A stretch of DNA of 64,000 nt from Moniliella sp. 'wahieum'. Its lineage: Eukaryota > Basidiomycota > Moniliellomycetes > Moniliellales > Moniliellaceae. The notes below the pieces were generated by a model. The model was not told where the DNA came from, ran no database searches, and was given only the letters and a program-made list of their open reading frames with translations. Below, piece by piece: positions 1 through 64,000 of this stretch. The DNA is taken from assembly GCA_003971905.1 (NCBI GenBank), contig RSEE01000002.1, positions 1 to 64,000 of the forward strand, read 5' to 3'. A program made the position numbers and the translations under genes. Position 1 is the stretch's first letter. Each line of letters begins with the position of its first letter.

Positions 1-557
1 GATTCGGAGAGGGAGCTGAGAAACGGCTACCACATCCAAGGAAGGCAGCAGGCGCGCAAATTACCCAATCCCGACACGGGGAGGTAGTGACAATAAATAA
101 CGAGCGGGGCCCTCTGGGTCTCGCAATTGGAATGAGTACAATTTAAATCCCTTAACGAGGAACAATTGGAGGGCAAGTCTGGTGCCAGCAGCCGCGGTAA
201 TTCCAGCTCAATAGCGTATATTAAAGTTGTTGCAGAATTAAAACGCTCGTAGTTGAACTTGGGGCTCGGCGGTTGTGGTCCGCCTCACGGCGTGTACTGC
301 GTGTGTCGGGCTCTGTGGGGGATGTGTGCTTGCTCTTCCTATGGGAGGGTGAGGGCGGCCCCCGGTTTACTTTGAGGAAATTAGAGTGTTCAAGCAGGCG
401 CTTGTGCCGGAATAGATTAGCATGGAATAATAAAATAGGACGATTGTGGTTCTGTTTTGTGGTTGTGACGGAACTGCCGTAATGATGAATAGGGACAGTT
501 GGGGGCATTTGTATTGACACGCTAGAGGTGAAATTCTTGGATTGTGTCAAGCAAACT

Positions 558-595
<38 letters not shown>

Positions 596-1445
596 GGAAC
601 GAAGGTCGGGGGATCGAAAACGATTAGATACCGTTGTAGTCTCGACAGTAAACGATGCCGGCTCGGGATTGGCCCTTGTACATTTTGTCAACAGGGTCAG
701 CACCGTTTCGAGAATCAAGCTTTTGGGTTCTGGGGGGAGTATGGTCGCAAGGCTGAACTTAAAGAAATTGACGGAAGGGCCACACCAGGAGTGGAGCCTG
801 CGGCTTAATTTGACTCAACACGGGGAAACTCACCAGGTCCAGACATGGGAAGGATTGACAGATTGATAGCTCTTTCATGATTCTATGGGTGGTGGTGCAT
901 GGCCGTTCTTAGTTGGTGAAGGATTTGTCTGGTAATTCCGATAACGAACGAGACCTTCTCCTGCTAACTAGCCCCTCTGGCGCATGTTCGCTGTTGGCTG
1001 GCTTCTTAGAGGGACTGTGCTGCGGTATAAGCGCACGGAAGTTGGAGGCAATAACAGGTCTGTGATGCCCTTAGATGTTCTGGGCCGCACGCGCGCTACA
1101 CTGACAGAGCTAGCGAGTAGGTTTGCCTTGTGCAGACGCTCCTTGTCCGGAAGGGCTGGGTACTCTTGTGAAACTCTGTCGTGCTGGGGATAGAGCATTG
1201 TAATTGTTGCTCTTCAACGAGGAATTCCTAGTAAGCGCAAGTCATCAGCTTGCGTTGATTACGTCCCTGCCCTTGTACACACCGCCTGTCGTTACTACCG
1301 ATTGAATGGCTTAGTGAGCCCTTGGGACTGGCCGTGCTGTGCCTTTACGGCGCGGCGCTTGGCTGGAAACTTGTGCAACTTGGTCATTTAGAGGAAGTAC
1401 AAGTCATAACAAGGTTTCTGTGGTGAAACCTGCAGAAGGATCATT
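1..1445 (+). rRNA. 18S rRNA: 18S small-subunit rRNA, 5' truncated by the window edge
   Basis: The eukaryotic SSU core is readable from about one quarter into the molecule. The 530-loop GCCAGCAGCCGCGGTAATTC lies near 185, AGGTGAAATTCTTGG near 526, and TTGTACACACCGCCTGTCG near 1273. The 3' end GAAGGATCATT falls at about 1435-1445. The 3' terminal region is unusual: AAGTCATAACAAGG replaces the almost universal AAGTCGTAACAAGG, and the last hairpin is GTGGTGAAACC instead of GTAGGTGAACC. Part of the change is compensatory (CCG/CGG becomes CTG/CAG). The 3' boundary is assigned by homology and is good to a few bases. Confidence 0.97.
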
Positions 1446-1532
1446 CTGGGAACTGTAACCTTGGGGCTCGCCCCATGGTCACCTGGAACACAAACAAACC
1501 CACTAGCAAGGAAGGAAGTACTATGATTATAT
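1446..1532 (+). other. ITS1 (internal transcribed spacer 1)
   Basis: This spacer lies between the 18S 3' end and the 5.8S 5' end. At about 87 nt it is very short for a fungus. It contains a possible hairpin of GGGGCTCGCCCC type near 1461-1475. Boundaries depend on homology of the flanking rRNAs. Confidence 0.85.
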
Positions 1533-1690
1533 ACAACTTTTGGCAATGGATCTCTTGGTTCTCCCATCGATGAAGAAACGCAGCGAACGCGAAAGGTAGT
1601 GTGAATTGCAGAACCGTGAACCATCGAGTCTTTGAACGCATCTTGCGCCAGGGGCTGGCTATTCCCCCCGGCATGCCTGTTGAGTGTTGT
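1533..1690 (+). rRNA. 5.8S rRNA: 5.8S rRNA
   Basis: The conserved blocks ATGGATCTCTTGG, CGATGAAGAAACGCAGCGAA, TGTGAATTGCAGAA and TCTTTGAACGCA occur in order. The closing GCATGCCTGTTGAGTG marks the 3' end. Length is about 158 nt, normal for fungi. One extra A is seen in GAAGAAACGC (usual GAAGAACGC). The ends are placed by homology. Confidence 0.93.
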
Positions 1691-1813
1691 GAATCTTATC
1701 ATTCGGTGGAATGGATGTGGGAGTTTGATCCATCGGGGTCTCTCCTGAAAAGTACGAAGGTACCACTAGGAAGAGACGTTTGTAGTGGGAGGCCGATACG
1801 AACACCCCCCGAT
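1691..1813 (+). other. ITS2 (internal transcribed spacer 2)
   Basis: Spacer of about 123 nt between 5.8S and 28S. The proximal stem partners sit in the 3' end of 5.8S and at TCGACCTCATATCAGG at the 28S start. It is short for a fungus. Confidence 0.85.
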
Positions 1814-2142
1814 TCGACCTCATATCAGGTAGGACTACCCGCTGAACTTAAGCATATCAATAAGCGGGGAAGAGAAACAAACATGGATTCCCCTAGTAGC
1901 GGCGAGCGAAGCGGGATGAGCCCAGATTTGAAGCTCCCTTGCGGGCGCATTGTAAGCTGGAGACGTGCCTCGTGCGGTGCGGCTGGACGCCAAGTCTGCT
2001 GGAAAGCAGCATCAGAGAGGGTGAGAATCCCGTGCTTGGTCTGGCCTGGTGCCGTGTTGTGGGGTGCGCTCGACGAGTCGCGTTGTTTGGGAATGCAGCG
2101 CAAAGAGGGGTGGTAAAGGCCATCCAAGGCTAATATGGGGGA

Positions 2143-2176
<34 letters not shown>

Positions 2177-3940
2177 ATGAAAAGCACTTTGGAAAGAGAG
2201 TTAAAGAGTACGTGAAATTGCCAAAAGGGAAGCGTTGGAAGTCAGTGCCGGAGGCGCCTCGTCTGCCCCTCTCGGGGGTTGTACTGTGGCGGCCGTGGGG
2301 CCCATGTCGGTTGCGTGTGGGGGAGAAGGCGGCGCGGAAGGTAGCTTTCCTCTGGGGGGAGTGTTATAGCCGCGCTGTGGATGCCCCGCACACGACCGAG
2401 GACTGCCATTGGTGGACATGGGCTTAATGGCTTCAGCGGCCCGTCTTGAAACACGGACCAAGGAGTCTAACATGTATGCGAGTATGTGGGTGGCAAACCC
2501 GGCGTGCGAAATGAAAGTGATGTGGGTACGAACCCTCGGGTGCAGTACCGGCCGGCCCTGCGTGTGCGCACAAGGGGTCTGAGCAAGAGCATACCTGTTG
2601 GGACCCGAAAGATGGTGAACTTTGCCTGGCTAGGATGAAGCCAGGGGAAACCCTGGTGGAGGTCCGTCGCGGTTCTGACGTGCAAATCGATCGTTTGAGC
2701 TGGGCAAAGGGGCGAAAGACTAATCGAACCATCTAGTAGCTGGTTCCTGCCGAAGTTTCCCTCAGGATAGCAGAAGCTCGTGTGAGAACAATTTATGAGG
2801 TAAAGCGAATGATTAGAGGCCTTGGGGACGAAATGTTCTTAACCTATTCTCAAACTTTAAATGCGTAAGAAGCACTTGCTGCTTGGTTGAGCTTGTGCGT
2901 TGAATGTGAGTTTCTAGTGGGCCATTTTTGGTAAGCAGAACTGGCGATGCGGGATGAACCGATCGTGTGGTTAAGGAGCCAGTACACGCTCATGAGACAC
3001 CACAAAAGGTGTTGTACATCTAGACAGTTGGACGGTGGCCATGGAAGTCGGAATCCGCTAAGGAGTGTGTAACAACTCACCAACCGAATGTACTAGCCCT
3101 GAAAATGGATGGCGCTGAAGCGTGTCTCCCATACCACACCTTTCGTGCCAGAGTTGTGCGAAAGAGTAGGCAGGCGGGGGGTTTTGTGCCGAAGCGTTGG
3201 GCGTGAGCCTGCGTGGAACGGCCCCTGGTGCAGATCTTGGTGGCAGTAGCAAATATTCAACGAGTAACCTTGAAGACTGAAGGAGAAAGGTTCCATGGTA
3301 ACAGCAGTTGGACATGGGTGAGCCGATCCTAACCGATAGGCTGATGCTGATCCATAGCACCCTTTTGGGGGTGTGGTTCGGGAAAGGGAAGACGGTTAAG
3401 ATTCCGTCGCCGGGATGAGGATGTATTGAGCGGTAACGCAAGCAAGCCAGGAGACGCTGGCGAGTACCCCAGGAAGAGTTTTCTTTCTGCTTAACCATGC
3501 TGAGAATGCGCCGTGGAATCGGGTTATCCGGAGAGACGGTGCAGGCGTGGGAAGAGTGCTGGCGCTACGCTGGCATCTGGTGTGTGCTCGACGGCCCGGA
3601 AAATCCTGGTGCGTGTCTAGTCTCTCGCCCGGTCGTACTGATCACCGCAGCAGGTCTCCAAGGTGAAGAGCCTCTAGTTGAAACGAGAACGTAGGTAAGG
3701 GAAGTCGGCAAATTTGATCCGTAACTTTGGGAGAAGGATTGGCTCCAAGGCTTGGGTGCTGGCCGGGGCGTGCGGGTGGCGGCCTGGGCTGCCGGGGGCG
3801 CAAGCTCCTGGCGGCTGGGCGGCGCGCTGCGGCGCGGTCCGAAAGTGCGCTGAACAAGCGACTTGGAACTGGTACGGACGCGGGGAATCTGACTGTCTAA
3901 TTAAAACATAGCATTGCGATGGCCATAACGTGTGTTGACG

Positions 3941-3974
<34 letters not shown>

Positions 3975-3990
3975 AGTGAAGAGATTCAAC

Positions 3991-4028
<38 letters not shown>

Positions 4029-4549
4029 AAGGTAGCCAAATGCCTCGTCATTTAATTCGTGACGCGCATGAATGGATTAACGAGACTCCCACTGTCCCTA
4101 TCTACTACGTTGCGAAACCACAGCCTAGGGAACGGGCTAGGCATCTACGGCGGGGCAAGAAGACCCTGTTGAGCTTGACTCTAGTTTGACATTGTGAAGA
4201 GACATAGGGGGTGTAGGATAAGTGGGAGCGCAAGCGCCAGTGAAATACCACTACCCTTATCGTCTCTTTACTTATTCAGTGAGGTGGGCCTGCGAGGAGA
4301 CTCGCACCTTTTGGAATTACGTCGGTTGACAACCCTTCCTGAAGACATTGTCAGGTGGGGAGTTTGGCTGGGGCGGCACATCTGTTAAACAATAACGCAG
4401 GTGTCCCAAGGGCAGCTCATGGAGAACAGAAATCTCCAGTAGACCAAAAGGGGAAATGCTGCCTTGATTTTACTCTTCAGTGTGGATGCAAACCATGAAA
4501 GTGTGGCCTATCGATCCTTTTGTTCTCCGGCTTTTGGAGCAGGAGGTGC

Positions 4550-4584
<35 letters not shown>

Positions 4585-4607
4585 AGCCAAGCGTTCATAG
4601 CGACGTT

Positions 4608-4643
<36 letters not shown>

Positions 4644-4687
4644 GCCGTAGCAAAATTCGGCAAGCGTTGGATTGTTCACCCACCAAT

Positions 4688-4734
<47 letters not shown>

Positions 4735-4790
4735 TCCTACCGTAACACGCGAGTCGACAGTAGTTCCGGCGAGTACGAGAGGAACACCGG
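1814..4790 (+). rRNA. 28S rRNA: 28S large-subunit rRNA, 5' portion up to the element insertion
   Basis: It starts at the ITS2-proximal stem and ACCCGCTGAACTTAAGCATA and runs colinearly with eukaryotic LSU. The standard R2 target context CTCTAAGGTAGCCAAATGCC (about 4025-4044) is present and uninterrupted, and so is the R1 target region TGTCCCTATCTACTA (about 4093). The peptidyl-transferase region and the sarcin-ricin loop AGTACGAGAGGAAC (about 4772-4785) are intact. Continuity breaks at 4790, immediately after GAACACCGG, where a retroelement begins. The remainder of the gene resumes at 9061. A transcript of this unit would not give an intact 28S unless the insert were removed; I infer this unit is non-functional, as is usual for R-element-inserted units. 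Confidence 0.95.
4566..4790 (+). repeat. Left copy of the long 28S target-site duplication
   Basis: This 225-nt 28S segment, beginning GGGATAACTGGC and ending GAACACCGG, abuts the element 5' end. It is repeated directly after the element at 8837-9060. Two differences are visible: a run of five T here against four in the right copy, and ACACGC here against ACAAGC there. Weaker similarity extends upstream to about 4544 (AGGTGCCAGAAAA against AGGCGCCAGAAAA at 8815). Confidence 0.9.
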
Positions 4791-4857
4791 CGCCGCCTGT
4801 GAACCTGTGCTTGACGGAGCTACGGCGCGGGACTACGAGACGACGCTACGGACTACG

Positions 4858-7800
4858 ATGCGCGAAGAAGGAAACGTTTTGGTGCCTCGCGTGCCGCACT
4901 GCGGGCTGTGCTCCCGCTACGGCCATGTGGACGCTGGTTGCCAGTCGGTGGTGACGACGGGGAAGCTCTGTGGCGTGTGCCACACCCCGGGCCACCGGCG
5001 GGACCAGTGCCAGGAGCTGGTTGACCAGTCGATCAGGCGCATGGCCGAGCAAGCCGGAGCGGAGCCGCACGATGTGGCCTTGGATGCGGCGGCCATTGTG
5101 GCCCATGCGCCGAGCGACTGGGCATTGCCGCTGCGCGAGCGGCGTGCCCGTCGGCGCCCCCAGGACCGCCTCCTGGGCCAGGAACCAACAAGCGTGCCCG
5201 AAGCCCCAGCCCCCTGACCAGCTCGGACGGGGAGGCAGACGACGACTGGGTGGACCAAGCCGCAGCCGCGCCGCCGCGCCGCTCGGAGCGCAGAGCCGCC
5301 GCCAACGCGGCGTTTGCGCGCCAAGCGACGCTCCTGGCCGCCGCCGCTGTGCCCCTCCCCTCGTCGCCGCGGAGCTCGCCCTTGTCTTCGCCACGGCCGT
5401 CCGATGTGTCGACCAGCTCGGCCCCCCCTCGCCCGCTCGCCCCGCCGCGGCGCTCCCGCCGGGTGTGGTGTCTGGTGAAGATCTTCTGCGCCGCCCGCCC
5501 CAGGTCCGCCCTGGGGCGGATTCCGGCGTGGGTGATGTCACCGGTGCCGCGCCCGCTGCGGCGCCCACGGGTGATGATAGCTCGGACGATGAGATTGCCC
5601 CGCCTGCGACTTTTGTCCTCCCCACCCCCTCCCCCCTCACCCCCACCCAAGACGTGCTCGCCACCCCCCCCCACCTCCCCGCCCGTTCATTGACTTTGAC
5701 CCTCTCGACTTTGCCGCGGCGGCCGCGCGCCTGTTCGCCGAGTCGCCCTCGCCTGCGCCTGACGCTGCTGCCGAGGAGCGTGGGGCCACCGGCGCTGCCC
5801 CCGCGGGCAGCGCCGACCCCGCGTTTGACGCGCAGTTCCAGGAGCTGCTGCAGGAGCAGCACGTGCCCGCGCCCGCGGCGCGCCGCACCCGTGGCGCCCG
5901 TGGCGCCCGCCCGCACGTGCCGGCCGGCCGCGCCCCCCGCCGCGCGGCCCGTGCCCAGCTCTCGCCCTCGCCCGCGCCCCGCCCGTCGACCTGCCCGCCG
6001 ACCCGACGCTCGTGCCCGGTGGCGCGACCAGCGCCCGCACGCTCAAGAAGCGCTTTGCCTCGCTGGCAGAGTGTGCCGCGCCCTCCTGGCCCGGCAGCAC
6101 CATGGTGCGCCGCCGGTTCAAGGAGGCGGCCGGACGCATGGGCCGCGCGTACCTCGCGCGCCCCTCGGACCACGCCGTGTTCAACCTGCTGGCGCTGCCC
6201 AAGTGCGGCCTGCAGGGCGACTCGTCGTCGACCGTGTGTGCGTCGCTGCGTGCCTACCCCGAGGTGCCCTGGCCGCAGGCGGCCAAGCGTCCGACGCGCG
6301 AGATGCGCCGGCGCGATGTGCTGGACAAGGCCCACCGCCAAGTGACGCAGGGCATGCTCGGCCGCGCGGTCCGGACGCTGGAAGCGGACCAGGACACGGT
6401 GTCACTGACCGAGGCGACGTACCAGTCGCTGCAGGACAAGCACCCGACCGGCCCGCGCAACCCGATGGCCGGTGTTGTGGTCCGGCAGGTTGCCGAGCGC
6501 CCGCCGCCGACGCTGACCGGCGACGCGATCGAGGACGACGAGGGCCACCTGCTGGAAGATCTCGAGGTTCAAGACAAGGATGTGGACCGTGCTGCTGCTA
6601 GCTTCTCCCGCGACGTGGGAGGCGGCGTCAGTGGCTGGTCCCAGCCGCTGCTGCGGCTCGCGCTCCAGCACGACGACTTCAAGGCGGCGGTCAAGTCGAT
6701 GGCCACCGCCATGTACGCGGGCACCTGCCCCGGCGCCCAGCTGCTCTGCACCAGCAGGCTCACGGCTCTTGCCAAGCCGGACGGAGGTGTGCGCCCCATT
6801 GCCTGTGGGGAGCTCCTCTACCGGCTCCTGGCCAAGATCCTCCTGCTGCACATCGACGTCCGCTCGCCCCTCTTGCGCACCCAGCTGGGTGTCAAGTCCA
6901 AGGGCGGCGTGGAGCCGATTGTGCGGCTGCTGGACCGCGTCGTCACCGGAGGCGACCAAGGCAACGGCCCCGCGTGGGAGGACCGGTTCAAGTATGTGAC
7001 GTCGCTCGACTTTAAGAACGCGTTCAACAGCGTGGACCGACATGTGATGGCGCAGGCCGTCAACGACCACTGCCGCGAGCTGGTGCCCTTCTACCGCTGG
7101 GCATACGGACAGCACACGCAGCTGGTCGCGGGCGGTGCGGGGAACGTGCGCACGATTGTCAGCCAGCAAGGCGTCCGGCAAGGCGATCCCTTTGGCCCCT
7201 TTTCTTTTCCGTCGCGATCCGGGACACGCTCGCCGCGGCGCAGCGCGCGCTCGGCGACGCAGGTGTGGTCGTGTCCTACCTGGACGACACCTACCTGCTG
7301 TCGCGCGAGCCCAACGCACTGTCGCTCGTGTCGGGCGCCCTGAAGCACGGAAAGACGGGGCTGGAGCTCAACGTGGCCAAGACCAGCGTCACCAGCGTGC
7401 AAGAGATGCAGGCCCAGGGTGCCAAGGTCCTCGGCTCGTGCATTGGGCCCCGGGACGCCCGCCTGGCCTTTCTGCGGGACAAGATTGCGGACCAAGCCTC
7501 CCGCTACCCCGCCCTGCATGGCCTTGCACTGCAGGACCGGCTGCTGCTCTTGCGGTCGTGCCTGCAGCACAACCTCCGCCACCTGCTGCGCTGCATGCGG
7601 ACTGACGATCTCGCGGAGGAGCTGCGCGAGATTGATGGGCAGCTGTGGCAAGAGGTCAAGGCCATCCGGGGCGCCGACCCGAACGACGTGGAGGGACAAC
7701 GGTGGGACGAAGCTCTCTTTCCCTGCCCGCCCGCAGTGGCGGGCTTGGCTTCTTCTCCCACCTCGACGTTGCTCCCCACGCGCGGGCGGCCTCATGCGAG

Positions 7801-8764
7801 GAGGCGGATGTGTGGGTGGAAAAGGTGATTGCTGGCTGCCGACCGGAGAGAGAGAGAGAGAGACGCGCCAGCCGCCACGCGACAGTCGCAGCGGGAACGG
7901 ACGACCGCCATGTTTGCCGACCAACAGGCGAAGCTACTGACCGAGCTGCCGCCCGAGTTGGGCCACCGGCTGCTAGAGAACGCCGAAGCGCTCAACCGGA
8001 CGTGGATGTCGGTGGTGCCCTCGACTCCAGCTTTAACGCTTCCTGACCACGAGGTCATGGCTGGACTGCACCTCCGCACCCTCTGCCGGCACGCCGCCGT
8101 CTGCCGGAACTGCAACGGACCCTGCCCAGATGTGGGGCACCTGCAGTCCTGCAACCGGTGGCGCTCGATTGGCAACTACCGCCATGAGATGCTCCGACGC
8201 TGCATCGTCAACCTGGCCCGGCACATTCCGGCCACCGAGGTGGAGACCGAGCCCTTCACCCAGCCGCAGCGCCCCGGGCGCTACGACCGCACCGCCAACC
8301 GCACCGACATCAAGCTGACAGGAACCGGTGCCTCCAAGGGCACCTCGACATGCTACGACCTGACGTTTTGGTCTTTCGGGAACAAGACGCGCGACGCCGA
8401 CATGCGCCGCGTCCGCCAGCAACTCGCCGCCACCACGCCGGCGCCCGAGCTGCGCAGGAAGGAGATGGATGTGTTTGTCGAGACCGCCGCCAAGGACAAG
8501 CACCGCAAGTACGACGCGATTACTACAGGTGCTTTTGTGCCCTTGGTCTTTACCGCAGGCGGCTACGCCCACGGCGAGGCCAAGGCTGCTTTGGCGCACT
8601 GGAAGGGGGAGGCGAACGCCGGTGCCTACCGCACGTTCACCGCCCTCTTTTCGTCCTGGCTCTTGCGTTGTGCGGTACAAGGCATGCGAGTCGCCCCTTC
8701 CCACCGCGCCACCCCCACGGATGGCGGGGAGGGGGCGATACTCGTAGAGCCCCGCGCGGCGTAA
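4858..8764 (+). CDS. Retroelement polyprotein: CCHC-CCHC-RT-CCHC-RLE, read in several frames
   Basis: The first in-frame ATG is at 4858. Two gag-type knuckles follow, CGLCSRYGHVDAGC and CGVCHTPGHRRDQC (each CX2CX4HX4C). The frame changes near 5190-5220 into an Ala/Pro-rich basic linker, and the RT lies in frame from about 6012. Motif A (SLDFKNAFNS) is near 6995-7030 and motif B (QGVRQGDPFG) near 7165-7200. A T-rich run near 7200 shifts frame before motif C, YLDD at 7277-7288. A second slip near 7715-7722 gives the LPARSGGLGFF segment. A (GA)n tract at 7845-7863 moves the frame back. The C-terminal part has CRNCNGPCPDVGHLQSC (near 8102-8152) and the endonuclease motif RTDIKLTG ... CYDLTFWSF (8300-8375). 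All catalytic residues I can identify are present. The breaks sit in simple repeats, so they may be sequencing error rather than inactivation. Spans should be read as one gene. Confidence 0.8.
7845..7863 (+). repeat. (GA)n microsatellite inside the retroelement ORF
   Basis: About nine GA units lie between the thumb segment in one frame and the C-terminal endonuclease domain in another. A length change of one base restores the frame, so this is a slippage site, either in vivo or during sequencing. Confidence 0.8.
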
Positions 8765-8836
8765 GCCAGATGGCGTACACCCCATCCTCGGTACTACTCC
8801 TGTCAGAGCGTTTTAGGCGCCAGAAAATGCACCCCC

Positions 8837-8878
8837 GGGATAACTGGCTTGTGGCAGCCAAGCGTTCATAGCGACGTT

Positions 8879-8913
<35 letters not shown>

Positions 8914-8957
8914 GCCGTAGCAAAATTCGGCAAGCGTTGGATTGTTCACCCACCAAT

Positions 8958-9004
<47 letters not shown>

Positions 9005-9060
9005 TCCTACCGTAACAAGCGAGTCGACAGTAGTTCCGGCGAGTACGAGAGGAACACCGG
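8837..9060 (+). repeat. Right copy of the long 28S target-site duplication
   Basis: This 224-nt stretch repeats 28S 4566-4790, including a second sarcin-ricin loop (about 9042-9055). It continues directly into unique 28S 3' sequence at 9061. It therefore belongs to this rDNA unit and shows that the insertion duplicated its target. Confidence 0.9.
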
Positions 9061-9380
9061 GGCCGGGCCTCCAGTTGAGCACCTGTCCGACCGGGCAGAG
9101 GTGCGCAGCCGCGCCCGCCGAGTAACACCTGAACGCCTCTAAGGTGGAACTCGTGCTAGTACGCTCGCATGTGCGCTGGACTGGGTACCAATAGGCGCAA
9201 GCCGTACACCACGGGGGGGTCTCTGTGGCGGGGCGACGCCCCACCACACGCCCCACAATATACACTTGAAGCACACTGCAAATCCCCCGCATACGACGGG
9301 GCATGGTCCGAGCGCCGTACGCCGTAGAGTGGGCTTGTTCCCACGATCGGCTGAAGCCCATCTCGGCACCTCTGATTCCC
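9061..9380 (+). rRNA. 28S rRNA: 28S large-subunit rRNA, 3' portion
   Basis: Continuation of 28S after the insertion. CTGAACGCCTCTAAG is near 9129. Near the end are the yeast-like blocks ACGACGGGGCATGG (about 9294) and GTAGAGTGGGCTTGTT (about 9324), followed by CACGATCGGCTGA and CTCTGATT. The mature 3' end is placed at about 9377-9380 by comparison with the yeast 25S end. After it the sequence becomes C-rich spacer. Confidence 0.88.
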
Positions 9381-10566
9381 CCCCTCCCTCGGGAGGGGGT
9401 TCCCTGACCAAGTCCCAACCCTACCCCCGAAAAAATATGGAAAAATAGCGCGCCTGCGGCGCAAGAAAGAACGAAAAGAGGGAAAGAAAAGAGGGAAGAC
9501 TGCGTGAGCGGCGCCGGACGCTCTATCAGGTTTGAGCCATACCCTTTGCCCCGTTTTTCCCCCCGTTTTACCCCGCTGCGAGCACCCCGAAACCCTACTG
9601 ACCACCGGTTAGCGGTTCTTTTTGCCCCCCCCTCTTTGGTACGTGCCCCCCTCCCGCTCTCCTTTTGCACACCCACCCTCCACGGGCAGGGCTCCCCCCG
9701 TACTAATACACCCCGCCCCCAGCGTCCACCGTTGCGGCGCTACACCCCATTCTACCCCCCATCTTCGACCCCCGCCCATGCCCTACAACTCTTCCCCCCG
9801 CGCCCCCACGCCGCCCACACCTCCCTCTCACCCCCCTCTCCACTTCGTTCTAATACCACTTGGCCGTACCTCCAACCGTTCAGCAGCTACAGCACTTCCC
9901 CCGCATACCTCACCCTATAGAGCACGTATATATTCGCTGTCCTGCCCACCGCCCCCCCTCCGTAACCTATAGAGCCCGTATATATACAGTTTTGCGTCCG
10001 TGTGCAGCATCGTGCTTCCCTCGGCACTGTTCACCTTATAGCGTGTACACCCTCGAAGCGCGGCTTGGAATTATAATTAACCCTAGTTCATTCTGTTGCT
10101 GCGGAGTCGCAACCCTAGTGCCCCGTTTGCCAATGAACTGTGCTGGTTTTCGGGCCTGCCCCCCATCCTCTCACCACCACCCCCACCCCCACCACACGTA
10201 TGCCAAAGCATCGCCCTGACCACCGTCTTCAGCATGCGTGTTAACTCTGTCGGATGAGCTCCGCGACGTGACCAATGCCGGGCCATGCACGGCATCGGGC
10301 GCGCAGAGCCACGTTCGATCCGTCCCATCCGGTGATCATTTCCCTGGGCCACTCGCCCCCTCCCACAACACAGTCTTCCCCTTCCAATTGCCATTTTGTG
10401 CCGGTGAAGCGCGTAAGCTGAGGAGCGCAACGACATACGGACCGCCAGCTTACTCATCAGCTGAACGCATACCCTGCTTGGAGTAACTAGTAAGTCACCA
10501 CTATTGCTTCGCTTGCTCATCGCTAACTGTCCAATGTGAAGATATGATATGCCTTGCGGGATGCAC
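9381..10566 (+). other. rDNA intergenic spacer, no gene seen
   Basis: This is a low-complexity, strongly pyrimidine-rich spacer with an A-rich patch (GAAAAAATATGGAAAAATAG, about 9429) just after 28S that could serve in termination. Two near-identical boxes, CCTATAGAGCACGTATATAT (9914) and CCTATAGAGCCCGTATATAT (9966), lie 52 nt apart. A weaker third, ACCTTATAGCGTGTACACC, is near 10031. They could be spacer promoter elements. No 5S rRNA gene was recognised. Open frames here are Pro/Ser-rich artefacts of C-rich sequence. Confidence 0.6.
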
Positions 10567-10637
10567 TTGTCCCTATCTACTACGTTGCGAAACCACAGCC
10601 TAGGGATTGGGCTAGGCTACTACGGCGGGGCACGAAG
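10567..10637 (+). repeat. Ectopic 71-bp 28S fragment fused to a retroelement copy
   Basis: The sequence matches 28S 4092-4162 (TGTCCCTATCTACTACGTTG onward, ending GGCGGGGCACGAAG against GGCGGGGCAAGAAG) with a few substitutions. Upstream sequence is spacer, not 28S. Downstream it runs straight into the 5' coding region of a relative of the 28S element. Confidence 0.85.
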
Positions 10638-11300
10638 GTTTGTACGACGACGATGCGCCCTCGACAATGCGAGCGGTGCTCCCGCTTTGGGCATACGGCA
10701 CCGGTCTGCCAACAAGCGGCGACTGGGGGCAAGAAGTGCGGCCTGTGCCGCATCCCCGGCCACCGACGCGGCCAATGCCAAGACCTGATTGATGCATAGA
10801 TCAGGGCGATTGCTCGCAAGAAAGGGGTACCCCTGAGCAAGTCGAGTGCAGCGCAGAAGACGTCGTGGCCAACGGGCCGGAGCGAATCGGAGTGGCAGCA
10901 GCGGCTGCTGCGTTGGATGCGTCCCGGACAAGCGCGCGTGGTTCATCTGGAAATGAACGTGGTCGTGTTTACTACTCCCCCTCCGAGTCGGAGGGGGAGT
11001 CTTTTGGCGGCGGTCAACGCCAGCGAGGCCCGCGACAGGGACGATCGTGGTCGTGGGACGTCAATGGGGCCGGTGCGCCGGTCGACGCGGAGGGCAGCGC
11101 TCAACGCTGTCGTTGCCGAGGCGGCCTTGGTCCCCTTGCCTGGTGGATCCGGCGATGGGCTGGAGTCGGGCAAGGAAGGAGGGAACGGTGTGGGAAGCGA
11201 GGGGGGTGGATCTGAGGGCGAGGAGGCCGACAATGAGGGCGAGGGGGGCAGCTCGGGCGAGGGCGTGCTCGAGGCGGCCTCTGGTCTACCCCCCCCGTCT
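10638..11300 (+). pseudogene. 5' fragment of a second 28S-type retroelement (knuckle region)
   Basis: It encodes CERCSRFGHTAPVC and CGLCRIPGHRRGQC, the same pair of CX2CX4HX4C knuckles with similar spacing as in the 28S copy, ending in a stop near 10799. A shifted frame continues with VRRSTRRAALNAV, matching PRRSERRAAANAA of the first copy, and then an acidic Gly/Glu-rich tract. The RT does not follow. The upstream open frame extends into the 28S fragment, so a transcript entering from 28S could be translated through the junction. The copy is truncated and frame-shifted. Confidence 0.75.
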
Positions 11301-12330
11301 AGCCCCTGGCGAAGCTCCTTCCCAGTGCAAAGAAACAGTGCCATGTTCACCAACGTCGCCTGGGGCACCATGCTAGCGGGGATGCCCTTGTGGAACATCA
11401 CATACGAGTCAGTATCAATAGGCGCCGACCAACGCGACCCTCGATGTTATTGTCTCGCCACTGTCCATCGCCGGCCTATCTACCTGCAACCCGCCAAGAA
11501 ACGGTTTGCCACTGCGTACGAGCGACTCTGGCATCAAAGTTGGGGCAAGTGGCCGCTGCAGCCCTTTTATGAGCCCCCATCGGCCCTCATACCGCCCTGG
11601 CCCAGCTCTGTCTAGAAGGACGCAACTGAGTGCCGATGACTATGCCCCGAATCAGCAATGGTTGGACGAACGGCTCTCCCCAGCCCTGGCGACTCTGGAT
11701 GATCTCAAGAAGCACGATCAAAACCACAATCTCTGCCATAGTGGCTGTCCTGGCTCGACTGTATCGGTACGTTCGATGACCCGTCCATCCGTTGGGATGC
11801 TCTTCTTCCTTCCTGGCACCCCGCCGCGGTAACAGGTGCGACGAAAGGGGGTGAAAGGAGAGAAACAGCGCGAGGGGGGCGACTTGCTAACCCGCACATC
11901 TCTCAGCAGGAGCAGATGGGCACCATCCCAACTCACACAACTGCGTCAGATGATGCACTACTCCCGTCTTGGTCAGCACGCCACGGGGGGGTGGGGACCA
12001 CAACGTGTTACAACAACTGGAATGATACGGAGGACCGACTGGCGTATCTGGCGCCCAAGAACGTACGTATAATGATGATCTTTTCAGGATCGTGACGCAA
12101 CCCCACTAGAAAAGGAACCGGAGGGGACGATATACTTACTGGATACACTTTGCCTTATCAGTTTGACCAAGCTTCGCAAGATGCCGAGCACTGGACCGCC
12201 AAGTTGTTTGTCGCCATGGAAGGCACTGCCCACCCCCCAAAGCAGCAGCTCCCTTGAATAATAGAGCTACCTTTGGCTGGAACACTATGCATGCTCAGTG
12301 TTGACTAGCACCTCCGTGCTTCATCCCTTG
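11300..12330 (+). other. Decayed coding-like sequence, unidentified
   Basis: No intact gene. Coding-like islands are visible. One near 11620-11745 reads ...SADDYAPNQQWLDERLSPA... and is followed by an intron-like GTACGTTCG. Another ends near 12063 with DRLAYLAPKN at a GTACGTATAATG 5' splice-like site. A plausible 3' site TTATCAG near 12168 is followed by FDQASQDAEHWTAKLFVAME. The product is not recognised. This is probably part of the same decayed multi-exon family as the blocks that follow. Confidence 0.35.
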
Positions 12331-14100
12331 CCGCCTCATCTTCCTTTGCTCCAGCTACGAATGTTCCTCTTGACTGGGATACCCGGGCGTGGCAAGGCTG
12401 CCGTCGGCACTGTTCGCGTAGGACTGTCACTGCCCTGCTGGCCCACGTTGTGATGGCGGTACGTTACCCATGTTCTCTGGTACTGTCCAAATTACTGACA
12501 ACCAAAGCAGCTCAAACACCGCACCAAGGAACCTGCCTGGATCAATACCCCTTTTCCAGGCATACGAGCGTACGCGGTGGTCTTGGAGGCACTGCACCAC
12601 TTGACGACGGGCATCTGCAGTGGCCAAGAAAGTACCCGCTCCACTCCCCCTTCGGTGGGGTCTGCTCGGACGATCCTGATTGCCATTTGGCCGGGCAGGG
12701 ACGTGCGAAGGGGGTGTCGGACCTGCATCCGGGTCTTTTAGCGGCCGGGCGCCGCCCCTACGGGATAGCCAGCTGGTTCTGGGCAACACAGCGGACGCCT
12801 TTAACGCCGTCTGCAGCGCTTCCGGCTGCAGTGCGGGTCTGGAGCGACTGCTGCTCGTGCGAAAGGGAGAGACTAGGTTGGTAGTTTTTCTTGGCCGCAA
12901 GGAGAGATGTTAGGCGACACACAGCGAGCACCCCGACGAACAACAACAATCGACCGCCTCCGCGCTCGGCGTCCTCGCGGAGTCCGAGGAGCAGCTCGCA
13001 GGGCAACGCCATGGACATGGCTTCGACGCGAAGCAGCTGCAGAGCATGGTGCTGGGCGGGACAACGGCCAAGGGGGTAGCCAAATGGCTGCTGCGGCGGG
13101 GACAACGGGGACGACGTCGGTGAAGGCGAGAGGGGAGACGAGACGCGAGGGGAAGCAGGATGCGCGACCAAAAGGCGCACTGGGTACGCTGCGTGTCGGA
13201 TGGGCGGGTCGGTAGACAAGGCGCCGCTTGCTTGGTCCGCTGTGCTGCCGCGCGTGGCAAACGCCTACTGCTGTCCCCAAGAATCAGCGGCGTAGGTTGG
13301 TTCGTGGCCAGGTCCGGCCGGTAAGGACGGGCCAGCCAAGGCGGGGGTACGTGGGCCGGGAAGCCGCGCGCGGCGAGGGTCCAGTCGCGGGAGTGTGGTG
13401 CCGATGTGGGTGCGGGTGCCCCCCCCCGGCACCGCGCTGGGCCGATCGGTCTCGCGGCGAGCGTTGGGTCGTCGCGTTGCGGCCGCCGCGTGGTTTGGCG
13501 CGCCGACGCCGTTGCAATTCATCCACATTGGCTGCGGCCACCACCTACAACCCTAGCGCCGCGCTGAATTTAATCTCGTCGCGTCTGCGCGGCTTTTGCT
13601 TCTGCGCCACCAACCAGCACTGTCGGGCCGCTGCTGCAGCTCGCGTCCTAGCTTTTTCTCTCGCTGTGCACCAAGCCGGATGCGTGCTCATGAGAGGTGG
13701 CGTCCCTTGCTCCGCTTCTTGCTGCCCATCGGTATCCATGCAGCGCTCGATACCAGTGCACGGCTGGGACGAATCAGGCCTAGGCGATGGTCTGCAGCAG
13801 CATGCCGAGCAGGACACGCTGTTCCTTCACCCGCCCTCCTCGAGTCGTCGGTACAACGAACCGGCCTTGCCTGCAAACGTGAATCGTGTTCTTCCCGAAT
13901 CGGCCGCTTCTTTTCAAAGCGCAGTCGACACGATGCATAGCGGGATGCAAATCAACCTGAAGATGGCCCACCCATGGGGTCCTGACAACTGGATTCTGCG
14001 TGTGGTGGCAACGAGGGCGGCAGCAGGGATAGCCCGCTCCCCTTTTCTGGTCAGCACATGCCTCGTGCTCACCTCTCAGAGCCAGCAGCGCCCCAACCAA
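12330..14100 (+). repeat. Decayed multi-exon block, copy 1 (paralogous to about 16430-17800)
   Basis: The order of matching segments is the same as in 16430-17800. An intron-like element at 12460-12510 (GTACGTTACC ... ATTACTGACAACC ... CAG) corresponds to 16779-16837. It is followed by INTPFPGIRAYAVVLEALHH here against the shifted AYAVKVQALLCLLMGNCP there. The CCGGATGCGTGCTCA box (13677) matches 17560, and ATGCAAATCAACCTGAAG (13946) matches ATGCAAATCAACTTGGAG. A 70-codon open stretch (12914-13123) with FDAKQLQSMVLGGTTAKGVA has no counterpart in the other copy. Many stops and shifts; product unknown. Confidence 0.55.
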
Positions 14101-14379
14101 ACGCACACCACTCCCCGATGATTCCTTTCCTGGTACTTTCCGCCCTGCCATTTGCGTTGCTTCCCCACCTTGGCCAACGGCGGCGCGCCAGAACTTGACC
14201 TCACTCCCGATGGAGCGCCGACAGCCCGCTTGTATCGGTTTTAGTTGTCTCCCCAAATCGGCCGTGCTCGGGCTCCCAAGAGCAACCATTTGCTACAAAC
14301 CGGCTTGGTGGCAACTGGCGTGCCCAGGAGAAGTGGACCCATTACTCCTGGCATGGGTATGAGCTTTACCTTTGCAACG

Positions 14380-15120
14380 CGGGTGCCAACAATGACGACA
14401 TTCCGGTATTTTTGCCAGCAGTTGCACTGGTAAGGTGGGATTGGATATGGGGCCTTCCATTGCTGTGAGGCTGCTCGTCCCACTGCTTCCTCCATCGACG
14501 AGCGAGGCTGGGCTCATATCGCTCATGTCCCCCACCGCGATGTTGCGACCAAGACGGGGTTACGCTTCCATCAAGGTACACTGCGACGCGGCGTGGCATC
14601 TCGTCGTTCTGCTTCTGTTGCGTTTACATCCGCAAAAGCTGTCGCACCGCCGCCTTCCTTTCGACCTTACGGCCATGCGGAATTGCTAGACCTGCGAATC
14701 CTTTTTACGCTGTCTTGCGCGGCGTTGGTACCGCTATACCCAGTATGTGTTTCTCTGGTACGAAAGTACCCATGCCTTGCTCTACTGTGATATACTGACC
14801 AGTGCGCTAAACAGGTCCAAATTTATCTTGCCGGAAACGAATAGCCGATGAAAACAAGAAAGTCATCACCCCGCCATCTGCAGAGGTATCGCCTCCGCAC
14901 CAGATTCATCACCCCGCCAGGCAACGACAACTTCGGGTGGTGGCGGGGGGCTGCCAGGTCCTGCCGCCCTACGTGGACCGGGGACGTTTCCAATGAACAC
15001 AATGGGCACGTTTTGCAAGAGAGCTTGGGGTCTATTATAAGACGTGGATCGAACCATCGCCAGCGCATACCGCGACGTTGTGTCGATGAAGGAGACGCGC
15101 AACCGGAGATGGCCTCGGCT
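14380..15120 (+). repeat. Repeat block B, copy 1 of 3
   Basis: Related to 21150-21900 and 25440-26200. Shared landmarks are GGTAAGGTGGGATTGGATAT then CTTCCATTG near 14430, GGGCTCATATCGCTC near 14511, and a 57-nt intron-like unit at 14758-14814 (GTACGAAAG ... TATACTGACCAGTGCG ... ACAG). The CGCCAGGCAACGACAAC segment is near 14915. In copies 2 and 3 this block directly follows a retroelement RT remnant; here it does not. Confidence 0.65.
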
Positions 15121-15229
15121 TGAGGAATGGGGGGCAGCATAGTGGTGTGAGACCAACAGAAGGAGGAGCTGTGCTACTATGGTCGCCCCTCAGGATGTAC
15201 CTAGTCGCGCTGCACACTTCTCTCGGTGA

Positions 15230-16430
15230 TTACCCATCCAGGATGGGCCCAGTTCGCCAACTTTGTTGGTGTGGATGCCGATGCTTGTACGTGGTCCATC
15301 TTCTGTTGTGGCCCAAGTTGCTGACAGTTCTCATCGATCAAGCGCAGCACTGGAGGCAATAGGATCAGACGCGTCATGCAGCCCTCCAACTCGTCACGTC
15401 AACGCCCCCTCACCCAGTTGTTCAAAGCACCAATTGAGGGTATGCCGATACGGCACTTCCCTGTTGACCATCGGCGCTGCACCACCAGCCAAGGCAAGGA
15501 ATGCTTCACACCCCCGCAGGTTGTGCCTTAATGGAAGGCCCCCAGGTTGCCAACAAGGAGCACGTGCTGTTCGATGCTGTTCTGTTGTACTGGGCCATTC
15601 CGGACGCAGAAAACGGGTGCTGGGGGCGAGCGGCCACCGCGGGCTGCCATCCGCACAGTCACAGCACTTCGAAAAAAGATGGGGGTCGGCGGCGACAGGC
15701 TTGTCTGCTGCCAGAGAGCGCGTTTGTTGACCGAGCAGGCCGGCCAGCCGCAGTTCTCTGGCTTCACGCGTGCACGAGACCAGGCTCGTCGTGGCCATGC
15801 GGGGGATGATGGGCGCGCATCTCGAACCCCTGAAGAGGATGCAGATGGTGTGGTTAGCGTCAGTGAACCTCGCTCTCGATTGAATATTGACGATTGATGT
15901 GACGCTTGGCTCGCCGCGCTTGCCGTTCGGGTGGGCTGTCGACCACCCCCGAACCCGAGCCGTGTCGGAGTGCATCCTCAGCCTCGCATCTTCTGTCTGC
16001 CACTCCCTGATCATTCGCTACTCCCTCATCATTCACCTTTCCTCGTCCCCCTCCCCCGGCCGAGTGCGCACACGGCTAACTCCTGATATGCCTTTTGCGC
16101 TATGCCCTTGTGCATCCCACGATTTGGGCTGTCATCGTGATGGCCGTCGATGGGCCCGGCACAGTCAGTTGCCGAGTTGTCTCGTCCTGCCTGTCCGCAA
16201 CAATCACTGTCCCCGCGAGTACATGTGTACGACAGGTCGTAACCAAGAGACGCAAGGCGATGGGTATGATATCCCGTCAATCTGGTCTGGCTTAATGGTC
16301 TCCTTGCCATTTTGGACTCAAGTCAATCTAAGCTGTCTTGTTCGTGCTTGCTTGTACGTTACGTGCGCATCTAAGGTGCATCATCTGGGAAAGTCGTTAC
16401 TGGCACTGCATGCCGGGAGAGCCAAACACC
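15230..16430 (+). repeat. Decayed block with segments shared with 17700-18150 and 26280-27150
   Basis: An intron-like unit at 15287-15347 (GTACGTGGTCC ... AGTTGCTGACAG ... GCGCAG) has counterparts near 17750 and 26345. The open segment FHTPAGCALMEGPQVA near 15500 matches FYAPADAPARKASM (17.9 kb) and FTPRDCANTEGPEVA (26.5 kb). The stretch from about 15950 to 16430 (CCTGATATGCCTTTTGCG ... AAGGTGCATCATCTGG) matches 26810-27150. No intact ORF; product unknown. Confidence 0.6.
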
Positions 16431-17800
16431 GCCATTCATTCCTTGCGGCAGCCCGGCATATATCGCAGCGATTCCACCACACCGACGCCTCTGAACCCCA
16501 CCACCCAAGGAACATCATTCGCCACCAAACGGCCGTGAGGCGACTGCAGTGTTGGGGACTGGTTCCGCTATTATTCCAGTGCGGCGGCGCAGCTTCATGA
16601 GGCCCTGGTACTGTTTTCGTGCAGTGTTGTACACCTTGTCCATGCCCTACAAATGTGGTGCGATGTCGCCGCCGTTACCAACGATAGGACTAGCTGCTCC
16701 CGGTATGGGCGGTGTCACTGCAACACTTGTTCTGCACATTCGTTTTGACGAAGCTTGCTGGCTCGCATTGTGGTAATAGTACGTTGCCCCGCTCTCTTGT
16801 CCTCTCTTGCGACGCGAGTTACTGACAACCGACGCAGCACAAACGCAGCACCAGCAGTAGTTGGAACGAACGTGCTTGCCCAAAGAAACTGGCTGTATCA
16901 ATGCCCCTTATCCACAGCATGCAACGCGTACGCGGTGAAAGTGCAGGCACTGCTCTGCTTGCTGATGGGCAACTGCCCTCGTAAGGCAAGTGCTCGCACT
17001 ACTCTCCCCTATGTTGTACGGAAGGCCCGTGTTGGGCTTTGGGCAGCAAGGGGCTTGCAAAACCAGTGTCGGATGAGCTCCACCCGCCTGCTTCAGCAGC
17101 TGTGCGCCAGGCCTGTTTGGAAGCGACCTGGCCTGGCCAACACGGCGGGTTCCTTGCCTCCGTCGGCAGCGCTCCCTGCTGCAGTGCAAGTCCGCAGAGC
17201 TGCTGCTCATGACAGGGGAGGGGGGGCTGGGGTATGATATTCGTGGCCGCAACGGCAAACGGCGGCAGCAGACGCAAGCCGAGCAGCCCCGCAATCAACT
17301 GCAATCGGCCGCCTCTGTGCGAGACGCGCAGAATGGGCTCCTCCCTTCGCGGGGTTGACGTGCGTTTGCCGCTCGCTCGGCGCGCAGAAGTCCCTCCACA
17401 TTGGCCCACCGCCACACCTCCCAAGCCTAGCCCCGCGCTGGTTCTGGCCTGGCTGCGTTTGGGGCCGCTTTGCCTTACCACCACCAATACTCTGGGGCTC
17501 TGCTACGCCTCGTGTACTTGCTGCCTCTTCATCCTCCCCCTCTCACTGCGCACCAATCCGGATGCGTGCTCACGGGGGTGCACGCCCCTGGGCACCGCTT
17601 TTTGCTGTCCATCCTTGTCGATGCAGTACCCGAAGGCTGCGAGACGGCGGCTGCGTTACCGAGGTCGACACGATGTGCAGTGGTGGAATGCAAATCAACT
17701 TGGAGGCGTCCCACCCATGGTGTACCGTAACTTCGATTGTGGCGATTTCTGTACGTGTTCATACCCTTCTGCTGGAGCCCGAGTTGCTGACATTTCCCGT
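16430..17800 (+). repeat. Decayed multi-exon block, copy 2 (paralogous to 12330-14100)
   Basis: See copy 1 for shared landmarks. Its 5' part (16540-16790, with GTGCAGTGTTGTACACC) also matches 30870-31130 (GTGCAGTGTTGTACCATG). The intron-like unit is 59 nt (16779-16837) with a clear TTACTGACAACCGACGCAG end. Frames are broken throughout. Confidence 0.55.
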
Positions 17801-18360
17801 TAGCTGAACGCCGCTCCAGAGGCACGGTGCGCGCACTCCAGTAGCCCTTAACTCGTCACGTCGACATCCCCCCAGCCAGTTGTGCCAGGCGCCAATGCAT
17901 GGAATACTGGAAAAGGCAGCGCACATTTTACGCCCCTGCGGATGCGCCGGCAAGGAAGGCCTCTATGTCTGGCACAGGACAGATACTGCTCGGTGTTGCT
18001 CTGTTGTGCGGGACGAGGGCGCAGAAGACGCCTGGGGCGCGCGCGGCTGCCCTTCATCCCCCTCGTTGGACCCCTGAAGAGGATGGAGACGGGGGGGTAG
18101 TGTCATTGAGCCTCACTTTCGAGTGGATATTGATCATGGATGTGACGGCCTAGCTGGTCGCGCTTGCTGGTCAGGGGACCGGCGATCACCACCTAACGCG
18201 AGCTGTGTCCACGTGAATCCTCTGTTTAGCGCCCCACTGGCACCAGGGATGGGGCTCCATTGCGCCTCCCTTTGTTCACCCTTCCTCAATTCGCGGCCCC
18301 ACGCGTCCGCTGCGCCGCCCAGACCCACCGGCCCCTCTCCCAGAGTGACTGGTGTTCCTC
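17700..18360 (+). repeat. Decayed block, third relative of 15230-15900 and 26280-26690
   Basis: It shares GAGTTGCTGACATTTCCCG (17780) with the intron-like units of the other two copies. It also shares the stretch from GCGCACATTTTACGCCCCTG (17918) to GTTGCTCTGTTGTGCGGG. Between 18150 and 18360 I see no feature beyond further diverged sequence. Confidence 0.5.
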
Positions 18361-19115
18361 AACAACGAAGTCGCATTCATCCCCACCCACAACTTGTTGA
18401 AAATGGGTTGAACACCTGGTCTGGTCCCAGCAGCAACCCCAAGCTCTTCCCGACGCACTCCCAGCGCAGACCGCAATGACTGCCACGACGCACAACGCTT
18501 CCACACAGCGAACGCATTCCTCACCTCAAGCTTGCTGCCGCCGACCGTCAGCACCTTTCATACTAAAGATGAAAACGATCATCCGCGCGGCCCTACTCAA
18601 TACCGGCGCCATGATTCGCTCTACTGGTTTTACATGTACGACGACGACCTCCACCCACATTTCCTCTGGGATGATGTACTGACCGACGCGCTTGTGCGGG
18701 CCGGAACGTACAGGCGCGGGTATGCAGAAGGGGATGGATAATCAAGAGTGTCCGAGCACTAAGGCAAGGACATGGGTCAAACCAGTTCCCGCTTTTCATT
18801 TATGTGGGAGATGTTAATGGCTCCTGTGGAAGCTGCCAAGTCATATGCTTCCAGGCCCCGTCTCGTCTGGGGGCCAATATCCGACTGCTGCATATTAGAG
18901 CCCTCTCCCCCCTCTTCTCCCAGAAGGGCATCAAGTCTAAGGCAGAGTGGGCCAGATTGTGCGTCTGCTGGACATTTGTTACAGAAGGCGATCGAGGCGA
19001 AGGGCCCGAGCGAACAAGAAGAGGTTCCAATGTGTATCGTGGATCGACTTCAAACACAGCTTACAAGATGTGCAAGCGCAACGCCATGATCGCGGTCTTC
19101 TGCATTGGGGCTAAT
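18360..19115 (+). repeat. Repeat block D, copy 1, ending in an internally deleted RT remnant
   Basis: It matches 21900-22690. Landmarks are CTCACCTCAAGCTTGCTGCC (18519), CTTTCATACTAAAGAT, and an intron-like unit starting GTACGACGACGACCTC (18635) whose 3' site has decayed to GTGCG. An exon-like AGTGTCCGAGCACTA follows. From about 18900 there is an RT remnant (IKSKAEWAR, then TCGACTTCAAACACAGCTTA). It jumps from motif A (SLDFKNAFNS in the intact element) directly to the region equivalent to VQEMQAQGAKVLGSCIG, so motifs B and C are missing. Confidence 0.55.
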
Positions 19116-21150
19116 GTGGGTCGGGTGCAGGGTGGGAGGGGGCAGCTGGCGGTGACAAGAGACGCGATCCGCGCGGTGCGTTGGCCGCTGCGTCGGCGCT
19201 CGTCGCTCGCAATGCGTTTGTCTGGGCGACGGAAAAAAAGCGGCTGACTCCCCTGACGCGGTCAAGTTGAACTTATTCCCTCTCCACCTTTCCATCACCA
19301 CCTTCTCCGCCTTGACCGCGGCCTGGAGGCCCTGGCGAATCATGTGGCCCCTGCCGTAGGCGCGTGAACGAGGCCAGCGTGAACTAGCGAAAAACCAACA
19401 GCTCAGGTGCGCATGCGCTAAGCCAGGCAGTCGGTGTAGGCTGTGCTCAGCCCAATGTGGCAGCCGAAGCGGACCACCCGGCAGTTCCGATTCGGATCCA
19501 TTCGAGTGGTGGAGTGCGCTGTGCCCTCGCCGCCGGGCAGCACAATGGTGCGGTGTCGGTTCAAAGAGGCGGCCGGTCGATTGGGAAGAGCGTATTTAAT
19601 TTAGATCATCCCGACGATTATGCCGTGTTCAACCTGGTTGCCCTGTCGAAGGCGGGCTTGCGGAGGGGGCTCTTCGGCCGACGTTTATGCCATCCTCAAG
19701 ACCTGTCCGGAGATGGCTTGGCCGCCCGCTATGGAGAAGGGCTCTGCAGAGCGGTGGCGTTCCGATGATTTGACCCGTGCACACCGCCAGGTTAAAGAGG
19801 GCATGCTGGGGCGTGCGGCGCGTACGCTGCGTCCCGAGGATGCGGCGGTGGGGTTTGGGCCGGAAACGGTCGAGGCCCTGCGTGCGAAGCTGCAGACCCG
19901 AAGAACCCGCTTACTGGTTTGGTCGTTCGGCAAATGTCGGAGCGGGCCCCGCCTGGTTTAACAGGCGGCACCGCAGTGGTAGACGTCGGTGAGCCCCCAA
20001 TAGTTTTGGAGTTGGATGATAAGGACATCTATCGCGCGGCAAGCAGCTTCTCCCGGGACGCGGGGGGAGGCGTGGGCGGATGGTCGGTTCCTCTTCTCCA
20101 GCTGGCTCTGAAGCACGATGACTTTAAAGCGGCTCTCAAAGCCATGGCGTGCGTCATGTTTCATGGGACGTGTCTGGGTGCTCAATTGTTGTGCACCGGC
20201 AGGTTGCTTGCGAAGCCTGACGGTGGAGTGAGACCGATCGCCTGTGGTGAGCTACTTTACCGCGTAATGGCCAAGGCACTTCTTCATTTGGATGTGGTTA
20301 CTCCTCTGCTCCACACGCAGTTGGGCGTCAAGTCCAAGGGCGGGGTGGACAATTGTGCCGCTTATGGATCGTTTGGTTAGTGGGGCAGAGAGGGACCCGG
20401 CTTGGGCCAAGTTCAACTATGTGCTGTCGTTGGACTTTAAGAATGCGTTCAACTCGACCGACCGGGCAGCGGTGGCCCAGGAGGTGAGTGACTATTCGCC
20501 CGAGCTCCTTCCTTTCTTTCGTTGGGCTTATGGGAAGCACACCCAGTTGGTGTTGGGTGGTGCAGGCGGCTTTGGAACCCCCCTTAGCCACAGCAGGGGG
20601 GTGAAGCAGGGCGACCTCTTTGGGCCCTTCTTCTCTGTCGGCATCCGCAGCATGCTCGAGCAGGCACAGCGCGCGTTGGGCGACGATGGGTTGGTGGTGT
20701 CCTATTTGTACGCCACTTATGTATTGTCGCGCGTGCAATGCCAATGCGTTGCAGCTGGTCTCGCGTGTCGTGCGCAGAGCAAGACGGGGCTGGACCTCAA
20801 CCTGCGCAAGACGAAGACTGTCTCGACGCAGAAGTTGCGTCTGGAGGGCGGCACCTTCCTCGGCTCGTTCGTGGGTCCCAGGGCAGCTCGGCTCGCTTTT
20901 CTGCAGGCAAAGGTGAAGGCTCAGGCGGCGCTTTGCCCTTCCTTGCACGGGAAGCCGCTGCAGGACCGCTTGTTCTTGTTGCGCGTGGCTCTGCAGCAGA
21001 ACCTGCGGTACCTGCTCCGCTCGATGCGGACAGACGACCTGGCGGACCAGCTCCACCAGATCGACGAGCAGCGCTGGTGCGAGGTTAAGGCAATCGGGGG
21101 GGGGCGAATCCGAGCGAGGAGGACGGTCAGAAGTGGCAGAGTTCTTTTCT
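19115..21150 (+). pseudogene. Retroelement copy with RT domain, catalytic motif lost
   Basis: This is the best preserved diverged copy. It begins with a segment also found at 24430 (GTGGGTCGGGTGCAGGG...). It carries the pre-RT region (AHRQVKEGMLGRAARTL against AHRQVTQGMLGRAVRTL in the 28S copy), KPDGGVRPIACGELLYR near 20215, SLDFKNAFNSTDR near 20430, and GVKQGDLFGPFFS near 20600. Motif C reads YLYA at 20703-20714 instead of YLDD, removing both catalytic aspartates. Frame breaks occur near 19560-19620, 19915 and 20350. The thumb continues to RTDDLADQLHQID. No knuckles or endonuclease follow; block B begins instead. The wrong motif C makes this copy inactive whatever the sequence quality. Confidence 0.8.
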
Positions 21151-21900
21151 CTTGCCAGTCCGTATGGGTTCGGGCGCCAACAGTGGTGGCATTCCGGTTG
21201 GTTCTGTCCATAGCTACTGGTAAGGCGGGTTTGGATATGGCGCCTTCCATTGAAGTGGGACTGCTCGTACCCCTGATAAGACTGGGCTCATATCGCTCCT
21301 GTCCCCCAGGGTGGCGCGGTGGCCAAGATGGAATCGACGTTGTGATCAAGGCACACCTTAAGCGATCTGGCATATCGTCGGTCCGCTTCTGTTACATCCG
21401 GCAACCTCTCTCGTCCCCACCGCCTTGCCGCCCTACCACCACGCCGGATTGCCAGGCGTGCCAATCCATTTTCACACTATCATGCTCGATGTACCGACTA
21501 TCTGTTCATCAGGTACGAAGCCACCCAAGCCTTGCTGTGTTGTAATGTACTGACCAGTGCGTTAAACAGGTACGAATACACTAGGTGGCTAACCGATGGA
21601 AAAGCAAGTCATCGCCCCGCTCTCTCCAGAAGTATCGCCTCCGCATCAGATTAAAACACCCGCCAGGCAACGACAACCCCGGATGGTGGTGGGGCCGGTT
21701 TGCGAGGGCCCGCCCAACGTTGACCGGAGAGCGCTGCAGATGAAAACAACGGACAAGCGCTGCAAGAACCTGAGGTGCAAGATAAAGGAATGGATCGAGT
21801 CATTACCAGCTTCGGCCGCGATCGATGTAGTGCATGAAGCAGAGGCTCCGCATCTGCAGGTCGTCTCGCCCAAGCCCAGGAATGTTGGTCAGAGATACAA
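21150..21900 (+). repeat. Repeat block B, copy 2 of 3
   Basis: It joins the end of the RT remnant and matches 14380-15120. Landmarks are GGTAAGGCGGGTTTGGATAT, GGGCTCATATCGCTCCTGTC, a 57-nt intron-like unit at 21513-21569 ending GACCAGTGCGTTAAACAG, and CGCCAGGCAACGACAACC near 21662. The following open piece (GCAAGATAAAGGAATGG...) aligns with 25.9-26.2 kb. Confidence 0.65.
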
Positions 21901-22440
21901 CATGGAAACCGCATTGATCCCCACCCATGGGGTCGAAGTCTGGCCTGGTTCCAGCACCAGGCCCAAGCCCTTCTCAGACGCACTCCCCTCGTAGACCGCA
22001 AAGGCCTCTACGATGGTCAATGCCTTCCACATGGCGAATGCATTTCTCACCTCAAGCTTGCTGCCGCCGACCGTCAGCGCCTTTCATACTAAAGCCAAAA
22101 ATGATCATCCGCACGGCCCTATTCAATACTGGCGTCATGATTATTTCTACTGTTTTATATGTACGGCGACGACCTCCACCCACACTTCCTCTGGTATGAT
22201 ATACTGACCGACGCGGTGTGCAGGCCGGAACGTACAGGCACGGGTATGCAGACGGAGATGGATGGTCAAGAGTGTCCGAGCACTACGGCAAGGACATGGG
22301 TCAAACCAGTGCCCTCTTTCATTACGTGGGAAATGTTAGTGGTCCGGCATCGCTTTACACTTGGCCATCCCTCAACATGATGACGCTGTGGAAGCTGCCC
22401 AGTCATATGCTTCCAAGGTCCGTCTCGTCTTGGAGCCAAT
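21900..22440 (+). repeat. Repeat block D, copy 2
   Basis: It matches 18360-18900. The longest readable frame runs from MVNAFHMANAFLTSSLLPP near 22013 to GPIQYWRHDYFYCF. There it meets a 62-nt intron-like unit at 22162-22223 (GTACGGCGACG ... ATACTGACCGACGCGGTGTGCAG). Splicing would continue into AGTYRHGYADGDGWSRVSEH. The product is not recognised. Confidence 0.55.
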
Positions 22441-24230
22441 ATCTCCACTGCATATCAGAGTAACCCCCCCTCTTCTCCCAGATGGGAATCAAGTCCAAGG
22501 GAGAGTGGGGCAGATGGTGCGTTGGCTGGGCACTTCGTTACAGAAGGCGATCGAGGCGAAGGGCCCGAGAGTAAACAAAAAAAAACGGTTCCAATGTGTA
22601 ACGTGCCTCGACTTAAAACACAGCGTGCAAGATGTGCAAGCGCAACGTGCCAAGATCGTGGGCTTCTGCATTGGGGATAGTATCACCTGACTGATGATCT
22701 TGCGAGTCAAGAATGTGGATCAACCAAACTCGCTACCCCTGCTTAAAACCCCTCCCGTGCGTTGCCCCACCGGGTTCAGTTTTTCATTTTCGGTTCGTGC
22801 TTGCAGCAACTCCTCCGCCATCTGTTTCGCTCGAGCGGAGAAAGGATCTGGCACGGGCCAAACTCCCCTGGGTAGGTGAGCAGCAATGACACGAGGCAAG
22901 CCATCCGGGACGACAATCGGGGCAATGTGGACGGTCAATGGTAGGGCCAAGTTGGCATCCCGATGCCCGTTGGTTTAGGCAGATCGGTCTTGCTCTCTCG
23001 TCTTGGCTTTGCTCCACAGGCCAAGGCATCGGCTTGCGTAGAGAGGGGAATGTATTGGCGGACGAGGTCAACGGCCGTCATGAAGGGGGATCCGGGCCGC
23101 TCATCGACATGGCGCATGGAAAAAACGACGGTTTTGCTCGCCCGCCAGGATACGAAGCTGCTGCCTCCCGTGACTACACTGCTTCGCTCCTGGCTCATCG
23201 AAAAGCAGAAGTGCTCGACCAGAGCTGGAGGACAAGGTGCCCTCTAATCCAGGGTTTACTTTTCTTGGCCACGGGGTCATGGCTGGGTTGCGGGACATTG
23301 CTGGGTTGCGGGACATTGCGGCCACTATGGTAGAGCCCGACCCATCCAACAATCCGGAGCGAATTGGACGCCCCACACCACTGTCGCCCGCGCTCAGATC
23401 ACGATGGCGAAAGCAGGTGCTCCAAAGAACCCATCCATATTGAACGGCCTAACTCTTTGGTCATTCGGGGACAAGATGCGCGACGCCTATCCTAGGCCGT
23501 GTCTGCCATCCACTCGTTGCCGCCCCTCCGGCACACGCGTTGTGCAAGAAGGAGATGATCACCTTGTTCGACACGGAGGCCAAAGCAAAGCACCAACGTA
23601 CAATCCTTGTCCAACGGGTTCCTAGCTCTGTTCCCTTGGTCTTCCCTGCAGGTGTGACTACGCCTGTGGTTAGTCCAGGGCTGCTTTTGGCACACTGCCA
23701 GGGAGAGCAAGCGTTGGTTGTCATTCCTTATTCGCCTTGCCGCTCGGACTCTTGCCTGTGCGAGCAATGGTATACCTGCCGACCATGTTGCAAAACCGCG
23801 GCCTGGGAGCCAGGCTAGGCATTGCGGTGCTTTGGCCCAAGAATACAAGACGAGCAAGATGCGTATCCGCAGAACGTTCTGGACTGCGTGCTCTACTTTG
23901 GCCACCAATGTGTCCAAGGCATCTTGGTGTACGGCTCCTCGGCTAGTATTGCAGTGCGTCCAGTCAAATTGTGTGGTGGCCTCTTTTTGCTCTGACATTT
24001 GGCGTAAGGAGGTGGCTCGAGCCATCAACCTCGCCATCAGGACGCCTGTGAGAACGTGTCAGTACCCGAAAATGATGAGGTCCGTTCCAGACCCCCGTTC
24101 CCGTCACGCTGCCGATTGCCAAAGCTGGGCCGGAAGTAGCCAGCCAGCGTGGTGGACCGGGTGCGTCCCAAGACCTGGTGGGTGGATGAAGCCTTGTGTC
24201 TGTCGTCCGTGCTTGCGGGGTATGTTTGTG
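22440..24230 (+). pseudogene. Internally deleted retroelement copy: RT stump plus endonuclease remnant
   Basis: From 22480 a KSKG-type motif and CVTCLDLKHS (motif A) pass straight into VQDVQAQRAKIVGFCIG, so the catalytic half of RT is deleted, as at 18.9 kb. A diverged thumb follows (CAGCAACTCCTCCGCCATCT near 22803). From about 23440 there is an RLE remnant: LTLWSFGDKMRDAY against LTFWSFGNKTRDAD, then KKEMITLFDTEAKAKHQ against RKEMDVFVETAAKDKHR of the 28S copy, and SVPLVFPAG against FVPLVFTAG. A tandem pair CTGGGTTGCGGGACATTG lies at about 23284-23320. Dead by deletion. Confidence 0.7.
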
Positions 24231-24429
24231 TGATGGTCGGCTCTGACTCGCGACGTGAGGACCGCACTCACGGGTTCCCCGCGGTTTTCTTCGTACGTTC
24301 ATCCCCCCAAACAGCCGGTTGGCATGGAATGCATGAGAACCACACCCTACCCGACTGTTGTTCGTCTCGTCTACGCCCAAGAGCGAGGGGAACGAGGCGA
24401 TGGTGCGTAGTGGGATGTTGATCCCGTCT

Positions 24430-25400
24430 CTGGGCGGGATGTGGGTCGGGTGCAGGGCGGGAGGGGGCAGCTGGTGATGGCAGGAGACGCGATCCGAGCG
24501 GTGCTTACCGAACCGGTTCGTCTGGGCGATACAGGCGGCGGGGGTCACCGGTCGCCGGTCACGGTCACTGGTCACCGGAGCAGGATTGAATATGGGTTGC
24601 ACGATTGAAACTTGAAACGATCCTGTGGCGAGTGAACCAACAAGCCGCTGGCGCCTCCTGACACGGCCAATTGAACTGAGTCCTTCTCCATCTTTCCACC
24701 ACCTCCTTCTCATCCGCCTTGCCCACCGCCTGGAGATCGTGGCGAATCATGTGGCCTGCCGTGGTGCGCGTGCCCGCGGCACGGTGGGAACTTGCGTAAC
24801 ATCGCCAGCTGCTATGCCAGGCAGTTGTGGCCTCAGCCCAAACTTGCGAACGAAGCGGACAACCTGGCAGTTCCGATTCAGGCCCATTCGAGTGGTGGAG
24901 CGCGCAGCAGCCTCGCGCCCTGGCAGCACGATGGTGCCACGTCTATTCAAGCGGGCCGCGGGTCTCTTGGGAATTACCTATCTAGATCATCTCGACGATC
25001 GCGATGCGTTTAACCTGCTTCTTCCGAAGGGGGCTGGCAGGGAGGCTCCTCGTCGACGTTTGCGCTCCCTCAGGGGCGATCCCGAGGAAGCCTGGCCACC
25101 AGCATCGATGATTTGGTGCGTGCGCACCGCCAGGTCAAGGAAGGCGTCCTAGGGCGGTCGGCGCGCACGCTGCGTCCCCAGGACGCGGTGGTGGTGGGGT
25201 TTGGGCCACAGGCGGCTCTGCGCCCGCGTTGCACGGGTTGCCGCTGCAGGACCGCCTGCTTTGTTACGGGGGCTCTGCAACAACTATTCAGAATCTGCCC
25301 CGTACAATGAGGGCGGAGGATCTGGCGGACCAGCTCCAGCAGATGGACGAGTAGCTCTGGCGTGATCTGAAGGCAATCCGGGAGGGGCGGATCCGAGAGT
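24430..25400 (+). pseudogene. Retroelement copy with most of the RT deleted
   Basis: It opens with the segment shared with 19115 (ATGTGGGTCGGGTGCAGGGC) and continues through the pre-RT region (HRQVKEGVLGRSARTL near 25120). It then jumps at about 25210-25225 to the thumb (LHGLPLQDRLL equivalent). Everything between, including all RT catalytic motifs, is missing. Block B follows, as after the 19-21 kb copy. A GGTCACCGGTCGCCGGTCAC tandem near 24545 is specific to this copy. Confidence 0.65.
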
Positions 25401-25439
25401 GATGCGGCGTCAGAGGTGGGGACAAAGCTCTCTTCTCCT

Positions 25440-26200
25440 TGCCACCGTAAGGGTGCCTTAGGCTTTTGGGTGCTAACAGTGGTTGTATTCCGGTTGCTTC
25501 TATTCAAGGCACTGGTAAGACGGGGGAGATGGTGCCTTCCATTGCAGTGGTCCTGCTGGGATCCCTGATGCGACTGGACTCATATCACACCTGTCCTCCG
25601 CGGTGGTGCTGCGGCCAAGATGGGGTTGGCGCTTCCATCAAGGCACTCTGTGAGGCGGTGAGGCATCTCGTCAGTCCGCTTTTGGTTCCTGTTCTCATGC
25701 GACAAGCCGATGGCACCACCTCCTTCGTTTCGGCCATACGGCAACCCCAAAGGGAGAGACGTGCCAATGCAGTTTCCCTCTTTTCTTCTAATCCATTGAT
25801 GTTCATCATATGCGGAACCACCCAACCCTTGCTCTCCAGTGACGTACTGACCAGTGCGCTAAACAGATACCAATACGCTAGGCGCAGGAGAATAGCCGAT
25901 GGATTAAGCAAAGTGATCGCTTCCCTATACTCAGTGGCATTTCCTCGCCACGATCAAACACCCCTCCAAGCAATGACAAGCTCGAATGGTGGCGGGGCAG
26001 GTTGGGCAAGAGCCGCTGTCTACGATGACCGGGGGCGTGGGTGGTGAGAGCAACGGACACGGCGTTGAAACATATCGAGGACCATTACGAAGATGTAGAT
26101 CAAATCTTGGCCGGCTTCTGCCGCGACCTGGTGCCGATGAAGAAGGAATCGCGCACCTGCAGATCGCCCCGCTCAAGCCCGAGGAATGTGGGTCAGACAT
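25440..26200 (+). repeat. Repeat block B, copy 3 of 3
   Basis: It follows the RT-deleted copy at the same relative position as copy 2. The landmark series is the same: GGTAAGACGGGGGAGATGG, GGACTCATATCACACC and TACTGACCAGTGCGCTAAAC near 25847. The 5' splice site has decayed to ATGCG. The end reads DHYEDVDQILAGFCRDLVPM in one frame. Confidence 0.6.
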
Positions 26201-26279
26201 GGGGGTGTGCGGCCAACAGGATGAAAAGTTGTGCCGCTGCGGGTGTCCTTCGTGATGCGCTTGCCCGCGGTGCCCGCAT

Positions 26280-27150
26280 CTTTGGGCTTACCGGACCAAG
26301 AGGGCCCAGCGCGCCAATGGTGTTGGTGGAGATACCTGCACTGGTTCGTATCCTTCTGCCGTGGCCCAAGTTGCTGACATTATATTGGCCAGACGCAGTC
26401 GGAGCGTCTACATTCGTGCAGCTGTTGCGACAACAACGTCCCTCGGCAGTCGTGCGCAGCGCCAAAGGAGGGAGTGCCCCCACTGCGCGCTTTGGCCAGA
26501 GGCAGCACCACTGCCAAAGGCAAGGCACACTTTTCACTCCCCGCGACTGCGCCAACACGGAAGGCCCCGAAGTTGCTGCTGAGGAGCAGAGGCCATCCGA
26601 TGCCGCTCTGTTGTGTCTGCCCGTTATCCCCGTGCCCGTAGAACGGATCCGGGACGCGAGGAGCTGTGAGCTGTGATAAGGTAAAGCTTCAGCTTCGCAT
26701 CTTCTGTTTACCACTCGCAACAGGGCTGTTTCCCGTTGCTCCTCTCCTTGTCCCCGATGCCTCCACCCTCAGCCCCCTCCGGTGGCGCTAGGCCGGATGC
26801 CCACACGGTGAGCTCCTGATACGCCTTTTGCGGTATACCCTTGTGCAGTCAACGATTTGTGCTGTCACCGGCCCAGTCAGTTACCGAATTGTCTCGTTCT
26901 GCCTGTCCCGAAAAATCACTGTTCCCGCCAGCGCCTGTGCACCGCAGTTGTGACCAAGAGAAGCAGGTCGGCGGGTATACCAGCTGCTAATCTGGTCCAT
27001 CTTCGTGGCCTCCGTGCCATTTTCGACCGAAGTGGGTATATGCTGTTTTGCCCGTGTGCTTGCGTGTGCATTACGTTCGCATCCATCTAAGGTGCCTCAT
27101 CTTGGAGAACTCGGTGCTGGCACCGCATCCCGGGAAAGCCAGGCATGTCC
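26280..27150 (+). repeat. Decayed block, relative of 15230-16430
   Basis: It contains the third intron-like unit (GTATCCTTCTGCCGTGGC ... AAGTTGCTGACATTATATTG ... CAG) and the FTPRDCANTEGPEVA segment. From 26810 a long match to 16080-16430 ends at GCACCGCATCCCGGGA. No intact ORF. Confidence 0.6.
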
Positions 27151-28500
27151 GTTCATCCCATGCGGCTGCTCGTTGTATATCGCCGATCCCCGCGGGTTAA
27201 GCGAGCGGCGAAAGAAGTGGGGGGATACGATGGCAAAAAGGCGTCCAACCGCGGCGCAGGTTTGGTGAATGGCGTGCCCATCTCATTGTCGTTCCCCCTG
27301 GTCAACCTTCCATTTGTGCCATCATCATCGACATCATCATCTCGGCAAAGACCACGCCACCGGTCAGTCCCTCACCATCTTCCGCATCTCGTCAACAAGT
27401 GAGCAGGATGGGGACTGCCCCATTCACATCAGCTGTAAGCAGTTTCCTATTGTCCCTCTTTCGTTATGGCTACTACCCAGCCCCAGGGTCAACCCGCGCG
27501 CATGCCGGAGCCCACGCATCACATTACCTTTGCCCAACGCCAGCCACATGTCGCGCTTTCCCGCGCCTCTTCCCTCCAAAGCATCCTCCCATCTGCTGGT
27601 CAGTCATTCATCGCCTGTGTTGAGGTGGGAAGGTCTGTGGCGCTTGGTCCACACGCTGCAACTCTCCCCGTATTAGGGTGCCGACTTGTGGTTATACCGA
27701 CTCTCTTCGTACGTGTGATTATAATTTAACTTCCTCGTGCAGATACTGTCTTGTGGATATATTGTGGTACTAAGGAAAGCGACTCGGGTAGTGTTTCCGC
27801 GGCAAGCATCCGGTGTCAGGAAACGTGAGATGGGGGAAAGGGAAGCAGATAGATTGTGGATACATCTATGGACAGACTGGAGGCAGTCGAGAGGTGAACA
27901 CAGGATCTCCGAACGGATAGGAACCACATCACAGTGTCCATACAGGTCTACTACTAATGGGACAAGACCCCCTAGCACAGCGTGAGAGTCTGACACCCGG
28001 ACAATGCATACTTCACCGTCGATTGCATGACCTCCGTATCCACAGAACTGGCCACATAGGCAGTATCCTTTCAGGGCACGCACGGGGGCAGTATTTAATT
28101 CCCCCCGTAGCCCTTGTACTGGGCTGCTGTCTTCCCCCCCATAAAGCAATGCACGCCCCCATATGCTCCGACTCTCCTACATCTTCTCTTGCGTACTCCG
28201 AGACCCCGCCCCCACCGTCCACACCATTCAACAGCTACACCTCACAGTACAACCCATCTTTACACACTCTCACTTATGCTCAACCACCCATGACCCCGCC
28301 GCCGCTCTCGGTCCAGATGTATTCTCCTCTACCTTCTACACTTCGTGCTAATACCCACATGTACGTCGCACCAATAACCGTGGAGGAGCTGCGGTGTTTC
28401 CCTCTGCACCGTTGGCCATATATGTGGGACAAGACCGAGGCGATCAGCCATAAACACACACAGTCTCAAGAAAGGGAACGAGGAGTTTAACGATCATATG
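27150..28500 (+). other. No supported gene; one weak ORF
   Basis: An ATG-started frame at 27466-27729 (MATTQPQGQPARMPEPTHH...) has plausible composition but no recognisable domain. Between 28080 and 28400 there is C-rich sequence resembling the rDNA spacer (for example CTTCGTGCTAATACCCAC against CTTCGTTCTAATACCACTTG near 9845). Confidence 0.3.
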
Positions 28501-28501
28501 T

Positions 28502-28890
28502 TTACGAGAAGGCTTTTGCGGCCAAGTTGGCCCATTCCTCGCAGCGTCCGTACCGTCCCGCCTCCCAGTCCTTGGCCGTATGATGCGACACGGAAGGATT
28601 CAGTCCCGGGGAGGTGAAGTATAGGAGACGGTAGCGTTGGGCGAGAAAAAGGGCAGCTGTTTGGGCTGGCCGCCAGTCTGGTTGAGATTGAGCGGCATAG
28701 GTTCATGGTGTGTCCACGGGGCCATGCATTCGAGTAGGCCTCTCCCGTGATGGCATACTGGTTCCAGATGTGCTTGAAGAGCGATAGGAATGGTGCGCCG
28801 AACCAGTCAGCTTGCCGCGGCTCCACCGTTGGGCCAGGGAGGGTGTGCACGTTGGACCGACCGCCCGTGGAACCATACGACAACTTAGCA
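28502..28890 (-). CDS. Unrecognised protein fragment
   Basis: On the minus strand a coding-like segment runs through WFGAPFLSLFKHIWNQYAIT and a following AWPRG. With one frame change near 28700 it continues as MPLNLNQTGGQPKQLPFF ... RYGRCEEWANLAAKAFS and a stop at 28502-28504. The amino-acid texture is convincing and the two parts are adjacent, but I recognise no family. A C-terminal piece of an esterase-like enzyme is one possibility, with little behind it. No start codon is assigned. It may be a relic. Confidence 0.35.
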
Positions 28891-28899
28891 TAGAAAAAA

Positions 28900-30820
28900 G
28901 AGTGGAAAAGAAAGTGAATTTGCCGTTTGATCCCCTCTCCCCCATTCATCTGTTGCCTCTCTCTGTTACGGAACCCCCCCTGTAAGGGTCCGACTTTGTG
29001 GATATACTAACCCTTTTCCGATGACTTGTGCGTATACCAACCCCTGCAGATGCTGACTTGTGATATACTGTTCAGCCAGGCCACCTGGGCAGAGTGTCTT
29101 CCGGCAACGCGCGAAGTAGTGTTCGATTCCCCCTGTATCCATATACTCTACCACTACCATCATCCGCGCCACCATAGAACTGTGACCGCACCGCATCCCG
29201 TCCGATCGGCGACGGTCGTCACTGCATGACTCAGTCAGTATATATATCGCAATGGAAGATGAACCCCCATGAGAATCCTCGGTATTAGACTGTGATCCTA
29301 CAGCTGCTCTGATCCCGGCTCGATAGCGTAGTGGTAACGCATCCCTGGCCAATAAGCGATGACATGGGTTTGATTCCCATTGGAGCCTCTCTTTTCCTCA
29401 CTATTTCCCCCGGGTTGTGTCTTCTCACACTCGGTGCCATTATTCTGTCTGCACCCTCCACCTCTCAAGATGCACCCCCGCGCTTGTACAAGCGTGACCG
29501 CATCCGTCCGATCTACGATGGGCACCACAGCATCACTCTGTCTCAGTATATGATACCGCGATAGAATAAGAAGAGGCCACGTGGGAATCCTCGGGGCCGT
29601 CATTCTTTCTGTATTCTCCTCTGCTCCGGCTGCATTTCTGCCCACACATCCCCCGTCCAGAGCTTCATTGCGTTCTAAGGTACCCATCCCCACGGCCCGC
29701 CACATAAGCAGCTATACACCATATGTACCTCCCAACAGCCCCATGGCGCTTCTGCCCACACGACCGACCCCAGCACCTCTCCCCCGCCCTTACTCTCCGC
29801 CCAGCAGTTCGCCTACCCACCCTCTTCCATTGGAACTGATACCACTTGGATAGAACACCAGCCATATACTGGATCAATACCGTTTTCCCTTAAGCGTTGT
29901 TATATAGTATGGGGGGGATCTATTCCCACCCTACTGCCGCATAAGCCCGTGCACGCGTGTATCTGCCGGGTTGGCGCATCACAATTGGTCTGGTGTACTA
30001 CCGGGCTGCCCTTTACCCCTCCACCGCCATCGGCACGTATGCCGAACCAATGTTCCGGCCAGCACTTTCAGCATGTTCGTTAGGCCAGCTTACTGCGGCT
30101 GGACGACCAATGTAGGGCCTTTCGAGGTACCGTGGGTGCAGCTCCGGCTTGATTGGCCGGAGACGGTGCTCAATCCCCTCTCACTCGAAACAAATGGTAT
30201 ATGGAGGGGTGCCCACAGGGATGTTCAATTGCAGGAAGGCTGTTGGGCCGTTCCATCCTCACAGCCGCTGCGTTCAACTCTTGGTCTCAGCCCGGCGCGA
30301 AGCATTGAGACCATCCTGGAAAACGGCATGGGCATTACAACTAATGTGCAACTCACTAGCATCGACCCAAACTAGTTGGGAGGACAAGAGGCTTCGCTAC
30401 AACCTGGGTTCACTCTGAGCTTCTAGGAAGAGGGAGGTAGTATACTCTTTAAGAAACACCATCACCACTTGGCCACGCAGGTTTCCTCTGCACTACGTTT
30501 TCCTTATCGACACATAGACAACACGATGGCCAATGTGCCCTTGAGCCTTGCTAGCACATCGTCGGGTCCACTTTCTTTATTCTGTCACCCCGCGAAGGTG
30601 CACCGTTTCCGTGCATGTTTTCAACGGGGTGTGGGGCTACGTGCGATATGGGGATTCCCTGGAGGGTCATTCGTATGTTTGCCACTACCTTCAAACGCCG
30701 GCGAAAGGAATGCTTGATGTTCGATTACTGCCTACCTGGCCTTCTACTTTTATGCCATCTCTTCCAAGAGGCAACGCCCCTCTAAGTGGAATTTCCTTAG
30801 GGGCTGGTATAGTGAGACAT
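28900..30820 (+). other. Gene-poor stretch apart from one tRNA-like element
   Basis: C-rich and mixed sequence partly resembling the rDNA spacer (29640-29870, GGAACTGATACCACTTGG against TTCTAATACCACTTGG). From 29970 to 30420 there is a coding-like but broken stretch. No gene is supported except the tRNA-like element at 29317. Confidence 0.4.
29317..29388 (+). tRNA. tRNA-like sequence with a degenerate anticodon arm (probable pseudogene)
   Basis: The length is exactly 72 nt in canonical spacing. The acceptor GGCTCGA pairs with TGGAGCC (one mismatch). The D stem GCGT/ACGC is perfect around AGTGGTA. The T arm ATGGG-TTTGATT-CCCAT is perfect with a near-standard loop. The anticodon stem TCCCT/AAGCG does not pair well and the loop GGCCAAT has G instead of U at position 33; taken literally the anticodon would be CCA. 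Either a recent pseudogene or a copy with errors in the anticodon arm. Confidence 0.5.
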
Positions 30821-31130
30821 AGCTTTCGATGCGCATCTCAGTGCTTCATCCCGTGCAGCCCATCTTCCTTGTGCCAGCTGCGGATACAGTCGTCTGCCTG
30901 TCATTATGTATGGCAATGCTGCTATCATCTTTGTTCTCTTGTGGCCCTTATACTGTTTGTGTGCAGTGTTGTACCATGTGCATGCCTCAAGAAGGTGGCC
31001 CGACGTCCCCGCCGCTCCCAACAATGCGATTAGCTGTTACCGAGATTTATGGGCGGTATCTCTGCAATACTTGGTGCGCACATGCGTTTCGATGAAGCTT
31101 ACTAGCCTAACGGCCATGCCCAAGTACTTT
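30820..31130 (+). repeat. Decayed block, relative of 12280-12400 and 16540-16790
   Basis: CATCTCAGTGCTTCATCCCG (30834) matches the region near 12320. GTGCAGTGTTGTACCATG (30960) and CGTTTCGATGAAGCTTACTA match GTGCAGTGTTGTACACC (16620) and CGTTTTGACGAAGCTTGCTG. This is the most distal recognised piece of the duplicated family. Confidence 0.5.
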
Positions 31131-32288
31131 GTAGACGTGTCCATGCACTTTCACGATATCCTGTGCGACGTCGGCGCCGCTATACTTACTAGATATCATC
31201 CCCGGTGCCACTAGCTGCCACTTTCTCTCTGCACCAGATTAAAGGAAGCTGATGAGCCCCGCATGTCGTAGACATCTCATCCAATCACGCAGCAGCTTCA
31301 GTCCCGTTAGACTAGCGAGAGAGAGCCAGAAGGAACCTTATCCATGCCGCGGATACTTTCACTAGCGCTTGCTCTTCTTAGGACTCCGTCTGATTCTGCC
31401 GACTACAGCGCGCCGAGTTTGGTGACACTGCCGGTCGCAGCGTTATCGGTCACCCGGAGCGCCTGGATCGAGGATCCCTTTTCAACTGGTCTAACGATCT
31501 ACGTACGCGGCTCCTACCTCGGAGGGTCCTAGCTGCGGCCTTTCCACGAAGGCAACAGTCACCCAAACTAGAGGTATAAAGCAGGACCTAACGTACGTAA
31601 CTCTAATGCCATGTCCAAGGGCTTTCACCCCCTAAATTGAGGGGTCGAGCTCCGTCTCGGGCTCGCCTCATGAAAGGACCTCTGGACAAAAGACTCGAAA
31701 CTAGTAGCCTGCCGCACTGGTGTGTGCGCCCGGTATATGGCCAACAAAAGGGACGTCTGAGGTGTGATGCATCATGGCTGTACATTTCCTCGAATGCCGC
31801 CGGCCGCTTCGGCCCGGCGCCATGACCAAGTAGAGCGTCTATATCAGTTAGTACATATGGCATTGTGGGACCCCGTCTACTACTAACTATCATAGCCTAG
31901 AATCCACATGTCTGCCGTCGTGGTCACTGTACACGAGGAGACGCGCCAGAGCATCATTTTTACTAGAGTAGGTGCCAGGCCCTGGAACGATCTATAATAG
32001 AGTGGTAGGACAACGAGGGGCAGCACGTCAAGTTGTGCTCGAGCACGAGGTGCAGGAGAGAGATGAACGTTGAACACGTTAACAAGAGAGGGGTATAGTA
32101 GTACACTAGTAGGGGCACAAAACGCAGGTGCAGGGTATATACGAGTTGGAGAAGGAGAAGCCGGCGACCAAGTTACAGTACCTGTTGGCCTACCCTTGGG
32201 CTTGGGAAGCGTGGCGAGCAAGGCTGAGAAAACGAACCACAAGAAACAAGAAAAAAAGTCAGCATCAAGAGGCCGCTGTGCAATCACG
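31130..32288 (+). other. No supported gene
   Basis: A 62-codon ATG frame at 31344-31532 begins MPRILSLALALL, but nothing else supports it. Otherwise I see no gene, RNA or clear repeat before the hydrolase stop codon at 32289. Confidence 0.4.
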
Positions 32289-35200
32289 CTAACCAAAGAC
32301 GGGGAGTGTGGCGTACCTCTCTAGCACCTCTTCCACCACTTGGGCCGAGTCAGTCAAGAGCGAGTGCCCAGCGCCCGGAACGCGATGAACTTGCACCCGT
32401 TCTCCCATCTCACGTTCCATCCATTCCACGCCCGTCTTGATCTTATCGTCTTTGCCGCCGTGCCAAACGAGGATGGGCAGGGGCACATCGGAAAAGGCAA
32501 ACCCCCATGGTTTGGCTGTACGCCCCATGATGCGCAACAGATCCGCCGTGCCGGCTCGAGCGTCCATTTCCGCATGGGCAGCGCGAAGAAGCATCGTTCC
32601 CAACGAGCCCGCTCGGCCTTCGTGAAACGGCTTGGAAGGTGTTTCGAGAGACTCTGTGCGCGGGGGGGGCTGAGATGAAGAGAACCCTCTGCCAAAGGTG
32701 AGCTGGCCCGGGAGAGGAGGGGTGGATGCCTCGGGGGCACGGCGGGTGTGCCTAGGGAAATGGAAGAAGTGGTGCCAGGGAAGAGTTTGAGGGAGGGAGG
32801 CCTAGACACAGGGCGGTGCGAAGCAGGTGAAATATCTGGTCGAGCAGGATCAGCAGTGAGGGACGAAGCCGAGGACCTGGAACTCAGAATGGAAGAACGT
32901 GGCAAGCTGCATGGCGATAAGCGTCCCGAAAGGGAAGGCAGGGGTGGGAGGTAGAAGAAGGCAAATGAGTAGATTGGGCTGAACCTGCATCGGGGGACAA
33001 GACTTCCTCCAATGCCTCTTCCTCGTTCCCCAAAAATGGAGCTATCCACTCCGCTCGACGTCATGCGTAGGGATGAAGCGCGGGAGCCCGAACGATGGGT
33101 GCCCAAGGGATCGTGGAACAGAAGGCGCGAGTCTTGGGATCGCGTTTCGCTACCCCCCGACTGAGCGGACGGAATGGCGTCCTGGTCGGAGGAAAGCATC
33201 AAGGCGTCAAGTGAAGATGAACGCACCATCGATCCATCCGGCCGAGAGGCCAGGGAGTTGGGTGAGACTGGGTGAGGGGTGGGGAGCGGCCAAGCTTCCA
33301 CCCTTGGACTTGCAACTCAGCAGCTTGGGCGGTCCGAATGACGGAAGGCGGGACATATCGCAGCCACTGCCACCCCGGCTCCACCGTTGGGTCGGGCGAC
33401 ACCCATGGAGCGAGGAGATGCACGGGGCCTCGCACCGATCCGAATACGCCAACGCCGTCGCCATCGCAAAGGGGGCACCAGCACTGTGCGCAAGGATGGA
33501 AAAGGACTGGATGCACAATTGCTCCATCATCTCGCCCATCACGCTTGCCCAGTCCAGGACCCCAAAGGCAGCCGTCGGCACCTCATCCGTCCGGCCCAGC
33601 CCCCAACGGTCAGCACAATCAGACGCAGCCCCAAAGCGCCGGCGCGAGATCATCGTAGACCGATCAGGTGCCGCACGACGCCAAGACCAAGAAAGACCAG
33701 GACGGGGCTGCCAGCAGGATCGCCTACATCGGCGAAGGAGACACGCAAGCCCGCGTTGTGGCCTCGCTCGAGACATAGGATACGAGTTAGGTTGGGCTTG
33801 AGCAGGGAGGCATGGCCGCCTTCGGGGCTCACCCCTCGTCAACAATTGCCGGTCGGGGCCCCAGATCACTCGTCCGTCCTCGGTTGGGATCCGACAGGCC
33901 TGATGCCAATAATGGAACATGAGATATGCGCCGGCCCTGTCGGGTTGACGAACGGCGGGAACGGAGAGATGGGAGGCGGGTAAACCGTCCGGAAGAAGGG
34001 GATACCGTGCTATGCCTTCGAGGGTTGGATTGGATGGAAGTCCGCGCGGGGCCCGCCTTGCGATCCGCCAGTGCGGTATCCAAGGCACCCACAGGGAGCG
34101 TATCCTCTTGTAGATCGAGATCGGTGACAGAGGACTGTTGATGCCCACCTTGCGTCTGGTTCAAGTGTCGTCGACGATCGCGTTCCGAGCGTGCGGCGAC
34201 GCGGCGTGCAAGGCGAATATCTGCCATGAGGGAATTATCCGATTCGGACCCGCCTTCGTCGCTAGAGCACTCAAGTGCCGCCTGAATGGAAGTGATGGCC
34301 AGACTTGTGGGGAGTGAATCTGTGGATTTCACCGTACGGTTCGCCTCGTTCATGGCAACGGGGCGCGTTGGGCAGAAAGATTCGTGCGACTTGGCTCGGG
34401 TCCGATCCGGACCGGAGGGGAGCAGTGCATCCCGACCGATACAATAGAGGCGGACGACATGTGTCTTGCGCGGGAGGTACTCTCTGCCTTCCCCGACGGA
34501 GCGCTGGGAAAGACCGATAGACGATTGAGCGCTGAACGAGCCACACGAGGAAAGAGCAATGACGAGTCGTGCGATGGTGGAAGAGAGGCGCGCACAGGTG
34601 CAGGAGCTGAAGTGGAAGCATCTGCAGAAGCCGGTGGGGGGGCGGAGGGTTCCCGCTGAGCGCGGAGAAAACGAAGCAGCTTCATCCTCCCGCCAGGAAT
34701 GTTAGGCCCCGTGGAGCCGTTGGAATTGGGGGAGAGCGCATCGGTTGAGCGTCTGACGCGCGCCGAGCGTCCAGCCGGACCGGCAGCAAGAGGGAGCGCG
34801 GGTTTGATCACCATCCCAGGGGATGATAATGGCAAGGAGGGGCGCGAAGGGGCAGGCGGAGTGGCAGGGCGGGAGGTAGAAGAATACGGAGGGCAATCGA
34901 ATAAACTTGATTCTCCACTGGGTCGTAGGGAGCCCGACAGGGGGGAAGTGGGGCAGGAGCTAAGCTCAAACGAAGGATTGGCCAAACTGGGGGAGATGAG
35001 GCTGTTTCTGTTCCGGGCGGGGCTACCAGACTGGGCAGAGTGGTGCTCGGGGCTGGCGGGCAGCACACCGGTGGGGCTGGCGCACCCAACCGAAGTCCGG
35101 GTGAGCTGCGCGGGATGCAATGAAGAGCGTCGGGGTGGCGTTTGTGCAACACTCTTGGGGGGACTGTGCGCAACCACTTGGTCCAAGCTGGTGGAACGGG

Positions 35201-35735
35201 AGCAAGTAGCGGTCGGGGCAGGGGCACGTGCACGCGAGGGGCTGCGAAGGTTCCCCAAGGGTGACTGATAAGCCGGGAGGTTGCGCTGAATGATCTCATC
35301 GATGGAAGGGACCGATGGAGGATCAGCCCTCCTCTGGTCCTTCAGCGCCAATGGGGTGGGCCTGCGGGGGCGTGGGAGCGGCGAAACTGAAGCCCGCCCC
35401 TCGTGAGAGAGAGGACGCGGGGCAGTGCACCGGCAATGGCCGGGTGCACAGTGCGGCTTGCTCGCCTAGGCCGAGGCGATAGCCCTCCGGGGTTGTAGGG
35501 GTCGCCCATCACCCTTGGCTGCTCATCCACGCTTGGACGAGCGTGCTGCACTGGAAGCTGGTCTCGAGGGGTGCGAACAAGGCAACGGGCGATCTGTCCT
35601 GCACAGCGAGAGGCTGGGAGGAGGCTGGGGGACGGCCGGCTGCCATCGGGCCGACAGGAGGAAGGACTGCAAGTAGAGTTCGTCGGGGTCGTCGCTCGAG
35701 TCGGCAGCAGCGCGCAAGTTGGAGAGAGCCCGCAT
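32289..35735 (-). CDS. Alpha/beta hydrolase with a long disordered N-terminus
   Basis: The catalytic parts are readable but lie in several frames. The N-proximal strand reads VSFADVGDPAGSPVLVFLGL (near 33730). The nucleophile elbow is AHSAGAPFA (near 33470). The C-terminal VPLPILVWHGGKDDKI supplies the acidic residue, and VPGAGHSLLT gives the histidine, with a stop at 32289. The Ser/Pro-rich N-terminal half includes SIDEIIQRNLPAY and, in a possible first exon, SSDDPDELYLQSFL starting at ATG 35735. Fungi have large hydrolases of this layout, with a low-complexity insert between the Ser and Asp motifs. Frame changes occur near 34350, 33830, 33630 and 32600; introns or indels could explain them. 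The intron near 35360-35500 is a guess. Substrate unknown. Confidence 0.6.
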
Positions 35736-37891
35736 GCGACTCAAACGAGCTCGGGCACAGACTCCAGCGGTGGTGGAGGGCCATGGTGCAGGGTGGGAGA
35801 TGTGGATGAGCGGATGGGGGCAGATGGGGATGGCATGCTGTGGCGGGGCTGGAGGCTGGGCCCTGATGGGGGGGCCTGTTCCGGCAGGATTGCGACAACG
35901 TCTGGGATGCCACAGCGCCGTGATGTGGGCGCAACAGAATGCACAAGAGAGTGTTGGCGTCGATGGTGGCGGCGAGTGGGAGGGTGACGGTGAGGATGGC
36001 GTGAGGACGACGCTGAAGGCGATGGCGATGGCGATGGCTGGGGCGATGGCTGGGGCGATGGCGGTGTGGCGCGTGGCTGCGGCCCACGGGAGGAGAGGAT
36101 GTGCCGCGGCTGCGGACCCAGAAAACGTCTTGAATCGGAAAAGCCACCTGATAAGTGCCAGGTACCGATAGCTGCTAAGCCCCCCGCGCCTGCCGCGCCA
36201 CTCATCACGTACTCGTCCCCGGCATTTCAAAATTGCACTCAGCGACAGAATGGCCTGCGGCAGCACTCGCATTTTAATCCCCCCACCTCCCACCGGCCCA
36301 TCCGCCCCTCACGCGCGCGCAAACCCCATGCGTGCTCACACCAAGCATCCCCCCGGGCCCCCACCCTGGCAAGTCGCCACACATGCATTCGGCGCGCGCG
36401 TTTTCGCGACTACATATGTAGTTTTTTTCCGCCCTCAGAAGGCCGTGCGAGACCCCGCGGGGTGCTGCGACACTCGCAGCCACTGGTGAGAGGGTAAATC
36501 ACCTCGTCGTCCTGGGTATGTGGCTCCTTTTGGAGAACTGGATGTCTCTTGCATCCAAAGAAATGGCTGGACAATAGAAGCACATGCCAGCCCCCAGTCG
36601 AGCCAGTAGCACAATGCCCACAACCGAACTCTGTGTTGGGTGTCCTACAAGGAATGGACCGATTCCTGGGCCAGATGAGCTCCCGCTATTGAGCCTGGAC
36701 CGGGTAATACCCCCAAAATGCTGCCTAACCGCCAGCGTGGGGCTTTCGCTCATCCCAGGGCGTGCCTATCAGGCCCGGCATCGCTTCATCATCCCTGCCA
36801 CCGCTTGACATACACCGTTCGTATTCGGGTCTGAAGACGGGTCCTGGAGCAGGGATACCAGGAGGTCTAGCTGAAGCCATAAGATGTCTGGTAGCGTGGC
36901 GAAGCCTCGCACGCAGCTCTCAGCTCTGTATGGGGGCATCGGTATGGCCTCCCCTTCGAACTGCGTTTTCTTCTCACTGTTGTGAAAAATGGGACGTCTG
37001 CTCTCGTCCCGCAGGGGGCATCGAGGCCATCATGCATGCCTGGCCATTTTTCTTTGAAGCCAACTGCGACCGGCGAACCATATGAGTCCATTGCTTGAGA
37101 TGCGTGCGAACGAGCTGAGACACTGAAGATCCTATCCAACCAACCATATGAGCACGCCTAACCACATCGACCACCATCCCAATGTCTACTGCGGTACTGC
37201 GTGCACTCGGTTGTTGAACTAACTCCGACTACTAACACTGACCTTGAGCCAAAACATCCCCTCCATCACGTCTCCTCGCACCGGCCTTGGCGAGGACGAC
37301 GCTCGTCTAGATAGTGCACATCGGCCAGGTAACTACGCATATGTGGGTGAAGTGGTGGAATGCACTGAGTTGGTAATGATAGGGGCTCGCTCACGTGAGC
37401 CGCGTGAGCTGGCGGCCAAAGACGGGCTACTCTGCCGGGCCCACTTTGTTTGGTTCCACCTTTATAGCCTGGAAGCGGAAGGTTGATCACGATCGCTATG
37501 TAGACAGAGTAAGTAGGGAGACTCATCGATCACTCCTCCTGGGAATCTTCCTAGCTCTCACGTTTGCCTTTGGGGCTTGCGCTTCCCTTGGTCTCTACCC
37601 CACTGCACGTCCTGCCACATGTACCTTCCACCAACCGAGTTGCACCATGCTCGTTGAATCCTTGTTTGGCAAGGGGTAGCGCCATATGCTGGGTGCGATT
37701 AACGCTGACGAACAGTTCCATCTGGCTCGGTTGGGGATCACCTGCCTTTCACAAGTCATTGGGCAAACCTATCTTGGTTCTTCCTCTCAAGAGGGTGCGG
37801 TGCACACCTGACCTAGTAGCAAGGGGATCGATCCGCCCAGGCAAGCAAAGAATGGTAATAGTACATGGATGACAATGCGCGCCCAACGACT
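35736..37891 (-). other. Mostly gene-free interval with low-complexity tracts
   Basis: A GCGATGGCGATG-type tandem (36018-36066) and GC-rich sequence lie upstream of the hydrolase. Apart from a transporter-like fragment near 36.6 kb I see no gene. Open frames on either strand are short and lack family features. Confidence 0.35.
36499..36753 (-). pseudogene. Possible relic of an MFS transporter
   Basis: One open minus-strand segment contains PTQSSVVGIVLLARLGAGMC followed by FYCPAISLDA. This is reminiscent of the SG-x-G-G hydrophobic helix region of DHA2-type major facilitator proteins (QxLxGLGxGxxFQxPxIALQ). No other helices can be found in frame on either side, so this would be a fragment. 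Assignment is weak. Confidence 0.25.
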
Positions 37892-38539
37892 TTAGTCGAG
37901 GTCCATCGACCTGTTCAAAACAAACATGCCGAGTCAGTATCGTATGGCAAACAAACAATGGCCCAACTAAAACTGGTGGGAAAAAGTGGGGGGGGGGGGG
38001 GTGATGATACGCACATTTTGGTGCCAGAGCCCGCTTGGAGCGCCGAGTTGGCAGCGCGGGCATTGCGGGCCTTGATTTTGATCTGTTCCAACTCGGGACG
38101 CAGCGCCTTCTCCTTGGCGAGCATGTCGCGAACGTGGGAGTGGCGGGCAACGGCGAGACGGTCGCGGTTGAGCTTGCCCTTCTTGTTGGCGCCGGCGGCG
38201 GCCATGCGGGCACGGAAGAAGGCCTTCTCGCGACGGGCCTTGATCTGGGCAATGCGGCCCATGGCCTGGAGGGTGGCGGCGTAGAGCTCGCGGTTGTAGC
38301 GCACGGGCACGTTCCTCCGCTTCTCAAACTCGAGCGTGGCATCGACGGTCATCTCCTTGCCGGCGGCCTTGCGGAAAGCCTTGGTCCAGCGCACCTTGCG
38401 CGGGTTGCGCTTCAGCTTGAAGTTGTGTGGCACTTGGAGCGGCAGAAGGCGAACACCTTGGCGTCGTTGCGCACAAAGGTGACGCCGTGGCCCGGGTAGA
38501 CGGGGTGGGAGCAGAAGTAGCAGTGCTGGCGCGCACCAT
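37892..38539 (-). CDS. RLP24: Ribosome biogenesis protein RLP24 (L24e family)
   Basis: RLP24 joins pre-60S particles in the nucleolus and is exchanged for RPL24 in the cytoplasm by the AAA-ATPase DRG1. The protein has the N-terminal zinc finger [13 protein letters not shown] ... FCRSKCH, then [19 protein letters not shown] and [12 protein letters not shown]. These match the RLP24 branch rather than ribosomal L24. ATG at 38539 is chosen because it lies just before the zinc finger. Two 2-nt discrepancies break the frame, one in GCG repeats right after the start and one at CCACACAAC near 38425. An intron at 37911-38014 (GTGCGT ... ATACTGACTC ... GAACAG) contains a 14-nt C run. The last exon gives MSMDLD and stop at 37892. 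The protein lacks the long acidic tail of yeast Rlp24. Confidence 0.85.
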
Positions 38540-39043
38540 GACGGGGGCCGGGACGACGAGAAAGAGGTGGTGGGAGACGGGGCGGGTGGGGGCGGGGGCG
38601 GCAGCTGTCTGCGTCGGCGGCAGATGGCCTGGGGTTTTCTCCTGAAGAAAAAAAAAAGAGGAGCAGCGGCGTACGTAAGCGGCGCGGAAACTGAAATTGC
38701 AGCCGCTGGGGCAACCGCAACGCAAGCGGGTGCGGGGTAGCAAGCTGGGGCGCCAACCCTACCAGCTGAGGCGGCGCGGTTCCGGCTAGCAGGACCCAGT
38801 CGGTGCAAGTGGCCAGAGGAGGCCGACCCCCGAGGCGGTGCGGCGGGCGGGGGTTGGCGTGTTGGCAGCGCTGATTGACGCTCCAGCGCTTCCCGAGGCT
38901 CAGCGCAGGGTGCACTGCGGTCGCACCACTCGGGCCATGCAGACATGCGTGCGGCTGGCTTGGTGCGGTGTTATATCTCGTGCCACCACCGCTTCCCCAC
39001 TCGTGCCCCACCATCCCCACTCGCCCCCACCCCACCCACCCCC
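38540..39043. promoter_or_regulatory. Shared intergenic region of divergent RLP24 and FAD dehydrogenase genes
   Basis: The starts of the two genes are about 505 bp apart, so this interval should hold both promoters. I see no convincing TATA box. An A-run GAAGAAAAAAAAAAGAGGAG near 38643 (T-rich for the minus gene) is the only low-complexity tract. Confidence 0.4.
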
Positions 39044-40867
39044 ATGCCGTCGCTATCCACCTGACCGAAGACTTTGGCGATGCCGTGTTGATTGTCGGTG
39101 GCGGCCTGGCCGGGCTGGCGGCTGCACTGGAGCTCACCAAGGCCGGGGAGCAAGTGGTGATTGTTGACCAGGAGCCCGAGGCGAGTCTGGGCGGGCAAGC
39201 ATTTTGGTCGTACGGCGGCATCTTCTTTATCGATTCGCCGCAGCAGCGCTGGATGGGCATCAAGGACTCCTACGAGCTCGCCCGGCGCGACTGGTTCAAC
39301 TCGGCGCAGTTTGACCGTGCCGAGACGGAGGACAAGTGGGCGATCGAATGGGCGGAAGCGTACCTGCGCTTTGCTGCCGATCGCGACACGGGCATTTACA
39401 AGTACCTCGCTGACCTCGGTCTGGGCATCATGCCCTTGGTCGGCTGGGCCGAGCGCGGCGCCGGGTCCGCCTCGGGCCATGGCAATTCCGTCCCACGGTT
39501 CCACATTACCTGGGGGACCGGGCCTGGCCTGGTCGAAATTTTCACCCGGCCCGTGCGAGCGGCCGCAGCCAAGGGGCTGGTCAAGTTCCTGTTTCGGCAC
39601 AAGGTGGAGCAGCTCACCATGTCGTCCGATGGCAAGAGCGTGATTGGTGCTACGGGCACCATTCTCGAGCCGTCCGATGCGGTTCGTGGCAACAAATCCT
39701 CCCGCATCTCGTCGGGACAGACGTTTTCCTACAAAGCTAGGGCGACCATTGTGGCCACGGGTGGGATTGGGGGAAACCCCGAACTGATTCGGCAGTTGTG
39801 GCCTACCAAAATCCTGGGAAAGTGTCCTGATCACTTTGTCCTTGGTGTTCCCAATCATGTGGATGGCTCGGGCTTGGCCCTGGGCCAGAATGCCGGGGGT
39901 GCGATTGTGAACCCTGATCGGCTTTGGTTCTACACGGAGGTACGTTACTACTACTCTACTACCTGATTGTAGGCTTGCTGGTGCGCTAGGACTGACCCAT
40001 TCGACCATTTCCTTCCTTGATCAGGGGGTTCAAAACTGGAACTCGATTTGGCCGGAGCACGGGATTCGGATCATTGCTGGCCCCTCGTCCTTTTGGCTCG
40101 ATGCCGAGGGCGAGCGCTTGCCTGCGCCGCTGTACCCCGGCTGCGACACGATTGCCACGTTCAAACATATTTTGGCCACGGGGTATGACTATACTTGGCT
40201 GATTATGGACAGCAAGATTCTGAAGAAGGAGATGGCTTTGTCGGGCAGCGAGCAAAACCTTGATATTACCAACAAGTCCATCTGGGGGCTGATTGATCGG
40301 TTGCGCTACGGTTCCAAGGGCGTTCGCGACTTTGTTGAGCATGGGGTGGATTGGATTCTGCGCGACACACTGGAAGAACTGGTGGAAGGCATGAACGAGT
40401 TGACGGCCAAGGACAAGGACCGCAAGCACCCGTCGCAGCCGCTGGATGTCAAGCGGATTTACGACCAGCTGCATGACCGGGACATTGAGACGGAAAATGC
40501 GTTTAGCAAGGATCCGCAGCTGGCGCTGATCAGTCAGGCGCGGCAGTGCCGCTCTGAGCGTCTGTTCCGCGTTACCCCGCCGCACAAAGTGCTGGACCCG
40601 GAGAATGGGCCGCTGCTGGCGATTCGTCTGTCGCTGTTGACGCGCAAGACGCTGGGCGGCCTGCAGACCAATCTGGATTCGCAGGTGCTGCAGGGCGACC
40701 ACGAGACGCCTGTGGCGGGCTTGTACGCGGCGGGCGAAGTGTGTGGGTTTGGTGGCGGAGGCATGATGGGGCACAATGCGCTCGAGGGCACGTTTGTGAC
40801 GGGCTGCATCTTTGGCATGCGCGCCGGGCTCGCGTTGGTGCGTTCCCCCGCCGCCCCAAAGCCGTAA
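39044..40867 (+). CDS. FAD-binding dehydrogenase of the ketosteroid dehydrogenase/fumarate reductase family
   Basis: The flavoprotein fold is clear. An N-terminal dinucleotide motif [17 protein letters not shown] is followed by an acidic end VDQEPEA, then [30 protein letters not shown] and a C-terminal [15 protein letters not shown]. The sequence resembles bacterial putative FAD-binding dehydrogenases of about 550 residues closely and over the whole length. ATG 39044 gives MPSLST; the frame then needs one extra C near 39059 (CCACCTGACC where CCACCCTGACC would be in frame). A single intron of 85 nt (39940-40024, GTACGT ... TTGATCAG) splits ...WFYTE from GVQNWN. The substrate is unknown. Because such proteins are mostly bacterial, transfer into the fungus is plausible, but the intron shows it is a resident eukaryotic gene. 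Confidence 0.85.
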
Positions 40868-41731
40868 TCGGCGTAGCGAGGTGGATGTACGACGGGTTTA
40901 TTCAAGCAATATATTAGTTGCCAACTCGGGTCATGGAGGAGGGCAACTGCAGTACGCAGTGGACAGTTACATGATTGTTGTCGTCGCATCGGAGGGCGGT
41001 AGAACTCAAATCTCAGAAGAGATGACATGGTCATGGACACCTGTGGGAGGCAAACAAGGCAGGGGACACAACGGTACTAGGGATGCAATCAGGAGAAAGG
41101 CAGCCCGGAGGCGCCACAGGCAGGGGTGGAACAGAGGCGGAACGGGGCCCCCTCGCACATCCTCTCCCCGAAAGAAGGGGGGGCAGAGGGGCGAAAGAAA
41201 AAGGAGAAAGGAAAAGAGAGAACGAAAGGAAACAGTGCGAAAAAGGAACGGAAAAGGGAGGGAAAGTCAACAGGGAGGAAAACGGCAGAGAGCACATTAA
41301 AGCAAGCAAGGAAGCGGAGGAAGCAAAGCCGCGCGGCTCCAACGCCCCAGCAGACCATGGAGGAGGCGAGCAAGGCGAAGGGGCACGCACTGAAAAAAAA
41401 AAATGCTGATGCAGCACGCGCTGATGCATCCCATCTTGAGTAGTCAGCTAGTCAGCGATACTTTGGCTGTCTGGTCCTCACCCCACACTGCCCTTGTGCC
41501 GCACGCCGTGCTTTCGCGCTCGTCCACCGCCCCGCCGCCCGTTCGCCTGTTGCTTCGCGTCGCCGTCAACCGTCAACCGTCAACAGACAGACATGTTCGG
41601 TCCGCTTCGCCTCGCCCCGGCGCTGCCTTCTTATATAACGGTTAACGCATAACGGATACCTCTGCCCTTCTTTTGGTCGGCGCTTCTCAGCATCGTATCC
41701 TCTCTTCCGCCCACCACCCTAAGTCTGTGCC
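40868..41731 (+). other. Intergenic region upstream of SSC1, no gene
   Basis: A purine-rich tract (about 41160-41300, AAGGAGAAAGGAAAAGAGAG) and an A-run before ATGCTGATGC (about 41400). The SSC1 5' flank has a tandem CCGTCAACCGTCAACCGTCA (41568-41584) and TATATAACGGTTAACG near 41633, which may be promoter sequence. Confidence 0.5.
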
Positions 41732-43916
41732 ATGCTTGCCCAGACACTTTGTCGCGCTGCGCTGCCCTCTGCTCGGTCCCTGGTCGCTCGCTCGGGCGGT
41801 GTGGTGGCTGCAGCTGCTGCGCCGCTGAGTGCCGCGCGGTTGGGCGCGGTACGCTTCAACTCGACCGGCAGCAAAGTCAACGGTCCTGTTATTGGGATCG
41901 ATCTTGGCAGTACGTATCTCATCCGCCTCAAGTCCTTCCTCCCTCTGCACCAACGGATGGGGGGTTTGGCCCCACTGCGGTTGCGTGCTGGGATTGGATT
42001 AGATTGGATTGGGTCCGATCCGATGGATCACGATGGTCGCTGACCGTGTCGTTCTCGCTTTCTGTCTGTCTGTTTTCGCAGCGACCAACTCGTGTGTGTC
42101 CATCATGGAGGGACAACAGGCGCGTGTGATTGAGAATGACGAGGGGGGGCGTACGACGCCGTCGGTAGTGGCCTTTAGCAAGAACGAGGAGCGTCTGGTC
42201 GGTGTGCCAGCGAAGCGGCAGGCAGTGGTCAACCCGGAGGGCACGCTGTTTGCGACCAAGCGTCTGATTGGGCGCAAGTTCAAGGATACCGAGGTGCAAA
42301 AGGACATGCAGCATGTGCCGTACCAGATCACGTCGCACACCAATGGTGATGCGTGGCTGTCCGTGCGTGGCCAGACGTACTCGCCACAGCAAATTGGTGC
42401 GTTTATCGTAGCCAAGCTGAAGGATACGGCGGCGGGCTACCTGGGGAGGGCGGTGAAGCATGCTGTGATCACCGTTCCGGCGTACTTTAACGACTCGCAG
42501 CGCCAGGCAACCAAGGATGCCGGTACGATTGCCGGACTGGATGTGCTGCGGGTGATCAACGAGCCTACAGCGGCGGCGTTGGCGTACGGGCTGGACAAGG
42601 ACCAGGCAGCGACGATTGCCGTGTTTGACTTGGGTGGCGGGACGTTTGATGTGTCGATTCTCGAGATGCAGAACGGCGTGTTTGAAGTCAAGTCGACCAA
42701 TGGCGATACCCACCTGGGCGGGGAGGACTTTGACATTGTCCTGGTCCAGCATCTTGTGCAGCAGTTCAAGTCCGAGTCGGGCATCGACCTATCGGGTGAC
42801 CGCATGGCCATCCAGCGTATCCGTGAGGCAGCGGAGAAGGCCAAGATCGAACTCTCGTCCGCACCTTCAACGGAAATATCCCTGCCCTACATTACAGCCG
42901 ACGCTACGGGCCCCAAACACATTTCCCACAAGCTCACCCGAACCCAGCTGGAGGTGCTGGTGGGCAGGCTGGTGGAGCGCACGGTTGGAGCCGTGCAAGA
43001 AGGCGTTGGCCGATGCTGGCGCCAAGCCGACGGACATTGAGGCGGTCATCATGGTGGGTGGCATGAGCCGCATGCCCAAAGTTCTCACCACCGTCAAGGA
43101 CATTTTCAAGCGGGAGCCGAGCAAGGGCGTCAACCCCGATGAGGCAGTCGCCATTGGTGCGTCGATCCAGGGGGGCGTACTGTCGGGCCAGGTGACGGAC
43201 ATTTTGCTGCTCGACGTGACGCGCGCTGTCGCTGGGCATCAATACCCTGGGCGGCGTGTTTACTCGTCTGATCAACCGCAACACCACTATCCCGACCAAA
43301 AAGTCCCAGACCTTCTCCACCGCCGATGGCCAGACGGCAGTGGAGATCCAGGTTTACCAGGGCGAACGGGAGTTGGTCAAGGACAACAAGTTGCTCGGTA
43401 ACTTTAACCTGGGTGGTCTTCCGCCGGCACCGCGCGGTGTGCCTCAGATCGAGGTGTCGTTCGATTGACGCAGACGGCATCCTTTCCGTCGGCGCCAAGG
43501 ACAAGGCGACCAGCAAGGATGCCAACATCACGGTCGCCGCCTCCTCGGGGCTGTCCGACTCGGAGATTGAGAACATGGTGCAAGACGCGGAGAAGCACGC
43601 CGAGGCGGACAAGGCGCGCAAAGATTTGATCGAAGAGACGAACCGTGCGCAGTCGGTGTGTGCCGAGACGTCCAAGGCGGTCGGGGAGTTTGCCGACCAG
43701 CTTCCGCAGGAGGAGAAGGACAAGCTCACTGCGCTCATTCAAAAGACGGAGGAGTTGGCTGCCAAGGCGCAAAATGGCGATTCGGACCTCACCTCGGACC
43801 AGGTGCGGGAACAAATCGCGGAGACACAGCAGGCGTCGCTCGGTCTCTTCAAACAGATTTATGAAAAGCGCAACGCTGAGAGCCAAGCGAAAGAAGGTGC
43901 GGAGAAGAAGGAGTGA
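41732..43916 (+). CDS. SSC1: Mitochondrial Hsp70 (HSPA9/Ssc1)
   Basis: Matrix chaperone and import motor ATPase. The first about 50 residues are basic and Ala/Ser-rich ([17 protein letters not shown]), a mitochondrial presequence. After the intron 41910-42081 (172 nt) the junction reads GIDLGTTNSCVSI. The ATPase signatures are [15 protein letters not shown] and the [13 protein letters not shown] segment. The substrate-binding domain has IDADGILSV and the C-terminus ends AKEGAEKKE. Three small indels disturb the frame: an extra G near 42987, an extra base near 43220 and a loss of two near 43465. Together they net to zero. As the gene is essential and otherwise conserved, I read these as sequence errors. 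The expected protein is about 660 residues, normal for the family. Confidence 0.92.
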
Positions 43917-44534
43917 AACATGGCTTGACCTCTTGGCGCTGCTACCTCCTCTGATCCATTCTGTCATCTACAAGGAAAGCACATTCCTTGTCCACGTCGT
44001 TTGCTTCAACTGTTCATCCGTTTCAAGCCCACATCTGCCGTCTCCGCTGCTCTCACACCCCTCCCGCGCACGTTCATGTCCACCTGCCCCTCACGACAGG
44101 TCTACTATCCGCATTGCACTGCTTTGTTTCCATCTCTGCCATGGTATACTCGATCGGTGTAACAATAGATACATAGATACCCGGCGGAGAGGATGGGAAC
44201 GTAGTGAGCGAAGGTGAGAGAGGGTTTCTGGTGGTGTGGCATGGCATGCTAAAAGGGCAGAGAAAGAGGGGGCCGATGTGGGCTGGGACGAGGAATGAGG
44301 CTTATCAGAGGATGTTGGGACGCTGGTTTTGTTGCGGGCGTCCTCAGTGAGGAGTGCAGCACGTAGGACCCAGGAACGTAACGGAGGAGCGCCGAGCGCC
44401 AGCGCTAGGGTAGATACGGATCGAATAGCAGAGGCAGCAAGCTGGGTGCCGGTACGTAGCACTGCCAAGGCCGGGGAGACGACCCATGCTTGTCTGGCGC
44501 ATCACCTTCCCTATCGCAGAAAAAGTGAGAAGCG

Positions 44535-44850
44535 ATGTTGGGCCGCCTTGTTGCCGCAAGCATCTCGCTTCGCTCCAGAGCACCGGAGCCTTGGCGCTTG
44601 AGCGGCACCAGATCGGCCACCAACCATGTGGAACCAGGAGAACCAACCCACTTTTCTTATCAGTCCGGGGAGAAACGTACATCAGTCAGTCGTTGTCCTC
44701 CTCCCCATGCCCGCACACTTACTTGGGTGGGGTGTTGGGCGTGAACCTCCACGTCGCCTTTACTCCTAACTTACCCAGGATTGTCCTGTTCCTCGTTATC
44801 TGTCCAGGGCAAGTGGGTCGCAATCCAGCTAGACCTATGATATCCGCCTC
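44535..44850 (+). CDS. Small hypothetical, possibly mitochondrial protein
   Basis: ATG near 44535 begins a basic, Ser/Arg-rich, Asp/Glu-poor start (MLGRLVAASISLRSRAPEP) typical of a mitochondrial presequence. It continues to HVEPGEPTHFSYQSGEK. A 5' splice-like GTACATCAG follows and a plausible 3' site (CCTAACTTACCCAG) is near 44775. The downstream exon frame is uncertain. Small respiratory subunits have this layout, but I cannot identify which. It may not be a gene. Confidence 0.3.
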
Positions 44851-44958
44851 GCGCTAAGAGTGTACAAACCTTGAAAAACGCGTAGAATTTCCCATGTGGG
44901 CGGGAACCACGGCTGAGCGGGGTGAGCTGGACAAGCAGCGGGCACATGGGGCGGACGC

Positions 44959-45606
44959 TTAGGCGCTCTTGATGGCCGCAACGTTGGCCAGGGAGCCCTC
45001 GTCGCCGGCAGCCTCGAGCATCTGGCAAACCAAGACCAAACAACGCAAGAGCAAAGGGATTCGAGGGTCAGTAGGGGTCGATCGTTGGGACGTGCCGCGG
45101 AAGGAACAACAAAAATACATACCGAGATAAGCAGGTCGACGTACTGAGGCCATTGCCAGACGAGGTCAGTAACGGCGTGCAGGCACCAGCATCCACCGGA
45201 CGGATAAGAAACGTACCTCCTTCTGCGCCTCCTCGGTCGACTTGCCCTTGACACTGTTCCAGGCGTCCCTGATGAGATGGAAGCACCGCAGCGTCAGTGG
45301 GAGGTGAGGGGGAGGAGGAGGGGGGAGAGTGGGGCAAGGGAGCAAACGTACCACTTGGCCTTGCCAGTCAGGTCAACATGCCGGGGCGGGCGGTGTTGAC
45401 GTCGCCAATGGTGGCCTGCTTGTAGCTATACGCAGCGGGGCGCGGGAGAGCAGGAGCAGGAGCAGGGTCAGAACGCAGGAGAAGCAGGCAGCGGGGGTAC
45501 GCACAGCGAGTAGAACTGGCTGCTGCTGGGTGGTGGGCTTGACGGGGCCGTCCTTGGGGAGGCTCTGGACGGTGGCGACGGCCTTCTCGAACTGGGCGGC
45601 AGACAT
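44959..45606 (-). CDS. ACB1: Acyl-CoA-binding protein
   Basis: Cytosolic carrier of long-chain acyl-CoA esters, about 103 residues, the normal length. Five exons can be joined: 45505-45606, 45352-45425, 45217-45268, 45123-45143 and 44959-45021. All have GT(A/G) ... AG borders. The product reads MSAAQFEKAVATVQSLPKDG, then the ligand-binding YKQATIGDVNTARPGM, KWDAWNSVKGKSTEEAQKE and YVDLLISMLEAAGDEGS. Tyr-28/Lys-32-type ligand residues lie in YKQAT. Two single-base problems are needed to join it: an extra C in CAGCAGCCAGTTC in exon 1 and a missing G in ATGTTGACCTGAC in exon 2. A 21-nt micro-exon (YVDLLIS) is notable. Confidence 0.88.
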
Positions 45607-46440
45607 GGCAGGCAAGGGTGGGCAGAAGGAGGGGTGGGTGGTGGGAGGCAGGAAGGAAGAGCAGGAGGATGGTCGGATAGCAGCCAGGCGTGTGGGGCTA
45701 GGGTTGGTCCACTCGGCCCTCGGCCCTCGGCCATGGACATGGACCATCGACGATCGTGCTTCGCTTGGGCCGCCTGGCTTGCCGCCGCGTGGACGAGGCG
45801 CAGGGCAGCCGCCCCACACTCCCCTCGCACTCGTGCACACACTGGCGCTGTGCTGCCCGCGCGCGTGCGCTGCCTCCGTCACCCATGCCGCGCTCATGCG
45901 TCCTGGTGGGGTGCTGGCCAGTGGCCGCGTGGGGTGGCCGTGGATGGGGGATCCGGGACGCCCCGCTGGGTCCGTGCGAGCCCACGCAGCCCACCCACGC
46001 CCCCGCCAGCCTCCGGTTAGGGTTACTTCGCTCCCAGCCTCGTCGCGTGGCGGATCCAGTGCAGTGCAGACGGGGACGGGCGGCTTCAGCTTCAACTGAA
46101 GGTTCAACTGCAATTGCATTGAATTCAACCTGCAACCTCCACGGTCTTCCCATCCCAGAGCTGGTGCGCATCGACAGCGGCAGTTTGGGTTGGGGGCGTC
46201 AAGTCGCGCATCAAGGGGTCGGCGCCAACATTCCTCGTGGTATGGCCAGTGCGGGTGTGGAGTCCGGGTACGGCAAGCTCCAGGAACTGTGCTCGTGAGT
46301 AATGTGTACAAGTATTAATCCGCCCGTCTTCGGTCTCCCCAGCGGCCACAGCTTCCCACCACTCGCGCGCGGGAGTGGGGGTGGGGCACACCCTTTTGTG
46401 GGGGTTATGCAGAGCGTTTAAACCTCCGTTTTTGATTCCT
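45607..46440 (+). other. Intergenic region 5' of ACB1, no gene
   Basis: GC-rich sequence. A short cluster of related words TTCAACTGAAGGTTCAACTG then CAATTGCATTGAATTCAACC lies at about 46089-46128. It could be a binding-site cluster for the divergent ACB1 promoter. No RNA gene seen. Confidence 0.4.
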
Positions 46441-47546
46441 CCCAAGATCGAATGATCCATGCAAGGTAGCTTTTTTGGTCGGGGATACTGGGGCGAGCAT
46501 CCTGATCGCTATGCAGCTAGGGCATCCGGTGGCCACGTTGCTCGTGGAATTGTCCCAAACCCAATATCATGAGAGTGGCGATGGCACAACGGGCGTGATG
46601 GCTGGCGCGTTGCTCGAGCAGACTGAAAGGTTGCTTGGCAAAGACATCTACTCCATCCGCATGGCCGATAGGTCCGACCGCAGTACATGTGGTAAGATTG
46701 CGGTGGCCGAGCAGGAGGCGGACCCAATGGGTTTAGTCGGGCAGAGAGGAGGGAATTGCTCAAGGTGGCCAAGATGTCGTAAGGCTCCAAGATTGTCAAC
46801 ATGTCGAAGTATTAGTTTGCCCAGATGGCCGTGGATGCCATTCTGTCCGTGGTCTGTCCGTGGCCGACTTTTGGTGCGAAAGGACGTGGACTTTGAGTTG
46901 ATAAGGTGGATGGCAAAGTAGGTGGGTCGTTGGAGGACGGCGTCGGTGCATGGCGTGGTGTTGGCCAAGGACTTCAGACATTCGCAAGAACGCCTCGGAA
47001 CGTACACGAGGCTCGGCTTGCGATTTTGCCCTCCCGTTTGAACCGCCGCGACCTAAGACGAAGCACAAGCTGGACATTACCACAGTGGACGAGTACCGCA
47101 AGCTGGAAACGTGTGAGCGGGAGACGTTTCTTGCTCCAAAAGAACCTGCCCGCGGTCCGGTAAGTGGGCGCGGAACAGAGATGGAGCTGGTTGCGATCAC
47201 GATGGGCGGGCTGATTGTGTCTCGGTTTGAGGATCTGTCGCCTGCCCACCAGCTGGGACGGGGCCTGGGTGGTGCGGCAGGGCTGGTGGCGAGCAGTACG
47301 CGATGCGCGCGTTCAGCCAAGCGTTGGACGGGACACCGCTTGCACTTGCGGCCAACAGTGGCCTGGGGCTCATCGAGACATCGAGAGTCTGACGGTCGCC
47401 AAGAGCAGGCAAATGCTCGAGGCCAACTCGCGGCTGAGGATTGACTGCATCATGGGCACCTCGGGCTTGCCTGCTGGCCACCCAGCTGGTCCGCACCGTG
47501 CTGAATATTGATTGACGATGTGATCCGGCAGCACGGCGTGGAGTAA
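46440..47546 (+). pseudogene. CCT5: CCT5 (TCP-1/CCT epsilon) pseudogene
   Basis: Pieces of the chaperonin epsilon subunit appear in order on the plus strand: LLVELSQTQYHESGDGTTG (nucleotide-binding GDGTT), ALLEQTERLLGKD, then in shifted frames KPKTKHKLDITTVDEYRKLE-like sequence, GTEMELVAITMGGLIVSRFE, QYAMRAFSQALDGTPLALA and DDVIRQHGVE with a stop at 47544-47546. Between the VSRFEDLSPA part and the QYAMRAF part roughly 100 residues are missing. The N-terminus before VGDTGAS is not found and premature stops occur (for example TCGTAAGGC near 46778). Large deletions distinguish this from the simple 1-nt errors in neighbours. A functional copy must lie elsewhere. Confidence 0.8.
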
Positions 47547-47834
47547 CCCAATCGCACTGCATCCTATTGCTCTCCTGGCTAGCCGAACCGAGCACATACC
47601 AACCCAGGTTACTCGTTCGAGCGAGGGATGGAGGTATGGATAAGTGAACTAGGAAAGTGATATTTGTTAGTTGACAGGATACTATTAGCCAGGAAACGCA
47701 CCATGGATATGCTCCTTAGAAAGGACCCTCACCTCCAGCACAACCACCCATACCTTCATGCAACTGACGGGGACGAAGGACAACCGACAAAACTAAGCCA
47801 GACCCCCTAAACGCATACGGTGCCGAAAAAAATG

Positions 47835-47921
47835 TTCCCCAACCGGAGTCGAACCCGGGTCTTCACGGAACAGCTGCTGGAGCTTGAAAGCGTGACATCA
47901 TAGCCGTTGGACCATTGAGGA
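47835..47921 (-). tRNA. tRNA-Glu(TTC): tRNA-Glu (anticodon TTC) with a 16-nt intron
   Basis: On the minus strand: acceptor TCCTCAA/TTGGGGA; D arm with AACGGCTAT; anticodon stem TCACG/CGTGA (perfect) around loop CTTTCA|C. An intron at 47869-47884 follows position 37. T loop GTTCGAC. The anticodon is TTC and the D-arm and loop words match fungal tRNA-Glu. One mismatch is seen in the T stem (CCCGG/TCCGG). Confidence 0.88.
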
Positions 47922-48124
47922 CTGATACAGCAGTCGATTCCGCTGGGATCAAGTGCTGGGTAATCATCGGTGAGGGTGAAAAGAAGGAAATGCAAGGCTG
48001 ACCTGGGCTGCTCCACCCTGGCACGCGCCGGGGCTACGGCAGCGGCATAGACCCAGGCGTGGGACTTGATTCCATCCCCACCCCACCGACTGCCGCCTTC
48101 GCCTTCGCCTTCGCCTTGGCTGCC

Positions 48125-49021
48125 ATGACCGACCACCGTGCCGTTCTTCCCTCCAACGCCGAGGCCCAGGCGCACGCCGAAGCCAGCTTACATGCCTCGT
48201 CCCCGTCTCCTCCTCCGCAGCAGGCGACGCGCCCGACGGCAGCGCTCACCCCCCCTCCTCCCGCGAGGCGGAGCCAGAGGAAGAGGATAGTGACCTGGAC
48301 GACGATGCGCTTCTGGATGAGCTGGACAGTGGCGCGGGTGGGTTCAATATGGAAGCGTTCCGGGAAGCGAGGATGGCGGAGATTCGATCGGATGCGGCGC
48401 GTCGTGCGACTGAAGCGGAGCGGGACGCGCGGGCAGCGCCCGGCGGCGGGAACGCCAACTACCGCGGTCGCTACACGGAAATCAAGACGGAGAAAGAGCT
48501 GCTCCATCTCTCTTCGTCCGAACCCAACTGTATCATTCACTTTGCCCATCCGGACTTTAAGCGCTGTGCGCTGATGGACCGGCATCTCGAGGTGCGTCCC
48601 CCCCCACCCCCCCCGCCCCCTCCTTGCTCTGTTCCTGTCCCCTGTCTTGCGCGGCGGGGCTGCACATGCTAACAGCTGGCTGGCTTTGCAGCGTCTGGCG
48701 CCGCGGTACCCGACCGTGTCGTTTTTGAAGATTATGGTGGAGAATGCGCCGTTTTTGGTGGACCGGCTCAAGGTGCAGGTGTTGCCGGCCGTGTTTGGAT
48801 TTGTCAATGGCGTGTCGAGGGACAAGTTGATTGGGTTTGAAGCGTTGGGCAACAACGATGCGTTTACCACCTCGACACTGGAGATTCGGTTGCAATCGTC
48901 CGGCGTCTTGCCCAAGCCAGAGCCGAAGCCGATCTTTGGCGCGGCGGGCAACGCGGTCAACCCAGGCAAGACCATCCGCGGGCGGCAAGAAGATAGCGAT
49001 GACGATCTGGATTGGGATTAG
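48125..49021 (+). CDS. PLP1: Phosducin-like protein 1 (TXNDC9 family)
   Basis: A cytosolic co-chaperone that works with CCT in folding tubulin and actin. An acidic N-terminal part (EEEDSDLDDDALLDELD) and a helix FNMEAFREARMAEI are followed by a thioredoxin-like domain: IIHFAHPDFKRCALMDRHL, then after the intron 48592-48691 (GTGCGT ... GCTAACAGC ... TTTGCAG) FLKIMVENAPFLVDRLKVQV and the family signature GFEALGNNDAFTTSTLE. The C-terminus is RGRQEDSDDDLDWD. No CxxC is present, as usual for this family. ATG 48125 is chosen as the first plausible start; one frame change is needed near 48200-48240. It converges on YEA4 149 bp downstream. Confidence 0.82.
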
Positions 49022-49169
49022 TCTAACCAACCAACCCCCGGCCTACCTCGGAATGGATTGTTGACTCGATGCTATTCGGGCACTATGGTGCATATAGGTC
49101 CCCATAATTTAACTTCGTTGGCGAAGCTGCGCGTCGACATTGGCAGGTGTGGGGAGCGACGATGTCGTC

Positions 49170-50256
49170 TTACCCACTGGTGAAGCTTGGTTGGTGGGCA
49201 TGTTGGTCTCGGTTGGTTTCTTTGCTGGGTGGACGGAACGTTGCGATGGGTGGGAGAGCTGGCATGAGCGTAGCCCCGTACCGGCCAGCACCATCGCTGT
49301 GCCTGTCCATAGGTAAGCTGGGTTGGGTACCTCGGCGCCGCGTGCGCGCGCCCACGCAATCGACACGGCCAAGGAAGCAGCCTTGCGTACGGCAAGGTGA
49401 GGGTAACCCCCACCGAGCTGACCCGCGTGGTGAGCCGATTGACACCGGCAATGCACACAATCTGTGTCAGCGCATTGGCCAAGAGGGGAGACCAAAGGCC
49501 GGGTGGTACGAGCCTCGTGGACCTGTTGAACAGGGAGCTGCCAAGAGTAGGAGAGGGAGAGAGAGAGAGTGGTGTAGAACAGCGATTCCTTCCAGGATGC
49601 CTTGCCGTACTTTTTGAAGGTGCCTTCTTGCCACAGCCCCATGAAGCCGCTGACGACCAAACTGAGCAGAAGCAGGCTAATGCCAATCAGGTACTGGGCA
49701 TACATCTCCTTGGAGACACTTAGGCCATTGTCTCCCGTGCTGCCAGCAGCAAGCGTGGAGAGGGTTACCCCGCCAGTGACGAGCAGAACCGAAATGACTT
49801 GAAGGAGATTGTATCTGGGAGGAGGGGGAAGGGGGAAGGTGGGTGGGGGTCAGGACTCAGGACCGGCGATGGGGAGCAAGAAAGGGGGGAACACGAACTT
49901 TTTCCGGGCAATAGCCCAGCCCAATACCATGTTGACCACCAGGCCACCGGAGCGGAAGATGATGTGGACCGACATGGGGACGTGGAAGGCAAACGCGACA
50001 TTGTTGAGCAAGTTGGTGGTGAAGAAGAGAGCGACTTGGATGCCCCAGCGCTGGAGCGGCACGACGGGCGGGACGAAGCGCGGCAGCCAGGAGCCGCTGG
50101 GCCGGGCAAGCTGGGCGGGGAGGAAGCAGAGAGTGACGGCGAGAAAGCCCATGGCCGTGACGAGGGTGCCGCTGCGGGGAGGAGGACGGTGCACTGCTCG
50201 AGGGCGACGGCATTGGCCATGCAGCCGCCAAAGATGAGCGACATGGTGGTCGTCAT
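49170..50256 (-). CDS. YEA4: UDP-N-acetylglucosamine transporter (SLC35B4/YEA4 type)
   Basis: A multi-pass nucleotide-sugar transporter of the Golgi/ER. Helix 1 reads MTTTMSLIFGGCMANAVALE. The middle has NNVAFAFHVPMSVHIIFRSG and VVNMVLGWAIARKKF, where HxIFRSG is the family signature. After an intron in which GAGTCCTGACC and CTCCCAG are visible, the next parts are VISVLLVTGGVTLSTLA, YLIGISLLLLSLVVSGFMGL, KYGKASWKESLFY, LTQIVCIAGVNRLTTRVSSV and LAVRKAASLAVSIAW. The C-terminus is ATLMPALPPIATFRPPSKE with a stop at 49170. Small frame changes occur near 49250, 49390 and 50195. The start could be an upstream exon; ATG 50256 fits helix 1 well. Confidence 0.78.
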
Positions 50257-51543
50257 GTCGGCGAGCTCGAGCGAGGGGCATGGCGGGGGGGGGATGGGTG
50301 GCACGAAGAGAGTTGCTGTCGTCCACGGAAGGCACACCGGCGGCGAGCGCAGCAGGGATGCCTAGAATACGTCGATCTGCCGCACGTCTCGCCGAGTCTT
50401 CGGCCGGAAGCCAGCCCACGCGGGGCACCAGCGGTGTTGAACGTTGAACTGTTCATGCGGCCGGTGGCCGCTTGGATTTCCAGCCGGAGAGGACTAGGGT
50501 TGCGTGTCGGCTGGGCGTCCAGCGCTAGGGTTGCCCCCGCCCTAGCCAAATATATACTCCAACCGGAGGGTAGGACTGAGAGCGACAGAGCTCTCGCTGA
50601 CCTTCCCGCTCATCTACACCGCCGTCCCTCTGATCCCCGCTCTGATTCGACCGCCAGTTCGGTACTCTCCAAGTTTGGTATGGCGCCTAAGGCCTAATAG
50701 AGGACACAGAGGACGGCGCTTTTGTGTATGGATCGTACGAAGGCTATATACATGTGTGGCACGACGAAACCGTTCGGCCACTCATCTCGGAACTGGATCT
50801 AAGCAGTCCAAACACACTCTATTAAAAAAAGTGTCCTTCAGCTTGAAGCTTGATCGAACGTGTAAGAACCAAACGGAGAACCATTCACGTCCGGTAGTAC
50901 GATATAGTTTGGCTGCTCTGGGCTCCCATTTCCACTTTCTTCGTCGCGAGTGTCTCGCTCCTTCCCTGCTCTTCCGCTTCACACCCCCATGTCCTCTGCT
51001 CTTGCTTCTTCCCCACGAACAATTGCTACATTCCTTGGCCTAGTCCCACTCTGGTCTCCCTCTTCTTAGCCCCGACTGTGACAGTCCTCGCCTTACTATA
51101 TCGATCGCTTCACTCCTCCCTCTCCGATTGCCCCCACTTGTGGGGGCCGCGCAGCGTAGAAGAAGGGTGAGCTCACCCACACTGAGCCTTGCCGCCCTAT
51201 TCCCTCGGTAGGTATACGGGCAGCAGTAACTAGTAACTAGGCACTAGCATCAGAGTAAAGTACCTCGGGTGACCGGTGATCGATGATCCGGGATCTGGAA
51301 TCGATGATCGAGTGATCTGGGCTTGCGCCCAGGGCGGAATTGCTCAGGGAACGCGTCATGATGCATGATGCATGATGGATGATACCGGACGCGGATGGAT
51401 GACGTGTATGACACACACCCGCCCCCTTAAGAAACGCTAGCTGGGCTGGGTTCGTCGGTGCGCTCTGTGCTCTGCGCTCGCCGCTACCAACGCCTCCTCG
51501 GTCCCCCCCCGCGCTTTGCCTCGGTGCCTTGGCCCATTCTCCC
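50257..51543 (+). other. Intergenic region between YEA4 and RPN12, no supported gene
   Basis: It contains a GTG-initiated frame near 50434-50697 that I do not support. A run ATCGATGATCGAGTGATC (about 51301) and TGATGCATGATGCATGATGG (51361) are simple palindromic repeats near the RPN12 promoter. Confidence 0.4.
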
Positions 51544-52477
51544 ATGTCTGCTGCCAGTCTCCGGCCTGCGCACGACGCACTGATCCACGCATTCGACACT
51601 TATGCCCCAGGCTCCGACCCGGCCCCGATTCGTGCCCAGCTGACCAAGCTCAAGATTGGCCTGACCCAGGCGGGGCTCTTGCTGCCCGCGTTTGCGCCTC
51701 CACCGACGGCAGCGGGCCCGGACGCAGCGTCGGGCCACGTCTCATTGCCTGCCGATGTTGACTCGCTGGTGTTGACGCGCGACGTGCTGGAGGTGGGTGC
51801 GTTCTTCAGTGTACGCATCAAGGACGTCAAAGCATTTGACCGCTACATGGCACTGCTGGCAGTGTACTACAACGACTATGCACCGCAGTTGCCCGTGTCG
51901 ACGAACCATGAACCGTTGTTGGGCCTCCAGCTTCTCCGTCTCTTGTCGTCGAACGAGATTGCTGCGTTCCACACGGCCTTGGAAGCGATCCCCACCGAGT
52001 TGGTCCAGCAATCCTCCTATCTCCGCCACCCGGTCGACTTGGAGCGATGGTTGATGGAAGGCTCGTACTCCAAGGTGTGGCGTGCGCAGCGCGAGGCGCC
52101 CCGCCCAGAACATCGCTTCTTTATCGACAATCTCTTGGGTACCATCCGGCATGAAATTGCGTCGTGCGAGGAAAAGGCGTACGATTCGTTGCCACTGCAA
52201 GATGCGGCGGTATTGTTGTTTTTTGATAAGGTGGAGGACATTATGGCGTTTGCCAAGGAGGTACGTTTGTTCTTCCCCTGCGCTGTGGACCTGGTTCGAG
52301 CGGGTACTGACGCAGGAGGTTGTGGGGGGTCCCCTTGTAGCGTGGCTGGTCCATCAACCCGTCGAGCCAACCATCCACTTTGCCCAGACGAGGGACGATG
52401 TCGCCAAGACTGTTCCGCGCAAGAACACCATTGCGCTCAACTTGCAGTTTGCCAAGGAGCTGGAGACGATCGTATAA
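51544..52477 (+). CDS. RPN12: 26S proteasome lid subunit RPN12 (PSMD8)
   Basis: Non-ATPase lid subunit of the 19S regulatory particle. Exon 1 (51544-52260) encodes an N-terminal helical region (LIHAFDTYAPGSDPAPIRAQ), then VLEVGAFFSVRIKDVKAFDR and NHEPLLGLQLLRLLSSNEIA. The PCI/CSN8 domain follows with HPVDLERWLMEGSYSKVW and the winged-helix part RHEIASCEEKAYDSLPLQDA. An 80-nt intron at 52261-52340 (GTACGTTTG ... GTACTGACG ... TTGTAG) precedes RGWSINPSSQ. One missing A near 52370 separates this from TIHFAQTRDD ... FAKELETIV and the stop. Length is about 285 residues, as expected. Confidence 0.9.
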
Positions 52478-53052
52478 CGCGGCAAAACCATCTCGTGGCA
52501 TCCTATGTACTCTTGGCTTTGAGGGTCACGTAGCATTGGGTCGGCTCCCTCATGGCGGACATGCGGGGGATGGAGAGAGATAGGAGGCTGCATGTACGTT
52601 GCATGAAGGAACAGCAGGAGATTCGCTTGACGGTTGATGGGCACAACAATGCTAGTCGTAGAGAGAGTCGAGTAGCATGGACAGGGGCATTCTACCCTTC
52701 AGCACCTGGGTGAATCGGCTGGATGCTCGAGGGTGTCTGTCCGAGCGAGGGCGGGGGCGGACAGGTGCCAGGAGGTGCCCGCCGGGACGGGCATCAACAA
52801 GTGGCTCATCACATGTGATGTGCATGTATGGCCAGCCGCACATGAGCTGAGGTGCTGAGGCAGGCCGACGCACGGAGGCGCTGAGGCAGCCGAGGCCCAG
52901 CTGGGAGGCGTGGGATGACGTAAGTGGTTCGCGTAGTTTCTAGCCGAGGTGTTTCGGGCGAAGGATATGTATGGGTTGCTGTCTTTTCTGCTGCCGACAA
53001 GGTCGCTCCCACCACCACCACCGCTGTCACCACCACCACCAACGCCTCAGGC
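52478..53052 (+). other. Intergenic region, no gene
   Basis: It contains the palindromic word CATCACATGTGATG (near 52808), one of five ACATGT clusters in the right half of the window. It also contains a GCTGAGGCAG/GCTGAGGTGC tandem near 52850-52890. Confidence 0.4.
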
Positions 53053-55979
53053 ATGCGTCGCCCCCGCTTCTCGTCGCCGCTAAAAACGGACGTTCGCCGT
53101 GCGCGCTCGCAGCGCAAAACCATCTCAGCATCCACCTCCGATGTCGAGGATGCGCTCGACACGCACGACAGCCCTGCCTCCCCCGCCTCGCAACGGGCCA
53201 ACCCCACGCCCGCTGCCCGCCTCAGCGACGGCTCAACCATCTTTGCCGACATTGAACCCAACCCACTCCAAGGAGTCACGCCCGACACGCTTCAGGCCAT
53301 GCCCCGGCGCGAACTTACGGCGCTGTGCAAACGTCTGGGCCTCAAGGCGGGCGGGAAGAACGTGGCGCTGATTGCGCGCATTGAGTCCATGCTGCCCCCG
53401 CCCCCGCGCTGCCCTAGTGCGCTTGACCGATCTGCTTCTTCCCTTGCAAGTGAAGGATCGCAAGCCAGCGCACCTGCCTCCCCATCTGTTCACGCCACTC
53501 CCGAGCCCTCAAATTTCGACTCAACCTTCAACCCTTTCCAAAGCGGAGCGTTCCACTATTCATCCAATGTGTGCAGCGAACACGAGGATGAGTCGGATGA
53601 GTCTTCCGATCCCAACGATTCCCAATCCGTCTCCTTCATCTCTACTCACTACAGCGGCGCAAACGAGGATGTGGCTGAGGCTACTGCCCTCTGGATTCCA
53701 CCCGTCCCCACACCTCCCCGTCTTCTGTATCGTCCCCGTCTTCTGCCTCAATGGTGATGGAAAAGGTCGCCTCGAGTGATGGAGGTGATGCCGAGATCAT
53801 GGATGACAACCAAGATGAGCCATCTGATTCCAACGCAACCGTGGAAAGCACCCAGAACGAGCCTCAGCTGCCTTCCTTCACGAAGGAGGACCACCTCATT
53901 GAGCCCAAGACCCAGTGGACCCGACGGAACCCGTGCCCACCACTTCTCTCACATCTCGACCCGCAGCGGAGGAGATAACTACTCCTACGGAAGAGTTGGG
54001 GCACGCGGATGAAGACGGACCAATGCAACAAGACGACGAGCCCAAGTCGGAACATCTGGTCATGCCAAACGGTATGCTTGCCTCGCCTCAGTGCGTTGAC
54101 ACACATCTGGGTCCGATTTCCGTATCACCTCCAGCCCAAGACGCACACGCGACCACGTTGGATGTGCAAACACCGATTGATCGCGTGAAGTCTTTGCTCT
54201 TCTCTAAGGATCGTGGGCCCCTTGCTGTCTCCGTCCCATCATCTTGCCCCCCAAGAAGTCAAAGCGAACCAGTATCCGCACATCTCGCCCGAGGCCGTCT
54301 ATGCCTGGCGGCTGGTCCTTTGCACCCTTGGTAGCCAAATCGGTGGGAGCAGGACAAAAGGCATCAGCCGAGGAGCAACAAACTGTTGTCACCCAGCCTG
54401 AAACGCCTGGCACCAAGGATGAAGCAATCGAGGATGTGTCGTCTTCGCCTCCCCAGGCCCAAATTACGGAAGGAACAGGATCGCTTGCCCAAGTTCCTTC
54501 CAAGTCGGAGGAAGAAGTGGCAATGGATGTAAGCGATATTGCGCCGCCCAAGGCAACGGTCCCCACTACGAGCAACTCCACGTTTAGCCAGGTGACGGCT
54601 AAACTGATGGACGAGTTGCACGCTCGCCTCGCCCGTGCAAGTCCCTCGTCTCGCCTGGCTAAGAGAGAGGGACACGATTCGTCACTCTCGAAGAGGGAGT
54701 TGCTGCACCACTTTACCCTTCCATCCCCCCCGGGCGCAAGCTCACAGCTGGCACAGGAGCGCCGCTGATCCACGCGGGCTGGACCGCGCCTGCCCCAAAA
54801 GAAGGCAGTGTCAGCGCCAAATTTGCCGCGGCCCACGAGGCTCAATTTGGCAAGATGACCACATCACCGACACCGTCCGTCGGCCCACTGGCCATCCCGC
54901 TGCGGGACTGAAACGGACGCGGTCCGCAGCCTCGTTGGCCAGTGCCCGCACCGTGTCCGCGTCGAGCACCAGCGAATCGAGCGACCGTCGTCCCGCCAAA
55001 CGCTCTCGTCCTACCGTCACTCAGACCCGTGCTGCCACTTCCTCGGTGCCCCCCTCCCAGCCCTCCACTAGCTCTGCACCGCTCAACCGCCCAACTGCTC
55101 GTTCCCGCTTTTCCAATTTGATGTCTGGGGCCCGAAGCGTAGCCAAGAAGGCTCTGCCCGCTCGTCCCACACGCGCCGAGCTGTTGCGCACGCAAGCTGT
55201 CGCCCAGCGAGCTAGTACGCGGAGCGCCAGTACCACCCGCCCCCTCTCTCTTCGTGCCAGACCGTCTTCATCCAGTATAAAATCGGTTCGGACGATGGAC
55301 AAGCACATGCCCGCCACCTCTGCGCAGGACGGCGAAGCCCCAGGGGCAGGTGGATCGAGTACGAAATTGCTCCCCACCGCCATGGAGAAGGCGGCAGGGA
55401 AAGGGATGGGGACGGGGATGGGACGGCCCGGATCGTGCGCCCCGTGGCGCGCAACCAGGCAAGCCTGGCACCTGCTGGGAATGCCGGATCATCACATGGC
55501 ACTGCTTTTGCTCCCGCCGTACGGGGGGCCAGAGTGATCAAACCGATCCCCAAGCGGACCGCGGCCAGCACCAAAGCTCCCCCTCCCCCTTTTCGGCAGG
55601 TTGGCGCGGCCCAACCCCGGTCCACACTGAGCTCAGCGCCGCAGAAGATCAATGTCCCTGTCGCCAGAACGGCGGGCGGGTGCGCGGCCCGGACGGAGGT
55701 GCCAAATCGAGACCAGCAGGGACGGGTGGCCCTGGTAAAGGTGCCCAGGCCAAAGCTCCTTCCAAGCCGACCAAATTCATGTCGGGGAGCGCCAAGAGCC
55801 GTAGCAGCTCGAGCCGATTGATCGGGCGGGCCGGCGCACGCTCGACCGTGATGGAGGAGGCCAAGGTCGCTGCGCGCCGGAACGATGCTGCGCGCGCCAA
55901 GGCGCGCTGGGAGGCCAAGAAGGCTAGTGCGGGCGCGGGGATCGGTGAATCCGATCGTGTATACCATCATGAACGTTGA
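53053..55979 (+). CDS. SAP-domain, NUSAP-like spindle protein
   Basis: The N-terminus (MRRPRFSSPLKTD) is basic. A SAP-type helix-turn-helix, MPRRELTALCKRLGLKAGGK followed by NVALIARIESML (near 53300-53400), suggests DNA or chromatin binding. A long Ser/Pro/acidic region follows. The motif AKFAAAHEAQFGKM (near 54805) matches the NUSAP1 signature FKKLHEAHFKEM. The rest is Arg/Ser/Ala-rich, with KFMSGSAKSRSSSS and a charged C-terminal helix DAARAKARWEAKKAS. NUSAP proteins bind microtubules near chromosomes. Reading frame changes near 53690, 53950, 54240, 54770, 54910, 55430 and 55660 must be bridged, so the exact protein is uncertain. The combination of SAP and HEAxF motif is the basis of the call; a different SAP protein is possible. 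Confidence 0.5.
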
Positions 55980-57339
55980 ACCTCATGGGCACGGCCAGTG
56001 CGGCGAGAAGATGAGCGCTGCAGTGTGGTGTGCTGGGTGCGAGATGGCGCGGTGCTAGGGTGAGCCGCTTTGGTTCTTCAATTGTTTGTCTTCTTTTTTT
56101 GGGGGGGGGGGGTTGGTGCCAATCGCTCTGTTGCATGGTTCCATGGCAGAAGCCGAACAGGTTGGTCCGACTCTCGTTTCCATTCCATTCCATGTTATGT
56201 TATGTTGTTCGTACCCGTATCCATGCAAGACGGCTCCGAGTCGGACGGCGAACGGCTCGGTCGCAACCGAGAGTTGGTGGTCGTAGTTCATCAAGTTGAG
56301 TGCGTGTAGTGTGTAGTAGTAATGCGCCGTACTGAAGTCGCATAGAACTTAGACGGAGTCGTAGGATCCGGCACAGCGCTGCTCGAATGCCAAGTATACA
56401 TACCAGCCGAACCCCGCAAGTTCAATTCGTATGCCCGTCCGTTCCGGCACTTTGCCCGACCTGCGCCGAAAAGGGTGGCGAGAGGGGGCGGGAGTTGGAC
56501 TGCACCCCGACGGGCGCAATGGGAAACTGTTGGCTTGAAGTTTGAAGGGCTGCTAGTAGCAGCTACTAAGTGGGGTAGTCCATCTACCGCATTTCGTGAT
56601 GGGTCGTAGGTTCCTGCGGGGGAGCCCACGCGATCTTGACACTAGTTTCCCTTGGCGCGGCAAGGCAATTTACCGCTCTCACGAGAGATGTTGGGGTGCT
56701 GGATCAGGTGTCGCTCGATGCTGTCGGTGTCAGTGTGTTTGAACGCGCGTGACTATTACAGTGACTTGACGGTTATGACTTGGCACGCAGAACGCATGCG
56801 TTTTTGAAGTATAGGGGAAGGTCCCGTCCAGTTTCCGCATGGGCCGTCTGCGGTGCCAGTCTGTGGGAATCTATCCGACGGGCCATGACATGTGACATGT
56901 GACAATTGACAGTGCCGCCAAGCACCGCCCCAACCAAATTACGGTCCCGGTTCGCTGCTGAATCGCTTTGCTGTAGCCTTTCTCTAACAGGAACGCATGT
57001 GCACTGCAGGCCATAATGTGTAGTCCACAGAAATGGAGAGCAGGCGCACGCACGTTAGATATGCAAAGTGGGTATGTATCCTATATATCCTGTTGAGGGT
57101 GCAAAATGGAATACGCGAGTAAGAGGGGGCATTGGCAACACAGTACCACAGTCACGAGCGCAAAGCCGGGGGAGGATCGGGGGGGTGGAAGAGTTTGTAA
57201 ACATCAAGCAGGAGACTCTGTTCCCCCTCTGGATGGATCAACGAAGACACGCGGAACAAGAAGAGGGCCGGATGGCGCATGCCCCCCGGGCGTTTTTGTT
57301 GAGCTCTTGATTCGCCTATCAAGCTGGCTGTAGCAACCA
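55980..57339 (+). other. Intergenic region, no gene
   Basis: It includes a mixed T7-G13 homopolymer run near 56093-56112, the tandem TTATGTTATGTTG near 56192, and the cluster CATGACATGTGACATGTGAC (56884). No RNA or protein gene recognised. Confidence 0.45.
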
Positions 57340-57842
57340 CTAACCTTCAAAGATGGCCAACCAACTGGAAGGAATCCAAGAAGCAGCAGGGAAGAGCCGC
57401 TTCATCCTCCAAAAGGAGGTACTCCAGCCATACAGGTGCCAGCGGGTGAACACTAGGTGGTAAGGCGGGGCCGGAGGGGGGGTAGCAATGGAGAAGTGGG
57501 GGATCAAACGGTCGTTTGGATCAGCCGCTAGCGCCACGGCACACGAGCAAGTCCAAGACGCAACCAACGTACCATAGTAGCCAAACCGGCGTCCCACAAA
57601 CTTGCCCGCATAGGGCAGCAGGACAGTCTGGATCACAGTTTGGAACTGCCGAACGGATGCATCCCATTCCTGCTGCAGCAGCGCCTCTTCTCCTCCGAGT
57701 CATAGTACTCTGAACCCCGATCGCTGTTGACCGAACTGGCAGCTGAGCGGTCAGAGCGGTCGGAAGCGGTGGGCTGCCCTGGGTCCCCCGCGCTTGCCCT
57801 GCATGGCTGGGATGGTTGATCGCAACGCATCCACCTGGCCAT
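57340..57842 (-). CDS. MIM2: MIM2-like mitochondrial outer-membrane insertase subunit
   Basis: Small single-span protein of about 125 residues. An acidic N-terminal part ends SEYYDSEE, then QQEWDASVRQFQTVIQTVLL and PYAGKFVGRRFGYY. The layout acidic patch, EW..S..Q, hydrophobic helix and GKxxGRR matches fungal Mim2, which with Mim1 inserts alpha-helical outer-membrane proteins. ATG 57842. Exon 1 is 57573-57842, intron 57453-57572 (GTACGTTGG ... CACCTAG), exon 2 57340-57452 (VFTRWHLYGWSTSFW ...). A 1-2 nt discrepancy in GAGGAGAAGAGGCG near 57690 must be bridged. The identification rests on one short motif, so moderate confidence. Confidence 0.55.
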
Positions 57843-58682
57843 GGGTAGATGGGTGGACGAGTGGACGAATGGATGGGGATGGATGAGTGGAAGGGTGGAA
57901 TGGGGGGTAGATGGCTGGTCCCCTGTCAGCTGCTGCTCGGTGCTCTCCTGGGGTCCTCATACTTGGCTCCACACAGCGCCCTCCTCGGCGCAGTGTGGGG
58001 CAATTCATTCAGCCGCACCGAGCAGGTGTGGGAACCAAGTGGAAATGGCACTGTCAAATGTCACATTTCAAACGCTGCTACGCTGATTAACGATTGGCAA
58101 TCAATATTCACTCATCGTCATCCACCATCGACCGCATCCACACCGCCAAAGCTGCTGTCTGTTCTGAGCTCTGAGCTATACCACCCTCTCACGCTCCAAG
58201 TCCATGGGTGCGGGGGACGACTAGGGACCGCCATGGACCACCAGGGACGACTGCCCTGGGCAAAACCCATGCATATTGGTAGTACTGCGGTTGGCCTGCT
58301 AGCTTGATGCTGCAAGGCAAGCGTGATTCGATACAGAGAAACGAATGGTGAGCGCCCAGGCTGAGCGACAGGCAGCTCCCAGCACGCCACACCCAGCTTT
58401 TAAGACAGGCGGGTACCCCCGGCTCCCCATGGGCGCAGTAGCCGTTTGGAAATAGGACGAGGAACGAGGAACGAGGAAGGAAGAACGAGGGAAAGGGGTA
58501 AGGGAAGAGGTATGTGGGAGGAAGACGCATGGGGTGGTCCAATAACATGTGACATGTAACAAGCATCCGAGACGCCGACCAGCGAGACTCGGTCGGGGCG
58601 AGTGCGGCCAGGGAAAGGAGGGTAGTCGGGAGCAAAGAGGGTGGGGGCGGTACCAAAGTTCACGACGGGGAAGGGAGCAGGA
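57843..58682 (+). other. Intergenic region, no gene
   Basis: A TGGATGGA/TGGACGAG minisatellite (about 57845-57900), the CGAGGAACGAGGAACGAGGA tandem (58449-58480, a GAAC/GAGG array) and the motif ATAACATGTGACATGTAAC (58541). No open frame with family features. Confidence 0.5.
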
Positions 58683-60312
58683 TCAGCGAACGCTGAACGC
58701 AGCGAACAAGGCGAACGCAGTCCACGAGTGAGAGGGGAGACGTTTATTCCTCCTGCGATACTTGGCCATTTCCTTCTTGAGCGCCTGGGCGTCCAGCGGT
58801 TTCAGCAGCTCAAACGCACACAGCAGGTCGGCCGAGACGGACATGACGGCGCCAAAATTATCAAACTCGCCGCAATAATTGGGGGCGGAGAAGATGGTGA
58901 CCAGGGTACGGTCGTTCCAGAATTCGTACCCATCCTCCACCACCATGTGAGCGCGCGCTAGCAGATCGAAATCGTACTGGGCCAAGAATTGAGCAATGAT
59001 CGACTTGCCAAAACAATACGACACCCTCGCTCATTGTCCTCCCAGTCCAACGCAGTGTCCGACGGATCGGACCAGAGGAGGTCGTTGAGCAATCCGTAGT
59101 CCGGAACATCGGTTGGCCGTTCAATCCGCCGAATGTCGTCCATGTCCGACAAGGAAGGCGACAGCCCCCCATGCACGCAAAATATTTGGACGCGACCACC
59201 GCAGCAATTGGGAGAGTATTGAAAACATCGACAAAAGATTTCCAGATTTTGATGTTGGCGCGGCGCTTGCATTCATCGTAAAAACCGTAGACTATGCACA
59301 GGGCCGGAATGTTCGTTAGTTTCGATCGCGCTTGCCCGTTCCTTGGCACCAAGAATAGCAGCAGGAGAACGTACCTCGGGTAACGTTGGCGCACTCATGG
59401 TTGCCACGAAGAAGGAAAAAGTTCTCTGGGTATTTGATCTTGTAGCACAGCAGGAGCAGGATGTTTTCCAAGCTTTGCTTACCTCGGTCCACATAGTCGC
59501 CCAAGAAGAGATAGTTGGCCTGGGGGGGCCAGCCACACATGTTGAACATCCGGAGCAGGTCCTGGTACTGCCCATGCGTATCACCGACAATCTTGACGGG
59601 GGGACTAAGTTCGATCAGTGCCGGCTGGGACAGGAACACTTCTCGTGCCGCTTGGCACACCGCAACAATCTCATGATTCTTCAGCGCTGGCTTGGGCAAT
59701 TTGCCCACACTCTGGTATCCCGACTCGACCAGACGCGCAATCAATTCGTCAATGTCAAACGTTCGAATCGGGATGGTCGAAGCTGTGCTAGCTGCCGTGG
59801 GCAACGCCGCCTGCGGGACCGCGTTGGACGAAGGCGTAGACGAGCCCATGCCATTGAGGGCTGGGCCTCCATTGGGTGTGAACGGACCGGAGCGGTTGCC
59901 ACCGGGAGCAGAAGGACTGGGGGCCATCGGTTCCGCAGGAGAGGGGAGAGGACTCTCATGCCTACCGGATCGAAGGGGGACCCACCGCTTGAGGGCTGAG
60001 GAACCGGTATGGCCGCGGCCGCGCGCGAGGTGGAGTGCGGCAGCTGGGCCGGTGGGGGGGCGGGTGTAGCGGCAGGCGCAGGAGGAGAGGCAGAGTCGTG
60101 GTGGTGGTGGCGATGGCGATGGCTGTGGTGGCGGTGCGGTGGATGGCTGCCACCGGCACGGCCAGAGGCGGCGGACGGGGCAGGGGCGCGGCAGCATCGG
60201 CTAGCTCCGCCTCGTCGGCGAGCGAGCGGGGCATCATGCCTGCGTCGTCCGTCTGGAGTGGGCGCTGTTTGCGCGAGGATGCGCCCATGCGCTTGCTCAG
60301 CGACTTGAACAT
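58683..60312 (-). CDS. PPZ1: Serine/threonine protein phosphatase PP-Z (PP1 family)
   Basis: Fungal-specific PP1-like phosphatase involved in ion homeostasis and cell integrity. Metal-binding motifs are [23 protein letters not shown] and [11 protein letters not shown], followed by [36 protein letters not shown] and [19 protein letters not shown]. The words [27 protein letters not shown] and [16 protein letters not shown] favour PPZ over GLC7. The Ser/Pro-rich N-terminus is as expected for PPZ. Start candidates are ATG 60312 (MFKSLSKR) or 60288 (MGASSRKQ, with glycine 2 as in myristoylated PPZ). The intron 59292-59374 splits ...NVTR/VYGF. Single-base gaps near 59025, 59185 and 59980 break the frame. 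Confidence 0.85.
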
Positions 60313-60330
60313 GCTGCGGCGTGCGTGCGT

Positions 60331-60427
60331 CGAGGACGAGGACGGACGAGGGCGGGGCGGAGGCGAGGGCGAGGACGAGGGCGAGGACGAGGGCGAGGAC
60401 GAGGGCGAGGACGAGAGCGAGGACAAG
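60331..60427 (+). repeat. GAGGACGAGGGC minisatellite at the 5' end of PPZ1
   Basis: About five tandem 12-nt units (GAGGGCGAGGAC) in the region just upstream of the candidate PPZ1 starts. If translated on the minus strand it would give a Ser/Pro repeat. More likely 5' UTR or promoter. Confidence 0.7.
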
Positions 60428-61271
60428 GCGAGGGGGCCGCGGAAGGCGCGATGGAGTGGGTGCGCCTGCCACCTGCAGCCTGAGAATGCACACCAGCGTT
60501 GCCGACGGGGCATGAGCATGACCGGTGACGTGGTGACGCAGCGTGACGCGGCGTGACGCGTGACGCGGCCTAGGAGGCTGGGGCAGGTGTGTTACGTCAG
60601 CTGCCCGTTCGGGAACTGGCGGTGGCTGGGCGTCACACATGTCACATGTCAGAGGGGCGCAGAGAGGCGCAGAGAGGCGCAGCCTAACGGGTGGAGTTCA
60701 CCAATCGTTCGCCCCACCGCCCAGCTCCTGCCCCCTTGCCGCGCAGACCCAGACGGCGTGTGGCCAGGTGTGACATGTGACGTGTGAGATGTGATGTGCT
60801 GTGGTGCGGCTAACAAGCAAAGGTCCCTAGTATCTCTACCGACTACCGGCTACCCCTGACGCACCCACCGCACGGCACGCTTGTCCGCCCACGTGCGTGC
60901 TCCAAGGACGAGATGAAAAGATAGATGACGAGCAGGGCGGAGGCGGTGACAGCCGAGAAGGAACGGGGACCAGGTCGGTCCCGGGACCGTCGATCCAAGC
61001 AGCAAAACGGAAGCAAAAGGGGGGGAAAGGGAAAAGAAAAAAGAGAAGAACAAAAGAGAAGAAGGGTGCGAGGGTACGCCCCCCCCATCAACACACTGCA
61101 CAAGAACCAAGGGTGGGGCGGGGGGGTGGGGTGAAAGTAAAAGTGCGACAATCAGGGCAGTCGGATCAATATTCAATCCAACGGCCTTCGTGCGAGAAAA
61201 AAGGGTTAGGCGGAGAAAAGTGTCCATCCCATCCGCCTGCGCCTCCGCCTTGACCGCGCCTTCGACGCGCC
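60428..61271 (+). other. Intergenic region between PPZ1 and the PUF gene
   Basis: It contains two ACATGT clusters (CACACATGTCACATGTCAG, 60642; GTGTGACATGTGACGTGTG, 60769) and the tandem GCGCAGAGAGGCGCAGAGAG (60657). A purine-rich stretch (61010-61075) is the pyrimidine-rich 3' flank of the minus-strand PUF gene. Confidence 0.45.
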
Positions 61272-64000
61272 TCACACCTCCAGCAGCCGCTCAATCGTGG
61301 CGATATGCTTGGGAGGATGGTCCGGTTGGAGGGGGACGCGAGCGCGGGCGCGCGGATACGCATGTGGATGTGGATGTGCATGTGGATGTGCATGCGGGGC
61401 GAGCGGCAAGCCCTGTGGCTGGGGCAGCGGCGGTGCACTGCGCGGGCTGGCCATGGCCGTGGCAAGGGCAGGGGCAGTGGCAGTGGCAGGGGCAGCCGGG
61501 ACCGGAGCGAGGGCTGGGCTGGCGTGCGCATGGGTCCGAGCGCGGGCGACATGGTCAAAGGAGCTGGGACGAGGAGGAGGAAGAGGAGGAAGCGTGTAGG
61601 GCCGCGGCGGCGGCCTGGGCAAAGCTTGCGGTCCCGCCTGGTCCGACGGGAGGCGGGCCAGGCACGCTGTGGCCCAATAGGGGCGATGGGCGTGGGATGC
61701 CAGTTCGCGCGCCGAGGAGGCAAGGTGGGGCGCAGGTGCAAGTGCAAGGGCGGGCAAGGGCAGGGGCAAGTGCAGGGGCAGGGGCAGGGGCACGTAGTGC
61801 CGGGCGCAACACGTGCGCCAACTGCGCCTTTTCCCCCGCGTCGACGAGGTTGAGCACGCGCTGCAGCACATAGTTGGCGTATTGGTCGTGCAGGAGCAAG
61901 ACTACCGTTGCTTGTTCGGTTGGTCCCGCCGTCTTGTCTGCCGCTAAGGGGGCCAACAAGAATTCCAGAATCAAACGGAAGAAGGCGCCGGGCGCCACGT
62001 CGGGCCCAGCCGCAGTAAGCACAGCGGAAGCGGGCGTGTGGGTCTTGGCGGTGGAGACTACGTACTCGAGCACGTTGGACGCGAATTTGTGCCGGGCCAG
62101 ACGCACAAAGCGGTCCGGTCCGCCGGTCTCATGGGACAATGGATCGGGCGACGACGCCGGGTCCAGCACCAGCCGCAGCACTGTCTCATGATCCGCCATG
62201 ATGACCGCTGCTTCCTGCTTGTCCACAGCGGCACTGTCCTTCCCACGCGAAGGGAGCGAGTGAGGCGAGGTGCGTTGGAGCAGCCACTGCACCACATAGT
62301 TCCCATACGCGTCTTGCATCAACGTGAGTGCGTTCTCGCGTACTTCGTCCACTAGCGCACGTGTCGTGGCCGAGGGCAGGCGTTCGAACAGACGCTGCAG
62401 CACGCGGCATGCATAAGCGTGCGTCGCGAGCACATGAACCCGAGTCAAGAACGCTTGGACCAACGTCGTCAAAGCTGCATCGGCCTCGGCACAAGGCGCA
62501 ACCACGCCATCGGCCGAGTCGATCGACGGGGCCAAGACGGCGACAAACTTTTGCAGCACGTGGTTCGCGTTTTGGTCGGTTGCCAAGGTGCGCACATGAT
62601 CTTCCGTCGTCTGTGCACCCAGAGAGGAGGCCAACAACAGGCGAACGGCCAAGGAAGCTGCCTGGGGCCGGGTTACATAGTCCAGCGCACGCTGCAGGAC
62701 ACGGCAGGCGTAGGTGTGCCGCGCGATGGAGGACAGATCTCCATTCGAAGGGTCCTCCTCCTCTCCCTCGGCCGGTTCCTTCTCTTTCCCTTCACTGGAG
62801 GTAAGGAAGCCAAGCGCGACAAGCAAGCTCGTCCGCTGTTCCAAACTCTCCGTGCTCGAGAAGCTTTTGAATTACCTACAGGCCAGAATGAAAAAAGGGT
62901 CAGTGGGAATGAAAGAATGCGGACACCAGTGTTGGGAGATCGGCCAAAGGGACCTACATAATTCCAAACACATCATGCATCAGCTTCTTGGCCTGCGGCA
63001 ACACCTCTGCCAAGATGATCGATCGCGCATCCTCGCCTTCGTCCGGTGCTGTGAGTGGGTTGGAAGCGCCGCGGTCCAACGCATCTTGCAGCCGGCGGGA
63101 GCCCAGCTGGTCCTGAGCCATCCGTACCACCTCCCCCTTGAACTGGTCCGGGCGACGGACTCCAGCCGCTCGGGCTGGGTGGGTGGAGGCAGTACGTGGG
63201 AGGGACCATGGTGCGACGCCAAGGGCGTGGGTGCGGGTGGGCTGGAGGATAACCCGGTGGAGCGGCACCAAGAGGAACACCACCAAAGGGAACGAGGGGG
63301 GCTGCCATCGGCGGCCAACCCGCGGGTCCGCCGGAGCGAGAGTGGCGATGCCGACGCCCCGGGGTTCCTTGGTTGTTGGCCCCTTGGCCTTGGCCTTGAC
63401 CTTGGCCTTGGCTTTGGCCGCCCTGCCTAGGCGCATCAATGCCCCAATTGGCGGAGGCCGGGTCCCGGACAATGGGAGCCCAGGGGGGAGGCGGTGGGTG
63501 CGGGAAAGGGTGCGGGTGGTCATTGGTGGAGGGATTTCGGTTGTGGCCGCCAGGGGGACCGCTGGGGACGGGCATGGGTTGTGGGGCAGCACCGGGGGCG
63601 GTGGGAGGCAGGTTGGCCATGACAGGGCCTGGGGACCAAGCGGTTGGATCGGGGTAGGTGGGCACAGCAGGCCATTGCCACGCCCACCATTGTGCTGGGG
63701 GTTGGGGAGAGTAGGGAACGGCGTCGTCACTGGTGGGGGAGCCGATAAGGGGGGAGAGAAGAGCCAGGGGCGGGGGCCAGTAGAGTTCGTTCCCTTCCGA
63801 ACGAGGCGAGCGCGGCCGTGTGGGGTCGGACTGGTCCAGCTGCAGCGCAGGCGGGGCGGCGGGCTCATGGGATACGGGTACATGTTCAATCCGTACCCCA
63901 TCGGAAGCGGCACGACAGGGGTGGAGAGGGTGATGCTCTGGCGCGAACGGCGGCTGGCACGGCGTGGGTGTCGGCCAAACGCGCCAGGCGGGTTGGGACC
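61272..64000 (-). CDS. Pumilio/PUF RNA-binding protein, 5' end beyond the window
   Basis: Post-transcriptional regulator binding mRNA 3' UTRs. A Pro/Gly/Gln-rich N-terminal part (including a QGQGQGQGQG run near 63400) precedes eight PUF repeats. Their recognition helices read GSRRLQ, GNYVIQ, ACRVLQ, ANHVLQ, ACRVLQ, GNYVVQ, ASNVLE and ANYVLQ. An intron at 62876-62957 (GTAGGT ... CTGTAG) lies inside repeat 2, just after DVFGNY; one A is missing at GGAATTAT. By the published PUF code, repeats 8 to 1 specify U-G-U-A-U-A-U-A. The C-terminus probably ends PPKHIATIERLLEV at 61272 after a His/Pro/Ala low-complexity insert. Further frame changes lie near 62850 and 61870. The frame stays open to 64000, so the N-terminus is cut. 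Confidence 0.82.

What the first reader, a model, noticed from the sequence alone, without database searches (positions are those of the whole stretch)
4566..9060. Exceptionally long (about 225 bp) target-site duplication around a 28S retroelement
28S 4566-4790 is repeated at 8837-9060 with only two visible differences (T5 against T4, C against A), and the retroelement lies exactly between. R2-type insertions usually give very short or no duplications; the rotifer R9 element is the known exception at 126 bp. A duplication this long implies second-strand cleavage far from the first nick, so a distinct integration geometry in a fungus.
Basis: partly seen in the sequence, partly recalled or inferred. 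Interest (0 to 1): 0.85.

Follow-up and report, generated by a model that had tools for sequence, protein, structure and literature searches.

The report
Fungal 28S retroelement with 225-bp duplication
A jumping element in a probable fungus has inserted into ribosomal RNA genes and is flanked by an unusually long, real repeat of the gene, and other copies in the same genome show where the first cut is made and that the repeat length depends on the site.

Summary
In detail: window 4566-4790 recurs at 8837-9060 (223 identities), exactly flanking a 4,046-bp element with an R2-like RT. The same right boundary occurs at 8 of 8 element-28S junctions found and the same left boundary at 4 of 4 (C2 and C33 share one sequence, so 7 and 3 distinct). 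Contig C158 holds a head-to-tail array with the same 28S spacers.

Five element 3' ends found outside rDNA lack the 28S segment (0 of 5), so copy 2 is target DNA. Three of the five can be resolved: they share a 28S-like nick motif, (C)CACA^GGG or close to it, with duplications of 12, about 5 and 53-66 bp. So the first cut is sequence-specific, while the length belongs to the 28S site, not to a fixed 225-bp stagger.

Two mechanisms remain: a distant second cut at 28S 4790, or a left copy inherited from upstream 28S in the template RNA. One polymorphism (4748) leans to the second, but other copies do not fit and rDNA exchange can mimic it. Host: fungus supported by one marker. Clade unresolved.

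The parts
1815..4790 (+). 28S rRNA gene, 5' part, up to the element
   Evidence: Rfam RF02543 (1815-4877); in the 28S genes C14, C53, C219 and C201 this part runs on into 9061 onwards
4566..4790 (+). left copy of the duplicated 28S segment (GGGATAACTGG ... GAACACCGG)
4791..8836 (+). R2-like non-LTR retroelement 'A', 4,046 bp, in the sense of the 28S
   Evidence: boundaries from empty sites, array spacers and non-28S copies
4900..5010 (+). two CCHC zinc-knuckle motifs near the N-terminus (CxxCx4Hx4C, twice)
   Evidence: read by eye from the translation; no Pfam match for 4855-5214
6012..7199 (+). reverse transcriptase, first part of the domain, open frame
   Evidence: Pfam RVT_1 E 7.6e-5, below the curated cut-off; a profile with relatives matches only R2 proteins in the PDB at E up to 0.1 (3 of 3)
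7193..7790 (+). rest of the RT, in another frame, with the YLDD motif at 7277-7288
   Evidence: RVT_1 E 0.023 for 7202-7780; the frame shift may be a sequencing error
7829..8761 (+). C-terminal region with CCHC motif (from 8102), RHE, and RxD...D: putative restriction-like endonuclease
   Evidence: motifs read by eye; parts shared with relatives in alignment A1; no Pfam match; the structure model was too poor to confirm the fold
8815..8836 (+). element 3' tip that mimics the 28S left of the nick
   Evidence: 16 of 22 identical to 4544-4565; present with small differences in the 5 non-28S copies found
8837..9060 (+). right copy of the duplicated 28S segment
9061..9198 (+). 28S rRNA gene, 3' end
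   Evidence: Rfam RF02540 8784-9198; alignment with empty units
10568..10637 (+). 70-bp 28S fragment (= 4093-4162, 93%) followed by sequence about 70% like the element's 5' end: relic of a second, older family 'B'
18872..25443 (+). degenerate relatives of the element downstream of the rDNA

Best explanation
Element A is an R2-like non-LTR retrotransposon with a putative restriction-like endonuclease. It inserts by target-primed reverse transcription. Shown by sequence: at the junctions found, the element's 3' end joins the 28S at one point, ACCACA^GGGATAACTGG, and similar sequence lies at the resolved sites outside 28S, so it is taken as the bottom-strand first nick. Shown: the 28S to the right of the element is target DNA. 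Inferred: in 28S the top strand is then cut at, or second-strand synthesis starts at, a fixed place 225 bp downstream (after GAACACCGG at 4790), and filling in the long stagger leaves two copies. Because the whole site survives at the left, a second element can insert again, which builds head-to-tail arrays. At other sites, without the 28S sequence at 4790, the second cut falls nearer, and duplications are about 5 to 66 bp.
For: Exact repeat with 223 identities. Right boundary at 4566 in 8 of 8 element-28S junctions found and left boundary at 4790 in 4 of 4 (C2 and C33 share an identical sequence, so 7 and 3 distinct). Array of elements with 28S spacers of 226, 221 and 224 bp in C158. 28S genes without the duplication in C14, C53, C219 and C201. 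Non-28S copies found lack the 28S segment, 0 of 5. Non-28S targets CCCACCACA^GGGATGA, GGTGCCACA^GGGGGTT and TGTACAACA^GGGACAA match 6, 7 and 6 of the 9 bases left of the 28S nick; product of background probabilities 5e-8 (register set by hand from the duplication, weakest at C127). A 53-66 bp duplication at C63 shows that long staggers can occur in unrelated DNA. RT relatives match only R2 proteins in the PDB (3 of 3 and 5 of 5 at E up to 0.1).
Against: None of the three resolved non-28S duplications is near 225 bp, so a built-in 225-bp spacing is unlikely. Left and right copies in the window differ at 4748 (C/A), where a fresh stagger would give identical copies; A is the state of 4 of 4 empty and 2 of 2 truncated 28S genes and of the right copies of C2/C33 and C69; C is that of both C158 spacers and of the right copies of C158, C30 and C24. 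At C30:609535 no such nick motif could be placed. The endonuclease fold was not confirmed. No raw reads were available.
Confidence: 0.5

Rival explanations
1. The left copy is inherited through RNA. The element is co-transcribed with 28S, the template RNA keeps at least 225 nt of upstream 28S (including 4566-4790), and the cDNA end pairs with, or recombines into, the target upstream of a single break at 4565/4566. The duplication arose once and is propagated with each insertion; no 225-bp stagger is needed.
For: The duplication has the same boundaries in 28S, 4 of 4 left and 8 of 8 right, but is about 5 to 66 bp at the three resolved sites without 28S homology. The window's left copy has C at 4748, as both array spacers do, and its right copy the base of the empty genes, A. 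Precedent: R2 RNAs can keep up to 36 nt of upstream 28S, and junction variants, including 28S sequence from downstream of the site in earwig R2, are proposed to be propagated in the RNA (PMC3774820, abstract and passages).
Against: It needs far more upstream 28S on the RNA than the 36 nt reported for R2. Right copies at C30, C24 and C158 also have C, as expected if a target with C was simply duplicated. The evidence is one site, and rDNA exchange or conversion in the right copy gives the same pattern. The 5'-end search gave no copy outside rDNA with 28S at its 5' end.
Confidence: 0.33
2. Misassembly of two rDNA units, or an rDNA recombination product that only looks like a target duplication.
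For: rDNA is noisy here; C33 is identical to C2 in all that was compared, 3066-9384, and C24 and C30 begin at the same element position, 7691.
Against: The same two boundaries recur in C158 as array spacers, the right boundary in C30, C24 and C69, and non-28S insertions show a similar nick motif with their own duplications.
Confidence: 0.05
3. The right-hand 28S copy is part of the element RNA (3' read-through carried along), not target DNA.
For: In the rDNA alone, an element with a 28S tail would look the same; tandem arrays would fit too.
Against: 0 of 5 copies found outside 28S carry the tail; after the ACCCCC tip they run into local sequence, with only the first few bases (GGGATA at most) shared with 28S.
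Confidence: 0.03
4. On the array only (odds separate from the rivals above): C158 arose by unequal crossing-over between 225-bp copies, not by repeated insertion.
For: 225-bp direct repeats are good substrates (general knowledge); the C158 units differ from the window copy by only 3, 9 and 10 substitutions.
Against: Repeated insertion into the left copy is the mechanism proposed for Drosophila R1 arrays with 14-bp spacers (PMC2718515, passages). The two cannot be separated with this noisy assembly.
Confidence: 0.4

Closest known systems
R9 of bdelloid rotifers (Gladyshev and Arkhipova 2009; original not read, known here through PMC6895275 and PMC12203849 passages)
   Same: rDNA-inserted R2-like element with a very long target duplication
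   Different: 126 bp against 225 bp; animal host; its 28S position could not be checked in the papers held
R2 clade (R2Bm, R2Tg)
   Same: RT profile of element A plus relatives matches only R2 proteins in the PDB at E up to 0.1; 28S target; CCHC and RxD...D motifs at the C-terminus (comparison with R2 recalled)
   Different: site about 530 bp downstream of the R2 site (R2 site recalled: AAGGTAG^CCAAATG, window 4035/4036); N-terminal CCHC knuckles, against zinc finger and Myb motifs in R2 (PMC12203849, passages); R2Bm gives a 2-bp deletion (PMC6895275, passages)
Drosophila R1 (PMC2718515, passages)
   Same: fixed first nick, duplication, tandem arrays separated by the duplicated 28S, non-28S insertions with 2-14 bp duplications
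   Different: R1 spacers are 14 bp; R1 has an AP-type endonuclease (recalled); different 28S site
Fish R2 with a 28S-like 3' UTR (PMC5035012 section 14)
   Same: 28S-like sequence at the element's 3' end
   Different: there 110-130 bp of 28S is replaced; here 225 bp is duplicated
CRE-type fungal elements (MoTeR, FoTeR; PMC12857005, passages; clade name recalled)
   Same: fungal host; endonuclease pattern C-x2-C-x8-H-x3-C-x9-RHE is close to the MoTeR pattern C-x2-C-x6-H-x3-C-x9-RHD
   Different: 28S target, not telomeres

Membership tests
Non-LTR retrotransposon (target-primed) | reverse transcriptase with YxDD, no long terminal repeats of its own, fixed 3' end, 5'-truncated copies | tested here: met
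   RVT_1 below cut-off and YLDD; no repeat of 40 bp or more at the element's own ends; fixed 3' tip with 5'-truncated copies at C63, C1, C30 and C127
R2 clade | RT of R2 type | tested here: inconclusive
   only R2 proteins among PDB matches (3 of 3 at E up to 0.1), but no reference set of other RLE clades was available for a tree
R2 clade | restriction-like endonuclease at the C-terminus | tested here: inconclusive
   motifs present by eye; no Pfam or meaningful PDB match; model pLDDT 38.5
R2 element | insertion at the canonical R2 site of 28S | tested here: not met
   first nick at 4565/4566, about 530 bp downstream (R2 site recalled)
R2 clade | N-terminal zinc finger and Myb DNA-binding domain | tested here: inconclusive
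   the open N-terminal piece shows two CCHC knuckles and no Pfam domain; frames are interrupted, so part of the N-terminus was not seen in one frame
R9 | 126-bp duplication at its 28S site | tested here: not met
   225 bp; the R9 site itself could not be checked
CRE clade | insertion in spliced-leader genes or telomere repeats | tested here: not met
   8 of 8 rDNA junctions found lie at 28S 4566; no telomere repeat follows the 5 non-28S ends
Host is a fungus | fungal alpha-aminoadipate reductase (Lys2, TIGR03443; fungal character recalled) | tested here: met
   match over the curated cut-off at C138 (1163.9 against 1030.1 bits, with its neighbours in the frame) and a second large match at C130; over the cut-off in 0 of 14 control genomes, those named being prokaryotes. 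One marker; no 18S tree was possible

The most novel reading that the evidence does not exclude
The 225-bp duplication is not made anew by a long stagger but travels as a passenger: the template RNA carries the upstream 28S segment, and each insertion rebuilds the left copy from it after a single cut inside the peptidyl-transferase core sequence. If so, other exceptionally long duplications (R9) may also be inherited junctions and not cleavage geometries, and the element's 28S-like 3' tip together with the left copy would keep a nearly intact target at inserted genes.
Probability: 0.3. Interest if true: 0.78.

Novelty: new variant of a known kind. Interest (0 to 1): 0.62.

Why it matters
It is the longest target duplication I know of for an rDNA-specific non-LTR element (126 bp is quoted as the distant case in PMC6895275, passages), and the host is probably fungal, whereas the passages on R2 seen here speak of animals (PMC4640811, PMC12203849). 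The genome holds 28S insertions, empty sites, an array, possible scars and short non-28S insertions side by side, so the first-nick preference can be read directly. The poorly understood second half of the reaction becomes testable: fixed second cut or RNA-templated left copy.

Tried and rejected
Rejected: copy 2 as a 3' transduction (0 of 5 non-28S copies found carry it); a longer duplication that has mutated at its left end (the tip occurs, with small differences, in the 5 non-28S copies, so it is element sequence); simple misassembly (boundaries recur).

Led nowhere: structure of the endonuclease region (pLDDT 38.5; no fold search made); PDB searches with that region (none; only weak unrelated matches, E 0.55 and above); HDV-like ribozyme at the 5' end (Rfam over 4700-5100 at E up to 10 listed only rRNA; RNA fold no better than shuffles); position of the R9 site (paper PMC3312299 not held; one search listed 2 papers, and the passages seen gave no coordinates); duplication at C30:609535 (repetitive flank, no clear nick motif) and at C222 (5' end outside the contig).

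Literature searches that bear on novelty. By title and start of abstract, none of the listed papers is about a fungal 28S element with a long duplication; others (20 of 259; 10 of 23,363) were cut lists, and the library holds only open-licence papers. So this is no proof of absence in print.

Results against my reading: right copies with C at C30, C24 and C158 do not fit the simplest RNA-templated model; the short non-28S duplications do not fit the simplest fixed-stagger model. C10_part was covered, but its base at 4748 (called C, with a difference at 4746) is unclear, and it is left out of the 4-of-4 and 2-of-2 counts. In one search the third block (non-28S sites) was sliced out of register; it is replaced. 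Genome searches score only the best candidates, so all copy counts are lower bounds. Only parts of contigs were read.
Full report
OBSERVATION. The window starts inside an 18S gene and carries 5.8S (1535-1689) and 28S (from 1815). The 28S is interrupted after 4790 by a 4,046-bp element and then repeats 225 bp of itself: 4566-4790 and 8837-9060 align with 223 identical columns, the only differences being one T in a T run and C/A at 4748. The 28S continues to about 9198. The boundaries are exact: the empty gene C14 reads ACCACA-GGGATAACTGG and empty genes read GAACACCGG-GGCCGGGCC (C14 with one extra C), while the element reads ...ACCCCC-GGGATAACTGG and GAACACCGG-CGCCGCC.

COPIES IN THE GENOME. 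The window lies at the start of contig C2 of a 69.5-Mb genome. The 225-bp segment has 17 places: 10 adjoin the element (C2 twice, C33 twice, C158 three times, C30, C24, C69), 4 are empty 28S genes (C14, C53, C219, C201), 2 are truncated at 4570-4572 (C129, C112) and 1 is cut by a contig end (C10). C33 is identical to C2 in the stretch compared, 3066-9384, and differs after it, so it is not counted as independent support. The right boundary at 4566 is the same in 8 of 8 element-28S junctions found, the left boundary at 4790 in 4 of 4. C158 holds a partial element, then spacer, element, spacer, element, spacer and the 28S 3' end, the spacers being 226, 221 and 224 bp. Copies in rDNA differ from the window copy by 0-10 substitutions and 7-51 indels, a pattern I take for long-read noise; reading frames therefore cannot be judged, and T5/T4 is not evidence.

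WHAT THE ELEMENT IS. It encodes two N-terminal CCHC knuckles (read by eye), an RT (RVT_1 E 7.6e-5, below the cut-off; YLDD in another frame) and a C-terminal region with CCHC, RHE and RxD...D motifs, partly shared with relatives elsewhere in the genome. An RT profile with relatives matches only R2 proteins in the PDB, 3 of 3 at E up to 0.1; the RT of a related family with a long open frame gives 5 of 5 R2 proteins at E up to 0.1, while the window's RT alone gave none at 0.01. The endonuclease fold could not be confirmed. Differences between the window copy and the relatives at C12, C14 and C69 fall at third codon positions in 15 of 24, 11 of 17 and 13 of 20 cases in the first RT block, but only 10 of 24, 17 of 31 and 14 of 29 in the second: weak to moderate evidence of past selection on the protein.

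WHERE IT CUTS. The element's 3' tip also occurs at five places outside 28S: C222, C63, C1, C30:609535 and C127. None of the five is followed by the 28S segment. At the three where both flanks can be read, the duplicated target begins at CACA^GGG or a near variant: CCCACCACA^GGGATGA (C63), GGTGCCACA^GGGGGTT (C127), TGTACAACA^GGGACAA (C1), against GTTACCACA^GGGATAA in 28S; matches left of the nick are 6, 7 and 6 of 9, product of background probabilities 5e-8. The register was set by hand from the duplications and is weakest at C127, where only about 5 bp are repeated. At C30:609535 the right flank starts GAGAC and no nick motif could be placed; at C222 the left flank is missing. These sites put the first-strand nick at 4565/4566 and show that the right-hand 28S copy is target DNA. 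The duplications are 53 (left) to 66 (right) bp at C63, about 5 bp at C127 and 12 bp at C1. By recalled E. coli numbering, GGGATAAC lies at 23S G2445-C2452, so the nick is a few bases from A2451 of the peptidyl-transferase centre, and 4790 lies just after the sarcin-ricin loop; the sequence is therefore very conserved.

MECHANISM. The first half of the reaction fits standard target-primed reverse transcription at a fixed nick. The second half differs with the site: 225 bp in 28S, about 5 to 66 bp elsewhere. Two readings remain. In the first, the top strand is cut at a fixed place in 28S and the long stagger is filled in. In the second, the left copy is copied from 28S sequence in the co-transcript and joined by homology. 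The second predicts that left copies carry donor bases and right copies target bases. R2 gives a precedent for the second: up to 36 nt of upstream 28S stay on the RNA, and junction variants are thought to be propagated (PMC3774820, abstract and passages).

CONSEQUENCES. Because 4566-4790 and everything to its left survive, the left side of an insertion is again a complete target. Drosophila R1 arrays, whose members are separated by the 14-bp duplication, are explained in the same way (PMC2718515, passages); unequal crossing-over remains possible for C158. In C53 and C219 an otherwise empty 28S has the element's tip in place of the native 9 bases before the nick, as expected from an aborted insertion or from a deletion between AGGTGCCAGAAAA in 28S and AGGCGCCAGAAAA in the tip.

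SECOND FAMILY. In the rDNA units read, 1.3-1.7 kb downstream of the 28S 3' end, lies a 70-bp piece of 28S (4093-4162); the surrounding 431 bp have 19 long matches in the genome, many near contig ends. In the window, C14 and C69 it is followed by sequence about 70% like the element's 5' end. In C3 two shorter, weaker 28S matches (35 and 48 bp, 83-86%) lie about 6.06 kb apart with related element sequence between. I read these as arrays of an older family with spacers of about 70 bp from another 28S site; I did not look for a copy inside a 28S gene beyond the loci held.

COMPARISON AND NOVELTY. 126 bp (R9) is quoted as the distant case (PMC6895275, passages). The R2 site is not used, the visible N-terminus is not of R2 type, and CRE targets are not met, so I call it an R2-like element of undecided clade and do not file it under R2, R9 or CRE. 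Fungal identity rests on one marker family.

Counts were restated as 'found', the second RT block and the C30:609535 site were added, the N-terminal test was lowered to inconclusive, and the size of the long open frames and the place of the 70-bp piece were corrected. The odds did not need to change.

Noticed in passing
C129 (L057:600-615) and C112 (L058:645-665): 28S genes truncated at 4570-4572, 4-6 bp from the element's first nick, and joined to telomere-associated sequence (C112: CCCTAACTGGG). Possibly breaks at the element's target that were capped or captured by telomere sequence.
   Followed up: partly
C53 (L048) and C219 (L055:1304-1327): Otherwise empty 28S genes carry the element's last bases in place of the native 9 bp before the nick: a scar of deletion or of aborted insertion.
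   Followed up: partly
window 10568-10637; C3 11733 and 17796 (L040): Older related family with spacers of up to about 70 bp from 28S 4093-4162, arranged in tandem near a chromosome end.
   Followed up: partly
C24:748319 (L044, L063): 28S gene broken at 4103, inside TGTCCCTATCT (the R1 neighbourhood, recalled), followed by other sequence; possibly another insertion.
   Followed up: no
ends of contigs C2, C3, C10, C12, C14, C19, C24, C30, C33, C53, C69, C129, C158: rDNA or its downstream spacer lies near these contig ends, with the 28S, where present, pointing inward; C3 starts with a telomere (CCCTAA)n. rDNA seems to be subtelomeric on many chromosomes.
   Followed up: partly
L021, L022, L023, L024 (C73, C2:979494, C5, C33:436783): A dispersed related RT family (49% identical in the RT) with open frames of 914, 961, 712 and 267 aa, and the same C-terminal motifs in part.
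   Followed up: no
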